This document shows, in pieces, positions 1 to 64,000 of a stretch of DNA of 64,000 nucleotides. The DNA comes from Terriglobus roseus (lineage in GTDB: Bacteria; Acidobacteriota; Terriglobia; Terriglobales; Acidobacteriaceae), in NCBI RefSeq assembly GCF_900102185.1, contig NZ_LT629690.1, positions 2,480,001 through 2,544,000 of the forward strand. The letters are read 5' to 3'. Each line of letters starts with the position of its first letter. Position 1 is the stretch's first letter. The position numbers and the translations under genes are program-made. The notes beneath the pieces were generated by a model. It was not told where the DNA came from. It made no database searches and saw nothing but the letters and a program-made list of their open reading frames with translations.

Positions 1-195
1 CTTCAGCAGAAACGAGCGCTGCTTCTGCCAATCCTTCACCGTTCGAACCGTCGTGCCGTTCGGCGTCGTCAGTGCAGATGGCAGCGTGTACAGCTGCACC
101 TTGCTCTCATCCAGATTCGTCTTTGCTGTCTGCGCATGCGCCAACAGCATCGAACCTGCCAGAACAATCCCTACTCGAGTCCAAGCGAACGCCAT
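1..195 (-). CDS. Secreted esterase, N-terminal part only (possibly CE15 glucuronoyl esterase)
   Basis: The first 65 codons of a minus-strand gene that runs off the left edge. The product begins with a signal peptide (MAFAWTRVGIVLAGSMLLAHAQ). The mature start contains DESKVQLYTLPSAL, then TPNG and a VKDWQKQR segment. This DESKV..YTLP.aL...G..v....W...R pattern is how I remember bacterial CE15 glucuronoyl methylesterases starting, but no catalytic residue lies in the visible part. Its ATG lies inside the 3' end of the upstream UbiD gene (25-bp overlap), which implies co-transcription and probably translational coupling. The protein is likely exported and, if CE15, would cleave lignin-glucuronoxylan esters. 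The signal peptide is clear; the family is tentative. Confidence 0.5.
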   Translation of the reverse strand, partial: MAFAWTRVGIVLAGSMLLAHAQTAKTNLDESKVQLYTLPSALTTPNGTTVRTVKDWQKQRSFLLK

Positions 196-1751
196 ATGTC
201 ATCCACTCTCTTCTTCACAGGTTCAGGCATCTCAAGCATCTCTGGCCATGGACGCGTGAATCCTTCCGCAGCCCACTTCCGTGTAGCATCAATGCCCATC
301 TTGCTGCCGAAGTTCGGGAGACGCGACGCGTGATCCAGCGAATCTACCGGCCCCAACGTGAATTGAATGTCGCGTTCCGGGTCAATGTTGTTGGCGACGC
401 GCAACACTACTTCGCCCACGTCCTGCACATCGCAGTCTTCATCAACAACGACAATGCATTTGGTAAACATCGCCTGCCCAAGTGCCCAGATGCCGTTCAT
501 CACCTTACGCGCCTGTCCTGCATAACTCTTGCGGATGGAGATCAGCATCAGGTTATGCGCTACACCCTCGGGCGGCAGATTGATGTCTACAATCTCCGGC
601 ATCGTCAGTTTGATCAACGGCAGGAAGATACGCTCCACGGCCTTCGCCATCCACGCATCTTCCATAGGAGGCTTGCCCACAATGGTCGCCGCATAGATTG
701 GGTCTTTGCGGTGCGTAATCGCGGTCAGGTGAAAGACCGGGTATTCCTCCGGCATCGTGTAGAAACCAGTGTGATCTCCGAACGGCCCTTCCATGCGCAG
801 TTCTGCAAGATCAACATAGCCTTCCAGGATGTACTCCGCATGTGCGGGCACCTCCAGGTCAACCGTCTCGGCCTTCACTAACTCGACAGGTTTACCGCGC
901 AGGAATCCAGCGATCAGAAATTCCTCAATCTCAGGCGGTGCGGGCACAATTGCGCTGAAGGTCAGCGCTGGATCAGCGCCTATCGCAACAGCAACCTCCA
1001 TCCGCTCGCCGCGAATCTTTGAAAGCGTGACTCCATTCAGCGATGCTGAATTTTCCGCAGCTGTCGTGCCACCTGCCGTCATCGCCATCAGCTTCACACG
1101 CTCTGCGTCCGTCGTCGCAGTGGCACGCAAACGATCTCGCAGATGCTCCGCAGCATTCTTCTGCCGCTGCCAATGCATGCCGGTGGTGCGCTCGTCATAC
1201 ACCTGCATCCGGTACATTCCCACATTGCGCTTGCCAGAACGCGGATCGCGCGTCATCACCAACGGCAGCGTAATGAACTTGCCCGCATCGCCCGGCCACG
1301 TCCGCAGAATAGGCAGGGCGGAAAGATCAATCTCCGCTCCCGTCTTGACGACTTCTTTGCACGTCGCCTGTTTGCGCTCAATGACCTTCGGGAAGAACGA
1401 ACCGACCTCTGCCAGCATGGGCAGCATCTTCAGCTTGTCCATAAAGCCAGTCGGCACTTCTGGCTTCAGCAGCGACTGCAGCCGATCCGCGATCGCATCC
1501 AGTGACTCGCACTCCAGCGCCATCTGCATCTTGCGGAGACTGCCGAACTGGTTCATCAGGACCTTCGCGCCTGGATAGCCCTTCACGTTCTCAAATAACA
1601 GAGCAGGACCTCCCTTGCCGCCATTCATCTTCGCGGCACGATCAGCAATCTCTGCCATCTCCAGGTCGGTATCCACTTCAACGCGGATACGCTTCAGTTC
1701 CCCGCTCTTCTCCAGGCGCGTCAACCACTCGCGCAGGTCGCGATAAGCCAT
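171..1751 (-). CDS. ubiD: UbiD-family prenylated-FMN decarboxylase
   Basis: A 526-residue cytoplasmic (de)carboxylase of the UbiD family, which uses prenylated FMN. Family segments seen: the N-terminal MAYRDLREWLTRLEKSGELK, a central REQGIT-free but typical ALTFSAIVPAPPEIEEF region, the conserved EGPFGDHTGFYTMPEEYP block, KDPIYAATIVGKPPMEDAWM, and the C-terminal VDEDCDVQDVGEVVLRVANN. Length is normal for the family. I start at ATG 1751 because the upstream 14 in-frame codons do not resemble the family and the common N-terminus begins with MAYRDLR. In Acidobacteriota such enzymes probably serve menaquinone synthesis, but family members also act on aromatic acids, so the substrate is open. The downstream secreted esterase overlaps its 3' end. 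Confidence 0.85.
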   Translation of the reverse strand: MAYRDLREWLTRLEKSGELKRIRVEVDTDLEMAEIADRAAKMNGGKGGPALLFENVKGYPGAKVLMNQFGSLRKMQMALECESLDAIADRLQSLLKPEVPTGFMDKLKMLPMLAEVGSFFPKVIERKQATCKEVVKTGAEIDLSALPILRTWPGDAGKFITLPLVMTRDPRSGKRNVGMYRMQVYDERTTGMHWQRQKNAAEHLRDRLRATATTDAERVKLMAMTAGGTTAAENSASLNGVTLSKIRGERMEVAVAIGADPALTFSAIVPAPPEIEEFLIAGFLRGKPVELVKAETVDLEVPAHAEYILEGYVDLAELRMEGPFGDHTGFYTMPEEYPVFHLTAITHRKDPIYAATIVGKPPMEDAWMAKAVERIFLPLIKLTMPEIVDINLPPEGVAHNLMLISIRKSYAGQARKVMNGIWALGQAMFTKCIVVVDEDCDVQDVGEVVLRVANNIDPERDIQFTLGPVDSLDHASRLPNFGSKMGIDATRKWAAEGFTRPWPEMLEMPEPVKKRVDDIWRSLGLE

Positions 1752-1824
1752 GCGACAGTCACTCCCTTGGACCGCTCCAGGCGGCCCGAACAAGTCTCAT
1801 GGTATCGCGCAGATAAGCCCCAAA

Positions 1825-1851
1825 ACGAAAAGATGCCCGCCGAAGCGGACA
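1825..1851 (-). terminator. Rho-independent terminator after the small DNA-binding gene
   Basis: On the minus strand TGTCCGC-TTCG-GCGGGCA forms a 7-bp stem (one G-U pair) closed by a UUCG tetraloop. It is followed by TCTTTTCGTTTT. It lies between the end of the DNA-binding gene and the start of ubiD, so the two are probably separate transcription units. Confidence 0.7.
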
Positions 1852-1879
1852 CCTTTGTCTTCCCAATCAAACGCTAGGT

Positions 1880-2278
1880 CTAAGCAGCGCGATGAACAGC
1901 CGCACCAGAAGCCAGCTTTTCGTTCACCTTCGACACCACGCCCGTCAACGACGCGACACGCTCTTCCGTGCTGGCATCGGAGTCGACACGCTCGCTGGCA
2001 ACGCCATTCAGGCTGGCCAGACGCGTTACCTCACGCTCCAATGCGGACAATCCCACAACTGATCCGGTAGACGGTGCGCCTTCCAATTCCGTACGCGACA
2101 CAGAACCGCGGTGCATCCACTCTTCCAGGTCGCTGGTCCGGGCCAGAACCACGTTGCTGGGCGCGCCCGGCGGACGATGGATTGGCAGATCAAGAGTCTT
2201 CTCCCACCGCTGCACGGTGCGTACACCCTTGCCAAAGAAGTGGGCGATCTCTTTCCACGAACTCAGCATTTTGCTCAA
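1880..2278 (-). CDS. Small helix-turn-helix DNA-binding protein
   Basis: A 132-residue protein. Residues 1-55 match the excisionase/MerR-like helix-turn-helix common in Acidobacteriota regulators: SSWKEIAHFFGKGVRTVQRW, then EKTLDLPIHRPPG and a LEEWMHRG segment. The remaining 75 residues are polar and helical, with heptad-like spacing (LSALEREVTRLASL, LTGVVSKVNEKLASG), probably a coiled coil for dimerisation. In many relatives this domain is fused to a large TPR or membrane module; here it stands alone. Two 9-bp direct repeats with a 10-bp period lie 22-40 bp before the start and may be its own operator. The start could also be the second methionine (MLSSW). The target is unknown; its position beside flagellar genes may or may not matter. 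Confidence 0.75.
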   Translation of the reverse strand: MSKMLSSWKEIAHFFGKGVRTVQRWEKTLDLPIHRPPGAPSNVVLARTSDLEEWMHRGSVSRTELEGAPSTGSVVGLSALEREVTRLASLNGVASERVDSDASTEERVASLTGVVSKVNEKLASGAAVHRAA

Positions 2279-2299
2279 ATCTTCACCTCATCATGCCGA

Positions 2300-2318
2300 A
2301 TTCGGTCAAATTCGGTCA
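2300..2318. promoter_or_regulatory. Putative operator: two 9-bp direct repeats, 10-bp period
   Basis: ATTCGGTCA occurs twice, at 2300-2308 and 2310-2318 (TGACCGAAT on the minus strand), one helical turn apart, ending 22 bp or more before the start of the small DNA-binding gene. Repeats placed on the same face of the helix just upstream of a regulator gene are typical of an autoregulatory operator. Apart from this, the 299-bp gap 2279-2577 shows no gene I can support. It is somewhat A+T-rich compared with its surroundings and presumably holds the promoter. Confidence 0.45.
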
Positions 2319-2577
2319 CTTATTCAGACGCGCCAGCCATCCATTAGGTTTCTCTTTCCGTTCAAACGGCATTTTTATGCCGTCAACGAGCCATTTCGAG
2401 CCAAGAGTGCCAACGTGTCATTTGGGAGGCGTATGAAACACCCCACTTTAGATTGGAGACTATCACTTTTGGCCCGAATAAAGAGGAAATCCAAGCGATT
2501 TGACCCTCAAAACCGCAGGTCCCGAGATTCCCGCCAAGAGCCTGCGTAACGCATCTATCTTGCTGATTTTGAGCTGA

Positions 2578-3042
2578 TTAAGCACTCCAACCGATAGACA
2601 GGCCGGCCGTCGGATGCTGGGGTACCACGACCGGAACACCCCGACGTTCGGCAGAGGTCCGCAATTCTCGTGGCAGGGCCCGATTTGCCGCCGGATCCTT
2701 CGCCACCACCACCCACGCCTCTTTCACATTGCGAACGCAGGCAATTACTTTTTGCATTTCTTCTGACGATCCCGAGTGCGATGCCTCCAGAGTCATCGTG
2801 AACATGGCGGCGTAGAAGTCCGAAAGTGCTTTCGCCGGTTCACCACCGATGTCAGGCCGCAGGCGCGCTTCCAGGTACATCAGGATGTCCAGCGCGCGTT
2901 TGACGGCATAGCGGCGTTCGATCACATCGTCCGCGTCACACGCAGCGGCCGCACGATACAGAAAGCGAATCCAGCCGTCGTACAGCGCCACAATCAGTTC
3001 CACTCCGGTGGCCCCGGAAAGCGCCTGCTCCTGATAGTTCAT
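2578..3042 (-). CDS. fliS: Flagellar export chaperone FliS
   Basis: A 154-residue member of the FliS family, the cytoplasmic chaperone that binds the C-terminal helix of flagellin and prevents premature polymerisation. Family features are NYQEQALSGATGVELIVALYDG at the start (the usual YQ...V..As..eLI.mLYDG pattern), the helix IERRYAVKRALDILMYLEARL and the segment ALSDFYAAMFTMTLEAS. It lacks the asparagine-rich tail of some homologues and carries a 25-residue C-terminal extension. An AGGAGA Shine-Dalgarno precedes the ATG, and the gene follows fliD by 15 bp, so fliD and fliS form an operon downstream of fliC. Confidence 0.9.
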   Translation of the reverse strand: MNYQEQALSGATGVELIVALYDGWIRFLYRAAAACDADDVIERRYAVKRALDILMYLEARLRPDIGGEPAKALSDFYAAMFTMTLEASHSGSSEEMQKVIACVRNVKEAWVVVAKDPAANRALPRELRTSAERRGVPVVVPQHPTAGLSIGWSA

Positions 3043-3057
3043 CTCTGTGATTCTCCT

Positions 3058-4419
3058 TTAGCTCGATTGGCCATAGCCGGTAATGGCGGCATAGATCTGC
3101 TTGATCTCATTCAACTGCTGTGGAATCGCCTGCAGTATCTCGTTCGCCGCATTCAATTCAGTCGTAAGCGACGTCTGGTAGGTTGCCAGCCGCGCCTCCA
3201 GCTTCGTCTTGTTGTCAGCCAGCGACGATTCTTCCGAAGTGTTCTGTGCCGCACGCAATGCCAGCGCGCCGTTGCCACTGTTGCCCAGTCCACTCAATAC
3301 GGCCGTGAGGTTCTGTCCGAAGTCACCCACATTCATGAAGAAGTTTGAGATCCCTGTGAAGTTTGTCGAGAGCGCGCTGCTCAACGCGGATGTATCGAGA
3401 CTCAACTGTCCGTTCGTGCCGACAGTAATGCCGAGTTGAGCAAGGTTGCTGCTCTTGCCGCTGTTCCCCGTCGAAAAGGCCAATGCGGTTGAGAGTTGCG
3501 ACTGTATCAACGACAGAACTTGATCTCCGAACAAGGGTTCCGCATTACCGGAAGAATCCTTCGTCTCCTGACCGGAAAGCGCCGAAGTTAGCGTGTTGTA
3601 TGCGGAGATGAAGTTATTCAATGCTGTAGAGATCGACCCCGTGTCGTTCGCGATCTCCATCGTCACGTTCGTGCTGGATGTGCCGACGAGCTGAAAGGTG
3701 ATGCCCGAGAGCGCATTGGAAACTGTGTTGGAACTGCTCGTCAGCGAAATACCATCGAGCGTGTACGCGGCATCGGCGCCGGTGGCCGTGGCCTTCATGG
3801 AGATGCCGTTGCCATTGGAATCGGTCAGGCTTGACGTATCCAACGTCATGTTGCCAACTGCGCCACTCGTATTGCTTGTCAGCGAAAGATAGGAACCTGA
3901 ACTATCTGTGATCACCGTTGCTGTCACACCCACATCCAGATCGTTTATCGATTTCGCGAGTGTGGACATGGTGTTGTTTGTCGAATCGATGGTGATGGTG
4001 GTTGCTGTTCCACTGCCCACCTGAATACTCAGGGAACCGTTCAGTGTTGCGCCTGGCGCCACCGCGCTGGAATGCTGCTGGCTTGTCGTTGCCAGTTGCG
4101 AAACCGTCAACGTATGTGTTCCTGCAGCGGAGAGCGAAGTCGCATCTGTCAGTGAAACCACGCTGCTGTCACTGGTCGCTCCTTCTTTCTGAGCAAAGGC
4201 ACCGTCAAAAGACGTAAGCGTCGCCAGCGCACTTGAGAGCGACGACATGTCCGTCCCCAATGTGCTCAAAACCGTGTCCTGCGACTGCAAAGTGGTTGTG
4301 CGCGTGGCCCATGCGGTCTCGGGTGTGCGCATGTTCGTCATGATGCTATTCACCGTGCTGGTTACATCAAAACCATCACCACTGGTGGCCGATCCGAAAT
4401 TGATCCCGACAACGGACAC
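3058..4419 (-). CDS. fliD: Flagellar filament cap protein FliD (HAP2)
   Basis: A 453-residue FliD, the pentameric cap that guides flagellin assembly at the filament tip; it is exported by the flagellar type III system and has no signal peptide. The N-terminal helix (GFDVTSTVNSIMTNMRTPE) and the C-terminal coiled-coil (LEARLATYQTSLTTELNAAN, then LQAIPQQLNEIKQIYAAITG) are the conserved polymerisation regions. The middle is rich in Ser, Thr, Ala and Gly. I choose the GTG at 4419 because an AGGAGGG Shine-Dalgarno sits 6 bases before it. The GTG 18 bp upstream would place that Shine-Dalgarno inside the gene. It is followed closely by fliS. Confidence 0.9.
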   Translation of the reverse strand: MSVVGINFGSATSGDGFDVTSTVNSIMTNMRTPETAWATRTTTLQSQDTVLSTLGTDMSSLSSALATLTSFDGAFAQKEGATSDSSVVSLTDATSLSAAGTHTLTVSQLATTSQQHSSAVAPGATLNGSLSIQVGSGTATTITIDSTNNTMSTLAKSINDLDVGVTATVITDSSGSYLSLTSNTSGAVGNMTLDTSSLTDSNGNGISMKATATGADAAYTLDGISLTSSSNTVSNALSGITFQLVGTSSTNVTMEIANDTGSISTALNNFISAYNTLTSALSGQETKDSSGNAEPLFGDQVLSLIQSQLSTALAFSTGNSGKSSNLAQLGITVGTNGQLSLDTSALSSALSTNFTGISNFFMNVGDFGQNLTAVLSGLGNSGNGALALRAAQNTSEESSLADNKTKLEARLATYQTSLTTELNAANEILQAIPQQLNEIKQIYAAITGYGQSS

Positions 4420-4474
4420 GCGGAACCCTCCTGACACAAACCCTTCGCACGCTAAGGGCCAAGCAGAGCACAGC

Positions 4475-4529
4475 CATTCTTAGTCGTGCATAAGAATGGC
4501 GCGGACAGCAGGTACACCGTCCGCGCCAT
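4475..4529 (-). terminator. Hairpin pair between fliC and fliD
   Basis: Two perfect inverted repeats abut. ATGGCGCGGAC (4496-4506) pairs with GTCCGCGCCAT (4519-4529), an 11-bp stem with a 12-base loop, and CATTCTTA (4475-4482) pairs with TAAGAATG (4491-4498). They share three bases, so only one can form fully. In the minus-strand fliC transcript the strong G+C hairpin comes first, 15 bp after the stop codon, and probably ends or trims most fliC messages. No long U-run follows, so attenuation or 3'-end protection is as likely as classical termination. Confidence 0.6.
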
Positions 4530-4543
4530 CTGCCTTCCTACGA

Positions 4544-5743
4544 TTACTGCAGCAGCTTCGTGACTTCCTGCTGCACGCTGTTGGCCTGCGCCAGAGCGCT
4601 GATACCGGTCTGCGACAGCACCTGGTACTTCGACAGATTGGAAGCAGCCTGACCATAATCGGTGGCGCGGATGTTGTCCTCGGCCGCAGTCAGGTTGGTC
4701 TGTTCGTTGCTCGCAACGGACTGTGCAGAGGCAAGCTGGTTGATGTTCGCGCCGATGGTGCCACGCTGGAAGGCCACGTCACCGATGGCCGTCGTAAGTG
4801 CAGTCAACACGTTCTTTGCGGAGCTTGCCGTCAGCGCGCTCACGGTGGAAGCGGTAAAGTCCACACCTGCACCCGAACCGCTGGCAGGAGTCGTGTCACT
4901 CAGAGTCGTGCCTGTTGTGGCAAGATCGCTCGATGCGGCCGTTGGGCCGGAGATTGTCAACGCTCCCGTGGTGGAATTATAGGCAGCGGTAATACCAGCA
5001 CCTTGATAGGTGGTGTCAGCGTTGATCTGCGTTGCAAGTGCAGACATCGATGTACCTGCCGCGATGGTAATGCTGTGGGAGCTACCCGTACCGACAGCAA
5101 GTGCCAGGGTTCCCGATACCGTGTCTGTTGTAGCGCCGAGCGTCAGCGTCGTCGTCGAAGCCGCGGATGAAGAGGATGCGGTTGGTGCAGTCAGTGAAAC
5201 AGCTGCAGAGGTGCTCGTGGCTGCGGATGTTCCCACGCTGCTGGTGGACAGAGTGCCCACGGTGTCGCTATAGGTCGCCGAGCCCGCTGTGGTGCCATCC
5301 GACACGAAGAAGTTGCGTGCCGTTCCTGAGAACACGGAGGTTCCGTTAAAGTTCGTGGTGGTGCCGATGTTGTTAATCTGCGTCAGAATATTCTGATATT
5401 CCTGGTTTGCAGACGATACCTGCGACGAGCTCAACGTACCGTTAGCCGCCTGCGTTGCCAGTGTGACAGCGCGGTTCAGCAACGAGGTCACCTGCGAGAG
5501 TGCTCCATCTGCTGTCTGCAATAGACCAGTAGCGTCGCTTGCATTGCGGCTTGACTTCGCCAGCGCAGTTTCATTTGCGGCAAGACCATCTGCAACAGCA
5601 AGGCCTGCAGCGTCGTCCGCACCGCTGTTGATGCGCGAACCTGACGACAACTGTTGCAGCGTCTTGGACAGGTTGTTCTGGGTTGCGCTCAGGTTGTTCT
5701 GAGCGTAGATGGCCGAGATGTTATTTAGTACACCGAGGGACAT
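4544..5743 (-). CDS. fliC: Flagellin
   Basis: A 399-residue flagellin, the filament subunit. The N-terminal D0/D1 region has the family pattern LSKTLQQLSSGSRINSGADD, AAGLAVADGLAAN and the QTADGALSQVTSLLNRAVTL helix. The C-terminal D1/D0 region has IGANINQLASAQSVASNEQT, AAEDNIRATDYGQAASNLSK and QANSVQQEVTKLLQ. The central 170 residues are a low-complexity Ser/Thr/Ala region, the surface-exposed variable part. The start is ATG 5743, 7 bases after AGGAGAA; the upstream in-frame extension does not resemble flagellin. Only one flagellin gene is in the window. The upstream region shares a divergent intergenic space with flbD. Confidence 0.95.
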   Translation of the reverse strand: MSLGVLNNISAIYAQNNLSATQNNLSKTLQQLSSGSRINSGADDAAGLAVADGLAANETALAKSSRNASDATGLLQTADGALSQVTSLLNRAVTLATQAANGTLSSSQVSSANQEYQNILTQINNIGTTTNFNGTSVFSGTARNFFVSDGTTAGSATYSDTVGTLSTSSVGTSAATSTSAAVSLTAPTASSSSAASTTTLTLGATTDTVSGTLALAVGTGSSHSITIAAGTSMSALATQINADTTYQGAGITAAYNSTTGALTISGPTAASSDLATTGTTLSDTTPASGSGAGVDFTASTVSALTASSAKNVLTALTTAIGDVAFQRGTIGANINQLASAQSVASNEQTNLTAAEDNIRATDYGQAASNLSKYQVLSQTGISALAQANSVQQEVTKLLQ

Positions 5744-5910
5744 GTGCGTTTCTCCTGATTCAGCGAGACTGTGAAGTGAATTCCTGACGCCGGTTCCCCT
5801 GGCGCTCACAACACTCATCGGCCCTTCCGCGCATCCCATGAGAAAAAACTTCGCCGGTTTCAGGTTGCGACGTTACAGTTGCTGACTTCCGTGCATGACG
5901 GAACGATGAC

Positions 5911-5937
5911 TCATCCATTTCTTCATTCTGCCGATAC
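5911..5937 (+). promoter_or_regulatory. FliA (sigma-28) type promoter for flbD-motAB
   Basis: TCAT, a 15-base spacer and GCCGATAC lie 25 bp before flbD. This closely matches the flagellar sigma-28 consensus TAAA-N15-GCCGATAA in both sequence and spacing. Motor genes are classical FliA targets. A weaker resemblance (TAAC-N16-GGCGAAGT) exists on the opposite strand towards fliC, but I do not count it. Confidence 0.7.
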
Positions 5938-5961
5938 AAAGAGCGAATTCAGAAGGACGTC

Positions 5962-6213
5962 ATGATTGAACTCACGCGCCTTAACGGCCACACCTTTGTT
6001 GTGAACAGCGACCTCATCAAACTGGCCGAATCCATACCAGACACCACACTCACGCTTGTCACTGGTGAAAAGATCGTCGTGCTGGAAACCTGCGCTGACG
6101 TACTCACCCGCACGCTTCACTATCGCGCCAGCGTATTGCGCCACGCATGGCCTTCTGCCGATGCAGCGATGACCGCACACCATGCACTGCACACTGCACA
6201 ACATAACTCCTAA
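5962..6213 (+). CDS. flbD: FlbD-family flagellar protein (SwrD-like)
   Basis: An 83-residue protein beginning MIELTRLNGHTFVVNSDLIK, the hallmark of the FlbD/SwrD family (I.vTRLnG..f.lN.dlIe.iE..PDT.itL..G.k.vV.Es..evv). The PDTTLTLVTGEKIVVLET segment confirms it. In Bacillus the homologue SwrD raises flagellar motor power, presumably through the stator, and the gene characteristically sits just before motA, as here. AGAAGGA precedes the ATG. The last 20 residues (His- and Ala-rich) are not conserved in the family as I know it. It is probably transcribed with motA and motB from the FliA-type promoter. Confidence 0.85.
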   Translation: MIELTRLNGHTFVVNSDLIKLAESIPDTTLTLVTGEKIVVLETCADVLTRTLHYRASVLRHAWPSADAAMTAHHALHTAQHNS

Positions 6214-6237
6214 CTTTTTCGGAGACGGAGAAAAACA

Positions 6238-6999
6238 ATGGATATCGCAAGCGTCGGCGGCATTGTCATAGCCCTCGTTGCCATCCTCGGCGCCATGATC
6301 ATGGAAGGCGGCAACCTGGGTCAGATCACGCAGCTCACGGCTGCTATGATCGTGCTCGGCGGCACCATCGGTGCATGCGCTGTGCAGTTCCCGCTGAATG
6401 TTCTCATCGCCTCCGCAAAAGGCATTGTCCGCGTTTTTCTGCACAAAGGTACGGATGAAGATGCGGTGTTGAAACAGATCGTGGAATTTGCAAACAAGGC
6501 GCGTAAGAGCGGCATCGTCTCTTTGGACGCCGATCTTGCAACCGTCAAAGACCCGTTCTTAAAACAGGGACTCATGCTTGCTGTGGATGGCACAGAATCC
6601 AGTGAGGTCCGCAAGATCATGCAACTTGAGATCGATAACAAGAGCGAGATGGAAGAGAAGATTTCCGCTGTGCTGGAATCAGCAGGCGCGTTTGCACCTA
6701 CCGTCGGAATTATCGGCGCTGTGCTTGGGCTCATTCAAGTCATGCAGCATCTCGACAACATTGACGAAGTAGGCAAAGGCATCGCTGTCGCTTTTGTCGC
6801 CACAATCTACGGTGTGTCTCTCGCAAACCTCTTCTGCCTACCGGCTGCGGGTAAATTGAAGATCCGCCACAAAGAGCACTTGATGATGCAGGAGATGATG
6901 CTCGAAGGTGTCATCAGCATCCTGGAAGGCCTGAATCCACGCATGATTGAAACCAAGTTGAGGACCTACCTGGCGCATGGCCATGCAGAGGCAGCCTGA
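6238..6999 (+). CDS. motA: Flagellar motor stator protein MotA
   Basis: A 253-residue inner-membrane protein, the A subunit of the proton (or sodium) driven stator. Four membrane segments are visible, about residues 4-24, 28-50, 150-170 and 181-203, with a large cytoplasmic loop between the second and third. The loop holds the family's GLMLAVDGTESSEVRKIM stretch, and ESAGAFAPTVGIIGAVLGLI with HLDNIDEVGKGIAVAFVATI marks the MotA/PomA family and lines the ion path. Its stop codon is followed two bases later by the motB ATG. Ion specificity cannot be decided from sequence alone. Confidence 0.95.
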   Translation: MDIASVGGIVIALVAILGAMIMEGGNLGQITQLTAAMIVLGGTIGACAVQFPLNVLIASAKGIVRVFLHKGTDEDAVLKQIVEFANKARKSGIVSLDADLATVKDPFLKQGLMLAVDGTESSEVRKIMQLEIDNKSEMEEKISAVLESAGAFAPTVGIIGAVLGLIQVMQHLDNIDEVGKGIAVAFVATIYGVSLANLFCLPAAGKLKIRHKEHLMMQEMMLEGVISILEGLNPRMIETKLRTYLAHGHAEAA

Positions 7000-7001
7000 C
7001 C

Positions 7002-7874
7002 ATGAGCAAGAAGAAAAAGCACGCCGAACATGTCAATCACGAACGATGGCTCGTCTCCTGGGCGGATCTTCTTACGCTGCTCTTCGCCTTCTTTGTTGTC
7101 ATGTTTGCATCCAGTGCGAGCGACAAGAAAAAGGCAGCAAGGATGGCTGCAGCGATGCAGACCGCGTTTCAACAAACCGGTGTCTTCGATGCTCATGCAA
7201 AGACACCGCCACTCGCACCGGGGGCAGGCACCAGTGATGGCGCCCCTATGCCGCTCGAGATGCCCTTGGAAACCCCAACCGTGGAGGGCAGCAAAAGCGA
7301 TGGCAAGCGTGATGACGTGCGAAGCGAAATGGCCAAGGCACTCGCAGTCGCGGTGCAGCAACACGTGGTTACGATCCGTAGCAATGACGAGGGAACAACG
7401 CTATCACTCGACAGCGCAGGCTTCTTCGATTCGGGGAGCGCGGAAGTAAAACCTTCAGCGCTGGCAATCCTCACAAAGATCGCGAAGGCTCTTCCAACTT
7501 GCCCAACGCGCATTGAAGGCCATACCGATAATCAGCCCATACACACAGTCCAGTTCCGCTCCAATTGGGAACTCTCCACTGCTCGCGCAGCATCCATCGC
7601 ACAAGTGCTGATGATGAGCAGCATCAATTCGCCAGCGAATTTCTCTCTCGCTGGTTACGGCGAATTTCATCCCATCGCAGGCAACAATACGGCTGAAGGA
7701 CGCGCCGCCAATCGCCGCGTGGACATCGTCCTGCTGCGTACCAAAGCAACGATCCCCGTCACCAGCAACAATCACAATGCAACAGAAAAGCCTCGCAGCA
7801 TCTCTGCCAGCGAGGCTCCTCCACTACCGTTTGCGATGAAGACGATCTCGTCACGTGAAGCGCCTTCACGATGA
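7002..7874 (+). CDS. motB: Flagellar motor stator protein MotB
   Basis: A 290-residue stator B subunit. A short basic cytoplasmic tail (MSKKKKHAEHVNHERW) precedes one membrane span, LVSWADLLTLLFAFFVVMFA, in which Asp22 is the expected ion-carrying residue. A periplasmic linker leads to an OmpA/MotB peptidoglycan-binding domain with IEGHTDNQPIHTVQFRSNWE, LSTARAASIAQVL and a final NRRVDIVLLR. The C-terminal 45 residues after that domain are polar and probably disordered. It forms the stator with MotA and anchors it to the cell wall. It converges on the DedA-family gene 18 bp away. Confidence 0.95.
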   Translation: MSKKKKHAEHVNHERWLVSWADLLTLLFAFFVVMFASSASDKKKAARMAAAMQTAFQQTGVFDAHAKTPPLAPGAGTSDGAPMPLEMPLETPTVEGSKSDGKRDDVRSEMAKALAVAVQQHVVTIRSNDEGTTLSLDSAGFFDSGSAEVKPSALAILTKIAKALPTCPTRIEGHTDNQPIHTVQFRSNWELSTARAASIAQVLMMSSINSPANFSLAGYGEFHPIAGNNTAEGRAANRRVDIVLLRTKATIPVTSNNHNATEKPRSISASEAPPLPFAMKTISSREAPSR

Positions 7875-7892
7875 CTCGCTCTACAAAGTTGC

Positions 7893-8534
7893 TTAAACCT
7901 CTACGGGCGCGTTGCGATTCTTCAGGTGCGTCCAGACAAACCACACGATCGCAACAAGGATAACTAGAATGATGGCCGCATCTGCCTTATGCAGGATCTG
8001 TTTCAGTGTGCTGTGCGGATCATTCCAGCTTGCGCCTGCCTTCATGCCCACATACGCCAGCGCAAAGCACCACGGCCAGGAACCGATGAATGTGTAGATA
8101 TGGAAGCGAAGTTGCGGCATGCGCGCGATGCCTGCTGGCAACGCAATAAACGTACGCACAACTGGCAGTAGTCGACCAACCAGCACTGTGATCTCGCCGT
8201 ACTTCTGGAAGTAGTGATCCACACGATCCAGATCTTTGTGGCTCATCAACACGTAACGGCCAAACCGCTCTACCAGCGGACGACCGCCATGCGCGCCAAT
8301 CCAATACGCAATCACCGAACCAAGATTGCAGCCGATTGCGCCAGCCGTCGCTGCCAGATAGAGATTCATCTTGCCCAGGCTCACCACGTATCCGGCAAAC
8401 GGCATTATGATTTCGCTCGGGAGCGGAATGCAGGCGGACTCAATCGCCATCAGCAGCGCCACGCCGGGATATCCAATCGTAGCGATCAGGTGAGTGACGT
8501 AGGGCAGCAGGAAGTCAATGATCTTTTCGGTCAT
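7893..8534 (-). CDS. DedA-family inner-membrane protein
   Basis: A 213-residue member of the DedA/VTT (SNARE-associated) family. Typical motifs are IPSEIIMPFAG-like LPSEIIMPFAGYVVSLGKMN, AGAIGCNLGSVIAYWIGAHG-GR, the FQKYGEITVLVGRLLPVVRT amphipathic segment and FIALPAGIARMP, and SWPWCFALAYVGMKAG. The E in PSEI and the R in GR(L)LPVVR are the family's functional residues. DedA proteins are implicated in undecaprenyl-phosphate or phospholipid flipping and in proton-motive-force homeostasis; the substrate of this one is unknown. It is divergent from hemQ with 72 bp between them. Confidence 0.9.
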   Translation of the reverse strand: MTEKIIDFLLPYVTHLIATIGYPGVALLMAIESACIPLPSEIIMPFAGYVVSLGKMNLYLAATAGAIGCNLGSVIAYWIGAHGGRPLVERFGRYVLMSHKDLDRVDHYFQKYGEITVLVGRLLPVVRTFIALPAGIARMPQLRFHIYTFIGSWPWCFALAYVGMKAGASWNDPHSTLKQILHKADAAIILVILVAIVWFVWTHLKNRNAPVEV

Positions 8535-8606
8535 GTCGGCTTTCTTTCAATGGCTCGCGAGTTTGGGGAAACTTCGCTGAGTATACCCGGCTGATATTCT
8601 TAAGGT

Positions 8607-9422
8607 ATGGCAGAAACGAACGCGCCCGAAACAACCGCCGCCCACACCGTCACTCCCGTCGCCGGACCGCCGGCCGGTTACGGATCGCAGCCCTCGGGCC
8701 GTCCGCAGCACACACATGGCGGCGGAGCACCCGTAAAACGCCAGATTGTCGCTTTCTCCTTCTACCGTATCCTCCCGGAATGGAAGCGTCTTCCTGCCGC
8801 TGAAAAGGACGCACACAAGGCTGCCTTCATCGCCGTGATTGAAAAGTGGCAGAAGCCTGGTGAGTTCCTCACCATGACCTACTCCACCGTAGGCACGCGT
8901 GGCGATGTGGACATGCTCGTCTGGTCCATCTGCTACTCCGTGGAAGAGATGAACCGGATGCGCAGCGAACTGCTCGCGACACCGCTCGGTGGTTACATCG
9001 AAATCCCGCACCACTTCCTCTCCATGACGAAGCGTTCGCAGTACCAGATCGATCGCGAGGATGAGAGCGAAGCAGAAAGCCGTGGCGCGATTCGCCCCGG
9101 TGGTCACAAATACATCTTTGTCTATCCCTTCTGGAAGACGCGCCCGTGGTACATGCTTTCTATGGAAGAGCGCCGTCGCCTGATGGACGAACACATCCGC
9201 GTCGGCCTTGCTTATCCGCGCGTGAAGCTCAACACGACTTACTCCTTCGGCATCGACGATCAGGAGTTCGTGGTGGCTTTCGAAACCAACTTCCCAGAAG
9301 ACTTCGTCGACCTCGTACAGCAGCTCCGCGAAACCGAAGCCAGCATGTACACACTGAAGGACTTCCCCATCTTCTCCTGCGTCCGCATGACGCCAGAAGC
9401 GATGCTCGATAGCATCGGCTAA
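8607..9422 (+). CDS. hemQ: Coproheme decarboxylase HemQ (chlorite dismutase family)
   Basis: A 271-residue member of the chlorite-dismutase fold family, matching the HemQ (ChdC) branch that turns coproheme III into heme b in the coproporphyrin-dependent pathway. The segment YIFVYPFWKTRPWYMLSMEE carries the Y.YPf.K..WY pattern with the catalytic tyrosine (Tyr173 here). The following helix RRLMDEHIRVGLAY holds the proximal-histidine region. The true chlorite dismutases' distal arginine motif is not evident. The first 45 residues are a Pro/Gly/His-rich extension (QHTHGGG) not found in Firmicutes HemQ. It is monocistronic: a hairpin follows its stop codon. Acidobacteriota are among the groups where I expect this pathway. 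Confidence 0.88.
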   Translation: MAETNAPETTAAHTVTPVAGPPAGYGSQPSGRPQHTHGGGAPVKRQIVAFSFYRILPEWKRLPAAEKDAHKAAFIAVIEKWQKPGEFLTMTYSTVGTRGDVDMLVWSICYSVEEMNRMRSELLATPLGGYIEIPHHFLSMTKRSQYQIDREDESEAESRGAIRPGGHKYIFVYPFWKTRPWYMLSMEERRRLMDEHIRVGLAYPRVKLNTTYSFGIDDQEFVVAFETNFPEDFVDLVQQLRETEASMYTLKDFPIFSCVRMTPEAMLDSIG

Positions 9423-9445
9423 ATCAGGACATCGCGTCAAAACCG

Positions 9446-9482
9446 CAAGCCCCATTCGTGAATCCATCACGAGTGGGGCTTG
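9446..9482 (+). terminator. Hairpin after hemQ
   Basis: CAAGCCCCATTCGTG (9446-9460) pairs with CACGAGTGGGGCTTG (9468-9482), a 15-bp stem with one mismatch and a 7-base loop. It lies 23 bp after the hemQ stop. The following bases (TCATTT) are only modestly T-rich. Confidence 0.7.
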
Positions 9483-9521
9483 TCATTTCAACGAACAGTT
9501 CAACCGGCTACAATCCCCAAC

Positions 9522-10289
9522 ATGACAAAGGCCGCCAAGAAGACCCCGGCAAAGAAGTCCGCAGCCAAAGCCGTTGCCGCGCGCAAGATCGCAGCAAGCG
9601 AACCTGTCTCTACGAAAAAGGCTCTCGGCAAGACGAAGAATCCGCTCGCACCCGAGCGCGTCCACGCGATCATTGACGCGCTGGACCGCACTTATCCCAA
9701 CGCGACATGTGCTCTGAACCATCACAACGCGTGGGAGCTTCTTGTTGCCACCATTCTCTCGGCGCAATGCACAGATGTACGTGTGAACATGGTCACGCCA
9801 GCACTCTTCCATGCTTATCCCACGCCGCGCGACATGGCACAGGCCACGCCGGAAGCCATCCAGCCCATCATCGCTTCCCTGTCCTTCTTCCGCATGAAGG
9901 CGAAGTCTCTTGTGGGTGCAGCCAAGATGGTCACGGAACAATTTGGCGGTAACGTCCCGCAAACAATGGACGAGATGTTGCGCATCCCCGGCGCTGCGCG
10001 CAAGACCAGCAACGTTGTGCTGGGCACTTGGTTCGGTATCCCTACTGGCGTTGTCGTAGACACGCATGTTCTGCGCTTGTCCCGTCGCCTGGAACTCACC
10101 ACCAACGACGACGCGGTCAAAGTCGAACGCGACCTGATGCAGATCATCCCGCAGGATCACTGGATCAGCTTCTCGCATGAACTGATCTACCACGGCCGCC
10201 AGATCTGCGAAGCCCGTAAACCAAAGTGCGTTGACTGCTCTTTAGAGACTCTCTGCAACTCCAGCGACAAGACCTGGGCTTCCCACTAG
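9522..10289 (+). CDS. nth: Endonuclease III, DNA glycosylase/AP lyase
   Basis: A 255-residue base-excision repair enzyme removing oxidised pyrimidines and cleaving at the abasic site. The helix-hairpin-helix is MLRIPGAARKTSNVVLG, whose RK lysine is the Schiff-base nucleophile; VVDTHVLRLSRRL supplies the catalytic aspartate. The C-terminal iron-sulfur loop is C-x6-C-x2-C-x5-C (CEARKPKCVDCSLETLC), complete. A 35-residue Lys/Ala-rich N-terminal tail (KKTPAKKSAAKAVAARK) resembles histone-like tails and is common in acidobacterial and actinobacterial DNA-binding enzymes. Start at ATG 9522, because the upstream frame overlaps the hemQ hairpin. A strong terminator follows. Confidence 0.95.
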   Translation: MTKAAKKTPAKKSAAKAVAARKIAASEPVSTKKALGKTKNPLAPERVHAIIDALDRTYPNATCALNHHNAWELLVATILSAQCTDVRVNMVTPALFHAYPTPRDMAQATPEAIQPIIASLSFFRMKAKSLVGAAKMVTEQFGGNVPQTMDEMLRIPGAARKTSNVVLGTWFGIPTGVVVDTHVLRLSRRLELTTNDDAVKVERDLMQIIPQDHWISFSHELIYHGRQICEARKPKCVDCSLETLCNSSDKTWASH

Positions 10290-10296
10290 CCAAAGA

Positions 10297-10323
10297 AAAA
10301 GCCCTCCTACTCGGAGGGCTTTT
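10297..10323. terminator. Bidirectional terminator between nth and the permease genes
   Basis: AAAAGCCCTCC (10297-10307) and GGAGGGCTTTT (10313-10323) form an 11-bp stem with a 5-base loop. It has T-runs in both directions and serves the convergent genes on either side. Confidence 0.9.
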
Positions 10324-10337
10324 CGTACTTCAGTTGC

Positions 10338-11957
10338 TTAGAGGTGATCCACCGGTTCGGGATCAGGCAGTCCCAGCTGCACGCGGCTGTTCTTGCGCGA
10401 GTAAGTGAAGTACACCACCATACCGATCACCAGCCATCCGATCAGACGAACCCAGTTCCAGATGCCCAGTTTGTACATCATGTAGCCGTTGAACAACACA
10501 CCGAGCACCGGCACTACCGGAATCGGCCATACCAACGGCGCACGGAACGGACGCTCACGATCCGGATCGGTCTTGCGCAGCACCATGATCGCAATGCACA
10601 CGATCACGAACGCCAGCAACGTTCCAATGTTCACCATCTTGCCGATATCGTCGATTGGCGTAACGGAACCCACAATCGCAGCCAGCACGCCAGCCAGAAT
10701 CGTCGCCTTCCACGGTGTGCGGAACTTCGGATGGATCGAGCCAAAGAACTTGTTCGGCAGCAGACCATCCTTCGCCATCGCATACAGCACACGCGACTGT
10801 CCCAGCAGCATGACAAGCATGACGCTTGTAAGGCCAGCCAATGCGCCAATCGTAATGATGTTCGCAGCCCATGCCAGGTTATGCGACAGGAACGCGCTTA
10901 CGACCGGTGCTTCAATGTTGATGTCGGGCCAGTAAACCATACCCGTCAGTACGGCCGCGACGCCGATGTAAAGCACAGTGCAGATAATCAGCGAAAGGAT
11001 GATGCCGATAGGCAGATCACGCTGCGGGTTCTTGGCTTCCTGTGCTGTCGTCGACACAGCATCAAAGCCGATATAGCTGAAGAAGATCAGTCCGGCTGCA
11101 GTACCAATGCCGCCTACGCCCATGGGTGCAAAAGTGTGCCAGTCACCACCCCAGTTTGAGTGGCTGATGTAATGCGATCCCAGGCCGATGACGAACAGCA
11201 CTACCGCGACCTTCATCACAACGATGCCCGCGTTGAACTTCGCCGACTCCTGAATTCCCACCACCAAAATCGCAGTAATGATCAGCGCGATAATGAACGC
11301 CGGCAGGTTGAATCCAATCTCCATGCCGAACAGATGAGGCGCATTCAACAAAGTATGTGCCTGTTCCGTCAATGCGGCCGGAGCCGCCAGCTTCAGAGCC
11401 TCAAGCGCATCCGAAAACGCCTTCGTTCCTGCAATCAATTCTGGATGCTGCGCATGCAACATTGCACGTGCCACCTGGTCAGTCGCGGTACGCAGACCTG
11501 TCCAGTGGTCATACGCCAGCCACAAGGGAAACTTGATGCCGAAGATGTTCAGGAATTCGATGAAGTGATTCGACCATCCACCTGACACCGTCGAGGCACC
11601 CATCGCATATTCCAGCGTCAGGTCCCAGCCGATGATCCACGCGAAAATCTCGCCCAGCGTTGCATACGCATAGGTGTAGGCAGAACCCGCCAGCGGAATC
11701 ATTGCAGCGAACTCCGCATAGCAGAGACCCGCAAACACACAGCCCAGGCCGCTCAGTACATAGGACAGGATCAAGGCCGGTCCCGCATTGTGCGCGCCGA
11801 TGCCCGCAAGCACAAAGATGCCCGCGCCGATGACCGCGCCAACACCCAGCGAAGTCAAAGCAAACGGTCCAAGCGACCGTTGCAGTGTGTGGGCGCCCTC
11901 TTCGCGTGCCTCCGCGAGCAGGACATCCATGGTTTTACGGGCAAAAAGATTCGCCAT
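10338..11957 (-). CDS. Amino-acid permease, APC family, cationic amino-acid transporter type
   Basis: A 539-residue polytopic inner-membrane transporter of the APC superfamily, with about 12-14 spans. Signatures are SLGVGAVIGAGIFVLAGIGA in span 1 (the G-A-x-I-G-x-G-I-F substrate loop), CYAEFAAMIPLAGSAYTYAY, FAWIIGWDLTLEYAMGASTV and FSYIGFDAVSTTAQEAKNPQ. The order and length are those of the CAT subgroup (YfnA/YhdG and eukaryotic CAT relatives). The substrate is not determined. An unusually long insert between spans 3 and 4 (about residues 150-205) is rich in Ala and His. It is the downstream gene of a pair; the second permease ends 30 bp before its start. AGAGG precedes the ATG. Confidence 0.9.
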   Translation of the reverse strand: MANLFARKTMDVLLAEAREEGAHTLQRSLGPFALTSLGVGAVIGAGIFVLAGIGAHNAGPALILSYVLSGLGCVFAGLCYAEFAAMIPLAGSAYTYAYATLGEIFAWIIGWDLTLEYAMGASTVSGGWSNHFIEFLNIFGIKFPLWLAYDHWTGLRTATDQVARAMLHAQHPELIAGTKAFSDALEALKLAAPAALTEQAHTLLNAPHLFGMEIGFNLPAFIIALIITAILVVGIQESAKFNAGIVVMKVAVVLFVIGLGSHYISHSNWGGDWHTFAPMGVGGIGTAAGLIFFSYIGFDAVSTTAQEAKNPQRDLPIGIILSLIICTVLYIGVAAVLTGMVYWPDINIEAPVVSAFLSHNLAWAANIITIGALAGLTSVMLVMLLGQSRVLYAMAKDGLLPNKFFGSIHPKFRTPWKATILAGVLAAIVGSVTPIDDIGKMVNIGTLLAFVIVCIAIMVLRKTDPDRERPFRAPLVWPIPVVPVLGVLFNGYMMYKLGIWNWVRLIGWLVIGMVVYFTYSRKNSRVQLGLPDPEPVDHL

Positions 11958-11987
11958 CAGTCGGGTTACCTCTAGAACAAAATCAAA

Positions 11988-13529
11988 CTACGCGGCAGCA
12001 GACGCAGAGCGTCCCCGCCAAAGGAAATACACCGGGAGTCCCAGCAGCACCAGGATCAGCCCCGGCCAGGTGTATTGCGGCTTATATCGCAAGAGTACAA
12101 CACAGATGAAGCTTGCCATTACGATGTACAACCCCGGCAACACGGGATATCCAATGGCTCGGTACGGGCGCTCCGCGTCGGGACGCGTTTTGCGTAACCG
12201 GAACAGCGCCACAATCGTCAGGATGTAAAACACCAGCACTGCAAAGATCACATAATCCAGCAGTTGCCCGTACGACCCCGACAGACAGAGCAGACAGGTC
12301 CACGCCCATTGGACCCAAAGGCTTACCACCGGAGCTTTTGACTTGGGTGAAAGCTTTCCAGCCGCCTTAAAAAACAGACCGTCCTGGCTCATCGTGTAAT
12401 AAACACGAGCGCCGCTCAACAGCATGCCGTTTGCGCAGCCAAAGGTGCTGATCATGACCGCCAACGCCATGATCCGCGCGCCATACCCGGCAAATGCCTG
12501 CTCCATCACCGCCGTGGCCACACGATCTTCGCTGGCAAACTGGATGCCCCGTTGCAGAATTGTTCCGCCGTCAGCCATACCGTGGAGCGGAAGCACCGCC
12601 AGGTAGATGAAGTTCACTGCGATATACAGCAACAGAACCACACCCGTGCCAATCGCCAGACTCAACGGCAGATTCCGCTTCGGATTCGTTATCTCGCCTG
12701 CGGTAAAGGTGACGTTATTCCATGCGTCGGATGAGAACAGCGAGCCGACCTGCACCACAGCAATCACGGTCAGAAACCCAACCATCGCTGTCGGGCCGCC
12801 GACTCCCACCTGCACTGGGTGCAGTGTGTGGACACCTGCCCCGGCCCAGAAGCTTCCATTGGCAAAGTTCGCAGCAATCGCCGTGGCATTCTTCGCCATC
12901 AGGCCAAGCCCAACCACCAGCAACAACGCGAAAATCTTGGCACTGGTGAAGATGTTCTGAATGAGTGCGCCGAGCTTCACACCGAAGCTGTTCAGGAGAG
13001 TCAGCAAGGTCAGAATGATGATGGCGGCAAAGTTTGCGGTTGAGAGCCCCACCTCCATGTTGCCCAGCACCATCGGCCCCACGGGCCATGCCGGAACATG
13101 CGCGATATGCCAGATCCAGTGGCTTGCCGAGACGCTTGGCACGAACACACCTAAAAACTTGCCGAAAGCCACGGCCACTGCGGCAATGGTGCCGCACTGA
13201 ATTACCAGGAACAGCGTCCAGCCGTACAGAAAGCCCCACATGGGCCCCAGGCCTTCGCGCAGATACACATACTGACCGCCCGCCTTCGGCATCATGGCAG
13301 CCAGTTCGCCGTAGCTCAGCGCACCGATCAGGGTCATCGCAGCCGTTACCAGCCACGCCGCGATCAATAACGCGGGGGATTGCACTCCCCGCGCCATCTC
13401 AGCGGGAACAATGAAAATGCCACTGCCTACCATCGAACCCATCACGATGGCAGTCGCAGAGAACAATCCGAGGCCCTTGACGAACTCTGTCGTCTGGGTC
13501 GGTTCAGGTGAGGAGACAATATTGGACAC
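11988..13529 (-). CDS. Amino-acid permease, APC family, LAT-like
   Basis: A 513-residue APC-superfamily transporter with about 12 spans. It has SATAIVMGSMVGSGIFIVPA in span 1, SYGELAAMMPKAGGQYVYLR in spans 2-3 and the FSSDAWNNVTFTAGEITNPK segment in span 6. The latter and the GSMVGSGIFI loop place it closer to the LAT/YkbA subgroup than to its neighbour, so the pair is not a recent duplication. It starts with GTG; the preceding Shine-Dalgarno is weak. It lies 30 bp upstream of the other permease in the same direction, so they are probably co-transcribed. Substrate unknown. Confidence 0.88.
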   Translation of the reverse strand: MSNIVSSPEPTQTTEFVKGLGLFSATAIVMGSMVGSGIFIVPAEMARGVQSPALLIAAWLVTAAMTLIGALSYGELAAMMPKAGGQYVYLREGLGPMWGFLYGWTLFLVIQCGTIAAVAVAFGKFLGVFVPSVSASHWIWHIAHVPAWPVGPMVLGNMEVGLSTANFAAIIILTLLTLLNSFGVKLGALIQNIFTSAKIFALLLVVGLGLMAKNATAIAANFANGSFWAGAGVHTLHPVQVGVGGPTAMVGFLTVIAVVQVGSLFSSDAWNNVTFTAGEITNPKRNLPLSLAIGTGVVLLLYIAVNFIYLAVLPLHGMADGGTILQRGIQFASEDRVATAVMEQAFAGYGARIMALAVMISTFGCANGMLLSGARVYYTMSQDGLFFKAAGKLSPKSKAPVVSLWVQWAWTCLLCLSGSYGQLLDYVIFAVLVFYILTIVALFRLRKTRPDAERPYRAIGYPVLPGLYIVMASFICVVLLRYKPQYTWPGLILVLLGLPVYFLWRGRSASAAA

Positions 13530-13630
13530 GGTGTTGCTCTGTTGTAACAGAGCGGGTCATCATCCGCCACCCAAACGTCCCCAGACCGGTCCCGTCCCAC
13601 ATGGACACACGCATCTGGCCAGTTTTCCGG

Positions 13631-14647
13631 CTACGCTTTCTTCTCTTCATGGCCGCCAAACTGAAACCGCATGGCGGATAGCAACTTATCAGCGAAGACG
13701 CTGCCTTCGCGGGAGGTGAACCGGGCGTAGAGGGCCGTGGTAAGGATGTCTGCAGGAACACCCTCGTCAATAGCAGCGATAGACGTCCAACGCCCCTCAC
13801 CGGAATCTGAGACCCTTCCGCCAAACTCCGTAAGTTCCGGCGATGCGGCCAGCGCGGTAGCCGTCAGATCCAAGAGCCATGATGAGACGACACTGCCACG
13901 ACGCCAGACCTCTGCAATCTCCGGCAATGCAAAGTCGTATTGATACAGCTCGGGGTTTCGCATCGGAGTGGTTTCAGCGTCGGTTGAATCGACCGTTTTG
14001 CCTGCGTTTGCGTGCTTCAGGATGTTCAGGCCTTCGGCATACGCGCCCATGATCCCGTATTCGATCCCGTTATGAACCATCTTGACGAAGTGGCCCGCAC
14101 CCGAAGGTCCGCAGTGCAGGTAGCCATCTTCCGCGGTGCTGGCGGGGAGCCTTTCTCGACCCGGCGTGCGATCTACGCTGCCACGTCCCGGAGCGAGGGA
14201 TTTGAAGATGGGATCCAGTGTTTTCACGGATGCCTCGTCGCCACCGATCATCAGGCAATACCCACGTTCGAGGCCGAAGACACCTCCGCTCGTTCCAACA
14301 TCGATCCACTTCACACCGGATTCAGCAACTTCTTTCGCACGACGGATGTCGTCAACGTAATACGAGTTCCCACCATCGATCAGGATGTCGTTGGCGCTGA
14401 AGTGGGGAAGGATCTGCGCAACAGTTTCATCGACTGCTCCCGCCGGCACCATCAGCCACAGCGCACGCGGCGGAGTGAGACGTTCGACAAGTTCTTCAAT
14501 GGAAGCCACGCCCGTGGCGCCGTACGCTGCAACCTTCGCAACGGTAGCAGGGGTGCGTGCGTAGACAACGCATTCGTGGCCTGCGTTTATGAGCCGCCGC
14601 ACCATGTTGCTTCCCATCCTGCCGAGTCCGATCATTCCGATCTGCAT
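13631..14647 (-). CDS. gnd: 6-Phosphogluconate dehydrogenase, decarboxylating (short GndA/YqeC type)
   Basis: A 338-residue enzyme of the short, probably NAD-preferring 6PGDH class, converting 6-phosphogluconate to ribulose 5-phosphate in the oxidative pentose-phosphate route. The Rossmann loop is MIGLGRMGSNMVRRL; WIDVGTSGGVFGLERGYCLM and HFVKMVHNGIEYGIMGAYAE carry the substrate-binding serine/glycine loop and the catalytic lysine and glutamate. There is an insert between the two (GRGSVDRTPGRERLPASTAE) that I do not recall in the family. Start at ATG 14647, the usual MQIGMIGLGRMG N-terminus; the longer frame adds 55 unrelated residues. It stands alone, 100 bp from the permease pair. Confidence 0.9.
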   Translation of the reverse strand: MQIGMIGLGRMGSNMVRRLINAGHECVVYARTPATVAKVAAYGATGVASIEELVERLTPPRALWLMVPAGAVDETVAQILPHFSANDILIDGGNSYYVDDIRRAKEVAESGVKWIDVGTSGGVFGLERGYCLMIGGDEASVKTLDPIFKSLAPGRGSVDRTPGRERLPASTAEDGYLHCGPSGAGHFVKMVHNGIEYGIMGAYAEGLNILKHANAGKTVDSTDAETTPMRNPELYQYDFALPEIAEVWRRGSVVSSWLLDLTATALAASPELTEFGGRVSDSGEGRWTSIAAIDEGVPADILTTALYARFTSREGSVFADKLLSAMRFQFGGHEEKKA

Positions 14648-14811
14648 AGGACGCCACCTTATCTTTTTAGGAAATGACTTTCGCCCATTAGAAGGCGAGG
14701 CGGACCAAGATGATGCGTGCAAGTTGTGAAATTCTTCGCACAGATCGAATGCGTCGTCGCTGATTACCGGACGAGTCATCTCACTTATGAGAGGATTTGC
14801 GCTCCCAATCA

Positions 14812-15894
14812 CTAGCGGTCGATCTTGTCTTCCACACTCTCAACAAGTTCCGTCAGCAGCTTTTCTACGCTGGTGCATTGAGTAAGATTCGCACTTTGAC
14901 CAGCCCAGAGAGCAAGCAGTTCAGCATCTCCGGCTTCTTGAGCAGGAAGTGCCAGACTCCGCATGAGTCCTCTCTGCAACGGGTAAGGCAGAATCTCCAC
15001 GTTGGGTCGATTGAGTGTCTCCAGAAGCTCATTGTGGATGCCACGAGCGAGCCTTCCCGTAAAGCCACGGGTCAGCGAGGTGTGCTTGGCTTTGCCACTG
15101 AGAATCGCTTCCCGGTGAACCGGATGCGCACCAGATTCCTCACAACCTAAGAAAACTGTTCCCATCTGAACCCCTTCAGCACCGAGCGCGAAGGCGGCTG
15201 CGATGCCACGTCCGTCAGCAATGCCTCCCGCTGCGATGACGGGAATACTTATTTGATCCACTGTTTGCGGAACCAGGGAGATCGTCCCGGTAAGAGAGTC
15301 CTCGGATGAGCGCAGGAATGATCCTCGATGCCCGCCTGCTTCGAAGCCTGACGCAACAACCAAATCAATGCCAGCTTGTTCCAATGCGGATGCTTCGTCA
15401 GGCGTGGTCGCCGTTCCTATAGTGATCACGCCTTTCCTGCGCGCCTCATCGAGAATCTCTTTGGGAGGGATACCGTAGATGAACGAAAACACGGGCACGT
15501 CTGCATCGAACAGAGCACGTGCCTGATCTTCAAACCGGATCGCTTTGTATGGGGAGTAACTTGGCGTTGTTCCGCCAACCTTCTTGATATGTGGGGACAG
15601 ATGCGACAGCGCTCTTTGGAAGGCGGCATCATCCGAAGTATGAGCTCCTTGATCTTCCATTGAGCCCCATAGATTCATGGCGAACGGCTTCGAGGTCAAA
15701 GAACGAATCTCCGCAATTCGCTCGTCGATCACGGACGGTTCAAGACCATGGGCTCCGAAAGAGCCGAGTCCCCCGAAGTTGGACACTGCGGCCGTCAGGC
15801 GTTGCGATGGAAAACCGCCAAGCGGTCCCTGGATCAGTGGATATACGATGCCAAGCTTCTCGGCAACGCGGGTCTGATTCCATGTCTTTGACAT
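14812..15894 (-). CDS. Nitronate monooxygenase-like flavoprotein (2-nitropropane dioxygenase family)
   Basis: A 360-residue TIM-barrel FMN enzyme. Family marks are YPLIQGPLGGFPSQRLTAAV at the first strand, GGLGSFGAHGL, GIDLVVASGFEAGGHRGSF with the catalytic-histidine loop (ASGFEAGGH), PVIAAGGIADGRGIAAAFAL and GAEGVQMGTVFLGCEESGAH, which bind FMN phosphate. Members oxidise alkyl nitronates such as propionate-3-nitronate, or act as NAD(P)H:quinone reductases or in fatty-acid metabolism; this sequence alone does not separate these. The gene stands alone, 164 bp upstream of gnd in the same direction. Confidence 0.82.
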   Translation of the reverse strand: MSKTWNQTRVAEKLGIVYPLIQGPLGGFPSQRLTAAVSNFGGLGSFGAHGLEPSVIDERIAEIRSLTSKPFAMNLWGSMEDQGAHTSDDAAFQRALSHLSPHIKKVGGTTPSYSPYKAIRFEDQARALFDADVPVFSFIYGIPPKEILDEARRKGVITIGTATTPDEASALEQAGIDLVVASGFEAGGHRGSFLRSSEDSLTGTISLVPQTVDQISIPVIAAGGIADGRGIAAAFALGAEGVQMGTVFLGCEESGAHPVHREAILSGKAKHTSLTRGFTGRLARGIHNELLETLNRPNVEILPYPLQRGLMRSLALPAQEAGDAELLALWAGQSANLTQCTSVEKLLTELVESVEDKIDR

Positions 15895-16101
15895 AGGTCC
15901 TCTGAAAAGGTCTGACCTAGATACGACTCCCGTCGACGCTATACGGATTCACGTTGGCTGAGCGACCAAAGGCTCAGTGACTGACTGCAAAACCGTGGCG
16001 AAAAGCAGATTAATGCGGACAGGAAAGTCCAGCCCTCGAAAATGTCACACAGTAAGTAACAGCTTGAGTGGCCGCTGAATCTAAAGCAATTAGGAAGGAA
16101 A

Positions 16102-16193
16102 TGGCGGAGAGTGAGGGATTCGAACCCCCGATAGGATTGCTCCTATGTCTGATTTCGAGTCAGGTGCATTCAACCGGGCTCTGCCAACTCTCC
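16102..16193 (-). tRNA. tRNA-Ser(CGA)
   Basis: On the minus strand GGAGAGT (16193-16187) pairs with ACTCTCC, followed by G and an encoded CCA (16104-16102). The anticodon arm is CTGA-CTCGAAA-TCAG with anticodon CGA, reading UCG. The long variable arm ATAGGA-GCAA-TCCTAT and the T-loop TTCGAAT confirm a class II tRNA-Ser. The short hairpin CTGAGC/GCTCAG at 15958-15977, downstream on this strand, may mark its 3' end. No tRNA partner is adjacent. Confidence 0.97.
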
Positions 16194-16359
16194 GACTTAC
16201 CCAGTATATTCGTTGCGCGGGTTAGTGGCAATGAACCCCAACCACATCTGCTTCGTGGAAATCGTGCCTTCTCATGGCCTTACCCAGCCTGAAAATCCGC
16301 GTGTTTGCAAAAGGTTTGGTTGATGGGACGAATGGCGCCAAGTACACTGACTGGGACGC

Positions 16360-16989
16360 ATGCCAACGGTAGCCGAACAGACCGGAACAGAAGAGATTCA
16401 CCCCGACGTTGCGCTGGTTGAAGCCGCGCGCAACGGTGACGACGCCGCGTTTGAAAAGCTGGTACGGCAGTATGACCGCCAGATATTCCGCGTAGCGCAG
16501 CACATCACGCAAAACCGCGAAGACGCTGAGGATATTACTCAGGACGTCTTCATGAAGGCTTACGGCAAGCTGGACCAGTTCCAGGGCAACAGCAAGTTCT
16601 CCACTTGGCTGACGCGTATCGCCGTGAATGAGAGCCTGATGCGGCTGCGGAAACGCAAAACCAGCCGTACCGTCTCCATGGACCAGGAAGTGCAGACGGA
16701 AGAGGGGTCCATCCCCCGTGATTTCGCCGATTGGACACCTGATCCTGAGCAGCAGTACAGTTCTTCCGAGCTTGGAGACATCCTGCAGAAGACGATTTCA
16801 GGTTTGTCGCCAGGTTTCCGCACCGTTTTCACCCTCCGCGACATCGAAAACTTGTCGACGGAAGAAACGGCAGAGGCGCTCGGATTGAGTGTCCCGGCGG
16901 TTAAGTCGAGACTGCTACGGGCAAGGCTTCAACTGCGTGAGCGTTTGAGCCGATACCTGAAGCGCAAGGATGGGAGCGTCAGACCGTGA
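16360..16989 (+). CDS. ECF-type RNA polymerase sigma factor
   Basis: A 209-residue group IV sigma factor. Region 2 shows AAFEKLVRQYDRQIFRVAQH, NREDAEDITQDVFMKAYGKL and GNSKFSTWLTRIAVNESLMR. Region 4 shows GLSPGFRTVFTLRDIENLST and EETAEALGLSVPAVKSRLLR. Residues 1-25 are an acidic extension. The sigma-70 linker carries a short acidic stretch (QTEEGSIPRDFADWTPDPEQ). An anti-sigma gene follows 52 bp downstream, then two related membrane-protein genes in the same direction, so the four may be a signalling unit. I found no obvious ECF-type autoregulatory promoter in the 166 bp upstream. Confidence 0.92.
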   Translation: MPTVAEQTGTEEIHPDVALVEAARNGDDAAFEKLVRQYDRQIFRVAQHITQNREDAEDITQDVFMKAYGKLDQFQGNSKFSTWLTRIAVNESLMRLRKRKTSRTVSMDQEVQTEEGSIPRDFADWTPDPEQQYSSSELGDILQKTISGLSPGFRTVFTLRDIENLSTEETAEALGLSVPAVKSRLLRARLQLRERLSRYLKRKDGSVRP

Positions 16990-17041
16990 AGCTGCTCTTT
17001 GGTCAATTCGATACGCACACACAGACCCGCGGAGGCGTCCG

Positions 17042-17302
17042 ATGACCTGCACGGAATTTCTGGCTCAAATGACGGATTACTTCGACGGACAGGTTGAACC
17101 TGAGTTGTTGTCGGAAATTCAGTCTCATCTCTGCGAGTGCCACCACTGCGAAGTTCTTGTGGACACCACTCGACAGACAATCCGCGTCTATCGGAATCAC
17201 GAGGTCTATGACCTGACGGAAGACGTGCGCGAACGCACAGTGCAGCGAATTCTGGCCGCTTGTACAGGACGAAAGTCCATCTCCGCTGAAGGACAGCGAT
17301 AG
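17042..17302 (+). CDS. Zinc-finger anti-sigma factor (ZAS domain, soluble)
   Basis: An 86-residue protein with the H-x3-C-x2-C anti-sigma zinc motif (HLCECHHC, residues 30-37) following TCTEFLAQMTDYFDGQVEPE. This is the zf-HC2 fold that clamps ECF sigma factors. It has no membrane span, so it is a soluble, cytoplasmic anti-sigma factor. Possible triggers are redox or zinc status through the extra cysteines (CECHHC has an additional Cys and His), or a partner protein. I start at ATG 17042 because GGAGG lies 6 bases before it. It follows the sigma gene and is almost certainly its regulator. Confidence 0.85.
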   Translation: MTCTEFLAQMTDYFDGQVEPELLSEIQSHLCECHHCEVLVDTTRQTIRVYRNHEVYDLTEDVRERTVQRILAACTGRKSISAEGQR

Positions 17303-17381
17303 CCTTTTTTCTTTACTTTGAGGCACCCTTCACGTAGGGTTTGCGTGTTGCACTACGCTTTCCCTCCCGAGAGGGTTGTTC

Positions 17382-18221
17382 ATGTCTCTGCCTGATCCTC
17401 CCAGCGCCCGCGATCGTCGCGTTTCGCCAACCGGCGAACGCCGTTCCACAGATACGTCTCATGCAAATCGCTCTGGTCGGCGCGCAATGGATAGCTCGCC
17501 CAGGCGGCGCAGCACCGATCCGCAGATTCGGCGTCGCCGCGAAGACCACAAATCCGGGAACTCCGCTTTTGGCGCACTTCTTATCGTTGTGGTTGCCGTT
17601 TTGTTTCTGGGCTATGTCTACAACGTGGCAGGCTTTGCCACCGCTGCGGATAATTTCTTTTCCACGTTGAATAGCTCCGCGCAAAGCGAAAACAGTGCCG
17701 TCGTCAAAATCATGGAAGTTGTCTACCCTGCCATCGGACTGATCGTGGCAGCCTTGATGGTGTTTGGCATCCTACGGTTTCTCTATCGAAGCATTCGTGG
17801 TGCTAAGAAGACCCGCAAGCTTGCAGGACGCGAAGTCATCACTCTGGAGAAGTTCCGTCAGATCACAGAAGCCAGGGGGATTCGCCCAAGGATCTCAACA
17901 CAGGCTTACCAGCTCCTTCTTCCCTATTACGCCAGTAGCATGCGAGCTCGATTGGATGATCGTCTCGTTGAGGATTTGAACATGACTCCGGAGCAGGTGC
18001 AGGACACATACGGCAACCTTCTCCGCAATACAGATCGCAAGGAATCGCCCGGCACGCAGCCAAGCATTCTCACCGTGATGGATCTGCTGAACGCGGTGCA
18101 GTCGGCAAAGCGGCAGTCGCTCATGGATTCTGTGAAGCGTCCTGTTGTACGCATTTCAGCCATTCGGCGCGCGCAAGCCGCCGCGAAAGACAGCGACAAG
18201 GATTTCACAACATCCCAGTAA
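17382..18221 (+). CDS. Two-span membrane protein of unknown function, paralogue A
   Basis: I do not recognise a named family. The 279-residue product has three parts. Residues 1-60 are a polar, Arg/Ser/Pro-rich disordered segment containing repeated RRSTD-like elements (ERRSTDT, RRRSTDPQ). Two membrane spans follow (about 62-84 and 109-136) around a short Ser/Asn-rich loop. The 140-residue cytoplasmic C-terminal domain is helical. That domain, from LEKFRQITEARGIRP through QAYQLLLPYY, DDRLVEDLNMTPEQVQDTYG and ILTVMDLLNAVQSAKR, aligns with the end of the next gene's product. Start at ATG 17382 after GAGAGGG. It lies 79 bp after the anti-sigma gene. Predicted topology is both termini in the cytoplasm. 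Confidence 0.75.
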   Translation: MSLPDPPSARDRRVSPTGERRSTDTSHANRSGRRAMDSSPRRRSTDPQIRRRREDHKSGNSAFGALLIVVVAVLFLGYVYNVAGFATAADNFFSTLNSSAQSENSAVVKIMEVVYPAIGLIVAALMVFGILRFLYRSIRGAKKTRKLAGREVITLEKFRQITEARGIRPRISTQAYQLLLPYYASSMRARLDDRLVEDLNMTPEQVQDTYGNLLRNTDRKESPGTQPSILTVMDLLNAVQSAKRQSLMDSVKRPVVRISAIRRAQAAAKDSDKDFTTSQ

Positions 18222-18279
18222 CCACTGCGTGATAATCCGGGGTCTGATACGTTCATAGAGGCTCCCACACTCTGCGCCC

Positions 18280-19527
18280 ATGGACACGACCCAAGCAAGC
18301 TCTTCCCTGCCGCGCAGGCTCCCCCGACAGCCCAAAGCGGCACCTTATCCCGTCAAAAGAGCGACGGATAATAGTTCTCTTGCTCCGAATATCTCTTATT
18401 TCACCGAAGAGATCGAAGCCCTCCGCCCGCCTCAACCAGAAGTGCGCGCTGTAGCGCCTTCTCCGCCTGCGCCGACGCAAGACGTTCCGTCCCACACGGA
18501 GATTGTGCAACTCACGTCCATGGCAGACCGTGGGTCGCAAGAGCAGTCGTTGGCGAAAGCTGCGCCTGTTCCAGCGTCGGAAAGTCGTCGGAATCGTCCA
18601 TCAAACGACGATCCGAAGCCCGGATACGCGCGCCCGTCTGGCATCTCGCGATCTCGGCCTTCACGCCCTTCAGGCTTGTCTGGATCACGTCCCTCTGTCA
18701 GTGTTCCGGCGGTACCTGAAGCTCGCAATCGCGCGGTGTCCGAAACACATGAAACCGCATCTCCCCGTGTTTCCAAAGAGCTCTCCGCTTCAACTTTCCT
18801 TAAGCCGTCGCCTGAAGTGCGAATGCAAGATACCGCGAGCCGCCTGCCTGTAGCAGCACGTAACGATGACTCATCAGCCGCCTCGGCTCCGATAAGCCGT
18901 GTCGCAAAAAACACCAGCCGCCGCGTGGCGCACAAGCGGAAGATTTCTGCGGGCGTCGCTCTCGCCGTGCTTTCGGGTGTTCTGGTGGCGTATTCCTTTA
19001 CGGTCGGCAGCATTGAAAATGAAGTGGATCGCCTGATTGTGAACTCGGAGAGCATGCCCGCGTTCGTCAAATCGCTGCTGCCCTGGCTTCCCTTGCTTCC
19101 GCTCATCCTTCTGCTGGGCACAGTCCTCTGGATTCTCGCTGGCATGATCGGGTTGCGGCGGACCAGACGTCGACCAAATACTTTGGTTGCCAGCGGTGAA
19201 GCGTCAGCCGAACAACGCAAAGCGAAGCGTCGTAAATCTCCTTTGGAACAGTTCCGTGACGAGGCAGAAAAGGAAGGCATTGGGAAAGATGCTGCATATC
19301 AGGCATGGCGTCTGCTGCAGAGATACGGCCCAGACAGCCACATACTTTCGGTCTATGACGATCTGCAAGTCACGCTCAGCATGACTCAGCACCAGATTCA
19401 GGGCGTCTACAAACATCTTGTCCCGGCAAATGAAAAACCGGTCTCAGTCCGTTCAGTACTTGACCTGATGCGATTGGCAAACTCTCCGCCGCGGAACACT
19501 GCGCAGCACCAAAAGACCGCGCAATAG
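18280..19527 (+). CDS. Two-span membrane protein of unknown function, paralogue B
   Basis: No named family recognised. The 415 residues repeat the architecture of the preceding gene with a much longer disordered N-terminus (about 215 residues, Ser/Pro/Arg-rich, with a repeated RPSxxSxSRPS-type element around 120-145). Two membrane spans follow, one around GVALAVLSGVLVAYSFTVG and one around WLPLLPLILLLGTVLWILAG. A cytoplasmic helical domain ends the protein (LEQFRDEAEKEGIGKDAAYQ, AWRLLQRYG, LQVTLSMTQHQIQGVYKHL, VRSVLDLMRLANS). Conserved positions shared with paralogue A are L-E-x-F-R, E-x-x-G-I, Q-A-x-x-L-L, L-x-M-T-x-x-Q-x-Q and V-x-D-L. A strong terminator closes the unit. Confidence 0.75.
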   Translation: MDTTQASSSLPRRLPRQPKAAPYPVKRATDNSSLAPNISYFTEEIEALRPPQPEVRAVAPSPPAPTQDVPSHTEIVQLTSMADRGSQEQSLAKAAPVPASESRRNRPSNDDPKPGYARPSGISRSRPSRPSGLSGSRPSVSVPAVPEARNRAVSETHETASPRVSKELSASTFLKPSPEVRMQDTASRLPVAARNDDSSAASAPISRVAKNTSRRVAHKRKISAGVALAVLSGVLVAYSFTVGSIENEVDRLIVNSESMPAFVKSLLPWLPLLPLILLLGTVLWILAGMIGLRRTRRRPNTLVASGEASAEQRKAKRRKSPLEQFRDEAEKEGIGKDAAYQAWRLLQRYGPDSHILSVYDDLQVTLSMTQHQIQGVYKHLVPANEKPVSVRSVLDLMRLANSPPRNTAQHQKTAQ

Positions 19528-19567
19528 AGTTCACACACTGTCGATAACTCTGGGCACTTCCTGTAAA

Positions 19568-19607
19568 AGAGAAACGCCGCAAGCATTGTTGCTTGCGGCG
19601 TTTCTCT
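19568..19607. terminator. Strong bidirectional terminator between paralogue B and secA
   Basis: AGAGAAACGCCGCAAGCA (19568-19585) pairs perfectly with TGCTTGCGGCGTTTCTCT (19590-19607), an 18-bp stem with a 4-base loop. TTTT follows on the plus strand, and a T-run (from AAAA at 19565-19568) follows on the minus strand. Confidence 0.95.
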
Positions 19608-19611
19608 TTTC

Positions 19612-22494
19612 TTACCGGCGGCGCTTTGGCTTCTGTCCGCTGGTCGCTTTCTGCGGAGCGTACTGTTGCCGTTGCGGTCCGCGGCTGGTTGGGAACTGCG
19701 GCGGTTCTGGCTGGCGAGGCTGCTCTTCCACTTCGCTGCCACCGCTCATGCGCATGGGCGGCGGAGTCTGAGGAAGCTGCGGCGGAGGCGGTGCCACCGG
19801 CTGTGCTGCCATGCTTCGCAGAGCCTCCAACTGCTCCAGCGACTCAATCGGAATGCCATCCGGACCAACGATCTGCATGCGGTACAGGTTGCGCAATGTG
19901 TCTTCCTGGAAGCGCTGCATCATGGCTTCAAACATCTCGAAGGATTCCTTCTTGTAGGCCACCAGCGGATCCTGCTGCGCGTAACCACGCAGGCCGATGC
20001 CTTCCTTCAGATGGTCCATCGCAAGAAGATGGTCCTTCCACAGACCGTCCAGCGTGCTGAGCATGATGACGCGCTCGTGATATCGCAGAGTGTCCGGCCC
20101 AAGGATCTGTTCCTTCACCTCAAAGCGCTGCTTCAGGCCTTCAAACAGAGTGTCACCAAGCTCGTGGCGATTCAATGCCGCGAAGTCCACCTGCGGGAAG
20201 TCTGTGCCGAAGATGTCGACCAGCTTCGTCTTCATCTCAGTGACGTTCCACTGATCAGCATGAACATTGGCAGGAGCCGTCTCATCCAGAATGTTCGACA
20301 GCGCCGTGGCCGTGTAGTCCTCTAGGACGAGTTCCTTCTGGTCTACGCCTTCAAGCAGGTTGTGACGCAGACCGTAGACTGCCTCACGCTGCTTGTTCAT
20401 CACGTCGTCATATTCCAGAACGTGTTTACGCGATTCAAAGTTCTGCGTTTCCACGGCCTTCTGCGCAGCGGCGATACGGTTGGTGATCATGCCGCTTTCA
20501 ATCGGCACACCCTCTTCCATACCCAGACGCTGCAGCAGCGTGCTGACCCACTCACGCGCGAAGATGCGCATCAGGTCGTCTTCCAGTGACAGGTAGAAAC
20601 GCGCTGCACCCGGATCGCCCTGACGGCCCGCACGTCCACGAAGCTGGTTATCGACACGACGGCTTTCGTGACGCTCCGTACCAATGATGAAGAGACCGCC
20701 AGCCTCCAAAACTGCCTCATGCTCACGCTTGCAGTCAGTGGCGAAGTGATCCAACGCGTTATCCCACTCTGCCTGCGTGCACTCATGCTCTTCGTTCTGG
20801 TAGTAGAAGCGGTACATGCCCGGTGCTGCAACAGGTGCAATCTCACCTTCCACAGTGGCCAGCGGCTTCGCGACGCCGCTCTTTGCCAGCTCCTGACGCG
20901 CCATAAACTCGGCATTGCCGCCCAGCAGAATGTCGGTACCACGACCCGCCATGTTGGTGGCGATAGTCACCATGCCCAGACGTCCGGCCTGCGCAACGAT
21001 CTCCGCTTCGCGTTCGTGGAACTTCGCGTTCAGAACAACGTGGCGCACACCCTTGCGCTTCAGAATTTCGCTCAGGATTTCCGACTTCTCGATCGAAGTC
21101 GTACCCACCAGTACCGGCTGCTTGTTCGCGTGCAGACGATCAATCTCATCTGCCACGGCAAAGTACTTTTCTTTCGCCGTGCGATACACCACGTCCGGGT
21201 GCTCAATGCGCTGCATGATGCGGTTGGTCGGGATGACTGTGATTTCGAGCTTGTAGATGTTGTCGAATTCGGCGGCTTCCGTCTCCGCCGTACCGGTCAT
21301 GCCGGAGAGCTTCTTGTACATACGGAAGTAGTTCTGGAAGGTGATAGTGGCGAGCGTCTGATCTTCCTTGCGGATGTTGACGCCTTCCTTCGCTTCCACG
21401 GCCTGGTGTAGTCCATCGGACCAGCGGCGACCCGGCATCAGACGGCCCGTGAACTCGTCCACGATGATGATTTCGCCGTCCTTCACCACGTACTCTACGT
21501 CGCGCTTGTAGAGGTTGTGGGCCTTGATCGCAGTCTCCACGTGGTGCTTCAGATCCCAGTTCTCGGGGTCAGCAATGTTACCGATGCCGAGCAGGCCTTC
21601 GATCTTTTCCCAACCCTCATCCGTCACAGTGATGGAGCGAGCCTTCTCGTCTACCGTGAAGTCTCCGGTGTAAATCTTCTGTTCCAGCGTCTCCGTGAAC
21701 TCACCCAACTCAAGCTCTGGGATGATTACATTCACGCGCTCGTACTTGTCAGTGGTCTGGTCTGTGGGGCCAGAGATGATGAGCGGCGTACGCGCTTCGT
21801 CAATCAGGATCGAGTCCACTTCGTCCACGATGGACATGTAGTGTCCACGCTGAACAAGTTCGCTCAGTTCGAACTTCATGTTGTCGCGTAGGTAGTCGAA
21901 GCCGAACTCGTTGTTCGTACCGTAGGTGATGTCTGCGGCATACGCTGCACGGCGTTCGCGGTCGTCAAGATCATGAACAATGACACCAACGGTCATGCCG
22001 AGAAAGCCGTAAATCTTGCCCATCCACTCGGCGTCGCGCTTAGCCAGATAGTCGTTCACGGTAACCACGTGAACACCGCGACCAGCGAGCGCGTTCAGGT
22101 AGCAAGGCAGTGTGGCGACTAGCGTCTTACCTTCACCCGTACGCATTTCAGCGATCTTGCCCTGGTGAAGAACGGTGCCGCCGATCATCTGCACGTCGAA
22201 GTGACGCATACCCACCACACGGCGGCCAGCTTCGCGAACCACAGCGAAGGCTTCCGGCAGAAGCTCGTCCAGAACCACCTTCTCTTCGGCAATGCGTTCA
22301 TCGCGATCAACAATGTCAGCGGTACGCGTGGCAATGCGTTCGCGGAACTCCACCGTTTTGGCGCGAAGCTGTTCGTCGGTGAGCGCCTGAAGAGCGGGTT
22401 CGAAGCCATTGATCTGATCGAGGATGGGCTGCATGCGCTTCACAGCGCGTTCGTTGGAGGTGCCAAACAGTTTGGCGAGAGTCTTGTTAAACAC
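19612..22494 (-). CDS. secA: Preprotein translocase ATPase SecA
   Basis: A 960-residue motor of the Sec export system. It has [20 protein letters not shown] at the start, Walker [38 protein letters not shown], Walker B-type [20 protein letters not shown] and [17 protein letters not shown]. The helical-scaffold segment is [20 protein letters not shown]. The C-terminal tail is Pro/Gln/Arg-rich and ends KPKRRR; the zinc-binding CxCxSGxx(C/H)C motif that contacts SecB and lipid is absent. I prefer the GTG at 22494, which gives MFNKTL and follows AAGGACG; the longer frame adds 18 atypical residues. The gene appears monocistronic or co-transcribed with the small secreted protein upstream. Confidence 0.95.
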
Positions 22495-22590
22495 AGGGGT
22501 CGTCCTTGCTGGTACGGAAAATAGCGCGATCAAGAGGGCGCGGTGCAATTAGCAACCGCGATAACGTACGGCACTCTCATCTACGGCGCG

Positions 22591-22887
22591 CTACAGGCTG
22601 TTTCCAGTCACAGCGTGCACGTGCGCTGTTTGAACCGCGGCATCATTTACCGGGCGAACAACGCCATGCTCACATGACGTAGCAGCCGTAAAGCTTTGGG
22701 GTTCTTCGCTAGCCGGACCGGTCGTGACAGGCTCAGATTCTTCAATTGCTGCCTGAAGCAGCAGATTGCGAACAAAGACGCCACCGGGAGTCCGTGCCGG
22801 TTCCACGCTGCTGGCACGCGCGTCAGACACTGCCAGGCTCGAAAGCAGCAGCAACAGACACGCGAAATGAACGGCGCGGGAACGCAT
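22591..22887 (-). CDS. Small secreted protein of unknown function
   Basis: A 98-residue product. Residues 1-25 form a signal peptide (RSRAVHFACLLLLLSSLAVS then DARA, a plausible signal peptidase I site). The mature part is about 73 residues, with a single cysteine (TSCEHG) and several histidines (EHG, AHVHAV), and no recognised domain. GGAAG lies 5 bases before the ATG. It precedes secA by 96 bp in the same direction. Codon usage resembles its neighbours. The family is unknown to me; existence as a gene is likely but not certain. Confidence 0.6.
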   Translation of the reverse strand: MRSRAVHFACLLLLLSSLAVSDARASSVEPARTPGGVFVRNLLLQAAIEESEPVTTGPASEEPQSFTAATSCEHGVVRPVNDAAVQTAHVHAVTGNSL

Positions 22888-22942
22888 GTGCTTCCTAGTT
22901 TAGACGAATGACGGGCTTGGTGCATCTACCCAACCCGAGACG

Positions 22943-23932
22943 CTAATTTGCCCGTGGATGCGTCTCGTCATACACCTGCTGCACCTGCCCCACGGTGAGC
23001 TGCGTGTACCGCTGCGTGGTGGAAAGTCGTTCATGACCAAGGAGTTCCTGAATCGCTCGCAGATCAGCGCCCTCCTCCAGCATGTGTGTGCCGAAGGCGT
23101 GACGCAGCGTGTGCGGGTGAACATCGGCGGGTAGGCCGCGCTGGATGGCGATGGACTTCACAATGCGTCCCACGGAACGGGTTGTCAGGCGCGCTGAGCC
23201 GCGGGCTGACTGATTGATGAGCAGCGGACCGTCTGCGATGAGGGCTGCTTTTCCATTGCGCAGCTTTGCTTCTCGATGCGGAAGATAGGCGCGGACGGCT
23301 TCCGCAGCAGCATCGCCTAGAGGAACATAGCGCTCTTTGCGACCTTTGCCTCGAACCAGGATCGCATCGTTGGACCAATAAATGTCGCGCAGGTTAATGC
23401 CAACAAGCTCTGAATTACGGATACCGCAGCCGTAAAGCAGTTCCCAGATCACGCGGTCACGCTCAGGCCAGCCGGTGTATTCCTCGCCCACAGACTTGGC
23501 GAATTTCTTGCCAGCCTTCTTTACCGCGCGTGGCGTAGCACTGACATTCTCAATGGCATCCAGAACGCGATTGACCTCTTCCGCCGACGGCACTCGCGGC
23601 AGGTGCTTTGGTAGCTTCGGCGTGGCTACGAGCGTTGCCGGATTCTGTTCGACAATACCCTCTTTGGCCATCCAACGAAACCACGAGCGGACGGCTGCAA
23701 GCGCCCGCGCCGCCGACGCCTTCGTCAGCCCACGGTCATACAAAACCGCCAGGTACGCTCGAACATGCGTGTGTTCAACAGAACGAATGTCGCCTTGTTC
23801 CCCAAGCGTTTCCACCAGCCACGCGGCAAAGTTTTGCACCTCACGCGTGTAGGCGCGGACGGTGTGTTCGCTAGCACCGCGTTCGTTCTCCAGTACGGTG
23901 ACGAAACGGCTGCTTAGGTCGGATAGGCTCAT
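22943..23932 (-). CDS. xerC: Tyrosine recombinase XerC-like
   Basis: A 329-residue tyrosine recombinase, likely one half of the XerCD pair resolving chromosome dimers at dif. The N-terminal SAM-like domain spans residues 1-105 ([20 protein letters not shown]). The catalytic residues are all visible: Arg in [14 protein letters not shown], Lys in [12 protein letters not shown], His-x2-Arg in [16 protein letters not shown], His in [10 protein letters not shown] and Tyr in RYTQL. An insertion rich in Lys/Gly ([20 protein letters not shown]) sits between the domains. The ATG at 23932 overlaps the stop of the upstream recombinase as ATGA, so the two are translationally coupled. Which is XerC and which XerD is uncertain. 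Confidence 0.85.
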
Positions 23933-24870
23933 GAGGCACGCGCCTCCGCACCATGGCGGCGAGCGCGCGGATGGTGCAGTCGATGCACTTCTTTCAAACG
24001 TCCAAGCGCAAGATGCGTGTAAACCTGCGTGGTGCTGATGTCGGCATGGCCCAGAAGCGTTTGCACGCTGCGTAAGTCGGCGCCATGTTCCACCATGTGT
24101 GTCGCGCAACTGTGGCGAAGCTTATGCGGGCTGGCCTGTGAATTCGTCGACTTCACAATCGACCACACTACCTGCGTCGTCAACGGTTTTCCGCGTACGG
24201 AGAGGAATAACGTCCGCTGCAGTCCCTTGCCAGCGAGTTGCGAACGCCCGCGTTGCAGATATTCTTCAAGCGCTCTGCACGCGGTCGCGCCCAACGGCAC
24301 AATCCGTTCTTTATCGCCTTTTCCACGCACCTGCGCACGTTGCTGATCCAGATGCAAGTCTTCCACGCGAAGGGTGACAATCTCACCGGCGCGCAGACCA
24401 CCTGCGTACAGCAGTTCCATCAGGGCGTGGTCACGCAATGAAAGTGCATCAGCCTGTGGGTGATGCGCGGCCACACCGGTCATCTCCAACATCCGCGAAA
24501 CATCTTCTTCCGCCAGCGATTTCGGCAGGACTTTCCAAGTGCTTGGCGCTTCAATGTTGACCGTAGGGTCGTGGCTCATGCGTTTGTCCAGCAGCATCCA
24601 TTTGTAAAAGCCGCGCAGGCAGCTCAACTTGCGCGCAATGGAACGATCCGTGCGGTCGTGCGTGCGCAGATGCTCCATCCACGCTGCCACATCTTCCCGC
24701 TTTGCTGACGCAAGCAGGCCGTCGGTCACTTCCAGATGCTCGCAAAACTGTTCCAGATCACGCAGATACGCCTCGCAAGTCAGCGGGCGCAGCCCCTTTT
24801 CCACGCGCAGCATGGTCATGTATTCGCGCAGGAGCTGGGAGTTGCGGCTGCTTGTCGTGGACGGCTGCAT
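23929..24870 (-). CDS. xerD: Tyrosine recombinase XerD-like
   Basis: A 313-residue tyrosine recombinase. The N-terminal domain begins [20 protein letters not shown] and [16 protein letters not shown]. Catalytic residues are Arg in [16 protein letters not shown], Lys in [12 protein letters not shown], His-x2-Arg in [15 protein letters not shown], His in [11 protein letters not shown] and Tyr in [25 protein letters not shown] is the classical XerD-type signature. It ends with a basic tail ([15 protein letters not shown]). In most bacteria xerC and xerD are unlinked; here they overlap by four bases in one operon, which suggests fixed stoichiometry of the heterotetramer or duplication followed by divergence. 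Confidence 0.87.
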
Positions 24871-24948
24871 CGCATCATTGATTATGGGTCTGCCGCCGCC
24901 GCAGGGCGAGAGGCGGAACCTAACTCGTCATAACCACGGAGGCCAACC

Positions 24949-25437
24949 ATGCGTGACACTGAAATCATGAATGGAACGGTCCGCGTGGGCGTGATTTCTG
25001 ATACGCACGGCCTCCTGCGCCCGGAAGTCCCTCCCCTGCTGGAAGGTGTGGACTACATCCTGCACGCAGGTGACGTGGGCGACATCCATATCCTTCACCG
25101 CCTTGCGATGATTGCACCCGTCACAGCGATCCGCGGCAATGTCGATACCATCGGCCCATGCGCGGCGTTATCTGCCACAGACCTGATCGAAATCGGCAAC
25201 ACATCCATCTACATGGTGCATTCCATCCATGATCTGGACATTAAGCCGGAAGCGGCAGGAGTCCGCGTGGTGGTGAGTGGCCACACGCACAAACCTGCGG
25301 CAGATGAACGCAATGGCGTGCTGTACCTGAACCCCGGCAGCATCGGTCCCCGACGCTTTCGCCTGCCTGTCTCGATGGCTATTCTTCATCTGAACGGCGA
25401 CAGCGTTCGAGTGGAGTTTGTCACGCTGGATAGTTAG
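24949..25437 (+). CDS. YfcE/MJ0936-type metallophosphodiesterase
   Basis: A 162-residue calcineurin-like phosphoesterase of the small YfcE/MJ0936 class. The metal-binding motifs are all present: D-x-H in GVISDTHGLLRP, GD in LHAGDVGDIHIL, GN in IRGNVD, H in VHSIHD and GHTH in VVSGHTHKPA, ending with LYLNPGSIGPRRFRLPVSMA. These enzymes hydrolyse phosphodiesters with manganese or similar metals; the physiological substrate is unknown. Start at ATG 24949 after GGAGG; a second ATG is at 24967. It is divergent from the recombinase operon. Confidence 0.9.
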   Translation: MRDTEIMNGTVRVGVISDTHGLLRPEVPPLLEGVDYILHAGDVGDIHILHRLAMIAPVTAIRGNVDTIGPCAALSATDLIEIGNTSIYMVHSIHDLDIKPEAAGVRVVVSGHTHKPAADERNGVLYLNPGSIGPRRFRLPVSMAILHLNGDSVRVEFVTLDS

Positions 25438-25442
25438 TTCTC

Positions 25443-26093
25443 TTACCGATCGATCTGAATCGATCCCAGGATGTTTGCCAGCCGCGTATTCACATCGCCA
25501 AGCTGCTGCGAGTTCATTTCCACCGCACCGCTCGACTCTCCACAAAACGTGTTTACCACCAGATCAAAGCGCAGGCATGTATTGCCCTTCAGCGTGGTGA
25601 AGACTTCATTGCGCGATTCCGTACACACCCCGCCATGCTGATCCTGCCCGTGCTTGAATGTAATGCCAGCAGTCGTCACATCCGGCTTCGGCTTTAGCTT
25701 TCCCGTGGTCGCCAATGCACTACAGCTTTGCGCATTAGCATTCGGCACGACGGAGAAATAGAACAACGCACCCGAGAAGGTCGTTGGTGGATACGGGTTG
25801 TAGTTGATAGCCGAAACGCCACGCACTCGCATACTGCTTGTCGCGCTGCGAACATCCTTCTCCAGATCAGACAGGACGCCATCCTTGCGCTCCGTATCCC
25901 ACCCCGCCGGAATATGGTACGTAACGTGATATTTCGAATCACGAAACACCGATGCGGCAGGCTGCGGGTTTGCAGGTTCGTCAGGTACGGTAAATCCCTT
26001 CAGATCCTGCGAACCCTTCGGCTTTGCCTGCTGTGCAGCAAGAGAAGACGAGAGAAACAACAAAGCAATCGCAGTTGCAGTGGAAGAACGCAT
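25443..26093 (-). CDS. Secreted protein of unknown function
   Basis: A 216-residue product with a signal peptide (MRSSTATAIALLFLSSSLAAQ). It has a Pro-rich linker, then a domain beginning SKYHVTYHIPAGWDTERKDG, reminiscent of the PsbP-like/DUF fold pattern (.y.v.yP.gW....). Four cysteines in the second half (QSC, GVC, NTC, TFC) could form two disulfides outside the cytoplasm. It is the last gene after the OppB-type permease (24-bp gap, same strand) and converges on the phosphodiesterase with 5 bp between stop codons. Function not known. Confidence 0.7.
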   Translation of the reverse strand: MRSSTATAIALLFLSSSLAAQQAKPKGSQDLKGFTVPDEPANPQPAASVFRDSKYHVTYHIPAGWDTERKDGVLSDLEKDVRSATSSMRVRGVSAINYNPYPPTTFSGALFYFSVVPNANAQSCSALATTGKLKPKPDVTTAGITFKHGQDQHGGVCTESRNEVFTTLKGNTCLRFDLVVNTFCGESSGAVEMNSQQLGDVNTRLANILGSIQIDR

Positions 26094-26117
26094 ACGTGGT
26101 GAGTCTACCGCGTTCTG

Positions 26118-27068
26118 CTATGAGCGTCGCAGCCGTGGATTGGCGAGCGTATACAGCAGGTCAGTGAGCAGATTGGCTGCAAGGTACGTTAGGCCGATCG
26201 TCAATGTGCATCCCTGCACCAACGCGTAGTCGCGGTTGGAGATAGCGGAAAGCGTCAAACGCCCGATGCCCGGCCACGAGAAAATCGTCTCCGTCACAAT
26301 CGCGCCTGCCAGCAGCGATCCGAACTGCAATCCCACCACGGTCAATACAGGCACCAGCGCGTTACGCAACGCATGTTTGTAAACCACGGTGCGTTCCGGC
26401 AATCCTTTTGCACGGGCTGTGCGGATATAGTCCTGCCCAAGCTCCTCCAGCATGGACGTGCGCACCATACGCGTGAGAATGGCAGCCAAGGAAAGGCCCA
26501 ATGTAATGGATGGCAAAACAAGGTGCAGCATCGTGCTCGTTCCCAACAATGGTCCTGTGCCCGCGCCGGAAACTGGTAGCCATCCCAACGCAATGGAAAA
26601 CACGAGGATCAGAATCGGTCCTAGAGCGAAATTTGGGAATGACAATCCCACCAGAGAAACGCCACCAAGGATCCTGTCGGTAGCTTTGCCGCGATGTAAC
26701 GCCGATCCGACGCCGGCAGGCACTGCTAACAGAATCGCCAGCAACAGCGACGTGAGCGACATCAGCAGCGTATACGGATATCGCGCCAGCACCAGCGTGG
26801 TTACTGAATCCTTCAGCCGGATAGAACGCCCAAGATCGCCGTGCAGGACGCCCTTCCAATACAGCAGATACTGCGTATGAAGAGGTAGGTCGAGTCCCAG
26901 TTGATGGCGAAAGGCCGACAGATCCGTGGAACTTGCACCTTCCCCCATCATCTGTGCCACGGGATCACCCGGCACCAGATGAATCAGTAAGAAAACTAAT
27001 GACACGATGATCCACAACACCGGCAGGGTGAGCAGCACGCGTTTCACGATGGGCCACAGAGACTTCAT
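26118..27068 (-). CDS. ABC transporter permease, OppB/DppB type
   Basis: A 316-residue inner-membrane permease of peptide/nickel ABC importers. It has the N-terminal span, then VPGDPVAQMMGEGAS, HTQYLLYWKGVLHGDLGRSI and a core of five further spans. The EAA loop contacting the ATPase is DYIRTARAKGLPERTVVYKH-ALRNAL. VTETIFSWPGIGRLTLSAIS is the usual family ending. Its ATG overlaps the stop of the CorC/HlyC gene (ATGA). No OppC permease, ATPase or binding-protein gene is adjacent on this side, which is odd because these work as OppBCDF sets. Substrate not determined. Confidence 0.88.
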   Translation of the reverse strand: MKSLWPIVKRVLLTLPVLWIIVSLVFLLIHLVPGDPVAQMMGEGASSTDLSAFRHQLGLDLPLHTQYLLYWKGVLHGDLGRSIRLKDSVTTLVLARYPYTLLMSLTSLLLAILLAVPAGVGSALHRGKATDRILGGVSLVGLSFPNFALGPILILVFSIALGWLPVSGAGTGPLLGTSTMLHLVLPSITLGLSLAAILTRMVRTSMLEELGQDYIRTARAKGLPERTVVYKHALRNALVPVLTVVGLQFGSLLAGAIVTETIFSWPGIGRLTLSAISNRDYALVQGCTLTIGLTYLAANLLTDLLYTLANPRLRRS

Positions 27069-28486
27069 GCCTCGTTGCGTTCTTCCTGCACAGAGTCGAC
27101 ACTTTCCTTCGGCGGATCCGGCATGATCTGCACCCGGATACGGCTGATGCGACGGCCATTCATCTCCAATACGCGAAACACACGGCCTCCATAGATCACA
27201 TCTTCGCCTGTCTTGGGCAGATGTCCAAGCTGCGCCAGCATGAAGCCTGCGAGCGTCTCAATTCCAGCCTCGCGCGGAAAGTGCCAATGCAATTGTGTGG
27301 TCAGATCGCGCAGCGTCACCGTGCCATCCAGATCCACACTGCCATGGTGGTCTGGGGTTGGAAGATTACGCGCCGCGAGATCGAACTCATCCTGCAGCTC
27401 TCCCACCACCTGTTCCAGAACATCTTCCGCTGTAACCAAACCAACCGTAGAACCGAACTCATCCACCACGATTGCGATCTGACGTCTCCGCTGCTGAAAC
27501 TCCTGCAGCACCTCGACGGCAAGCTTCGTTTCCGGCACCACCATGACATCACGGACGACGTTACGCAGCGGTACAGAAGGCGCTTGTAAAGCGGCCGGGA
27601 GGCGGTTGTCGCGACGATAGTGCATCAACCGCGAAATGTCTTTGGAGTACACCACGCCGATAATGTGCTCCGTTCCTAGAACCGGGTCGTATACGGGCAC
27701 ACGTGAGTGCTGCTCTTCAATGATGCGTGCTGACGCAAGCTCCACCGGCATATCCGCTGGCAACGCAAAGATGCGTCCGCGCGGTGTCATAATTTCGCGC
27801 ACAGTGACGTGGTTCAGGTCGATAGCGTGATGAATCATCTGCTCCTGAAACTCGGGCAGTAGTCCATTCCGCCGCGTGGCAGTGGCCACCATCTTCAGTT
27901 CTTCCGGCGAATGCACCTCGCCGCCTTCGCTACGCAATGGCATACGGAACACACGCAGAACCAGCGCGGTCGAGCCCTTCAGGAAGCGAACCGCCGGCAG
28001 CGCAATACGGATGAAAACATCCATCGGCCCGGCTACAGCCAGCGCCAGCCTTTCACTGCGTTGGAGCGCAATCGATTTCGGCACCTGCTCTCCCAGCAGC
28101 ACTTCCAGGTAAGTAATGATGGAAAACGCCAGGATGATCGCCACAATGTGGCTGATGGCGGCCTCGTGCAACGCAAAGACTTTCCAACGCTGCAGAAAGG
28201 AGGCCTGTCCAAAAAGCTGTTCTAACACCTGCGCGACGGCGCTCTCTCCGAGGTAGCCAAGAGCCAGCGAGCAGAGTGTAACCCCAAGCTGATTTGCCGC
28301 CAGAAAATCGTCAATCTCCTGCTTGAGCCGCAGCGCTGTAGCGGCGCCGATGCGTCCACTACGCACCATGTGTTCCAGGCGTGTTTCTCGCACGGACACA
28401 ATGGCAAACTCCGCCGCAACGAAGAACGCGTTCGCCAGGATCAGAATGGCGACGGTCATCAGGCGGAACAGGGCCGATTCGAGCAT
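27065..28486 (-). CDS. CNNM/CBS-domain membrane protein, CorC/HlyC family
   Basis: A 473-residue protein of the CNNM (DUF21) class, implicated in divalent-cation (Mg, Co) efflux. The N-terminal CNNM domain (residues 1-200) has about four spans with NAFFVAAEFAIVSVRETRLE and LLGEQVPKSIALQRSERLAL. Two CBS domains follow (REIMTPRGRIFALPADMPVE; VPETKLAVEVLQEFQQRRRQ). A CorC_HlyC transporter-associated domain then ends the protein (LDGTVTLRDLTTQLHWHFPR; LGHLPKTGEDVIYGGRVFRV). Start at ATG 28486 (MLESALF), since the longer frame adds 40 non-family residues. Coupled to the downstream permease by a 4-base overlap. Confidence 0.9.
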   Translation of the reverse strand: MLESALFRLMTVAILILANAFFVAAEFAIVSVRETRLEHMVRSGRIGAATALRLKQEIDDFLAANQLGVTLCSLALGYLGESAVAQVLEQLFGQASFLQRWKVFALHEAAISHIVAIILAFSIITYLEVLLGEQVPKSIALQRSERLALAVAGPMDVFIRIALPAVRFLKGSTALVLRVFRMPLRSEGGEVHSPEELKMVATATRRNGLLPEFQEQMIHHAIDLNHVTVREIMTPRGRIFALPADMPVELASARIIEEQHSRVPVYDPVLGTEHIIGVVYSKDISRLMHYRRDNRLPAALQAPSVPLRNVVRDVMVVPETKLAVEVLQEFQQRRRQIAIVVDEFGSTVGLVTAEDVLEQVVGELQDEFDLAARNLPTPDHHGSVDLDGTVTLRDLTTQLHWHFPREAGIETLAGFMLAQLGHLPKTGEDVIYGGRVFRVLEMNGRRISRIRVQIMPDPPKESVDSVQEERNEA

Positions 28487-28571
28487 GGAGTCGAGTGTAC
28501 TGGACGGAAAGTTATGCCGTCGGACTTCAATGGTTCGTGAATTGTGTAATCTAAAACAGAGCACTCGAAGA

Positions 28572-28934
28572 ATGATGGCCGAACTACAGATCGCAAGCGG
28601 CACCACGCGTTTTCAACGCGTATGCGCTGTGCTGTGCCTGTTTCTTCTACTCTTCTCGGTTGCACACACTGTCTTCGGCCACTCGGAAGTTTTGAGAGCT
28701 CCGCAAGTAGGCGCTACCGGCTCGTCCGATAACTCCGTTCTTCATGCACTGACCACGGACACGCCAGACACCTGCGCACTTTGCGTTGCGATCACGACCA
28801 TTGTGGTCATGGCAGTCCTGACGCTTGGTGCGCCGCGTCCGTCGCGTCCACGCACGCCAGTGCTGCTACAGCTTTCCGGAACAGTCACCGGATGGCATCC
28901 TTCTCTTTTCTCGCGGCCTCCTCCAGCCCGTTGA
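28572..28934 (+). CDS. Small membrane/secreted protein upstream of the TonB receptor (DUF2946-like)
   Basis: A 120-residue product starting at either of two tandem ATGs. One N-terminal hydrophobic segment (VCAVLCLFLLLFSVAHTVFG) is a signal anchor or signal peptide. A second hydrophobic segment (about residues 73-90) is preceded by a TCALC motif. That C-x2-C plus a following hydrophobic stretch is reminiscent of DUF2946 proteins, some of which sit beside copper-related TonB receptors. It lies 90 bp upstream of a TonB-dependent receptor in the same direction, so the pair may function together in metal uptake. This is inference from context and a short motif. Confidence 0.55.
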   Translation: MMAELQIASGTTRFQRVCAVLCLFLLLFSVAHTVFGHSEVLRAPQVGATGSSDNSVLHALTTDTPDTCALCVAITTIVVMAVLTLGAPRPSRPRTPVLLQLSGTVTGWHPSLFSRPPPAR

Positions 28935-29024
28935 TTCGCGTCGCCCGGTAGCTTACTGCTGCCGCTTTGCTGCTTCCATGCAGCATTTACGCTGATTTGC
29001 TTTCAACACTTTGAGGAGTTCTCC

Positions 29025-31607
29025 ATGCGCATGGGCCGATTTGCCCTCATGCTCTCCCTTCCAGTAGCAGCTATTGCCGCTGGCATTCCTGCTGTTGCTC
29101 AATCCACCGCCGGTACCGTAACAGGCATCGTTACAGACGCCAGCGGCGCAGCCATTCCCAACGCGACCGTTCTCATCGCGAATCCCGTCAGCGGCCTGAA
29201 CCGCACCGCGACGAGTGACACCACGGGCCGTTATACCTTTACGAATCTGCCGTTCAATCGCTACCACATTGAAGTTTCGGCAACAGGCTTCTCCAGTACA
29301 ACCAGCGACGTCCAGGTGCGCACCGGCAACGCGACACAACTCGATCTGCAATTGAAGGTCGGCGCGGCGTCGCAGGAGATCACCGTTGAGTCTGATGATG
29401 TGCTGAACACCTCGGCACAACAATCCACCACCATTGACCGCGATCTGTTTACGAAACTGCCGCTGGTCAGCACCTCTTCTCCACTCTCCAGCCTCGTTAC
29501 GCTGAGCACACCCGGTATCGCATCCGACTCAAACGGCCTCTTCCATCCGCTTGGCGAGCACGCCGACACGACCTTCGCCATCGACGGTCAGCCCATCAGC
29601 GACCAGCAGAGCCGCGTTTTTGGCAATCAGCCGTCACCCAACATCATCCAATCAGTCAACGTCATCAACGGCATTGCGCCCGCGGAATATGGCGATAAGA
29701 CCAGCCTCGTGGTGGAAACCACCACGCGTTCCGGTCTGGGACTGGCCAAGCCTACGGGCACAGTGGGACTAAGCTATGGCACCTTCGGTTCGGTCACGCC
29801 ATCACTTGCTGTCGGCTTTGGTGGCAAAACTGTAGGCGACTTCCTTTCCATCGACGGCTATCGCAGCGGCCGCTATCTGGATAGCCCGGAATATCGTCCG
29901 ATCCATGACGTTGGCAACAGCATCAACATCTTCAATCGCAGCGACTACCATCCGACTGATGCAGATGCATTGCAGTTGAACCTGTCGTTCTCACGTTCGT
30001 GGTTCCAGCAGCCCAATCAATACGACCAGCCCAACCAGGATCAGCGCGCGAAGATCATCTCTTTCAACATTGCGCCAAGCTGGACACACACCATCAGCCC
30101 CAACAGCCTGATCACGGTTTCACCCTATCTGCGCCAGGACAACTTCCACTACTACCCCAGCAATGACGTCTTCAACGACACGCCAGTAACGCTGTCGCAA
30201 TCGCGCCGTTTGCAGAACGCTGGCCTCCGCGCGGACTACACGCTCAACAAGGGCATTCACACGTTGAAAGCCGGAGCGACCTTGTACCACACCTTCCTTA
30301 CAGAAGGCTTTGGCCTCGGCGTTACGGATGCGACGTTTAATGCGCCATGCGTTGATGCTGACGGCAATCCTGTCACGGATCCTTCCATCACAAGCCCCAC
30401 GCAATGCGGCGTGGGCAATGACTACACGGCGAACGACAGCTATGCACCAGGCCTCGCACCGTACGATCTGACGCGTGGTGGTTCCATCTATCGCTTCCAC
30501 GGCCATACCGATATCAAGCAGGAAGCCGTATATTTCTCAGACAACATCATGTGGCACGACTGGAACGTACAGTTGGGCGTGCGTGGGGACAACTACAACG
30601 GCTTGAGCAGCCGTTCCAAGGTTGAGCCGCGTATCAATGTCGCGTATCACGTGCATCCCAGCGGCACCGTTCTGCGGTTGGGATGGGGACAATTCTTCCT
30701 CACCCCATATAACGAAAACCTGATTGTCAGCAGCACGACGGGCGTTGGTGGTTTGCAGAGCACGGCAGGCGACCAGCTTAAGGACGTGGCTTTGAAGCCG
30801 GCATCACGCAACCAGTACACCGCTGGATTCGAGCAGTCCTTTGGTCGCTACCTGGTTGTGAACGGTGAGTATTTCTGGAAGTACACGGACCGCGATTTTG
30901 ACTTTGACGTGGTTCTGAATTCTCCGCTGGCCTTTCCCATTCAGTGGCAGAAGTCCAAAATCGATGGCTTCGGTATCAAGGTCACCATGCCGGCATACCA
31001 CGGCGTCTCTGCATATTCGGTGCTGGGACACACGCGTTCTCGCTTCTTTGGTCCGGAGGTTGGTGGCGTGCTCTCCAACGATCCCACGATCAACACCAGC
31101 AGCGTGTTTCGTATCGATCACGATCAGGCCTTCCAGCAATCCACCAATCTGCAGTACCAGTACAAGCACGGTCCCTACTTCGGCCTAACCTGGCGCTATG
31201 AAAGCGGCCTGGTGGCTGGCTCCGTAACGGATCCTGAAACGGCGTTGGGCTTCACACCGGATCAGCAGCAGCAGATTCAGCTCACCTGCGGCAATGTTCG
31301 TGCGACCCTTGCGAATCCCATCACCAGCTGCTCCCCTGGCCAGCTCTATTCCCCGCTGGTGAAGATTCCGGCTCCTGGGACGGAGAATGACGACAAGAAC
31401 CCGCCGCGCATTGCTCCGCGTACGCTGTTCGATGGTCAGCTTGGTTGGGACAACGTGCTGCATAAGGATCGTCTGAAGACGAACCTTTCCATCACAGCCA
31501 CAAACCTGACGAACAAGACTGCTCTGTACAACTTCCTGTCGACGTTCAGCGGAACGCACTACGTTTCGCCACGAACGGTCACTGGACAGGTCTCGTTCAA
31601 CTTCTAA
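29025..31607 (+). CDS. TonB-dependent outer-membrane receptor with N-terminal CarboxypepD-regulatory-like domain
   Basis: An 860-residue outer-membrane protein. A signal peptide (about 1-26) is followed by an Ig-like carboxypeptidase-regulatory domain, residues about 28-110 (GTVTGIVTDASGAAIPNATV, TSDTTGRYTFTNLPFNRYHI). A plug-like segment follows (FAIDGQPISDQQSRVFGN, IQSVNVINGIAPAEYGDKTS), then a long beta-barrel ending in aromatic GQVSFNF, the usual barrel-assembly signal. This layout is typical of Acidobacteriota Oar-like receptors, though at 860 residues it is shorter than the usual 1000-1200. GAGGAG precedes the ATG. The ligand is unknown; the preceding C-x2-C protein hints at metal. A strong terminator follows. 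Confidence 0.9.
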   Translation: MRMGRFALMLSLPVAAIAAGIPAVAQSTAGTVTGIVTDASGAAIPNATVLIANPVSGLNRTATSDTTGRYTFTNLPFNRYHIEVSATGFSSTTSDVQVRTGNATQLDLQLKVGAASQEITVESDDVLNTSAQQSTTIDRDLFTKLPLVSTSSPLSSLVTLSTPGIASDSNGLFHPLGEHADTTFAIDGQPISDQQSRVFGNQPSPNIIQSVNVINGIAPAEYGDKTSLVVETTTRSGLGLAKPTGTVGLSYGTFGSVTPSLAVGFGGKTVGDFLSIDGYRSGRYLDSPEYRPIHDVGNSINIFNRSDYHPTDADALQLNLSFSRSWFQQPNQYDQPNQDQRAKIISFNIAPSWTHTISPNSLITVSPYLRQDNFHYYPSNDVFNDTPVTLSQSRRLQNAGLRADYTLNKGIHTLKAGATLYHTFLTEGFGLGVTDATFNAPCVDADGNPVTDPSITSPTQCGVGNDYTANDSYAPGLAPYDLTRGGSIYRFHGHTDIKQEAVYFSDNIMWHDWNVQLGVRGDNYNGLSSRSKVEPRINVAYHVHPSGTVLRLGWGQFFLTPYNENLIVSSTTGVGGLQSTAGDQLKDVALKPASRNQYTAGFEQSFGRYLVVNGEYFWKYTDRDFDFDVVLNSPLAFPIQWQKSKIDGFGIKVTMPAYHGVSAYSVLGHTRSRFFGPEVGGVLSNDPTINTSSVFRIDHDQAFQQSTNLQYQYKHGPYFGLTWRYESGLVAGSVTDPETALGFTPDQQQQIQLTCGNVRATLANPITSCSPGQLYSPLVKIPAPGTENDDKNPPRIAPRTLFDGQLGWDNVLHKDRLKTNLSITATNLTNKTALYNFLSTFSGTHYVSPRTVTGQVSFNF

Positions 31608-31626
31608 CGCTGCTCTTGCACACTAA

Positions 31627-31667
31627 AAACGAAAACGTCCGCGAATGATTCGCGGACGTTTTCGTTT
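31627..31667. terminator. Bidirectional terminator after the TonB receptor
   Basis: AAACGAAAACGTCCGCGA (31627-31644) pairs with TCGCGGACGTTTTCGTTT (31650-31667): an 18-bp perfect stem with a 5-base loop. It separates the receptor from the convergent glycosyltransferase. Confidence 0.93.
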
Positions 31668-31680
31668 GCCTTTAAATCTT

Positions 31681-32658
31681 TTACGAGAGCATCGTCTCTT
31701 CCGAAGACCGCAGCCGCACCATGCGTTCCACTGCATAGGGCGCGCGGTTCTGTGGCGAATAGAAGTGGCGCACCTGAAGTTCACCCAGCAGACCAATTCC
31801 AATCAGCTGCACACCCGCCAAGATCAACACAGAAGCCACAATGAACCATGGCCCATGTTGATGCAGAATTGCGCCACCACGAAGCAGCTTCATCAGCAGC
31901 AATCCCAGCGACATCATCATGCCCATCAACACACTGAGCGCGCCGTAGCTGCCGAAAAAATGCAGCGGCCGAGTCATGTACTTCAACAGAAAACGGATAG
32001 TCAACAAATCAAGAAACACGCGAAAAGTACGCGTGATGCCATAGTGGCTTTTCCCTGCGCCGCGAGGTGGATTCGAGATCGGAATTTCGCAGATCGAAGC
32101 TCCCCACCATGATGCCAATGCAGGAATGAACCGGTGCATCTGGCCGTACAGCGGAATGCTCTGGATCACTTCACGACGATAGGCCTTAAACGTGGTTCCA
32201 AAATCATGGATTTTCACGCCGCTAAGTTTGGCCACCATCCAGTTCGCCAGGCGTGATGGGATGCGGCGCAAGACAAAACTGTCTAGGCGTTGGGCACGCC
32301 AACCGCTCACCACGTCATAGCCCTCTTCCAGTTTTGCCAGGAAGTTTGGAATCTCGCTCGGGTCATGTTGCAGATCGCCATCCATGGCAAGCACGAAGTC
32401 GCCCTGAGCATTGTCAAAGCCGGCGGCCAAGGCAGACGTCTGACCAAAGTTACGGCGCAGCTTGATGACTAGAACTCGGCTATCAACCGCCGCAATCTCT
32501 TCCAACAGACGATAAGTGCGATCGCGCGATCCATCATCCACGAAGATAATTTCGAAGCGATCCCCCACGTGCTCCATGACATTTTTCAATTGGTCATAGA
32601 GCGTGGTGACATTCTCCTCTTCATCATGGAACGGAACGACGATGGAATACTTGAACAC
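31681..32658 (-). CDS. GT2-family polyprenyl-phosphate glycosyltransferase (DPM1/GtrB-like)
   Basis: A 325-residue enzyme. The GT-A domain starts SIVVPFHDEEENVTTLYDQL, with FVDDGSRDRTYRLL, NFGQTSALAAGFDNAQGD and the metal-binding DGDLQHDP. Two C-terminal spans (about 232-254 and 267-290) anchor it in the inner membrane. These proteins transfer a sugar from a nucleotide to undecaprenyl phosphate, facing the cytoplasm, for later use in lipid A, O-antigen or glycan modification. No neighbouring glycan genes show the pathway. It is divergent from the membrane-anchored unknown. Confidence 0.88.
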   Translation of the reverse strand: MFKYSIVVPFHDEEENVTTLYDQLKNVMEHVGDRFEIIFVDDGSRDRTYRLLEEIAAVDSRVLVIKLRRNFGQTSALAAGFDNAQGDFVLAMDGDLQHDPSEIPNFLAKLEEGYDVVSGWRAQRLDSFVLRRIPSRLANWMVAKLSGVKIHDFGTTFKAYRREVIQSIPLYGQMHRFIPALASWWGASICEIPISNPPRGAGKSHYGITRTFRVFLDLLTIRFLLKYMTRPLHFFGSYGALSVLMGMMMSLGLLLMKLLRGGAILHQHGPWFIVASVLILAGVQLIGIGLLGELQVRHFYSPQNRAPYAVERMVRLRSSEETMLS

Positions 32659-32755
32659 ATCCCGATTTTACGCCCTTGCGCAAGAGGAATCTGCCTGGAT
32701 TCCTCCCTGAGTTCGCCATCGACTTGTATCTCATTCAGCCACAAGATGATGACAA

Positions 32756-33346
32756 ATGGCGACACAACCCTACACGGAAGAGCCTGTCCTGGAGCACGGC
32801 GACTCGGAAGAGATGACCGCCGTAGAGGAGTTCCATGAAGCACCGACACCCCGACGGTGGTACCTTGGAAGCGATATGGGTAAGAAGCTTGTTGGCGTCA
32901 TCGTTCTCGTTTTGATCGCTGCAGGAGCATGGTATGCCTACCATCGGCGTGCGAGCCAGGTGGGTGACGGCGCCATTAAGTTTGAGGATACGAGTGCCCT
33001 GACAGACGAGTCGAAGCCCACGACGTCAGAGTCATCCAGCATCGTCACAACACCTTCTGACACATCCAAGCGAAACATCGTACAGCCCACAACGAATGTG
33101 CAGCCACCGATGACTGGCACCGTTGCGGCTGCTGCTCCCACGGCGGCAACACCTGCGACGGACAGCATCTCGGCAAATCCCACCAACGGAATGGCATTCA
33201 CCGGCAGCGGAAAGTATCAGGTATATCGCCAAGGCAATCTGACCTGGCGCGTGGATACTGAAACAGGCCGCACCTGCATTCTGTTCGCCACCATGGAAGA
33301 GTGGCGTAAGCCGATTGTTTATCAGCACGGCTGCAACAACAGCTAA
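32756..33346 (+). CDS. Single-span anchored periplasmic protein of unknown function
   Basis: A 196-residue type II membrane protein: an acidic cytoplasmic tail (1-42), one span (KKLVGVIVLVLIAAGAWYAY, about 43-62), a long Ser/Thr/Ala/Pro linker (63-150) and a small C-terminal domain. That domain has GKYQVYRQGNLTWRVDTETG, RTCILFATMEEWRKPIVYQH and GC, with a pair of cysteines that could form a disulfide. The YQVYRQGN.TWRVDT.TGRTCI end looks like a small beta domain. It occurs in acidobacterial proteins as far as I recall, but I cannot name it. It ends at a terminator shared with the convergent TauE-like gene. Confidence 0.7.
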   Translation: MATQPYTEEPVLEHGDSEEMTAVEEFHEAPTPRRWYLGSDMGKKLVGVIVLVLIAAGAWYAYHRRASQVGDGAIKFEDTSALTDESKPTTSESSSIVTTPSDTSKRNIVQPTTNVQPPMTGTVAAAAPTAATPATDSISANPTNGMAFTGSGKYQVYRQGNLTWRVDTETGRTCILFATMEEWRKPIVYQHGCNNS

Positions 33347-33371
33347 TAGCGATAGCTCTTCGAGAAATAAG

Positions 33372-33399
33372 TAAGGACATGGCTTTCGCCATGCCCTTA
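33372..33399. terminator. Terminator between convergent genes
   Basis: TAAGGACATGGC (33372-33383) pairs with GCCATGCCCTTA (33388-33399) around a TTTC loop. The stem is 11 bp with one mismatch. It lies between the anchored unknown and the last gene of the cys operon. Confidence 0.75.
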
Positions 33400-33421
33400 A
33401 AACGTTTGCTTATGAACGCCG

Positions 33422-34183
33422 CTAGCGGATGGGATGAATCGCGTTGTTGTAGATAAACTGCGCGCCGATAATCAGCAGCCACACCCAAAGCGCAAACCGC
33501 AGTGGACGCTTGGGGATAAACTTCGCTGACCACGTTCCTACGATCACACCGAAGATGCCGCCAATCACAAGCTCCTTCAGCAGTGAGGCATCATGCGCTC
33601 CGCTGAACATGTGAGCGCCGCTGCCCACTAGCGACAGAGCAAAGCCAAACAAAATATCCGTGCCCACCACCTGGGCAGGCGCAAGGTTCGTCAACGACAG
33701 CAGCGCGGCGGTACCCAACGCACCAGCACCAGCAGACGAAAAGCCTACTTCAGCGCCTACGGGGAACATCAACAACGGCATGCAGAAACGGCAATCGCGC
33801 GGCTTTTCACGTTGAGAGATGGGGCGGAAAGAGAAGATGATCTGATAGATCGCCGTCAGCACAAGCACCGCACCGAGCAGGCCGTTCATGATGTGCTGCG
33901 AACCTTTGCTGACCAGATGCGCAAGGAACAACGAACCCAGCAGAACGCCCGGCAATCCGCCCAACAGCATCCATCCCAGCACACGCCAGTTCACCTGCTT
34001 ACGGATGATCTGCGTGGGCACGAGGAACAGTTTTACAGCTGCCGAAAACACCAGCCCGGTCGTGACAGCAACCGCTGTTGGTACTCCAAGGAACAGGATG
34101 AGCAAGGGCGTGGTGATGGTGCCTGCGCCCACGCCGGTCAAAGCGATAAACATCGCAATGACAAATCCAATCAGGTAATGCAT
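33422..34183 (-). CDS. TauE/SafE-family membrane transporter, cys operon
   Basis: A 253-residue TauE/SafE (DUF81) protein with about eight spans. It has a two-repeat pattern: IGFVIAMFIALTGVGAGTIT-TPLL in the first half and VGFSSAGAGALGTAALLSLT in the second, each with the family's G-x-G/A-x-G loop. Family members export sulfite, sulfoacetate or taurine-derived anions, or import sulfate in some cys operons. It lies 67 bp after cysH, in the same direction as cysD-cysN-cysH, so a sulfur oxyanion is the likely substrate. Direction is unproven: no other sulfate transporter is in the window. Confidence 0.85.
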   Translation of the reverse strand: MHYLIGFVIAMFIALTGVGAGTITTPLLILFLGVPTAVAVTTGLVFSAAVKLFLVPTQIIRKQVNWRVLGWMLLGGLPGVLLGSLFLAHLVSKGSQHIMNGLLGAVLVLTAIYQIIFSFRPISQREKPRDCRFCMPLLMFPVGAEVGFSSAGAGALGTAALLSLTNLAPAQVVGTDILFGFALSLVGSGAHMFSGAHDASLLKELVIGGIFGVIVGTWSAKFIPKRPLRFALWVWLLIIGAQFIYNNAIHPIR

Positions 34184-34250
34184 CGTCTGCTTTCGTGAAC
34201 AGACTGCGGAAGAATTACGCAGCCAGGAAAATCGTTCGTTTTCCTAAGAA

Positions 34251-35084
34251 TCAGTGCGCAGCATCCGGATTGGCCGTGTCCGTGGCCTGGATATGGATGC
34301 CGCATTCCACCTTCTTTCCTCCCCAGCGGCCCGATCGAGGATCGTTCGGGTCCGTGGGGAGGGTGGTACATGGCTGACATCCAATGGACGTATACCCCAG
34401 GTCGTACAGGGGCAGCAGTGGAATGTTGAAGTGCGCGCTCAACTGCCACACATCGCGCGTAGTCCAGTCCGCGAAGGGGCTGAGCTTACGCACAATCGTG
34501 TCCGGCTTCACGGCAAAATCATCGATCTCTTTCAACGCGGTACGGCTGCGCGCTTGCTCGCGGCGCAATCCTGTGAGCCACACCTTGTAGTTCGCGACGG
34601 CGTCGAACAGCGGCTCCACTTTGCGCAGACCGCAGCAGCGATTGGGCTCTGTTTGATAGAGCAGTCCAAACTCCGACTCCTGCTCCGCAACTGTCTTCTT
34701 GGGCAGCAGATTCGTCAGGTTCAAGTTCCACTCGCGCGTCATGCGATCGCGATATTCGTAGGTCTCGGGGAAGTGATAACCCGTCTCCAAGAACAGCACT
34801 GGAATGTTCGGGCGAAGCTCCAGGGCAAGATGCAACAAGAGCACATCCTCCGCCTGAAATGAGCATGTAAGGCACGCTTCGCCTTCGCCAACGCCTTCCA
34901 ACTCTGTGCGCAGTAACTCACGCACATGCGCAAGCTGCGCCAACAACTCAGGACGAAGCTCCGGCAGATTGCCATCGCCGGTAACTACCGGTGCGCCGCC
35001 ATGGCGTTCCGTTTCACGCTCGGCGCGGAGGATCTCTTTCTCATGCTCACGCGAGACGATGCCGGGAGTAGTCGAGGTCTCCAT
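34251..35084 (-). CDS. cysH: Assimilatory adenylyl-sulfate (APS) reductase
   Basis: A 277-residue CysH-family reductase, producing sulfite from APS. The iron-sulfur ligands CC...CxxC are present (NRCCGLRKVEPLFD and SIGCQPCTTLPTDP). This marks the APS-using type rather than the PAPS-using enterobacterial one. The catalytic cysteine motif is VECGIHIQ near the C-terminus. The P-loop-like substrate region is FQAEDVLLLHLALEL. The N-terminal 45 residues are an extension with charged helices. Its ATG overlaps the cysN stop by one base (TAATG), so translation is coupled. An APS reductase fits the absence of an APS kinase domain in CysN. Confidence 0.93.
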   Translation of the reverse strand: METSTTPGIVSREHEKEILRAERETERHGGAPVVTGDGNLPELRPELLAQLAHVRELLRTELEGVGEGEACLTCSFQAEDVLLLHLALELRPNIPVLFLETGYHFPETYEYRDRMTREWNLNLTNLLPKKTVAEQESEFGLLYQTEPNRCCGLRKVEPLFDAVANYKVWLTGLRREQARSRTALKEIDDFAVKPDTIVRKLSPFADWTTRDVWQLSAHFNIPLLPLYDLGYTSIGCQPCTTLPTDPNDPRSGRWGGKKVECGIHIQATDTANPDAAH

Positions 35085-36673
35085 TACACATCCTCCTTCA
35101 GCAAGCCAGCCTGTCGCAGTGCATCCAGTGCAAGATCGAGCGTTTCTCTCGTGCCTTCAAGACGCAATGCGTGCGAGGGCTTCAGAATCACGTCTTCCAC
35201 ATGGTGTGCACCATGTCCTGACGAAGCCGCTGCTGCACCGCGAATCATGCCAGCAGCCACCGTTGCATTGCTCTGCGGATCAATCAGTACGAAGCTGCCG
35301 GTATGACGATCCTCAGAGTAGCTATCGAATGCGATAGGCTGCAGCGTTTCCACCACAACCGCGCCAATGCCATTCAGATGGAGCGATGCGCTCTCCGTCT
35401 GCGATGCCGAAGCATCCGTCAGATTGATCGCGTGCAACACCTCAGGAACACGCGCCGGAACGCTTCGGCTTCCCTGCTTGAGCAGGTAACGACGCGTGGT
35501 GTCCAGCGGTGTCTCGTTCATCCACACCAGCGCTGCATTCAATCGCGGCGCGACGTGCGGAAGCGACGCGGCAGCAGCCAGCAAATCGCCACGGCTGATA
35601 TCGATTTCGTCTTCCAGCACTACCGTGACTGACAGCGGTGCGAATGCTTCCGCAAGGTCACCGTCGAAGGTAACGATGCGGCTTACGCGGCTTCTCTTGC
35701 CCGAAGGCAGAGCAACAAGTTCATCACCAACGCGAATAGTGCCTGAGGCAATCTGTCCTGCAAAGCCGCGGAAATCAAGGTTCGGACGCACCACACGCTG
35801 CACATGCATGCGGAAGGGCGCTTCCGTAATCACCTGCGACGACGGAATTGACTCCAGCAGCCCAAGCAACGGCTGGCCGCTGTACCAGGGCGTCTTCGCA
35901 CTGGCGTGAACCACGTTGTCACCCTCAAGCGCGCTTACAGGTACAAAGTGCAATACGGTATCGTCGTGGCCGTCGACATCCAGTCCATAGAAGAAGTCGC
36001 GGAAGTCCTGCGTGATCTGCGTGAAGACAGCCTCGCTGTAATCCACCAGATCCATCTTGTTGACTGCAACAATCACATGCCGCACACCAAGCAGAGCGGT
36101 GATGTACGCGTGACGGCGCGACTGAATCAGTACGCCTTTGCGCGCATCCACCAGCACTACTGCAACGTCAGCCGTGCTGGCGCCTGTTGCCATGTTGCGC
36201 GTGTACTGCTCGTGGCCTGGCGTGTCCGCAATGATGAACTTGCGGCGCGGCGTGGAGAAGTAGCGATAGGCAACATCAATCGTGATGCCCTGTTCGCGTT
36301 CCGCACGTAGGCCATCCGTCAACAGTGCAAGATCAAGTACGCCCGGAGCCGTGGTTCCCTTGCCCTCAATGGAACGCACCTGGTCGTCATAAACCGATTG
36401 AGTGTCATAGAGCAGACGCCCGATCAGTGTGGACTTTCCATCATCGACAGAACCTGCGGTGGAGAAGCGCAGCAAATCCTTGCCACGTTCTTCTGCAAGG
36501 TACTCTTCCACGTTGAAGTTCTCAGCAAACGACGGCGATACCGCAACTGGCTCAGGCTCCGGCGTGTGGCCCTTCAACGGCGTATACACAGCCACGTTTT
36601 CGTTCCACACTTCCGGCTCACCAGCAGGTGCGCCATTCGCTGCAATTTCCACGAGGTTATTTCGAGCGCTCAT
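35084..36673 (-). CDS. cysN: Sulfate adenylyltransferase large (GTPase) subunit
   Basis: A 529-residue CysN, the GTP-dependent subunit that with CysD makes APS from ATP and sulfate. The GTPase motifs are GSVDDGKSTLIGRLLYD (G1), DTPGHEQYTRNMATGAST (G3), VAVNKMDLVD (G4) and VSALEGDNV (G5), then EF-Tu-like beta-barrel domains. There is no fused CysC kinase domain. The first 40 residues (to FNVEEYLAEE) are a nonconserved extension. Its ATG follows the cysD stop directly (TAAATG). Confidence 0.95.
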   Translation of the reverse strand: MSARNNLVEIAANGAPAGEPEVWNENVAVYTPLKGHTPEPEPVAVSPSFAENFNVEEYLAEERGKDLLRFSTAGSVDDGKSTLIGRLLYDTQSVYDDQVRSIEGKGTTAPGVLDLALLTDGLRAEREQGITIDVAYRYFSTPRRKFIIADTPGHEQYTRNMATGASTADVAVVLVDARKGVLIQSRRHAYITALLGVRHVIVAVNKMDLVDYSEAVFTQITQDFRDFFYGLDVDGHDDTVLHFVPVSALEGDNVVHASAKTPWYSGQPLLGLLESIPSSQVITEAPFRMHVQRVVRPNLDFRGFAGQIASGTIRVGDELVALPSGKRSRVSRIVTFDGDLAEAFAPLSVTVVLEDEIDISRGDLLAAAASLPHVAPRLNAALVWMNETPLDTTRRYLLKQGSRSVPARVPEVLHAINLTDASASQTESASLHLNGIGAVVVETLQPIAFDSYSEDRHTGSFVLIDPQSNATVAAGMIRGAAAASSGHGAHHVEDVILKPSHALRLEGTRETLDLALDALRQAGLLKEDV

Positions 36674-37621
36674 TTAGAAATATCCCTCGCGCTTCTTGAT
36701 CTCCATGGAACCTTCCTGGTCGTGGTCAATCACGCGGTTTGCGCGTTCCGACGACTTAAAGCCGAGAATCTCTTCGATGATTTTGGGGATGGTGTCAGCC
36801 TCACTGCGAATGGCGCCCGTGCATGGGCTGCAACCCAGGGAACGCAGGCGGCACTTCACCATCTGCGGCTTCTCGCCCGGTCGCGCAACGAAGTCCTGCT
36901 CAATGGGCAGCAAAGCATCGCCGCGGACGTACATGGGGCGTTCCTTCGCAAAGTACAGATCCACTACTGGAATGTTTTCTTCGTGGATGTACTGCCATAC
37001 ATCCATCTCCGTCCAGTTGCTCAACGGGAACACGCGAATGCTTTCGCCTGGATGGATGCGCGAGTTGTACAGGTTCCAAAGCTCAGGCCGCTGATTCTTC
37101 GGGTCCCACTGACCGGCCTTATCGCGGAAGGAATAGATACGTTCCTTCGCGCGCGACTTCTCTTCATCGCGTCGAGCACCGCCAAAAGCCGCCGTGAAGC
37201 CATAGTGGCTCAAGCCATCCAAAAGCGCCTGCGTCTTCAGCAAACCGCAGCAGCGCTTCGTGTCCAGTGCGATGGGATTTGTTCCGGCAGCCAGCGCCGG
37301 TTCATTGCGCCAAACCAGCAGTTCCGCACCAATGCTCTTGGCCATGTTGTCGCGGAACTCAAGCATCTCGTGAAACTTATATCCGGTATCGATGTGCAGT
37401 AGTGGGAATGGAATCGGGCCAGGGTAGAAAGCCTTCTGCGCCAATCGCAGCATGACCGAGGAATCTTTGCCGATGGAGTACAGCATGACCGGCTTTTCAA
37501 ACTCTGCGGCTACTTCACGCAGAATGTGAATGCTCTCCGCCTCCAACAGACGCAGATGACTAAGCCGCGGCGATTGCGGTGGTGCTGAGGCCTGCGACGA
37601 TAACAGTGAAGCTGTTCCCAT
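36674..37621 (-). CDS. cysD: Sulfate adenylyltransferase small subunit
   Basis: A 315-residue CysD, the catalytic N-type ATP pyrophosphatase subunit. Motifs are [20 protein letters not shown] (PP-loop), [66 protein letters not shown] and [12 protein letters not shown]-like [13 protein letters not shown]. Start at ATG 37621 after AGGG; an upstream in-frame TTG (37639) is less likely. It is first in the cysD-cysN-cysH-tauE operon. The 242-bp gap upstream (37622-37881) carries the YtxH terminator and the operon promoter region; I saw no known riboswitch there. Confidence 0.95.
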
Positions 37622-37820
37622 TGAATCCCTGTGTAACAAGAAATGTGCGCGGGTGCGCTGTGCGAATCAGTGTTTGTGTGGGGGTGAAGCGTTCCGGCAG
37701 AAGAGCGGATCTAGCGCACGCGACAACACACGGCCACGGGACAGGCCGGACAACAGTTGCGGCATTGACAACAAGCGCGCATGCGTATCTATGAGACTAA
37801 CAGAGAGCTCGAATCGATTC

Positions 37821-37861
37821 AAAAAGCAATCGAGCCCCGCCGAAGCGATGGGCTCGATTGC
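37821..37861 (-). terminator. Terminator after the YtxH-domain gene
   Basis: GCAATCGAGCCC (37826-37837) pairs with GGGCTCGATTGC (37850-37861), 12 bp, with GCTTTTT following in the minus direction. It separates the YtxH-like gene from the cys operon. Confidence 0.88.
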
Positions 37862-37881
37862 ACTTGCATCAAAAAATCGAA

Positions 37882-38244
37882 TTACACCAGCTTGCGGACC
37901 TTCTTCGTTGCGGACTCCACGCCATCGATCGCTGAATCCGTGGCGGATGCAAGTCGCTCTTTCGCATCAGAATAAATATCTTCCAGCGCATCTGAGGCTT
38001 TGGAGTAAACCTCGTCAAGCTGCTTCACGCCCTTCTTGTAAGCGTGCGAGGCTTCTTTGGATAGCCGCTCTGCCCTGTCCTTCACGTAGTCTGCAGCGTC
38101 TTCCAATGCATCTTCCGCATCGCCGTAAGCGCGACCAATCTTTTTACGCGTGGTCTTCCCATCGTGCGGTGCGTATACCAAAGCCACCACCGCGCCTACA
38201 GTAAGACCGGTGATAAAGGCTGTCCAGAAAGTCTTATTGCTCAT
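37882..38244 (-). CDS. YtxH-domain stress-associated protein
   Basis: A 120-residue protein. An N-terminal span with small residues (FWTAFITGLTVGAVVALVYAP) precedes the YtxH signature APHDGKTTRKKIGRAYGDAE. The remaining two-thirds is one long charged helix with repeated 11-residue-like LEA/apolipoprotein-like periodicity (LEDAADYVKDRAERLSKEAS, YSKASDALEDIYSDAKERLA). YtxH proteins are general-stress proteins of unknown role, located at the membrane with a cytoplasmic helix. Start at ATG 38244; the 12 residues upstream are not family-like. Confidence 0.8.
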   Translation of the reverse strand: MSNKTFWTAFITGLTVGAVVALVYAPHDGKTTRKKIGRAYGDAEDALEDAADYVKDRAERLSKEASHAYKKGVKQLDEVYSKASDALEDIYSDAKERLASATDSAIDGVESATKKVRKLV

Positions 38245-38357
38245 GGTCGAAAGTGCCTCTCTTCTTTTTGTCTGCTGCACTTCGCAGCAAAATTCGTCGA
38301 ACCCGTTCCTTTATCGTGTGATGAACAAGAGATGGCTCAGGTTGTTCTGGCAACAGA

Positions 38358-39089
38358 TCATGAAAGCCCAGCGAGTTCACGTGCACGCACAAAGATGCGT
38401 GTGAACATCGCCTTGTCTAGTCGCCCAGTGTTCGTATTGCGCAACGAAGGGTGATAGCTGGCAAGCAACGTAATGCCATTCGGTAGTTTGTGTTCCGCAC
38501 CGTGCGCAAAGCCATACTCGCGACGTGACGAGATGACTCCTTGCCCGATGAGAAAGTTTAGATACCCGTCAAATGCAATCCGTCCAAGGGCGACGACGAC
38601 GCGCAACTTGCGCAAAGTCTGAATCTCCGTGGCCAGAAACGGCGCACAGTTACGAATCTCCTGTGGTGTTGGCTTATCTCCAGGCGGCGCGCAACGGCAG
38701 ATGGAACAAATACGGCATCCTCGCAGCTTCAATCCGTCAGTTCGAGATGTCGCATCCGGCTGCGTCGCGAATCCCGTCTCGTACAACACGGGATACATGA
38801 AATAGCCGGCGCCATCGCCAGTGAACGGGCGGCCAGTGCGGTTGGCTCCATGCGCTCCCGGCGCAAGTCCCACGATCAGCACACGCGCGTTTGCGTCGCC
38901 AAAACCTGGTACGGGGAGCGTCCAGTAATTCCAATCCATGTAAGCACGCCGCTTCGTCTCTCCCAGGGCGGTGCAATACTCCCGCAAACGCGGGCAGCGC
39001 GTACAGGACACAATCTGTTCATTTAAAACGGCAAACTCGGCAGTGGCAGAGCGACTTGTAGGTACGGACTTCTGGAGCTTTGATGGCAT
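38358..39089 (-). CDS. Uracil-DNA glycosylase, family 5 (UDGb)
   Basis: A 243-residue DNA repair enzyme. The family-5 motif is GLAPGAHGANRTGRPFTGDG and the C-terminal motif is ASYHPSLRNTNTGRL. In motif A, position 2 is Ala rather than the Asp or Glu of other families, as is normal for UDGb. Four cysteines in the usual spacing (SCTRCPRL; CRICSICRC with a later NCAPF) fit the iron-sulfur cluster. The gene stands alone, divergent from the mutarotase-like gene. The start is unsure: ATG 39089 (MPSKL) or 39101; neither has a clear Shine-Dalgarno. Confidence 0.9.
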   Translation of the reverse strand: MPSKLQKSVPTSRSATAEFAVLNEQIVSCTRCPRLREYCTALGETKRRAYMDWNYWTLPVPGFGDANARVLIVGLAPGAHGANRTGRPFTGDGAGYFMYPVLYETGFATQPDATSRTDGLKLRGCRICSICRCAPPGDKPTPQEIRNCAPFLATEIQTLRKLRVVVALGRIAFDGYLNFLIGQGVISSRREYGFAHGAEHKLPNGITLLASYHPSLRNTNTGRLDKAMFTRIFVRARELAGLS

Positions 39090-39178
39090 GGTGGACCACA
39101 TGATGGTAGCGTGAGTGGTGGCACGCCTGCGTTTTGAGCCTTTGAAAACGCGGTGCATCCCTGATGCAAAGGAATTCT

Positions 39179-40276
39179 GTGAGCAGCTCCAATAACGGCG
39201 AACGACGGCGCAAAAAGCGATTTAGCCTGGCCAGTTCCGGCCTGCTGACAGCTCTGATCCTTGCAGTTGTACTCGGTATTCTCGGCATTGTCTGGGTGGC
39301 GCACCTGCATGGAAGACTGCACAAGCTCAGCACGGTTGAAGTTCCTCCAGATAGCGCGGTTTTGCCTCGCCCAGGCGGTCAGGATGTAATCGAAGTCCAT
39401 CGCATCTCACCCGCCTCTGGAGTTACACCTCAGTTTGTGGGCCTTTCCGTGATGCCCGGCGTAGGCATGGGGATTCTGCAGCTCTCATTGGATCTCCCGG
39501 GTCGCGATCCGCAGGACCTGCTCCTGGGAACACCCATTCCGTCCATTGCGCCACTGCTAATGCCGAATACTGGTGCACCTAAAGCATCGCTGAAATACTC
39601 GCCTATCTCACTGAAGGTCTTTCCACAGACAGGTCCTTCAGAGGGAGGGGAAATTTTGGCCACGCAGGCGGCTCAGGACGCCCATAATGACATGACCCCA
39701 GGTGGTACCGGTGCCACCGCCGATTTTTCCCCCGAGCCCACCCCGGGCCCCAGTGGCATAGCCCCGCCACCGTCAGGCATTCAGACGAAGGTCTCCACGA
39801 CCATCTCAGACCGTGGTTATGACCTCTCCATCACGGCCAAAAACGTCTCTGATGATCCAAAATCAGTTGTGCTTTCCTGGACGCCGCAGTTTGCGATTCC
39901 GGCAAAGGGTCTTGGCAGCCTGAGGATTACTCCCCCGGAAACCGCCGAAAATGCAGAAAAGGCTGTGGAGATTCCCATAAATACACCGAATTTCCATCGG
40001 ACATGGCAGGGCCTGAAGTACTCCTATTTGAGCAGCGGACCAGAGCTCCGGCTGCACAACGTGGCGGACGGGTATGTCTTACGATTGATGGCTTTAACGC
40101 CCAGCATTCGGAATTTCCGGGTAGATGTCCCCCAGGATGCAAACTCGGTCGCAATCACCTTCAGCACCGAAGGACCCGATGGAGCCAAGACGGTTGTGGG
40201 ACCCGGCGAAACCCTCCAGTGGCGCCTGAGAATCCAGGTGGCGCCGAACAATTCCTACTCCCCGGCCGGCAATTAA
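39179..40276 (+). CDS. Membrane-anchored protein with a mutarotase-like pattern
   Basis: A 365-residue protein with an Arg/Lys-rich cytoplasmic tail, one N-terminal span (about residues 19-43) and an extracytoplasmic region. The latter opens ISPASGVTPQFVGLSVMPGV-GMGILQLSL, a pattern resembling aldose 1-epimerase (galactose mutarotase) domains (TP..GL.v.pg.GM..LQi....pg....Ll). The end, PDGAKTVVGPGETLQWRLRIQV, is like the mutarotase closing strand. A Pro/Gly-rich linker (about 165-215) splits the domain. The canonical catalytic His and Glu are not evident, so it may bind sugars without catalysis. GTG 39179 is chosen because AAGGA lies 6 bases before it. Confidence 0.6.
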   Translation: MSSSNNGERRRKKRFSLASSGLLTALILAVVLGILGIVWVAHLHGRLHKLSTVEVPPDSAVLPRPGGQDVIEVHRISPASGVTPQFVGLSVMPGVGMGILQLSLDLPGRDPQDLLLGTPIPSIAPLLMPNTGAPKASLKYSPISLKVFPQTGPSEGGEILATQAAQDAHNDMTPGGTGATADFSPEPTPGPSGIAPPPSGIQTKVSTTISDRGYDLSITAKNVSDDPKSVVLSWTPQFAIPAKGLGSLRITPPETAENAEKAVEIPINTPNFHRTWQGLKYSYLSSGPELRLHNVADGYVLRLMALTPSIRNFRVDVPQDANSVAITFSTEGPDGAKTVVGPGETLQWRLRIQVAPNNSYSPAGN

Positions 40277-40391
40277 ACGCAGCGCGTTTGACCCTCTTCG
40301 CCGCTGTCCGTACCATGGTGGATGACGGCAAATCCGCACGCGGCCACACCGCCGCAGCACGCCGCAGAGACTCATCCAGAAGGCACCGATT

Positions 40392-41783
40392 TTGACTCCG
40401 AACGAGACAGTAGAAGCAGTGGCCGAGACCACCCCCGTGGAGACGGCAGAACAGCACACGCACGACCACGATCACGCTGGTCACAACCACGTTCATGGCC
40501 CCGCGCTGAACCCCGAACTGACCAAGGAAATCAGCGTCGAAGTTCCGGCCAACGATGTGGACAAGGCCTTCGGCAAAGTGGTGAAGCGTTACCAGAAGCT
40601 CGCCCGCATCCCTGGCTTCCGTCCGGGCAAGGTGCCTGAGGCGACCATCCGCAATCGCTTTGCTCGCGAAGTTCGTCAGGAAGTCATGGACCTCCTGGTG
40701 CAGGACCGCTTCCGCACCGAGATCGAGTCCAAGGGCCTGAGCCCGGTTTCCCAGCCGCAGATCGTTGAGCTGAACCTGAACGAAGGTCAGCCGCTGCGCT
40801 TCCGTGCACAGTTTGAAGTCATGCCCGGCTTCGACATCAGCGGATACGAGACGGTCACCGTCATCAAGGCCGATCCCGCACTGACTGAGCAGGAATTCGA
40901 CATCGAGCTGGATCGCGTTCTGGATGCACACGCAACCATTGAACCGGTGGAAGAAGATCGTGAACTGGTCGATGGCGACTGGGCTGAGATCACCTTCAAG
41001 GGCGTTCGTCGCAAGGCCGAAGGCGACACCACTGTGCAGGAAGCCGACGAGATCGACGGCGAAGATGTTCTGGTGGAAATCGGCGGCAAGAACACCCTAC
41101 CCGCATTCAGCGATGCTCTGCGTGGCAAGAAGACTGGCGCTGAGTTTGAGCTGGAAGTGAACTACCCCAGCGACTTCGGCGACGTTCGCCTGGCCGGCCT
41201 GACGATTGACTACAGCGTCACGCTGAAATCCATCAAGCGCAAGGTCTACCCCGAGAAGAACGACGAGTTCGCGAAGCAGCTTGGCGATTACGAGACCTGG
41301 GATGCCTTCCTGACTGGCCTGCGTGAGAACGCGACCTCAGGCAAGAAGCAGAATGCGGAGAACGAAGACAAGGGCAAGCTGGTCGACACCCTGGTCGAGA
41401 AGTTCTCGTTCCCCGTTCCCGAGGCGTTCATCCAGCAGCAGATCGACGTCCGTCTGGATCGCGGCCTCCGTGCGCTTGCCCAGCAGGGCATGACGCGCGA
41501 GCAGATGCAGCAGCTTGACTTCAACAGCCTGCGCGCCGCACAGCGTGAAGAAGCCATCAAGGAAGTAAAGGCGTCGCTCATCCTGGACAAGATCGCGGAA
41601 GCGACCAACGTTCAGGTGAAGGACGATGATGTGGAGCGCGAGCTGATGATCCTCAGCTTCCAGACCCGTCAGCCGCAGGACGTTCTTCGTCAGCAGATGA
41701 CGCAGGATGGTTCACTGCAACGCATGCGTGAGCAGATGCGCCGCGAAGCTACCGCGACGGCTCTGTACGAAAAACTGGCATAA
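40392..41783 (+). CDS. tig: Trigger factor, ribosome-associated chaperone and prolyl isomerase
   Basis: A 463-residue trigger factor. The ribosome-binding loop is IPGFRPGKVPEATIRNRFAR (the GFRxGK-type signature). A central FKBP-like PPIase domain covers about residues 190-280 (GGKNTLPAFSDALRGKKTGA) and the C-terminal helical substrate cradle ends ATALYEKLA. Before the ribosome-binding domain there is an unusual histidine-rich insert (residues 21-36, HTHDHDHAGHNHVHGP) that looks like a metal-binding tail. The start is TTG 40392 after AGAAGG. It begins the tig-clpP-clpX-lon proteostasis region and is followed by a hairpin. Confidence 0.93.
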   Translation: MTPNETVEAVAETTPVETAEQHTHDHDHAGHNHVHGPALNPELTKEISVEVPANDVDKAFGKVVKRYQKLARIPGFRPGKVPEATIRNRFAREVRQEVMDLLVQDRFRTEIESKGLSPVSQPQIVELNLNEGQPLRFRAQFEVMPGFDISGYETVTVIKADPALTEQEFDIELDRVLDAHATIEPVEEDRELVDGDWAEITFKGVRRKAEGDTTVQEADEIDGEDVLVEIGGKNTLPAFSDALRGKKTGAEFELEVNYPSDFGDVRLAGLTIDYSVTLKSIKRKVYPEKNDEFAKQLGDYETWDAFLTGLRENATSGKKQNAENEDKGKLVDTLVEKFSFPVPEAFIQQQIDVRLDRGLRALAQQGMTREQMQQLDFNSLRAAQREEAIKEVKASLILDKIAEATNVQVKDDDVERELMILSFQTRQPQDVLRQQMTQDGSLQRMREQMRREATATALYEKLA

Positions 41784-41798
41784 CCTGATTCAAAAGAA

Positions 41799-41846
41799 AA
41801 CGGCTTTAGCAACTGCGGGAGGATTCCCTCAGAGGCTAAAGCCGTT
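41799..41846 (+). terminator. Hairpin between tig and clpP
   Basis: AACGGCTTTAGC (41799-41810) pairs with GCTAAAGCCGTT (41835-41846), a 12-bp stem. The 24-base loop contains an inner CTGCGGGA/TCCCTCAG fold. It is probably a terminator or attenuator. clpP starts 100 bp further on, so the two genes may have separate transcripts. Confidence 0.75.
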
Positions 41847-41946
41847 ATTCTATGGACACGCATTTTGGCACGTAGCGAAATGCAGCGAAGCGTGAGTCGA
41901 TGTGACTCGCGAAGCATCAAGAGCAACAACGGAAACGAGGAGATAC

Positions 41947-42543
41947 ATGGGTCTGATTCCAATGGTGCTCGAGCAGACGAGCCGGGGCGAACGCTCCTAT
42001 GACATTTACAGCCGTCTGCTGCGCGACAACATCATCTTTCTGGGAACTCCGATCGATGACAACGTTGCAAACCTGATCATTGCGCAGTTGCTCTTCCTGT
42101 CCGGTGAAGATCCGGAGAAGGACATCCAGCTTTACATCAACTCTCCGGGTGGATCGGTCAGCGCAGGCATGGCCATCTACGACACCATGCAGTACATCAA
42201 GAATGACGTCTCCACGCTGTGCATTGGCCAGGCCGCCAGCATGGGCGCCTTCCTGTTGATGGCGGGTAAGAAGGGTAAGCGTTTCGCTCTGCCGAACTCG
42301 CGCATCCTCATTCACCAGCCGCTGATCATGGGACACGGCATCCAGGGTCAGGCCACCGAGATCGACATTCATGCACGTGAGATTCTGCGTCTCCGCGAGC
42401 GCATGAACAAGATCATGGCAGAGCACACCGGCCAGAGCTTCGATCAGATCGAACGCGATACTGACCGTGACTTCACGATGGGCGCGGATCAGGCCAAGGA
42501 TTACGGTTTGATCGACGACATCATCACCCGCCCTCGTACGTAA
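41947..42543 (+). CDS. clpP: ATP-dependent Clp protease proteolytic subunit
   Basis: A 198-residue ClpP serine protease that forms the 14-mer chamber. The catalytic serine is in [14 protein letters not shown] and the histidine in [18 protein letters not shown]. The aspartate is in the [20 protein letters not shown] region. Start at ATG 41947 preceded by GAGGAG; the short N-terminus [20 protein letters not shown] is typical. It works with ClpX, encoded 1.4 kb downstream, and perhaps other Clp ATPases. Confidence 0.97.
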
Positions 42544-42561
42544 GAGAACGATCACAGAACG

Positions 42562-42590
42562 AAGAAGCCCGGCAATCGCCGGGCTTTCTT
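42562..42590. terminator. Terminator between clpP and the PaiB-like gene
   Basis: AGCCCGGC/GCCGGGCT with an AATC loop and T-rich flanks on both strands. Its minus-strand end overlaps the stop codon of the convergent gene. Confidence 0.85.
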
Positions 42591-43209
42591 ATTTCCTCAG
42601 AGGTATGAGGTCGGCCACATCGTCCCTGCCCTGCTCTCGCAACCCAGCGGCAACGCCCTCACGGTCGGCAAGTGGACGGTTCTGACTCATCTTTCGCTTC
42701 CCTTGCAGACGCGTAATCGCCATGCGGAAACCAACGATGCCGCGCAACTGACCACGGATGAAATCCTCCGGTGCATCACTCACCTGCCACGCGCCACCGA
42801 TTCTACCTTCGTGATGTTGCGTCAATCGCGTTACCAGATCAAGCAGACCTGCCTCGTCCTGAAAGAATTCTGGCGCGCCATAGGCATGAATGGAGTCGTA
42901 GTTCCAAGTGGGTACCACCTTACCCGTCTCCTGCTTGGTGGCATACCAACTGGGCGTGATGTAGGCGTCAACACCTGCAAACAGTGTCAGTGCTTCCCCC
43001 ACTACCGGCGCACTCGCTTGCGGATTTGCCTTTGCCAGATGCCCGTAAAGCGTTCCAAACTCGCCTTCGTCGCGTACAAGGATCAATGGCAATGGTGTGG
43101 CAAGAAGTTCCGTTCCGTTCCATGTAACCAGATTCGCAAGCCCTACGGAATCGATGGCTTCATGGATTGCAGGTAAATCCCGCATCTCAAAATGTGGCGG
43201 TAGATACAT
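42589..43209 (-). CDS. PaiB-type FMN-binding protein (putative negative regulator)
   Basis: A 206-residue member of the PaiB/FMN-binding negative-transcriptional-regulator family. It starts MYLPPHFEM, the family's classic opening, with LPLILVRDEGEFGTLYGHLA-KANPQ, VDAYITPSWYATKQETGKVV-PTWNYDSIHAYG and LRGIVGFRMAITRLQGKRKM. The fold is a split-barrel flavin-binding domain. Despite the name, DNA binding has been shown for few members. Start at ATG 43209. It lies antisense between clpP and clpX, so it may have been inserted into an older clpP-clpX operon. Confidence 0.88.
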   Translation of the reverse strand: MYLPPHFEMRDLPAIHEAIDSVGLANLVTWNGTELLATPLPLILVRDEGEFGTLYGHLAKANPQASAPVVGEALTLFAGVDAYITPSWYATKQETGKVVPTWNYDSIHAYGAPEFFQDEAGLLDLVTRLTQHHEGRIGGAWQVSDAPEDFIRGQLRGIVGFRMAITRLQGKRKMSQNRPLADREGVAAGLREQGRDDVADLIPLRK

Positions 43210-43235
43210 GCATTCACTATACGAAGTGCCGGCAG

Positions 43236-43718
43236 CTACTTCGATTGCGGATGGCGAATGCCCGTGTAGTGCGCGCCCAGCAGCTTCCACGTCCCATTCT
43301 CTCGCTGTGCAATAAACGAGCCACGCATTTCCATGGAGCGAGTGCCTCCGTCTGGCTGCGGCATCTGGTAGGTGAACTTCACAATCTCAATCGCTGTGTC
43401 ACCAAACATGCGCACACTAATGTCGCTGGTGGACATTGGAGGCCAATCTGTCTTCTTTTCCGGGGTATAGAAGCTCAGAAAGCGATCATGTTCATCCACT
43501 TCACCTGCCGGCGATACTTCCACGTAACTCTCGCTGATCATCTTCGCGAGCGAGGTTGCATCATAGCTCTGCTCTGCTTTCAGGAAGTTATCGACGAGTT
43601 GCTTCACCACCGCATCTTCACCAACGCGCGGCAACGCATAGGCACTGGTTACGGCCGTCAACATCAGAACAGCAAACATTCCCTTAATCCGCTTCAACTT
43701 CTTAAACCTCTCATGCAC
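43236..43718 (-). CDS. Secreted NTF2/SnoaL-like protein (DUF4440 type)
   Basis: A 160-residue protein with a signal peptide (FAVLMLTAVTSAYALP). A cone-shaped NTF2-like domain follows: VVKQLVDNFLKAEQSYDATS, LAKMISESYVEVSPAGEVDE, SVRMFGDTAIEIVKFTYQMP and the closing GTWKLLGAHYTGIR. The pattern fits the DUF4440/SnoaL-like group; the ligand is unknown. It is on the minus strand, 26 bp upstream of the PaiB-like gene and divergent from clpX. Confidence 0.78.
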   Translation of the reverse strand: MHERFKKLKRIKGMFAVLMLTAVTSAYALPRVGEDAVVKQLVDNFLKAEQSYDATSLAKMISESYVEVSPAGEVDEHDRFLSFYTPEKKTDWPPMSTSDISVRMFGDTAIEIVKFTYQMPQPDGGTRSMEMRGSFIAQRENGTWKLLGAHYTGIRHPQSK

Positions 43719-43949
43719 GCAGACAGATACGTGAAATGACGTCCTTTGGTTCCGGTCATCCCATTGGACGTCGCGGCCTGTGCCGAGGATTCACAGGGAG
43801 GTTTTCGGGCCCAAATTCCTGGAAAGATGTGGATTTCTCGTTCGAAATGGCGCCAAGTTCGGCACTTGGCCCTTCCACGTGGGTTATTGACGAGGTGTAA
43901 ACTGAATCTCTGTCAGGTCCTTTCCCCCTGGCAAGGAGTTCTCGACTCG

Positions 43950-45230
43950 ATGAAAACTTCCAAGGGCTCTGACGACTCGCTACGGTGCTCGTTCTGCCAT
44001 AAGTCGCAGGATGCAGTGGCGAAGCTGATCTCTTCCCCATCGGATTACCCACGCGCGTACATCTGCGACGAGTGCGTTGCTGTCTGCAACTCCATTCTGG
44101 AAGACGACCGCGCAGAGACCACGCCCGGATCGGCTCCGGCGCATCTGCCGAAGCCGCACGAGGTGAAGGCATTCCTCGATGAGTACGTCATCGGCCAGGA
44201 TCTCACCAAGAAGAAGCTTGCCGTAGCGGTCTACAACCACTACAAGCGCATCCAGATGAACCGCACGCGCGGTAACGACGTTGAGCTTGCTAAGTCGAAT
44301 ATCCTTCTCGTTGGCCCAACGGGCAGCGGCAAGACCCTGCTGGCACAGACACTGGCGAAGATGCTGGATGTTCCCTTCGCGATTGTTGACGCCACCACGC
44401 TGACTGAAGCTGGCTATGTGGGTGAAGACGTAGAAAACATCATCCTGAAGCTGCTGCAGGCTGCTGACGGCGACGTGACACGCGCACAACAGGGCATCAT
44501 CTACATCGACGAAATCGATAAGATCGGCCGCAAGGACGAGAACCCATCGATTACGCGCGACGTGAGCGGAGAAGGTGTACAGCAGGCTCTGTTGAAGATG
44601 CTTGAAGGCACTGTTGCCAATGTTCCGCCACAGGGTGGCCGCAAGCATCCTCACCAGGAGTTCACTATCGTAGATACGACGAACATCCTGTTCATCTGCG
44701 GTGGTGCTTTCGTAGGCCTGGAAAAGGTCATTGCACGCCGTATCGGTAAGAAGGCTCTTGGCTTCAAGACCACAGTCGAAGGCAAGGAAGCAGAAGTTAC
44801 TCCTATCCGTCCACAGCGCGACACGGAGATGCTGCGTCAGGCAGAACCGCAGGATCTGCTGAAGTATGGCTTGATTCCCGAATTCGTCGGTCGTCTGCCC
44901 GTGCTGGGAATCCTGGATGAATTGGACGAAGCGGCGCTGATCGATATTCTGACCCGCCCACGCAACGCCATCCTGAAGCAGTACGCGAAGCTGTTCGAGT
45001 TTGAAGGTGTGAAGGTCACTTGGACGCCGGAAGCAGCACAAGCCATCGCCCATGAGGCTTTGAACCGCAAGGTGGGTGCTCGTGGTCTACGCATGATTCT
45101 GGAAGAACTGATGCTGGACCTGATGTACACCGTGCCAACGAACAAGAAGATCAAGGAGCTGGAGATTACGGCAGAAATGGTGAAGAACCGTACTGTCGCC
45201 TTGCCTTTGCCCCTTGAAAAAGCTGGCTGA
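43950..45230 (+). CDS. clpX: Clp protease ATP-binding subunit ClpX
   Basis: A 426-residue AAA+ unfoldase. The N-terminal zinc-binding domain has four cysteines ([14 protein letters not shown] and [13 protein letters not shown]), followed by [20 protein letters not shown]. Walker A is [16 protein letters not shown] and Walker B is [14 protein letters not shown]. The ClpP-contacting IGF-like loop falls in the [13 protein letters not shown] region. Start at ATG 43950 after AAGGAG; an upstream in-frame extension of 68 codons is non-family sequence. A strong terminator follows. It recognises tagged substrates and feeds ClpP. Confidence 0.97.
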
Positions 45231-45240
45231 TATCTAAAAG

Positions 45241-45279
45241 CAGAACGCGGCGACCATCACGGTCGCCGCGTTCTGTTTT
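45241..45279 (+). terminator. Terminator after clpX
   Basis: CAGAACGCGGCGACC (45241-45255) and GGTCGCCGCGTTCTG (45261-45275) form a perfect 15-bp stem followed by TTTT. lon therefore has its own promoter in the next 105 bp. Confidence 0.93.
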
Positions 45280-45385
45280 GCATCTGATTTCCCCGCAAAC
45301 TTACACCCCACAAAGGCAGTACAATCACCGGAAGCGTCACACGTCGCATCCTGCGCTGTGTTGCCACGTCTAATGAGGGAGACCC

Positions 45386-47812
45386 ATGCCGAAACAGACT
45401 GATCAGCCCCACGGCGAAGTACGTAAACTCCCCATGATGCCCATCCGCGACATGGTCATCTTTCCGCACATGATGACCCCGTTTGTCGTAGGACGCGAAT
45501 CAAGCGTGCGCGCGCTGGACGAAGCGCTTACGGGCGACCGTAAGATCTTCCTCGCCACGCAGCATGATGCCAGCATCGACGAACCCACTTCCGACGACAT
45601 CTACGAGACAGGCACTATCGGCAACATTGTGCAGTCCGTCAAGATGCCCGATGGCAACATTAAGGTCCTGGTGGAAGGCGTCGAACGCGCCCGCACCATG
45701 GAACTGAACGACGAAGACGGTTTCTTCGTCGCCACCGTGCGCACTGGCAAGACTGAACTTGTCGTTACGCCGCAGATTGAGCAGTTGATGCAGGTTGTGC
45801 AGCAGCGTTTTGAGCAACATCTGAAGCTGCAGCAGAGCCTGAACTACGAGACGATGGTGGCCAGCGTTCGCACAGACGATCCCACCAAGCTGGCAGACGT
45901 GATCGCCGCAAACCTGCAGCTCTCCATTGAAGAGAAGCAGGAACTACTGGATCTTTTCGATCCCGCACAGCGCCTCTCCAAGATCGCTGACGTACTCGAC
46001 ATTGCAATCGAAAAGCTCAACATGGACCGCACCGTGCAATCGCGCGTGAAGCGGCAGATGGAGCGCGCGCAGAAAGAGTACTACCTCAACGAGAAAATCA
46101 AGGCCATCCAGAAGGAACTGGGGCGCGGCGAAAAGTCCGAGTGGGACGAGCTGAAGAAGAAGATTGAAGCCGCTGGCATGCCGAAGGAAGCCTTTGACAA
46201 GGCGATCCAGGAGCTTAAGAAGCTTGAGGCCATGCCGCCCATGTCCGCGGAATCCACTGTCAGCCGCAACTATCTTGACTGGCTTCTGGCCGTGCCGTGG
46301 AAGAAGAAGTCCAAGGACATCCGCAACATTGAACATGCGGAAACCATTCTGAACGAAGACCACTACGGACTGCCGAAGATCAAGGACCGCATCCTTGAGT
46401 TCCTCGCAGTACGACAGTTAGTGAAGAATCCTAAGGGTTCCATCCTTTGCTTCGTAGGACCTCCGGGTGTGGGTAAAACATCGCTCGGCATGAGCATTGC
46501 CAAGGCTACCGGACGCAAGTTCGTCCGCATGTCTCTTGGTGGCGTCCGTGACGAAGCTGAGATCCGCGGTCACCGTCGTACGTACATCGGTTCCCTGCCC
46601 GGTCAGATCATCCAATCGATGAAGAAGGCTGGAACGAAGAACCCCGTGATCATGCTCGACGAAGTGGACAAGATGGCCAGCGACTTCCGTGGCGATCCGT
46701 CGGCAGCGTTGTTGGAAGTTCTCGATCCTGAGCAGAACGCGACCTTCCAGGATCATTACCTCGACGTGGAATATGACCTGTCGCAGGTGCTCTTCGTAGC
46801 CACGGCAAACGTGCTGCACACGATTCCCGGCCCGCTGCAGGACCGTATGGAAATCCTGCGTCTGCACGGCTACACGGAAGTCGAGAAACTGGAAATCGCC
46901 AAGCAGTACCTGGTCAAGAAGCAGATGGAAGCTACCGGCCTCACGGCGGACAACATCGAGTTCTCCGACGAAGGCCTGAAGGAGCTCATCCGCAGCTACA
47001 CCCGCGAAGCTGGCGTTCGTAACCTGGAACGCGAGATTGGCAACGTCTGCCGCAAGGCAGTGCGTCGTGTAGTGAAGGAAGGCACGAAGCACAAGAAAGA
47101 GTCCATCACCGCAGAGAACATTGCGGATTACCTTGGCCCTCAAAAGTTCCGCGACTCGATCATGCAAGAGAAGAGCGAAGTGGGCCTTGTTACCGGCCTG
47201 GCATGGACAGAGGTTGGTGGAAGCATTCTGCAGACCGAAGTTCAGGTGCTGGACGGTAAGGGCAAGCTCACCACCACAGGTCAGCTTGGCGATGTGATGC
47301 AGGAGTCGGCACAGGCTGCGCTCAGCTACGTACGTTCGCGTGCGCAGCATCTCGGCCTGCCCAAGGATTTCTACCGCAACATCGACATCCACGTACACGT
47401 TCCAGAAGGTGCTATCCCCAAGGATGGTCCCTCCGCAGGTATCACATTGGCTACGGCGCTCACCTCTGCGTTGACCATGATTCCTGTGCGACGCGACATC
47501 GCTATGACCGGCGAAGTCACACTACGCGGTAAGGTGTTGCCGATTGGTGGATTGAAAGAGAAGCTTCTTGCAGCGCACCGCGCGGGCATCCGCGAAGCCG
47601 TCATGCCCAAGGACAACGAAAAGGACTACGCCGAATTGCCTCAACTCATCAAGGATGAGATGAAGCTCCACTTCGTCGCGGAGATGGACGACGTCCTGAA
47701 GCTGGCGCTGGAAGGCCCCTTGCCAAAGCTGGAAGACGAAAAGCCCGAGGCGCTCAATAACAAGATGCCGCCTCCGAATGCACTTCGCCCTGCTACGGAA
47801 GCAAGACAGTAA
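45386..47812 (+). CDS. lon: ATP-dependent protease Lon
   Basis: An 808-residue Lon A-type protease. The N-terminal LAN domain spans residues 14-210 ([20 protein letters not shown]). The AAA+ module has Walker [20 protein letters not shown], Walker [20 protein letters not shown] and [16 protein letters not shown]-type [18 protein letters not shown]. The proteolytic domain has the catalytic Ser in [17 protein letters not shown] and the Lys in [20 protein letters not shown]. Length and order are normal. It acts in the cytoplasm on misfolded and regulatory proteins. Confidence 0.97.
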
Positions 47813-47830
47813 CAAGAGGCAAGCATTTGA

Positions 47831-47864
47831 AAGGGGCTGACATCATGTCGGCCCCTTCCCTTTT
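47831..47864. terminator. Terminator after lon
   Basis: AAGGGGCTGACA (47831-47842) pairs with TGTCGGCCCCTT (47846-47857) with one T-G pair, followed by CCCTTTT. It also lies just downstream of the minus-strand small membrane gene. Confidence 0.85.
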
Positions 47865-47868
47865 CACG

Positions 47869-48012
47869 TCACTTCTTGCTGCTGAACAGGCCACCAATCA
47901 ACGAAATGACCCATACGATAGCCAGGATGTGAATTGCCAGGCTGGCACCGTGGGTGAAGATTTCGCCAAGCAGCCAGATCAGAAACAAAACACCTGCAAT
48001 TGCCAGAAACAT
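47869..48012 (-). CDS. lmo0937-family small membrane protein (47 residues)
   Basis: A 47-residue protein (MFLAIAGVLFLIWLLGEIFT, ending GLFSSKK) consisting of two hydrophobic segments separated by HGASLAIH. This pattern (two short spans, LWLLG, H..g..IHiLL.ia.i..l) is the lmo0937/DUF5670 family of tiny membrane proteins found across bacteria, function unknown. A strong AGGAGGAAGGG lies just before the ATG. It converges on lon and is divergent from the DUF3309 gene. Confidence 0.78.
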   Translation of the reverse strand: MFLAIAGVLFLIWLLGEIFTHGASLAIHILAIVWVISLIGGLFSSKK

Positions 48013-48198
48013 AAACCCTTCCTCCTACTCCGTCTCTGCGGATAAATACCCTGCAATAGAAGCGCGTGTGGAAGTAGTGGTTGTATGTACTTTCACAAAA
48101 TCAAATTAGGCATGATGAGGAAACGCATTTAGAAGCACCGCGCATCTAGTCTCCTGTCGCGCAACTTGCGCACACGAATTCGAAAGGAGACCACCCCC

Positions 48199-48348
48199 AT
48201 GTTGATCCTTCTCATCATTCTTCTTCTGCTTGCATTTGGTACGTCCCCCATCCTTCCCTACAGCCGTGGTTGGGGCTACTATCCCAGCGGCGGTCTCGGC
48301 CTTCTGGCGATCATTGTGCTGATTGTCCTGCTGATGCATGGTGTCTGA
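48199..48348 (+). CDS. DUF3309-family small membrane protein (49 residues)
   Basis: A 49-residue protein: a hydrophobic segment (MLILLIILLLLAFGTSPILP), the conserved YSRGWGYYPSGGLG turn and a second hydrophobic segment ending LLMHGV. The PYSRGWGYxPSGGLG block defines DUF3309. The function is unknown; the family is often near stress genes in proteobacteria and acidobacteria. Start at ATG 48199 after AAAGGAG. A terminator follows. Confidence 0.85.
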   Translation: MLILLIILLLLAFGTSPILPYSRGWGYYPSGGLGLLAIIVLIVLLMHGV

Positions 48349-48374
48349 GTTCGAGCAACAAATTGCCTAAAAGA

Positions 48375-48400
48375 AAACGGGAGCCATCTGGCTCCCGTTT
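48375..48400. terminator. Bidirectional terminator between the DUF3309 and sulfur-carrier genes
   Basis: AAACGGGAGCC (48375-48385) and GGCTCCCGTTT (48390-48400), an 11-bp perfect stem with an ATCT loop. Confidence 0.92.
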
Positions 48401-48422
48401 CTGTCTACATTGAAAAGTAAGC

Positions 48423-48704
48423 TTACTTGCATCCACCTGCAATCGAAGGGATGAACATCACTTCATCACGATCCTGGAACTGGTAGGTATCGCCGCCCAG
48501 GAAGCGGATATCTTCGTCATTCACATACACGTTGATGAACTTACGCAGCGTGCCGTCCTCGTCCTTGATGTGCGTGCCCAGCTCCGGGAACTTCACTCCC
48601 AAATCTTCCACCAGCGCGGGCAGCGTTGCTGCCTCAGACTGCACCTGCTTTGTTCCTGACGTGTGCCGCGCAAAGGCGGCGGGAAGCATTACTCGAATTG
48701 CCAA
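48423..48704 (-). CDS. CysO/MoaD-type sulfur-carrier protein with GGCK tail
   Basis: A 93-residue ubiquitin-fold protein. It resembles mycobacterial CysO along its length: H.SGTKQV, TLPALVEDL, LRKFINVYVNDEDIRFLGG and the ending DEVMFIPSIAGGCK. Carriers of this type are adenylated and sulfurated at a C-terminal Gly-Gly to give a thiocarboxylate. The extra Cys-Lys after GG must be removed first, usually by a JAMM/Mec-type metalloprotease, which is not in the window. The start is TTG 48704: AGGAGG lies 8 bases before it, and the stop of the upstream PLP enzyme is one base away (TAAGTTG). The pair is translationally coupled and under the SAM riboswitch. Its likely partner is the threonine-synthase-like enzyme. 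Confidence 0.88.
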   Translation of the reverse strand: MAIRVMLPAAFARHTSGTKQVQSEAATLPALVEDLGVKFPELGTHIKDEDGTLRKFINVYVNDEDIRFLGGDTYQFQDRDEVMFIPSIAGGCK

Positions 48705-48705
48705 C

Positions 48706-49998
48706 TTAGTTTCCTCCTGCAAGTGCCAGTTCCGGCTCTGCAGTTGATGCAGCAACTCCGTCCAGCTCGTTGATGTACTCTTCAAAGTCCGTCAGACGCG
48801 GACGCACTGCACGGCCCAGCGTAAAGCGGTCAGCCACACAATCGGTCGTCTTCAGACCATTGCCCGTGATGAAGACGACAGTCAGTTCATCCGCTGCGAT
48901 GCGGCCCTGCGCAATCAGCTTCGCGGTTACAGCAGTCGTGACGCCACCAGCCGTCTCCGTGAAGATGCCTTCGGTCTCCGCCAGCTCCTGAATGCCGCTG
49001 ACCACTTCGATGTCCGAAACATCCTCAGCCCATCCGCCTGTCTCGCGGATCATGCGCGATGCAAAAGGACCATCCGCAGGATTGCCAATCGCCAGCGAAC
49101 GCGCAATCGTGGAAGGCTTCTGCGGCGTGATGGTTTCGGTATTGTTCTTCACTGCCTGCGCAATGGGCGAGCATCCCGTAGCCTGCGCACCGAAGAAGCG
49201 CACATGCTTCTTCTCCACCAGGCCGAGGTAGACCAGCTCGTCAAATGCCTTCTTGATCTTGCGGATCAGAGAACCACCGGCCATCGGAACCACGACGTTA
49301 TCCGGCAGCTTCCATCCCAACTGCTCTGCAATTTCAAAGCCCACAGACTTGGAACCTTCTGCGTAGTAAGGACGCAGATTCACATTCACGAAGCCCCAGT
49401 TGTATTGATCGGCGATCAGGCTGCACAGTCGATTTACGTGGTCATAGTTACCGTCGATACGCACCAGACGCGCACCGTAAATGAGCGTGTTCAAGATCTT
49501 CGCAGGCTCAAGATCAGCGGGAACGAGGATGCAAGCCTTCATGCCAAGTCGAGCTGACTGCGCCGCCACCGAGTTCGCCAGGTTGCCCGTGGAAGAGCAG
49601 CCAACGACTTCAAAACCAAATGCACGTGCATTCGCCAGCGCAACTGCCACCACGCGATCCTTAAAGCTCAGCGTAGGAAAGCAGACCGCATCATTCTTCA
49701 CGTACAGGTTCTGCGACCCAAGACGCTTGCCCAAATTCTTAGCGCGCACCAGCGGCGTAAATCCAACCGGAAGATCCGGTTCAAATCCTTCAGGAATGGG
49801 CAACAGTGAGCGATAGCGCCACATGTTGTCCGGCCCTGCTTCAACAATCTTCTTCGTGAACAATGGCTTTGCAGCCTCAAGGTCGTAGCGCACTTCCAGC
49901 GGAGTAAACGACTCGTCGCAGATGCTCAGCGGCTGGTTGCCATAGCTCTTACCCGATTCCTTCGAGTAAAGCTCATACGGTGTACACGCAGACGACAT
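48706..49998 (-). CDS. thrC: Threonine-synthase-like PLP enzyme under SAM riboswitch control
   Basis: A 430-residue fold-type II PLP enzyme. The PLP lysine is in FPTLSFKDRVVAVALANARA, the phosphate loop in GCSSTGNLANSVAAQSARLG, and FITGNGLKTTDCV closes the active site, all as in threonine synthase. Where the family usually has a zinc ribbon before LEVRYD, only single cysteines remain (SSACTPYEL, SICDESF). Start at ATG 49998 after GAAGAAGG. The reaction could be threonine synthesis from O-phosphohomoserine. The SAM-I riboswitch upstream and the coupled CysO-like gene suggest instead, or in addition, sulfur transfer to O-phosphohomoserine to give homocysteine. That is inference. Confidence 0.85.
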   Translation of the reverse strand: MSSACTPYELYSKESGKSYGNQPLSICDESFTPLEVRYDLEAAKPLFTKKIVEAGPDNMWRYRSLLPIPEGFEPDLPVGFTPLVRAKNLGKRLGSQNLYVKNDAVCFPTLSFKDRVVAVALANARAFGFEVVGCSSTGNLANSVAAQSARLGMKACILVPADLEPAKILNTLIYGARLVRIDGNYDHVNRLCSLIADQYNWGFVNVNLRPYYAEGSKSVGFEIAEQLGWKLPDNVVVPMAGGSLIRKIKKAFDELVYLGLVEKKHVRFFGAQATGCSPIAQAVKNNTETITPQKPSTIARSLAIGNPADGPFASRMIRETGGWAEDVSDIEVVSGIQELAETEGIFTETAGGVTTAVTAKLIAQGRIAADELTVVFITGNGLKTTDCVADRFTLGRAVRPRLTDFEEYINELDGVAASTAEPELALAGGN

Positions 49999-50155
49999 AG
50001 AACCCTTCTTCCAAGGGTGGAAGAAAGACAATGCATGCGACGCTCTCTTTGGATTTGGCGCGTTCCATGGCGATGGACGACGCCGCGCGGAAGGAAGTCT
50101 GATTAGACGGTCATACTGCTGGTCCGACCAAGGTGCGGAGAAGCTGTATCCCGAA

Positions 50156-50257
50156 TCTCATGTTCCCCGGTTCCCCAGGAGAGAGTTGACACCGGTACAG
50201 ACCTCGTCCGGTTGTCGTGGCGTCGCAGGGCTCATCCCTCAACCACTCTTCATGAAA
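50156..50257 (-). ncRNA. SAM-I riboswitch upstream of thrC and the sulfur-carrier gene
   Basis: On the minus strand AGAGTGGTTGAGGGATGAGC then CCTGCGACGCCACGACAACC follows the SAM-I consensus AGAG.GG..GAGGGA..GGCCC..UGA.GCC..GGCAACC at nearly all conserved positions. It continues with P3 (CCGG...CCGGTGTCAA), P4 (CTGGGGAACCGGGG) and a closing P1 formed by TTTCATG (50257-50251) and CATGAGA (50162-50156). The aptamer ends about 160 bases before the thrC start. I could not define a clear terminator or anti-terminator in that stretch, so control may be on translation. High SAM should lower expression of both genes. Confidence 0.9.
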
Positions 50258-50299
50258 TCCGAATCTGCTTGATGCAATTGCAGAAAAGGATGTTGCTTC

Positions 50300-50328
50300 T
50301 TTATACCAATGCGCCGAAGTCCATGCAA
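50300..50328 (-). promoter_or_regulatory. Sigma-70-type promoter for the riboswitch-thrC-carrier operon
   Basis: On the minus strand TTGCAT (50328-50323), a 17-base spacer and TATAAA (50305-50300). The expected start of transcription is near 50293, about 36 bases before the riboswitch P1. Confidence 0.65.
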
Positions 50329-50404
50329 CCCCGTTTCAAGACCGAGACGGGAGAGGCAGCAAATTAACGAGAATCAGCGGCTCGTGAGCCCCGATTCGGT
50401 TGGC

Positions 50405-50791
50405 CTAGCTGCCCGTATGGGACAGGATGGTGCGAACACCCGACACAAAGCGATGAGGATCAAACTCCGTGCGCAGGATTTCGTCCGGGCAATCCGTCAA
50501 TACCGCCACTCGCCAGTTGCACACAAACGCCACAACCTGTTCCGGCTGGTCTGTCTTGATTTCAGAGCAAAGGCTCTCGGCAGCTTTCACCTTGTCCTCG
50601 CCCTCAACATCAATCAGCACCAGGTCGTATTGCTTGGCCCAGAACAGAGTGAGGCCCTCGGCGGTGGACAGCGTGGAATCTACTTCGAATCCGGAAAGTC
50701 GTAGGATCTGATCGCGTAAAGGACGCAGCGTCTCTCGCGAACAGATATGCAGGATATTTTTTGTCGGAGTTTCAGAAGGGATCAAAGGCAT
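50405..50791 (-). CDS. Degenerate response-regulator receiver-like protein
   Basis: A 128-residue single domain resembling a CheY-type receiver. It has ILHICSRETLRPLRDQILRL, GFEVDSTLSTAEGLTLFWAK and QYDLVLIDVEGEDKVKAAES, with Asp60 at the phosphoacceptor position. The acidic pair at the first strand is replaced (HICS instead of VDDD), and the usual K of the last strand is not clear, so phosphorylation is doubtful. No output domain and no kinase neighbour. It is on the minus strand, upstream of the SAM riboswitch unit with its own presumed promoter, and divergent from metH. Function unknown. Confidence 0.65.
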   Translation of the reverse strand: MPLIPSETPTKNILHICSRETLRPLRDQILRLSGFEVDSTLSTAEGLTLFWAKQYDLVLIDVEGEDKVKAAESLCSEIKTDQPEQVVAFVCNWRVAVLTDCPDEILRTEFDPHRFVSGVRTILSHTGS

Positions 50792-50933
50792 ATTTAGCCA
50801 TCGTCTGTATGCCTCTTTGCACGTGAAAGAGGCGTCAGTGCAGATGCATTCTCAGTGTACAAAACCAGACGCCACGTGTGAAAGGGGGCTTCCGGCGCGT
50901 CGCATCTCACTCCGGTATCATCAAATCTTCACC

Positions 50934-52036
50934 ATGTTTTCGAGCAGCGATCAACATTCTTTGCGTAAAGTCCTCCAGGAGCGCATCGCCATCATCGATG
51001 GCGCTATGGGCACCACCATCCGTACCTACGGGATGACGGAAGCCGACATGCGCGGTGAACGCTTCAAAGACGCCCCCAAAGACCTGCTGAACAACGGTGA
51101 TCTCTTCTCGCTCACGCAGCCAGATATGATCTGCGACATCCATCGCCGGTTCCTTGTGGCGGGCGCAGACATCGTGGAAACGAACACGTTTTCAGCCACC
51201 GGCATCGCTCAGAGCGAGTTCTTTGTGGAAGATCCGCGCGAACACGGCGGACGCAAAGACCCTGACTTCTACCAGAAGATTCTTGAGAATAAGTTCCTCA
51301 ACGACTTGGCATGGGAGATCAACGAAGTCTCAGCGCTGCAATGCCGCGAATGGGCGGACAACGTGGCCAGCGATGATGGCCGCCAGCGCTTTGTTGCAGG
51401 CGCTATCGGCCCTCTGACGGTATCGTTGTCCAACTCGCCAGATGCTGACGATCCTGGCTTCCGCGTTGTGACATTTGATCAGGTTCGTGAAGCCTACAAG
51501 CTGCAGACACGTGCACTGATTGCGGGTAAAGTCGACACCCTGCTCGTCGAAACCATCTTCGATTCGCTCAACGCGAAGGCCGCGCTTGTGGCCATCCGCG
51601 AAGTCTTTGACGAAGACAAAGTCGAGCTTCCGGTGATGATCTCCGCGGCCGTTGGACGCGGTGGTGAGACGATGATCTCCGCCCAGACAGTCGAAGCTTT
51701 CTGGAACGCGGTGAGTCACGTGAATCCGCTGTCTGTTGGCTTGAACTGTTCCATCGGCCCGGACCTCATGTTCCCCTTCCTTAGCGAACTGGCAGCCAAG
51801 GCCCACACCGCCATCAGCGCTTACCCCAATGCCGGCCTGCCCAACCCGTTGTCTCCCACGGGCTTCGATCTGGAACCGGAAGACATGGCACGCTTCCTCG
51901 GCGACTTCGCAAAGAATGGCCTCATCAACATTGCAGGCGGATGCTGCGGCAATACCCCCGAGCACATCGCCGCCATCGCTAAAGCGCTGGAAGGCAAGCA
52001 CCCGCGTGAGTACGCATTGGAATTGGCAGGAGCACG

Positions 52037-52040
<4 letters not shown>
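50934..52040 (+). CDS. metH: Methionine synthase, homocysteine-binding part (split MetH)
   Basis: A 368-residue protein equal to the first domain of cobalamin-dependent methionine synthase. It has [60 protein letters not shown] and the zinc ligands in [12 protein letters not shown] and [14 protein letters not shown]. It ends after this domain with a stop that overlaps the next start (ATGA), preceded by AGGAG, so the second part is translated by coupling. The two polypeptides together cover the full enzyme. Start at ATG 50934; no B12 or SAM riboswitch is evident in the 142 bp upstream. Confidence 0.93.
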
Positions 52041-54745
<2,705 letters not shown>

Positions 54746-54771
54746 TACCCTCCCCCTCCCCCTGTTTTTCT

Positions 54772-54867
54772 AAAATCGTCTTTCTATTGGGGTTAGGGAT
54801 TGGGTAGCTGGAAAATCGTCTAACGATTGGGTTTAGGGACAAAATCGTCTTTCTAAAGGAGTTAGGG
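54772..54867. repeat. Three imperfect direct repeats of about 28 bp
   Basis: AAAATCGTCT is followed by a variable 5-8 bases and then GG..TTAGGG in three copies starting at 54772, 54812 and 54841. Unit lengths are about 28, 28 and 27, separated by 12 bp and 1 bp. The middle copy is internally palindromic (AATCGT-CTA-ACGATT). They lie between metH and its terminator, so they are transcribed in the metH 3' untranslated region. A polypyrimidine tract (CCC-T-CCCCC-T-CCCCC, 54748-54762) precedes them. No coding potential is seen. Confidence 0.7.
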
Positions 54868-54890
54868 CCGCGCGAAAGCGCGGCCCTTTT
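54864..54890 (+). terminator. Terminator of the metH operon
   Basis: AGGGCCGCGC (54864-54873), loop GAAA, GCGCGGCCCT (54878-54887), then TTTT. It is a perfect 10-bp stem with a GNRA loop. The rest of the gap to 55007 is A+T-rich and shows no feature. Confidence 0.93.
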
Positions 54891-55007
54891 CTCTCTGTTT
54901 CTATTTTAGTGATTTGGCAGAAATACCATGCCAACTCTATTTCTTTTATTTTGTCTAAGTTGTATGGGACAAGGACTTGACAACACTTCGTTGTCTGTCC
55001 GGTTTGA

Positions 55008-57107
55008 CTACTCTGCGGCTACGGCAGAGTCCGGGATGCCGCGTTGTTGGAGCATGGGACCTATCTCCGGGTCGCGGCCTGCCCATTCTCGGTACAGCTC
55101 TGCGGGGTCTGCGGTGTTGCCGCGTGAGAGGACCATGTTGCGCAGGCGGTCGCCGTTGGCGCGGGTTAGGCCGCCGTTCTGTTCGAACCAGTGATAGGCG
55201 TCGCTGTCGAGCATCTCGGCCCATAGATAGGCGTAGTAGCCCGCGGCATAGCCTCCGCCAAAGATGTGGGCGAAGTAGGTGGAACGGTAGCGCGGCGGGA
55301 CGAGCGCGAAATCCACGCCCTTCTCTGCCAGAGCCTTCGCCTCAAATTCGTCCGCCTGTTGGGCGCACTCGCTGGACGGCAGGGTGTGCCACTGAAGATC
55401 AACTTCCGCTGCGGCAAGCACCTCTGTCAGAGCGTGGCCACCGTTGAAGTTCTTTGTTGCCTTCAGCTTAGCCTGCAACTTCTCAGGCATTGCTTCACCC
55501 GTCTGCCAGTGCTTCGCGTAGTTTGCAAACACAACGGGATACGAGGCCCAGTGCTCGTTGAACTGCGAGGGGAATTCCACGAAATCGCGCGGTACGGATG
55601 TTCCGCTGAGCGATGGGTACATGACATCGCTCAACATGCCGTGGAGTGCGTGGCCGAACTCGTGGAAGAGTGTGTTCACTTCGTCGCTGTCAATGAGCGA
55701 TGGCCGGCCGTCTACGGGCTTGGTGTAATTGCACACGTTGGTGATGATGGGCGCGTAACCCAACAGCTTGGATTGCGTGAGGAGTGAACTCATCCATGCG
55801 CCACCGCGCTTGGAGTCGCGACGGTAGAAGTCGCAATACAGAAGCGAGAGGTGCGAGCCGTCTTGATTGAAGACTTCGTAGGTGACGACGTCAGGATGAT
55901 AGACGGGCAGGTCTGTGCGCTTGGCAAAGGTGATGCCGTAGAGTTCCGTTGCGGCAAACAGCACGCCGTCTTCAAAGACGCGGTTCAGATCGAAGTACTG
56001 CTTTACCTCATCTTCATTGATGTCGTACTTCGCCTTGCGCACCAGCTCTGCGTAGAAGGCCCAGTCCCACGGCTCCAACGCAAACTCGCTCCCGATCAGT
56101 TCCTGCATTGCCGCCGCTTCTGCCTTTGCGCCAACGAGCGCAGCAGGAACGAGGTTATCGAGGAAGGCAATGGCAGCGTGCGGTGTGCGCGCCATCTGAT
56201 CGCTCAGCTTCCACGCTGCATAGTTTTCATAACTAAGCATGCGTGCGCGCTGGGCGCGGAGTTGTGCCAGCCGAGCGACCATTTCGCGTGTATCGCTTGT
56301 ATTGCCCTTTTCTGCACGCAACAGTGAGGCCTGCCACAGTGCCTGGCGTGTTTCGCGGTTCTTCAGCGATGTCAAAGCGGGCTGCTGCGTGGTGTTCTGC
56401 AGCGTGAGATAAAAGCCCTCCAACTCGCGGCTCTTTGCGGCTTCTGCTGCTTCTGCGATTTCTGCGTCGCTCAGACCATCCAGTTCTTCGCGTGTGGCAA
56501 CCTGCAGGCCGCCTTCCTTCATTGCGGCCAACACGCAGTTAATGAACTTTGCCTGAAGGGTGGACTGTTCCTGATTGAGCGCCTTCAGTGTGTTCTTGTC
56601 GGGATCGCTTAGCAATGCACCGGACTTCACAAAGCCGTCGTAAGTAAGCTCAAGCAAACGAAGCGATTCTGCATCGAGCGAGAGGGATTCGCGCTGGTCA
56701 TACACAGCCTTCACGCGTGAAAACAGACGCTCATCGAGATTGATGCTGTCGCTATGCGCTGCGAGCCTGGGCGCTACTTCCTGCTGCAACTGTTGCAGGG
56801 TTGCATTGGTATCTGCACCGGACACGGCGTAAAACGCATGCGCTACGCGGTTCAGCAACTCGCCGGTTTTCTCAAGCTCGACAATCGTGTTCTGAAACGA
56901 CGGAGCTTCTGCGTTCGCGATGATTGCGTCAACCTCAGACCGCGCCTGCGCCATTCCCGTTTCAAATGCGGGCATGTAATGTTCGTCGCGGATCAGGTCA
57001 AAGGGCGGAGCATAAAACGGCAGCGTGCTTGCGGCAAAGAATGGGTTGTTACTGTCAAAAACATCAGTGGAAGCCGAAATTGCCTCCGAACCTTGCTTAT
57101 CAGTCAT
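55008..57107 (-). CDS. M3-family metallopeptidase, peptidyl-dipeptidase Dcp/oligopeptidase A type
   Basis: A 699-residue zinc peptidase. The HExxH motif is TLFHEFGHALHGMLSD, with the third ligand Glu in the following helix region. Other family segments are FYCDFYRRDSKRGGAWMSSL-like LYCDFYRRDSKRGGAWMSSL, VPRDFVEFPSQFNEHW and FGGGYAAGYYAYLWAEMLDS-DAYHWF. Length fits the soluble Dcp/PrlC group. There is no signal peptide, so it likely degrades oligopeptides in the cytoplasm. ATG 57107 is used because GAGG precedes it and the codon 12 bp upstream is TTG. Confidence 0.92.
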   Translation of the reverse strand: MTDKQGSEAISASTDVFDSNNPFFAASTLPFYAPPFDLIRDEHYMPAFETGMAQARSEVDAIIANAEAPSFQNTIVELEKTGELLNRVAHAFYAVSGADTNATLQQLQQEVAPRLAAHSDSINLDERLFSRVKAVYDQRESLSLDAESLRLLELTYDGFVKSGALLSDPDKNTLKALNQEQSTLQAKFINCVLAAMKEGGLQVATREELDGLSDAEIAEAAEAAKSRELEGFYLTLQNTTQQPALTSLKNRETRQALWQASLLRAEKGNTSDTREMVARLAQLRAQRARMLSYENYAAWKLSDQMARTPHAAIAFLDNLVPAALVGAKAEAAAMQELIGSEFALEPWDWAFYAELVRKAKYDINEDEVKQYFDLNRVFEDGVLFAATELYGITFAKRTDLPVYHPDVVTYEVFNQDGSHLSLLYCDFYRRDSKRGGAWMSSLLTQSKLLGYAPIITNVCNYTKPVDGRPSLIDSDEVNTLFHEFGHALHGMLSDVMYPSLSGTSVPRDFVEFPSQFNEHWASYPVVFANYAKHWQTGEAMPEKLQAKLKATKNFNGGHALTEVLAAAEVDLQWHTLPSSECAQQADEFEAKALAEKGVDFALVPPRYRSTYFAHIFGGGYAAGYYAYLWAEMLDSDAYHWFEQNGGLTRANGDRLRNMVLSRGNTADPAELYREWAGRDPEIGPMLQQRGIPDSAVAAE

Positions 57108-57190
57108 GGAATGCCTCAACAGAAATCTAACAATTTTTGATGGTTGAATTCGTTATGAAAGTGCTACCTTGCGCACAACGGAGGACGCCC

Positions 57191-57625
57191 ATGGCACAGG
57201 ATCTTCGCACGTTCACGCACCGCTGGTTTGATGACGTTTGGAATGACTACAAAGAAGCGTCGCTGGATGAGATGCTTTCTCGCGACGTGGTCTGCTATGA
57301 CTTTCCTGACGTTGGTAAAACTGTGGGATTTGATGATTTCAAGAAGACTGTCGAACACTTCCACGCGAATTTCAGCAACATTCACGTGGTGGTGGATGAC
57401 GTGATTGTGGAAGGCAACAGGGTGGCCAGTCGATGGCATGTGAGTATGACGCATACTGGCGAAGGGCTGGGCTTCTCACCCACGGGAAGAACGATTGCCT
57501 TCAACGGAATCAGCTGGGTAGAGATTCAGGACGGAAAAATAATGAAAGGGTGGAACGGTTTTGACCTGACCCACCCTATCTCAACTCTGAAAGCTCTTTC
57601 GACAGCTATCGCTCAGACACACTGA
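57191..57625 (+). CDS. SnoaL-like NTF2-fold protein
   Basis: A 144-residue single-domain protein. It has LRTFTHRWFDDVWNDYKEAS, LDEMLSRDVVCYDFPDVGKT, FHANFSNIHVVVDDVIVEGN, RVASRWHVSMTHTGEGLGFS and GISWVEIQDGKIMKGWNGFD. This matches the SnoaL/ester-cyclase group of polyketide-cyclase-like NTF2 folds. It has no signal peptide; the substrate is unknown. Start at ATG 57191 after GGAGG. It converges on nuoI with no gap between stop codons. Confidence 0.82.
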   Translation: MAQDLRTFTHRWFDDVWNDYKEASLDEMLSRDVVCYDFPDVGKTVGFDDFKKTVEHFHANFSNIHVVVDDVIVEGNRVASRWHVSMTHTGEGLGFSPTGRTIAFNGISWVEIQDGKIMKGWNGFDLTHPISTLKALSTAIAQTH

Positions 57626-58129
57626 TTATGACAGCAACTCGACTTGATCTTCGCTGCTGCCGGGCTTCAATGCGCCTGCTGGGGTCGGCATTAGCAGATC
57701 TTCCTTACGCATGACAAGGTTGGTCGCGTTGAGGCTTGCCAGCTCAAATCCATGGCCATGCGTAATGGCGTCGGTGGGGCACGCTTCAACGCAGTAACCG
57801 CAGAAGATGCAGCGGTTGTAGTCGATGTTGTAAACCTTCGCGTAGCGCTCGGCTGAGGAGATGCGCTGTTCCTCAGTGTTCTCTGCTGCCTCGATGTAAA
57901 TGCAGTTCGATGGGCAGGCCGCGGCGCACAGGAAGCAGGCTACGCACTTTTCCAGACCGTTTTCGTCGCGCTGAAGCTGGTGCTTGCCGCGGAAACGCTC
58001 CTGGAAGATGGCGCCGCGCATTGGTCCCGGACCGTCGGGGTAGTTCTCAACCTCAGACGGTTGCAGCATCTCTTTGAAAGTGATGCTCATGCCCTTGGCA
58101 ATGCCGGCAATGTTCTTCACGACTGACAT
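57626..58129 (-). CDS. nuoI: NADH-quinone oxidoreductase subunit I (NuoI)
   Basis: A 167-residue protein with two [4Fe-4S] ferredoxin motifs, CVACFLCAAACPSNC (Cys62, 65, 68, 72) and CIFCGYCVEACPTD (Cys107, 110, 113, 117), separated as in NuoI. The N-terminal GMSITFKEMLQPSEV helix and PRFRGKH-type ERFRGKHQLQRDENGLEKCV segment are the family's. It transfers electrons within complex I. No other nuo gene is in the window, so this is either a stand-alone nuoI or a second copy. Confidence 0.9.
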   Translation of the reverse strand: MSVVKNIAGIAKGMSITFKEMLQPSEVENYPDGPGPMRGAIFQERFRGKHQLQRDENGLEKCVACFLCAAACPSNCIYIEAAENTEEQRISSAERYAKVYNIDYNRCIFCGYCVEACPTDAITHGHGFELASLNATNLVMRKEDLLMPTPAGALKPGSSEDQVELLS

Positions 58130-58169
58130 GGCTTGAGTATACGATGCCTGCTCCGTTAGTGTTCTCTCT

Positions 58170-58790
58170 ATGGCATCTTTGCGTACCGTTCTTGCCGTCC
58201 TGATCGCGTTTTCGCCCGTAGTCGCCGCCGCACAGAAAGAAAATCCGGCACTGCGCCCCTACGAATCCTGCTCGTTCCCTGATGGCCTTTCCGTTACGGA
58301 CGTCCAGCCCATGCCGCCGGACGTGCGGGATCGCCCGGCAAAGACGAAGCAGGGTGAAAAGAGCGTTCCGCTGCTGGCCGGTCGCCGCATCACGTTTTCC
58401 TACCCCGGAGCCGACCCGTATGTCAGCGTGAAAGTGGAGCAGCTGCCGCCGGACAACTATGCCCTCAACAAGCGCTATCTGCTGGAAGATTTTGACGACA
58501 TTGTGGCTTCAGACAAGGGCGTTGCGAAGAACACCACACGCCCTGCCCGCATCAGCGCCTTCAACGTTACGGGGTTGGATCGCAAAGCGATTTCGGGCAA
58601 CACGCTGGGCATCTACATGCTGATGGATGACACGACTCATGTGGTGTCGACGATTTACCTGCTGAACCCGAAGCAGAGCCACATCAAGACGATTGAAGAC
58701 TACTCTCGCCAGCGCGATACGTTTCTTTACAACTACACACGATGCATTCGGAATAACCAGAATGGTGTTCTGTTTGGGGTGTCGAAATGA
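58170..58790 (+). CDS. Secreted protein of unknown function, coupled to a molybdopterin-domain protein
   Basis: A 206-residue product with a signal peptide (MASLRTVLAVLIAFSPVVAA). The mature part has no recognised domain. It contains a pair of cysteines (ESCSFPDG and TRCIRN) that could form a disulfide, and a C-terminal half with regular beta-strand character. Its stop overlaps the start of the next gene as ATGA, which implies joint expression. The next gene is a SUOX-fold protein, so it may be an accessory or partner in the periplasm. Not known to me from other systems. Confidence 0.7.
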   Translation: MASLRTVLAVLIAFSPVVAAAQKENPALRPYESCSFPDGLSVTDVQPMPPDVRDRPAKTKQGEKSVPLLAGRRITFSYPGADPYVSVKVEQLPPDNYALNKRYLLEDFDDIVASDKGVAKNTTRPARISAFNVTGLDRKAISGNTLGIYMLMDDTTHVVSTIYLLNPKQSHIKTIEDYSRQRDTFLYNYTRCIRNNQNGVLFGVSK

Positions 58791-59308
58791 TGAAGTCTGC
58801 GGTGCTTTCCTGCGCGTTGCTGAGTGCTTTCCTGCCCCCAGTGTCGCAAAGCGGTATGGCGATGAACAAGCCTGCGGCACAGCCTTCTACTTCGCTGACG
58901 GTGACGGGGCTTTCGGGTACGTCGAAGACGCTTTCACCTGCGGATTTCAAGGCGTTGCCGCATGTCACGGTGAACGTCCACAACGTTCATACGAACAAGG
59001 ACGAGAGCTACTCTGGCGTTGCGGTGAAGGATTTGCTGGCGATGGTTGCGCCTGCGAAGGGTGAGGGGCCGAAGGTGTCGGGCAATATGACGCTGATCAT
59101 TGCCGGTGCTACGGATGGCTTTCAGGTGGCCATCACGCTTTGTGACACCAATCCGGATTGCCGCAATGGTCAGAGCATTGTTGCGGATGCGCTGGATGGT
59201 GCGGCGCTGACGCAGGATGGTGCGTTCAAGCTGGTTCTGTCGGAAGACAAGCGGCCTGCGCGCTGGGCTCGTAATTTGCAATCGCTGACGGTGAAGGCGG
59301 CTCAGTAG
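58787..59308 (+). CDS. Secreted molybdopterin-dependent oxidoreductase-fold protein
   Basis: A 173-residue protein with a signal peptide and a small Oxidored_molyb-like domain: SLTVTGLSGTSKTLSPADFK, ALPHVTVNVHNVHTNKDESY, SGVAVKDLLAMV and DGFQVAITLCDTNPDCRNGQ. This resembles the C-terminal part of the sulfite-oxidase fold as found in short single-domain secreted versions in Acidobacteriota. The usual molybdenum cysteine of full enzymes is not in its standard context, and at this length a catalytic cofactor site is unlikely. It may bind a ligand instead. It is coupled to the preceding secreted protein. Confidence 0.75.
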   Translation: MMKSAVLSCALLSAFLPPVSQSGMAMNKPAAQPSTSLTVTGLSGTSKTLSPADFKALPHVTVNVHNVHTNKDESYSGVAVKDLLAMVAPAKGEGPKVSGNMTLIIAGATDGFQVAITLCDTNPDCRNGQSIVADALDGAALTQDGAFKLVLSEDKRPARWARNLQSLTVKAAQ

Positions 59309-59310
59309 CG

Positions 59311-62058
59311 TTACTGCTGCGCGGCCCCGGCTGGCCCAGGCGTGGCCGCAGCCTGCGGTATTGCCGCATCGGGTTGAGGGCCGTTGGCAGGCGGCGTTGT
59401 CGCAGGTGCGGTAGTTGCGCTTGCGGGAGTGGCGCTCCTTCGCGGCGACGGTGGCACGATCGCGGTCACTGTGCTGACGACATCTGGATCATCGCGGAGC
59501 TTGAGGTACAGCGTGTGGTTGTCCGCGGGGCGAGGTACGGAGATGGAGTCGCCAGCGAAGCCCAGGGGAACTTCCGTTTCGTTCTGGAAACTGTTGTCGG
59601 TGGCGACAGAACCCAGCAGATACAGGTCTTTGCCGTTGATCTGGCATCCGGGGTCGTTAGGATCTTCTTTCGGTGTGGCACGTGTGCAGGTCACGCCTGT
59701 GATCACGGGAGTGCGCACGAGCGTTCCGAGGGGAATCCAGTCGCCTGTGGTTCCGTCGTTACCGACAGCGCGCACCTGGATGGGACCGAAGGCGGACGGG
59801 CCGAAGGTCTTGGCGGGCGTCAGGAAGGCGAGGGCCGTGTGGCTGTCCTGCAGGACGACAGAGCCGTCGGCGAGGGACAGGGTGGCTTTCAACGAACCGT
59901 CAGTCAATGCCACTTCAATCTTTTCGCTGCGGGGAAAGCGTTCCGGGAAACGAGAACGAAGGGCAAGCGTCAACTTGGCGTTGAGGGGGATGGCGTCCTC
60001 GCTGCTGAGAGTCAACGGGATGCCGGAGCCGCTGTCGGCCTTTAAGGTCTTGCGGAGGAGGTCTAATGCGGGCCGCGCCGTGTCTACGCTGTACGACACG
60101 GGGAGCGTGCGGCCATCGGCCAGTTTCGCTTCCGCGGTGCCACTGTCGCCGGAGATGAAGGCAACGGGCTTGGTGTGGGTATCAGCTAGCTGCTTGCCCT
60201 GCTCGCGGACGAGTTGGAGAGATTTGCCGTCGGCTGAAGGGCCGTCCGGGCTGGGCTTGTAGTCCGAGCCTGCAATCTTGACGGAGACAATGCCGCCCAA
60301 GCCTGTGCCCGCAAGCATGGCGGCGGTGTCGCCCGCGTGGATGCGGATGGCCTCAAGACGTGTCTTGTCGGAATAAGCGGTTACGGCGACCTTCTCCACG
60401 TCAGGCGTGCCAAACTGCTTCACCAGAAGATGGACGCTGCCGGGTGCGGCCTTCTCAAGGGGCACGCTCACCTGGAGAACGTTCTTACGGTCCGCCGCCT
60501 GCTTCCACTTGAGGGGACTATCGTGTCCTCCCTGATCGAGGGCGATGGTGGATGCGCAGGCCGTTCCATCGGCGTGGAGGCGGAGCTGGTTCTCGCGGCC
60601 GGTGAACAGGTCAGACTGTTCTGCGGCGGTCCAACCGCCACCAGGAAGCCGCTGTAGCGGCACTGTGACGCCCGAGAACGTGTCGAAGCCCCACATTCCC
60701 TGCAGCGTACCCGTGATCTGCATCGGGCCGTCCTTGTCGGCAATGAGAGGCATTGTGGTGGTGGTGTCTGGAGCCGACTGCGATGCAGGCTTTTCGTGTG
60801 ATGCATCGGCATCGCGTGCTTCTGGAGCTGCTACTGGCAGAGGCTTGCGACCGCGTGCTTCTGTCAGCATCAGACCACCTTCAAAGGCGTCCGCGATCAG
60901 AGGCAGGTCGGTCTTGCCGTTCAACGTCGCGCCATCGTTCAGGTGCAGATGGAGATCATGCGCGAAGCTGGTGGCATACACCAGAGGTGCGCCTTCCAAC
61001 GGCAACACCATCCTGGGCTGCAACAGGCAGGAGACGTGAGCCACATCCTGCAGACGCAGCGGCGGCGCAACGGAAGATTGGATTGCCGGCAGGGCAACCA
61101 CGATTACAGACTTCGGATTATGAAACGACGGCGCGGTATTCAGACGGAGATTGAGCGACTCTTCATCCGGAAACGCTATGGCGGGGATGTACTGAAAGTG
61201 CGCGGTATGGATGCCGCTCATGAGCCGCACCAGATCAATGACTGTGCCGACGTATGCGGAGTACATGCCCGCACCGTTCGCGGTGGCCATCGGCGTTCCT
61301 GCAACGGCGCCGATCAGGTTTGCGGTGTCACCAGAAGTCAGAGCAGACGCCAGTGTCTGCCCGTGGCCGTCATCCAACAGCAGTTGAGTGCCCGTCTGCC
61401 GCAGGCAGGCCATCTGTTGATCTGCGGGCTTCTTAAAGCAGTCGTCATTCGGCTTCAGGTTCAGCGTTGCTGCGAGTTTCTTGGAATGATCCAGCAACTG
61501 GTCTGAGGAGCCTTCGGAGACACGCTGCAGCGCCTGCATATAACGCTCGATGCGTGCCTGTTCAAAGGAAGCTTCGTTCAAGTCTTGCGAGGCGCGGACA
61601 AACGTGCCGGGACGCCCTGTGACTGCTGACTTCAGAGTGGAGAAATCGCCGCCAGTCTCAGGTGCGAGGAAGATCAGCGCCTGCTGCGCTTCCTGCGGCA
61701 CGGCAACCGTAACGCCTTCAGCAAACCGCTTGTCCCAGGTTTTGAGTTCCGTGAACCAATTGTCCGGCGGAGGGTTCGTGCTGCCACGGAGAAACGCCAC
61801 GATAAGAATCATGCGGACAGACTGCGTTCGTGGCAGGTCCGCGTGAATGGTGAGCTTGTCGCCCGCCTGAAGATTCGGCACCATCGCAATGGGCAGGGAC
61901 TGTTCGCCGCGCTGCACATGCACGCTGATACTGGGTCCGGTTAAATCAAAACGACTGGCTGCCTGTCCCATCGCCGCGGCACATGACACCGCGACCGCTG
62001 CAAGGTGCAGCGCGATGCGAACTCCCAGGCGAAATCTTCTTTTCAAGCGTTGCGACAT
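59311..62058 (-). CDS. Large secreted protein of unknown function
   Basis: A 915-residue product with an N-terminal signal peptide (about residues 1-33). No catalytic family is recognised. Visible regions are an N-terminal beta-rich part (FDLTGPSISVHVQRGEQSLP, LQAGDKLTIHADLPRTQSVR) and a helical segment (about 165-230). Several beta-domain stretches follow. One of them, AGTGLGGIVSVKIAGSDYKP, is somewhat like IPT/TIG domains. The C-terminal tail, about 55 residues, is Ala/Pro/Thr-rich. It has only a few cysteines (DDCFKK, MACLRQ, SCLLQP, GTACAS, TCTRAT, PGCQING). Possibly a cell-surface or envelope scaffold. It is a single gene, with convergent neighbour stops close by. Confidence 0.75.
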   Translation of the reverse strand: MSQRLKRRFRLGVRIALHLAAVAVSCAAAMGQAASRFDLTGPSISVHVQRGEQSLPIAMVPNLQAGDKLTIHADLPRTQSVRMILIVAFLRGSTNPPPDNWFTELKTWDKRFAEGVTVAVPQEAQQALIFLAPETGGDFSTLKSAVTGRPGTFVRASQDLNEASFEQARIERYMQALQRVSEGSSDQLLDHSKKLAATLNLKPNDDCFKKPADQQMACLRQTGTQLLLDDGHGQTLASALTSGDTANLIGAVAGTPMATANGAGMYSAYVGTVIDLVRLMSGIHTAHFQYIPAIAFPDEESLNLRLNTAPSFHNPKSVIVVALPAIQSSVAPPLRLQDVAHVSCLLQPRMVLPLEGAPLVYATSFAHDLHLHLNDGATLNGKTDLPLIADAFEGGLMLTEARGRKPLPVAAPEARDADASHEKPASQSAPDTTTTMPLIADKDGPMQITGTLQGMWGFDTFSGVTVPLQRLPGGGWTAAEQSDLFTGRENQLRLHADGTACASTIALDQGGHDSPLKWKQAADRKNVLQVSVPLEKAAPGSVHLLVKQFGTPDVEKVAVTAYSDKTRLEAIRIHAGDTAAMLAGTGLGGIVSVKIAGSDYKPSPDGPSADGKSLQLVREQGKQLADTHTKPVAFISGDSGTAEAKLADGRTLPVSYSVDTARPALDLLRKTLKADSGSGIPLTLSSEDAIPLNAKLTLALRSRFPERFPRSEKIEVALTDGSLKATLSLADGSVVLQDSHTALAFLTPAKTFGPSAFGPIQVRAVGNDGTTGDWIPLGTLVRTPVITGVTCTRATPKEDPNDPGCQINGKDLYLLGSVATDNSFQNETEVPLGFAGDSISVPRPADNHTLYLKLRDDPDVVSTVTAIVPPSPRRSATPASATTAPATTPPANGPQPDAAIPQAAATPGPAGAAQQ

Positions 62059-62122
62059 CCTCTGGCTTTAGACGGCAAAGGTTCCAGAAGCGTCGCTTAC
62101 TACGCCTCTGCGGGTAAACTCG

Positions 62123-63703
62123 TCAGGCAACAATACCTGTCCTTACATCGCTACGGTCCAACGAATCAATGGCTTCCGCACCGGATGCGGATGCCGGTAC
62201 GCCACCAAGCGGCAGGAAGATGCGGAATGTGGTTCCCCCGCCCTGTCCTTCGCGCGCTTTACGGCTTCGTACCTGGATTCTGCCGTGATGGCGATCCACA
62301 ATCTCCTTTGAAACCCATAACCCTAAACCAGTTCCGGTGACTCCCTTGGTTGAGAAGAATGGCTCAAAAAGATGATCGATCGTCTCCTGATCCATGCCGC
62401 TTCCGGTATCGGAAATGGTTAGGATGAGTCCCTTTGTTCCCGTCACCTGATCATTCGCCTCCGCTGTGCGGATCACCAAACGTCCACCAGAAGGCATGGC
62501 ATCAATCGCGTTCCCCAGCAGATTGACGATCACCTGTCGCACTTCGCCCTCGTAAGCAAAGAGCGGCTGCGTGCTGCGGAAACGTTTGCTAATCGTTACG
62601 CTCTGACGACGGATGCGGGATTCAAACAACGCCACCACCGTTTCAACCAACTCTCCCGGTTCAGTATGCACAGGGCGGCTGGATTGACGATGAAAACGAA
62701 GTGTCTGAACGGTGATCTGAGCGACGCGATCAAGTTCCTTCTGCGCCATCTCCAGATAGGAACGTCCCATCTCGTCCATCTGCGATTGCTGTACGAGATA
62801 CAGGCAGTTCGTAATGGCTGCGAGAGGGTTATTAATCTCATGCGCGATGGACGCGGCTAAGCGACCTGCGACAGCCAGCTTCTCTGTCCTTCGCAGAACC
62901 TCTTCACTCTTTTTCTGATGACGAAGATCCGCGATGAACACAGCGATTTCGCGATTCTCTTCTGTTCGATTGACGCCTTCGCGATCGAGAAAGGTCAAAC
63001 CGACGAGAGTTTCGATCTGTTCACCGGAAGCGGTCAGGCAGACGAACTCGAAGGGCTCTTTCATCTCATCGCTGTTGAGCGCGATAAACGACTTCTGCAG
63101 CCCTGGAAGGATATTCATCAAGCTGATCGTGCCGGTCATGAGTTCGACTTCGCCGTATCCAAGCAGACGAACAGCAGCATCGTTTGCGTAAGTGATACGG
63201 CCGGAACTCTGGCCGATCAACAGACCAAGGGGCATTGCGTCCACCAGCCGGTGGAAACGCATCTCTGCAAGTTCAAGCGCACGTTCAGCGGCGACGCGGG
63301 AGCGCCGTGCGGCAGCCTCGCGGAGTTCACGCTCAAGCACTGGAACCAATCGCGCGAGATTCTGCTTTGTAACGTAGTCCTGTGCGCCACGACGCATCGA
63401 CTCCACGGCAGTCTCTTCCGAGATTGCACCGGACATCATGACGAACGGGAGATCGAATCCGCTCTGGCGAACCAGGTCCAATGCTTCCGGTCCACTGAAG
63501 CGGGGAAGGTTGTAATCCGCAATGACAACATCAGGCGGATGCGCAGCGATTGCTGCAGACATCTCTTCCGCCGTTTCGACACGCGTCACCAACGGCGCAA
63601 ATCCATTGCGCTTCAGGAAACGTTCCAACAGGGCTGCATCGTCCTGGTTGTCTTCCACCAGCAGCAGCGATATGCGCCTTGCCTCTAGCTCAGGGGTGGG
63701 CAT
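62123..63703 (-). CDS. Hybrid sensor histidine kinase: REC-PAS-HisKA-HATPase
   Basis: A 526-residue soluble sensor kinase with an N-terminal receiver domain ([18 protein letters not shown]; Asp63 in [18 protein letters not shown]). A PAS domain follows (about 150-260, [20 protein letters not shown]). The HisKA phosphoacceptor is His288 in [18 protein letters not shown]. The HATPase_c domain has N-box [18 protein letters not shown]1 [10 protein letters not shown] and G2 [17 protein letters not shown]. There are no membrane spans. A receiver at the N-terminus of the kinase is the arrangement for phosphotransfer from another kinase. The upstream gene overlaps its start and encodes a lone receiver, so the two form a small phosphorelay. 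The signal is unknown. Confidence 0.92.
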
Positions 63704-64000
63704 TCGTTCAACACCAGCCAGTACATACCAAGCTGACGGGTGGCCTCCGCAAAGTCAGTGAAGTTCACAGGCTTGCGGATGTAGCTATTCACTCCGAGCT
63801 TGTAACTGCGCACCACATCGCGTTCTTCATCAGAGGACGTAAGAACGACAACGGGCAACATGCGTGTGGAGTCATCCTCGCGAATGCGACGCAGCACCTC
63901 AAGGCCCTCGACCTTCGGCAGCTTCAGATCAAGCAGTACGAGCTGAGGACGCACCGCTCCAGGCCCGAAGAGCGCATCCAGCGCTTCCTCGCCATCACGC
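63685..64000 (-). CDS. Single-domain response regulator (partial at the right edge)
   Basis: The final 105 residues of a receiver-domain protein whose start lies beyond the window. Its middle is [20 protein letters not shown], with the phosphoacceptor Asp in LLDLKLP, then [20 protein letters not shown] and the conserved Lys in [12 protein letters not shown]. This matches the Rcp1/CheY-like group that pairs with phytochrome-type or PAS kinases. Its stop overlaps the kinase start by 19 bp, so the two are co-translated. Confidence 0.9.

Follow-up and report, generated by a model that had tools for sequence, protein, structure and literature searches.

An operon of two genes in the soil bacterium Terriglobus roseus very probably encodes a homocysteine synthase of the MetM/MetO type under SAM-I feedback, with both the activity and the switching predicted from sequence. 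The operon lies on the minus strand of the window, by which we mean the whole 64,000-nucleotide stretch of DNA analyzed, in a genome (G000) of 4.85 Mb on a single contig. Read along that strand, a SAM-I aptamer is followed by a leader of 156 bases, the gene of a 430-amino-acid PLP enzyme and the gene of a 93-amino-acid carrier. The initial annotation had proposed that the enzyme would form homocysteine from O-phosphohomoserine and the carrier thiocarboxylate, which is supported by the match to MetM/MetO, a separate thrC-thrB pair, the apparent absence of other routes, and the conserved linkage. It had also held that no published pathway uses a threonine-synthase relative in this way, a statement that is outdated: the accessible part of one report (PMC12172450) describes MetM/MetO of Streptomyces albulus (Hasebe et al. 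2024) as a threonine-synthase-like homocysteine synthase with a neighboring sulfur-carrier gene, and places a SAM riboswitch upstream of metM. As MetM/MetO is already published, the proposed scheme is that pathway met again in Acidobacteriota. Our literature search, with most subscription journals outside its reach, found no paper on MetM/MetO in Acidobacteriota. Within that reach, the T. roseus system appears new in its host group and in some details, and known in kind.

The aptamer (50155–50258, minus strand) matches the SAM-I (S-box) family RF00162 (72.3 bits, gathering score 44.4, E 5.6e-15). The match spans the full length of the model (1–108 of 108), and no deviation from the family was seen in it. 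This Rfam check confirms the aptamer that had been placed at 50156–50257, which is the only SAM-I match found in the genome. A promoter had been described as well. A consensus scan with a threshold of 9/12 gave no hit upstream of the aptamer; by eye, TTGCAT (50328–50323), a 17-base spacer and TATAAA (50305–50300) can be read on the minus strand (50300–50328) with 8 of 12 consensus matches, so the promoter is plausible only.

The expression platform looks translational, with a predicted leader hairpin (50004–50027, minus strand) that would sequester the Shine-Dalgarno sequence of metM. Its local fold amounts to -13.1 kcal/mol, with z -2.37 against single-base shuffles. The letters of the hairpin differ in several relatives (CUUUCC/GGAAAG, CUCUCC/GGAGAG), and in some comparisons between relatives both arms vary in sequence, which points to translational control. 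Over 20 loci, with 200 single-base shuffles each, the z-scores run from +1.23 to -2.74; in one of these loci (L036) no start codon was found where it was expected. The whole leader is no more stable than its shuffles (z -0.69), and our claim is therefore limited to the local hairpin, which is possibly a new point. An intrinsic terminator was also considered as the expression platform and rejected, no terminator-like site having been found in the leader.

The metM-like gene (48706–49998, minus strand; ATG at 49998, stop at 48706) encodes a PLP enzyme of the threonine-synthase family, as had been assumed: it matches PF00291, and its score for TIGR00260 thrC, 276 bits, exceeds the cut-off of 167. 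Of the 25 families listed, the highest-scoring CysK/CysM model reaches 30 bits against those 276, so that the protein falls outside the cysteine synthase subfamily of CysM and by score belongs to the ThrC branch. Its nearest solved structures are threonine synthases. Several cysteines in N-terminal cysteine motifs (window 49900–49998) that most relatives keep are, by alignment, serines here and in the nearest relative.

Our tree of 89 rows, obtained by a quick search with long branches flagged, holds 79 clade rows, eight ThrC-type rows and two of the threonine-dehydratase type as outgroup. Homologs from Nonomuraea gerenzanensis and Microcystis novacekii are included; S. albulus MetM is not among the rows. 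All 79 clade rows fall on one branch, apart from the eight ThrC-type rows, with an SH-aLRT value of 99. The Nonomuraea locus follows the T. roseus order of SAM-I, enzyme and carrier, and its carrier ends in GG; a gene that reads by eye as a GroEL chaperonin lies nearby. At 26 positions the 36 carrier-linked rows are nearly fixed and at least seven of the eight ThrC-type rows are different. At these positions the carrier-linked clade rows depart from the ThrC-type residue pattern, although the TIGR00260 sequence cut-off, taken by itself, is passed by the T. roseus enzyme. Of 14 clade rows in which no carrier is linked, 11 deviate at signature position 216 and 12 at position 349, the latter with the ThrC residue P. 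MetM-like genes without a linked carrier were seen beside thrB in L170, L175–L178, L182, L185 and L188, some of them near a second thrC. As several of these unlinked genes adjoin thrB, that subclade may differ in function.

The metO-like gene (48423–48704, minus strand; TTG at 48704, stop at 48423) encodes a ubiquitin-fold sulfur carrier (PF02597 ThiS, 48 bits). One base, a G, separates the TAA of the enzyme gene from the TTG of the carrier, and a GGAGG lies within the terminal part of the enzyme gene, in agreement with the one-base spacing and coupling Shine-Dalgarno first noted. The closest solved structures are 3dwg (61.9 bits), which we take to be CysO, and 4n6e, a ThiS/MoaD family protein. 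While a neighboring carrier is present as proposed, its C-terminus is AGG-CK (GGCK) instead of bare GlyGly, so that trimming would be needed before it could serve. Among the best 80 of at least 587 candidate loci, all 37 cyanobacterial carriers end in GG, and 19 of the 21 named Acidobacteriota carriers have 1–33 residues after GG. Bare GG ends are found in carriers of eleven Acidobacteriota genomes from other families. The carriers of L034, L082 and L153 have cysteine-rich tails of 17–33 residues after GG. In two ThiS::NIL fusions a NIL domain stands behind the carrier GG (L100 11257–11772, L146 6336–6851). Carriers capped after GlyGly and NIL-domain carrier fusions are possibly new points.

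A strong Prok-JAB match (over 60 bits, a weak match in G026 being taken as absent) was counted by hand in all 21 genomes whose carriers are capped versus 5 of 11 with bare GG. JAB is present in all 26 same-family genomes, including the five without MetM, and relatedness thus explains much of this association. The association is suggestive but confounded; capped carriers are expected to depend on a peptidase that trims them. In T. roseus itself a JAB peptidase gene precedes a gene for a ThiS::ThiF::rhodanese fusion by 32 bases (L162 6073–8117; genome 2789072–2791116), and the products of this pair would be suited to trimming and loading a carrier. As the carrier part of the fusion ends in SIAGG-A inside the protein, the JAB peptidase might also cut that carrier free.

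The comparison across Acidobacteriota suggested in the initial annotation shows a conserved linkage between enzyme, carrier and SAM-I, and SAM-I was found upstream in 20 of 20 same-family metM-like loci scanned. An even family draw of 41 genomes, with 40 genera represented, contains metM in 20, of which 15 have SAM-I 113–269 bases before the protein match. Fourteen of these hits exceed the gathering score, and the one in G266, cut by the contig end, has 44.3 against 44.4. No SAM-I was seen in the other five metM genomes (in G264 a contig end lies 205 bases from the start), and at E 0.001 none was found in the 21 family-draw genomes without metM. In a phylum draw of 247 genomes, 60 have a clade protein with at least 47% identity (partial in G112 and G215), and a clear gap separates them from the next matches near 38%. 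SAM-I lies within 400 bases in 20 same-family genomes and 12 others of these 60, at the head of a longer operon (2.3–2.4 kb) in four and at 1.4 kb in one; no linked SAM-I was found in the remaining 23, where it is on another contig in G215 and the sequence is cut inside the gene in G112. A carrier is linked in 32 of the 60 and not in 28; G241, where the script found no usual start codon, was scored as linked by reading its DNA.

Beyond the phylum, we scanned the named loci, the best 80 of at least 587 candidates (1.28 Mb), with a covariance model built from 21 aptamers. The scan gave 20 aptamers, all at most 250 bases ahead of the metM-like gene. They belong to 15 of the 22 Acidobacteriota loci and to five others, and none was found in the 38 cyanobacterial loci. 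This is in line with the Microcystis locus, which the accessible text of PMC12172450 gives as having no SAM riboswitch upstream. A carrier match stands beside the gene in 75 of these best 80 loci, within 500 bases in 74. Near metM-metO the same best 80 show an E1 in 11 loci, a CysM-like gene in 10 and JAB in two. Four genomes of one acidobacterial family (G019, G128, G153, G169) have an operon of SAM-I, ThiF E1, class-V aminotransferase, metM and metO (L232 1756–5611, also L233, L234 and L235; Pfam checked in two of four). With its cysteine desulfurase-like aminotransferase, this SAM-I-headed operon is, as predicted from its gene content, a complete set for carrier charging and transfer. Two other riboswitch observations can be added. 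In G235 a SAM-II (SAM_alpha) match (L045 3741–3815, minus strand), just above its cut-off with 36.3 against 36 bits, precedes a metM-like gene by about 1 kb. In MetA genomes of another acidobacterial family SAM-I can lie directly ahead of metA (G158 C12:20325–20449, 104 bases), metA being the expected partner of the SAM-I riboswitch.

The initial annotation had suggested looking for an ordinary homocysteine route. In T. roseus we found no MetA, no DUF39/HcyA, no convincing MetX (best stretch 96 bits, positions 5–216 of 351) and no MetY above its cut-off (best stretch 187 bits against 495). Among 26 same-family genomes, 21 have MetM (one partial), four have MetX, none has both and one, G210, has neither. 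MetX was called at 200 bits or more, since no genome reaches the curated cut-off of 500 bits; at 130 bits the MetM genomes G103 and G241 would count as MetX. MetX and MetY are neighbors on one contig in G007, one of the four MetX genomes. In G210, which is 99% complete, no MetM, strong MetX, MetA or HcyA was found.

In the phylum draw MetX alone occurs in 3 of the 60 clade genomes versus 55 of the 187 others. Any of MetX, MetA and HcyA was found in 1 of 32 carrier-linked clade genomes versus 79 of 187 non-clade genomes (Fisher p 4.6e-6, relatedness uncorrected), and in 5 of 28 clade genomes without a linked carrier. Six of the 60 clade genomes thus also have MetX (G077, a fragment, G125, G221) or MetA (G175, G188, G237). 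Taken singly, MetA and HcyA show no significant avoidance of clade genomes in this draw. In the family draw, MetY is found in 4 of 20 genomes with MetM versus 12 of 21 without (p 0.025). TIGR01326 matches are present in all 41 of these genomes, MetM or not, so genes of the PF01053 type do not mark the route.

It is improbable, in our judgment, that the enzyme is a threonine synthase (or synthase/deaminase) paralog through which SAM tunes flux at the O-phosphohomoserine branch point while the carrier serves something else. The TIGR00260 score above cut-off favors this, as does a Microcystis homolog reported to have both activities. The accessible part of the MetM/MetO report cited above (PMC12172450) gives this protein as 51.6% identical to S. 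albulus MetM; when purified it formed threonine from O-phosphohomoserine and deaminated threonine at high threonine. With Na2S it is reported there to give an unidentified peak only, not proven homocysteine, in assays described without carrier thiocarboxylate, and its full MetM function in the cell is doubted (PMC12172450). These findings are the main evidence against the MetM/MetO reading; the clade genomes that also hold MetX or MetA, the family MetM genomes with MetY, those in which no linked carrier or no SAM-I was found, and G210 with neither route likewise speak against it. T. roseus, however, already has a thrC-thrB operon. Three of the seven PF00291 matches in its genome are of the ThrC type: the metM-like gene, L005 and L004. 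Two bases after L005 comes a GHMP kinase, in which Pfam finds GHMP domains only and which we read as homoserine kinase (thrB) from sequence and place. As L005 (thrC) is directly followed by this thrB-like kinase, threonine synthesis appears to own a separate operon, and with a third ThrC-type gene also present the metM-like gene need not serve threonine; the second thrC that had been anticipated is thus found, together with thrB. The carrier next to the gene in so many of the best 80 of at least 587 loci, the replacement pattern with MetX and the 26-position signature set against the ThrC-type rows also argue against a threonine synthase, and we infer that SAM repression fits methionine better than threonine synthesis.

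Homocysteine might instead arise by a plant-like route, in which L008, cystathionine gamma-synthase-like, would join O-phosphohomoserine and cysteine, the lyase L009 would follow, and the riboswitch operon would serve methionine metabolism in some other way. According to the accessible text of PMC13257386, methionine synthesis in plants starts from O-phosphohomoserine and cysteine, and the genome has both PF01053 genes, full-length, L009 being a cystathionine beta-lyase by its model. Yet L008 is ambiguous in type, scoring alike for lyases and synthases and reaching the cut-off of none of the 25 families listed. The one SAM-I found in the genome belongs to the metM operon and to neither of these genes, and TIGR01326 matches occur throughout the family draw with or without MetM, all of which makes this route very unlikely. 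We give hardly any credence to a cysteine synthase like CysM/CysO, which would use O-phosphoserine and the carrier thiocarboxylate: the best solved relative of the carrier is 3dwg, taken to be CysO, and CysM-like and JAB-like genes accompany some metM-metO pairs (10 and two of the best 80 of at least 587 loci), but L006 is a CysM-like gene of its own elsewhere in the genome, linked CysM is an additional gene where present, the enzyme belongs by score with ThrC rather than with CysK/CysM, and SAM-I control fits methionine.

The split MetH noted at the outset is indeed encoded nearby on the plus strand, as a homocysteine-binding half (S-methyl_trans, PF02574, 250 bits; 50817–52040) and a pterin-binding, B12-binding and activation half (PF00809, PF02607, PF02310, PF02965; 52037–54745). 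Between metH and the riboswitch is a 128-amino-acid ORF without a Pfam family (50405–50791, minus strand), with relatives near metM in L080 and L083. Downstream of the operon, ORFs named by eye as clpX-like and lon-like occupy window positions 43746–47812, and lon is also near metM in L079–L081 and L192. In the proposed pathway, homoserine kinase, encoded by thrB elsewhere in the genome, would provide O-phosphohomoserine. The JAB peptidase would trim the carrier tail from GGCK to GG, and the E1-rhodanese protein would adenylate the GG end and convert it to the thiocarboxylate. MetM, the PLP enzyme, would then eliminate phosphate from O-phosphohomoserine and add the carrier sulfur where threonine synthase would add water, releasing homocysteine, which the neighboring split MetH would methylate. 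When SAM is abundant it would bind the aptamer and metM-metO translation would fall, probably via the hairpin over the ribosome-binding site.

The individual parts of this scheme have counterparts in known systems. Hasebe et al. 2024, in AEM 90:e01247-24, reportedly identified thiocarboxylated MetO as the sulfur donor for MetM, and such Streptomyces strains are said to lack the usual homocysteine route. The T. roseus operon resembles that of S. albulus, as far as the accessible account shows, in the threonine-synthase-like enzyme, the adjoining carrier gene and the upstream SAM riboswitch; it differs in phylum and in a carrier ending in GG-CK, bare GG being known from the Nonomuraea carrier. 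In the Wolinella HcyS/HcyF/HcyD and MetY system, Krishnamoorthy and Begley (2011) reportedly found a protein thiocarboxylate to be the sulfur donor for homocysteine, with a JAMM peptidase said to trim the carrier tail and a MetY-type enzyme said to use O-acetylhomoserine. A carrier thiocarboxylate donor and tail trimming by a peptidase are both proposed here as well, whereas the T. roseus enzyme belongs to PF00291 and not PF01053, and no MetX, MetA or MetY was found. In mycobacterial CysO/CysM/Mec, a PLP enzyme of fold type II acts on an O-phospho amino acid, and CysM makes cysteine. The carrier fold (3dwg, 61.9 bits) and the enzyme type acting on an O-phospho amino acid would be shared, and the T. 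roseus enzyme differs in lying in the ThrC branch. ThrC itself is alike in sequence family, TIGR00260 score and nearest solved structures, while the metM-like enzyme forms a separate clade with its own residue signature, SAM-I control and a linked carrier.

Since only a few routes to homocysteine are recognized, the methionine pathway of many sequenced bacteria seems to have gaps, and at least one more route was said in 2018, in the accessible part of PMC5764234, to await discovery. For the Acidobacteriota we tentatively suggest, with somewhat less than even confidence, that MetM/MetO is the main homocysteine route, swapping genus by genus with MetX/MetY. Its carrier would be a capped pro-protein (GG followed by 1 to 33 residues, or by a NIL domain in two other loci) cut by JAB, which would add a level of control that the cyanobacterial version with its bare GG does not have. 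SAM would be sensed at the RNA and perhaps methionine on the NIL-fused carrier. The residue signature may separate carrier-paired enzymes from true threonine synthases. Judging from the best 80 of at least 587 loci, genes labeled as threonine synthase and paired with a ubiquitin-like carrier are suggested to mark this route in Acidobacteriota and nine other named phyla.
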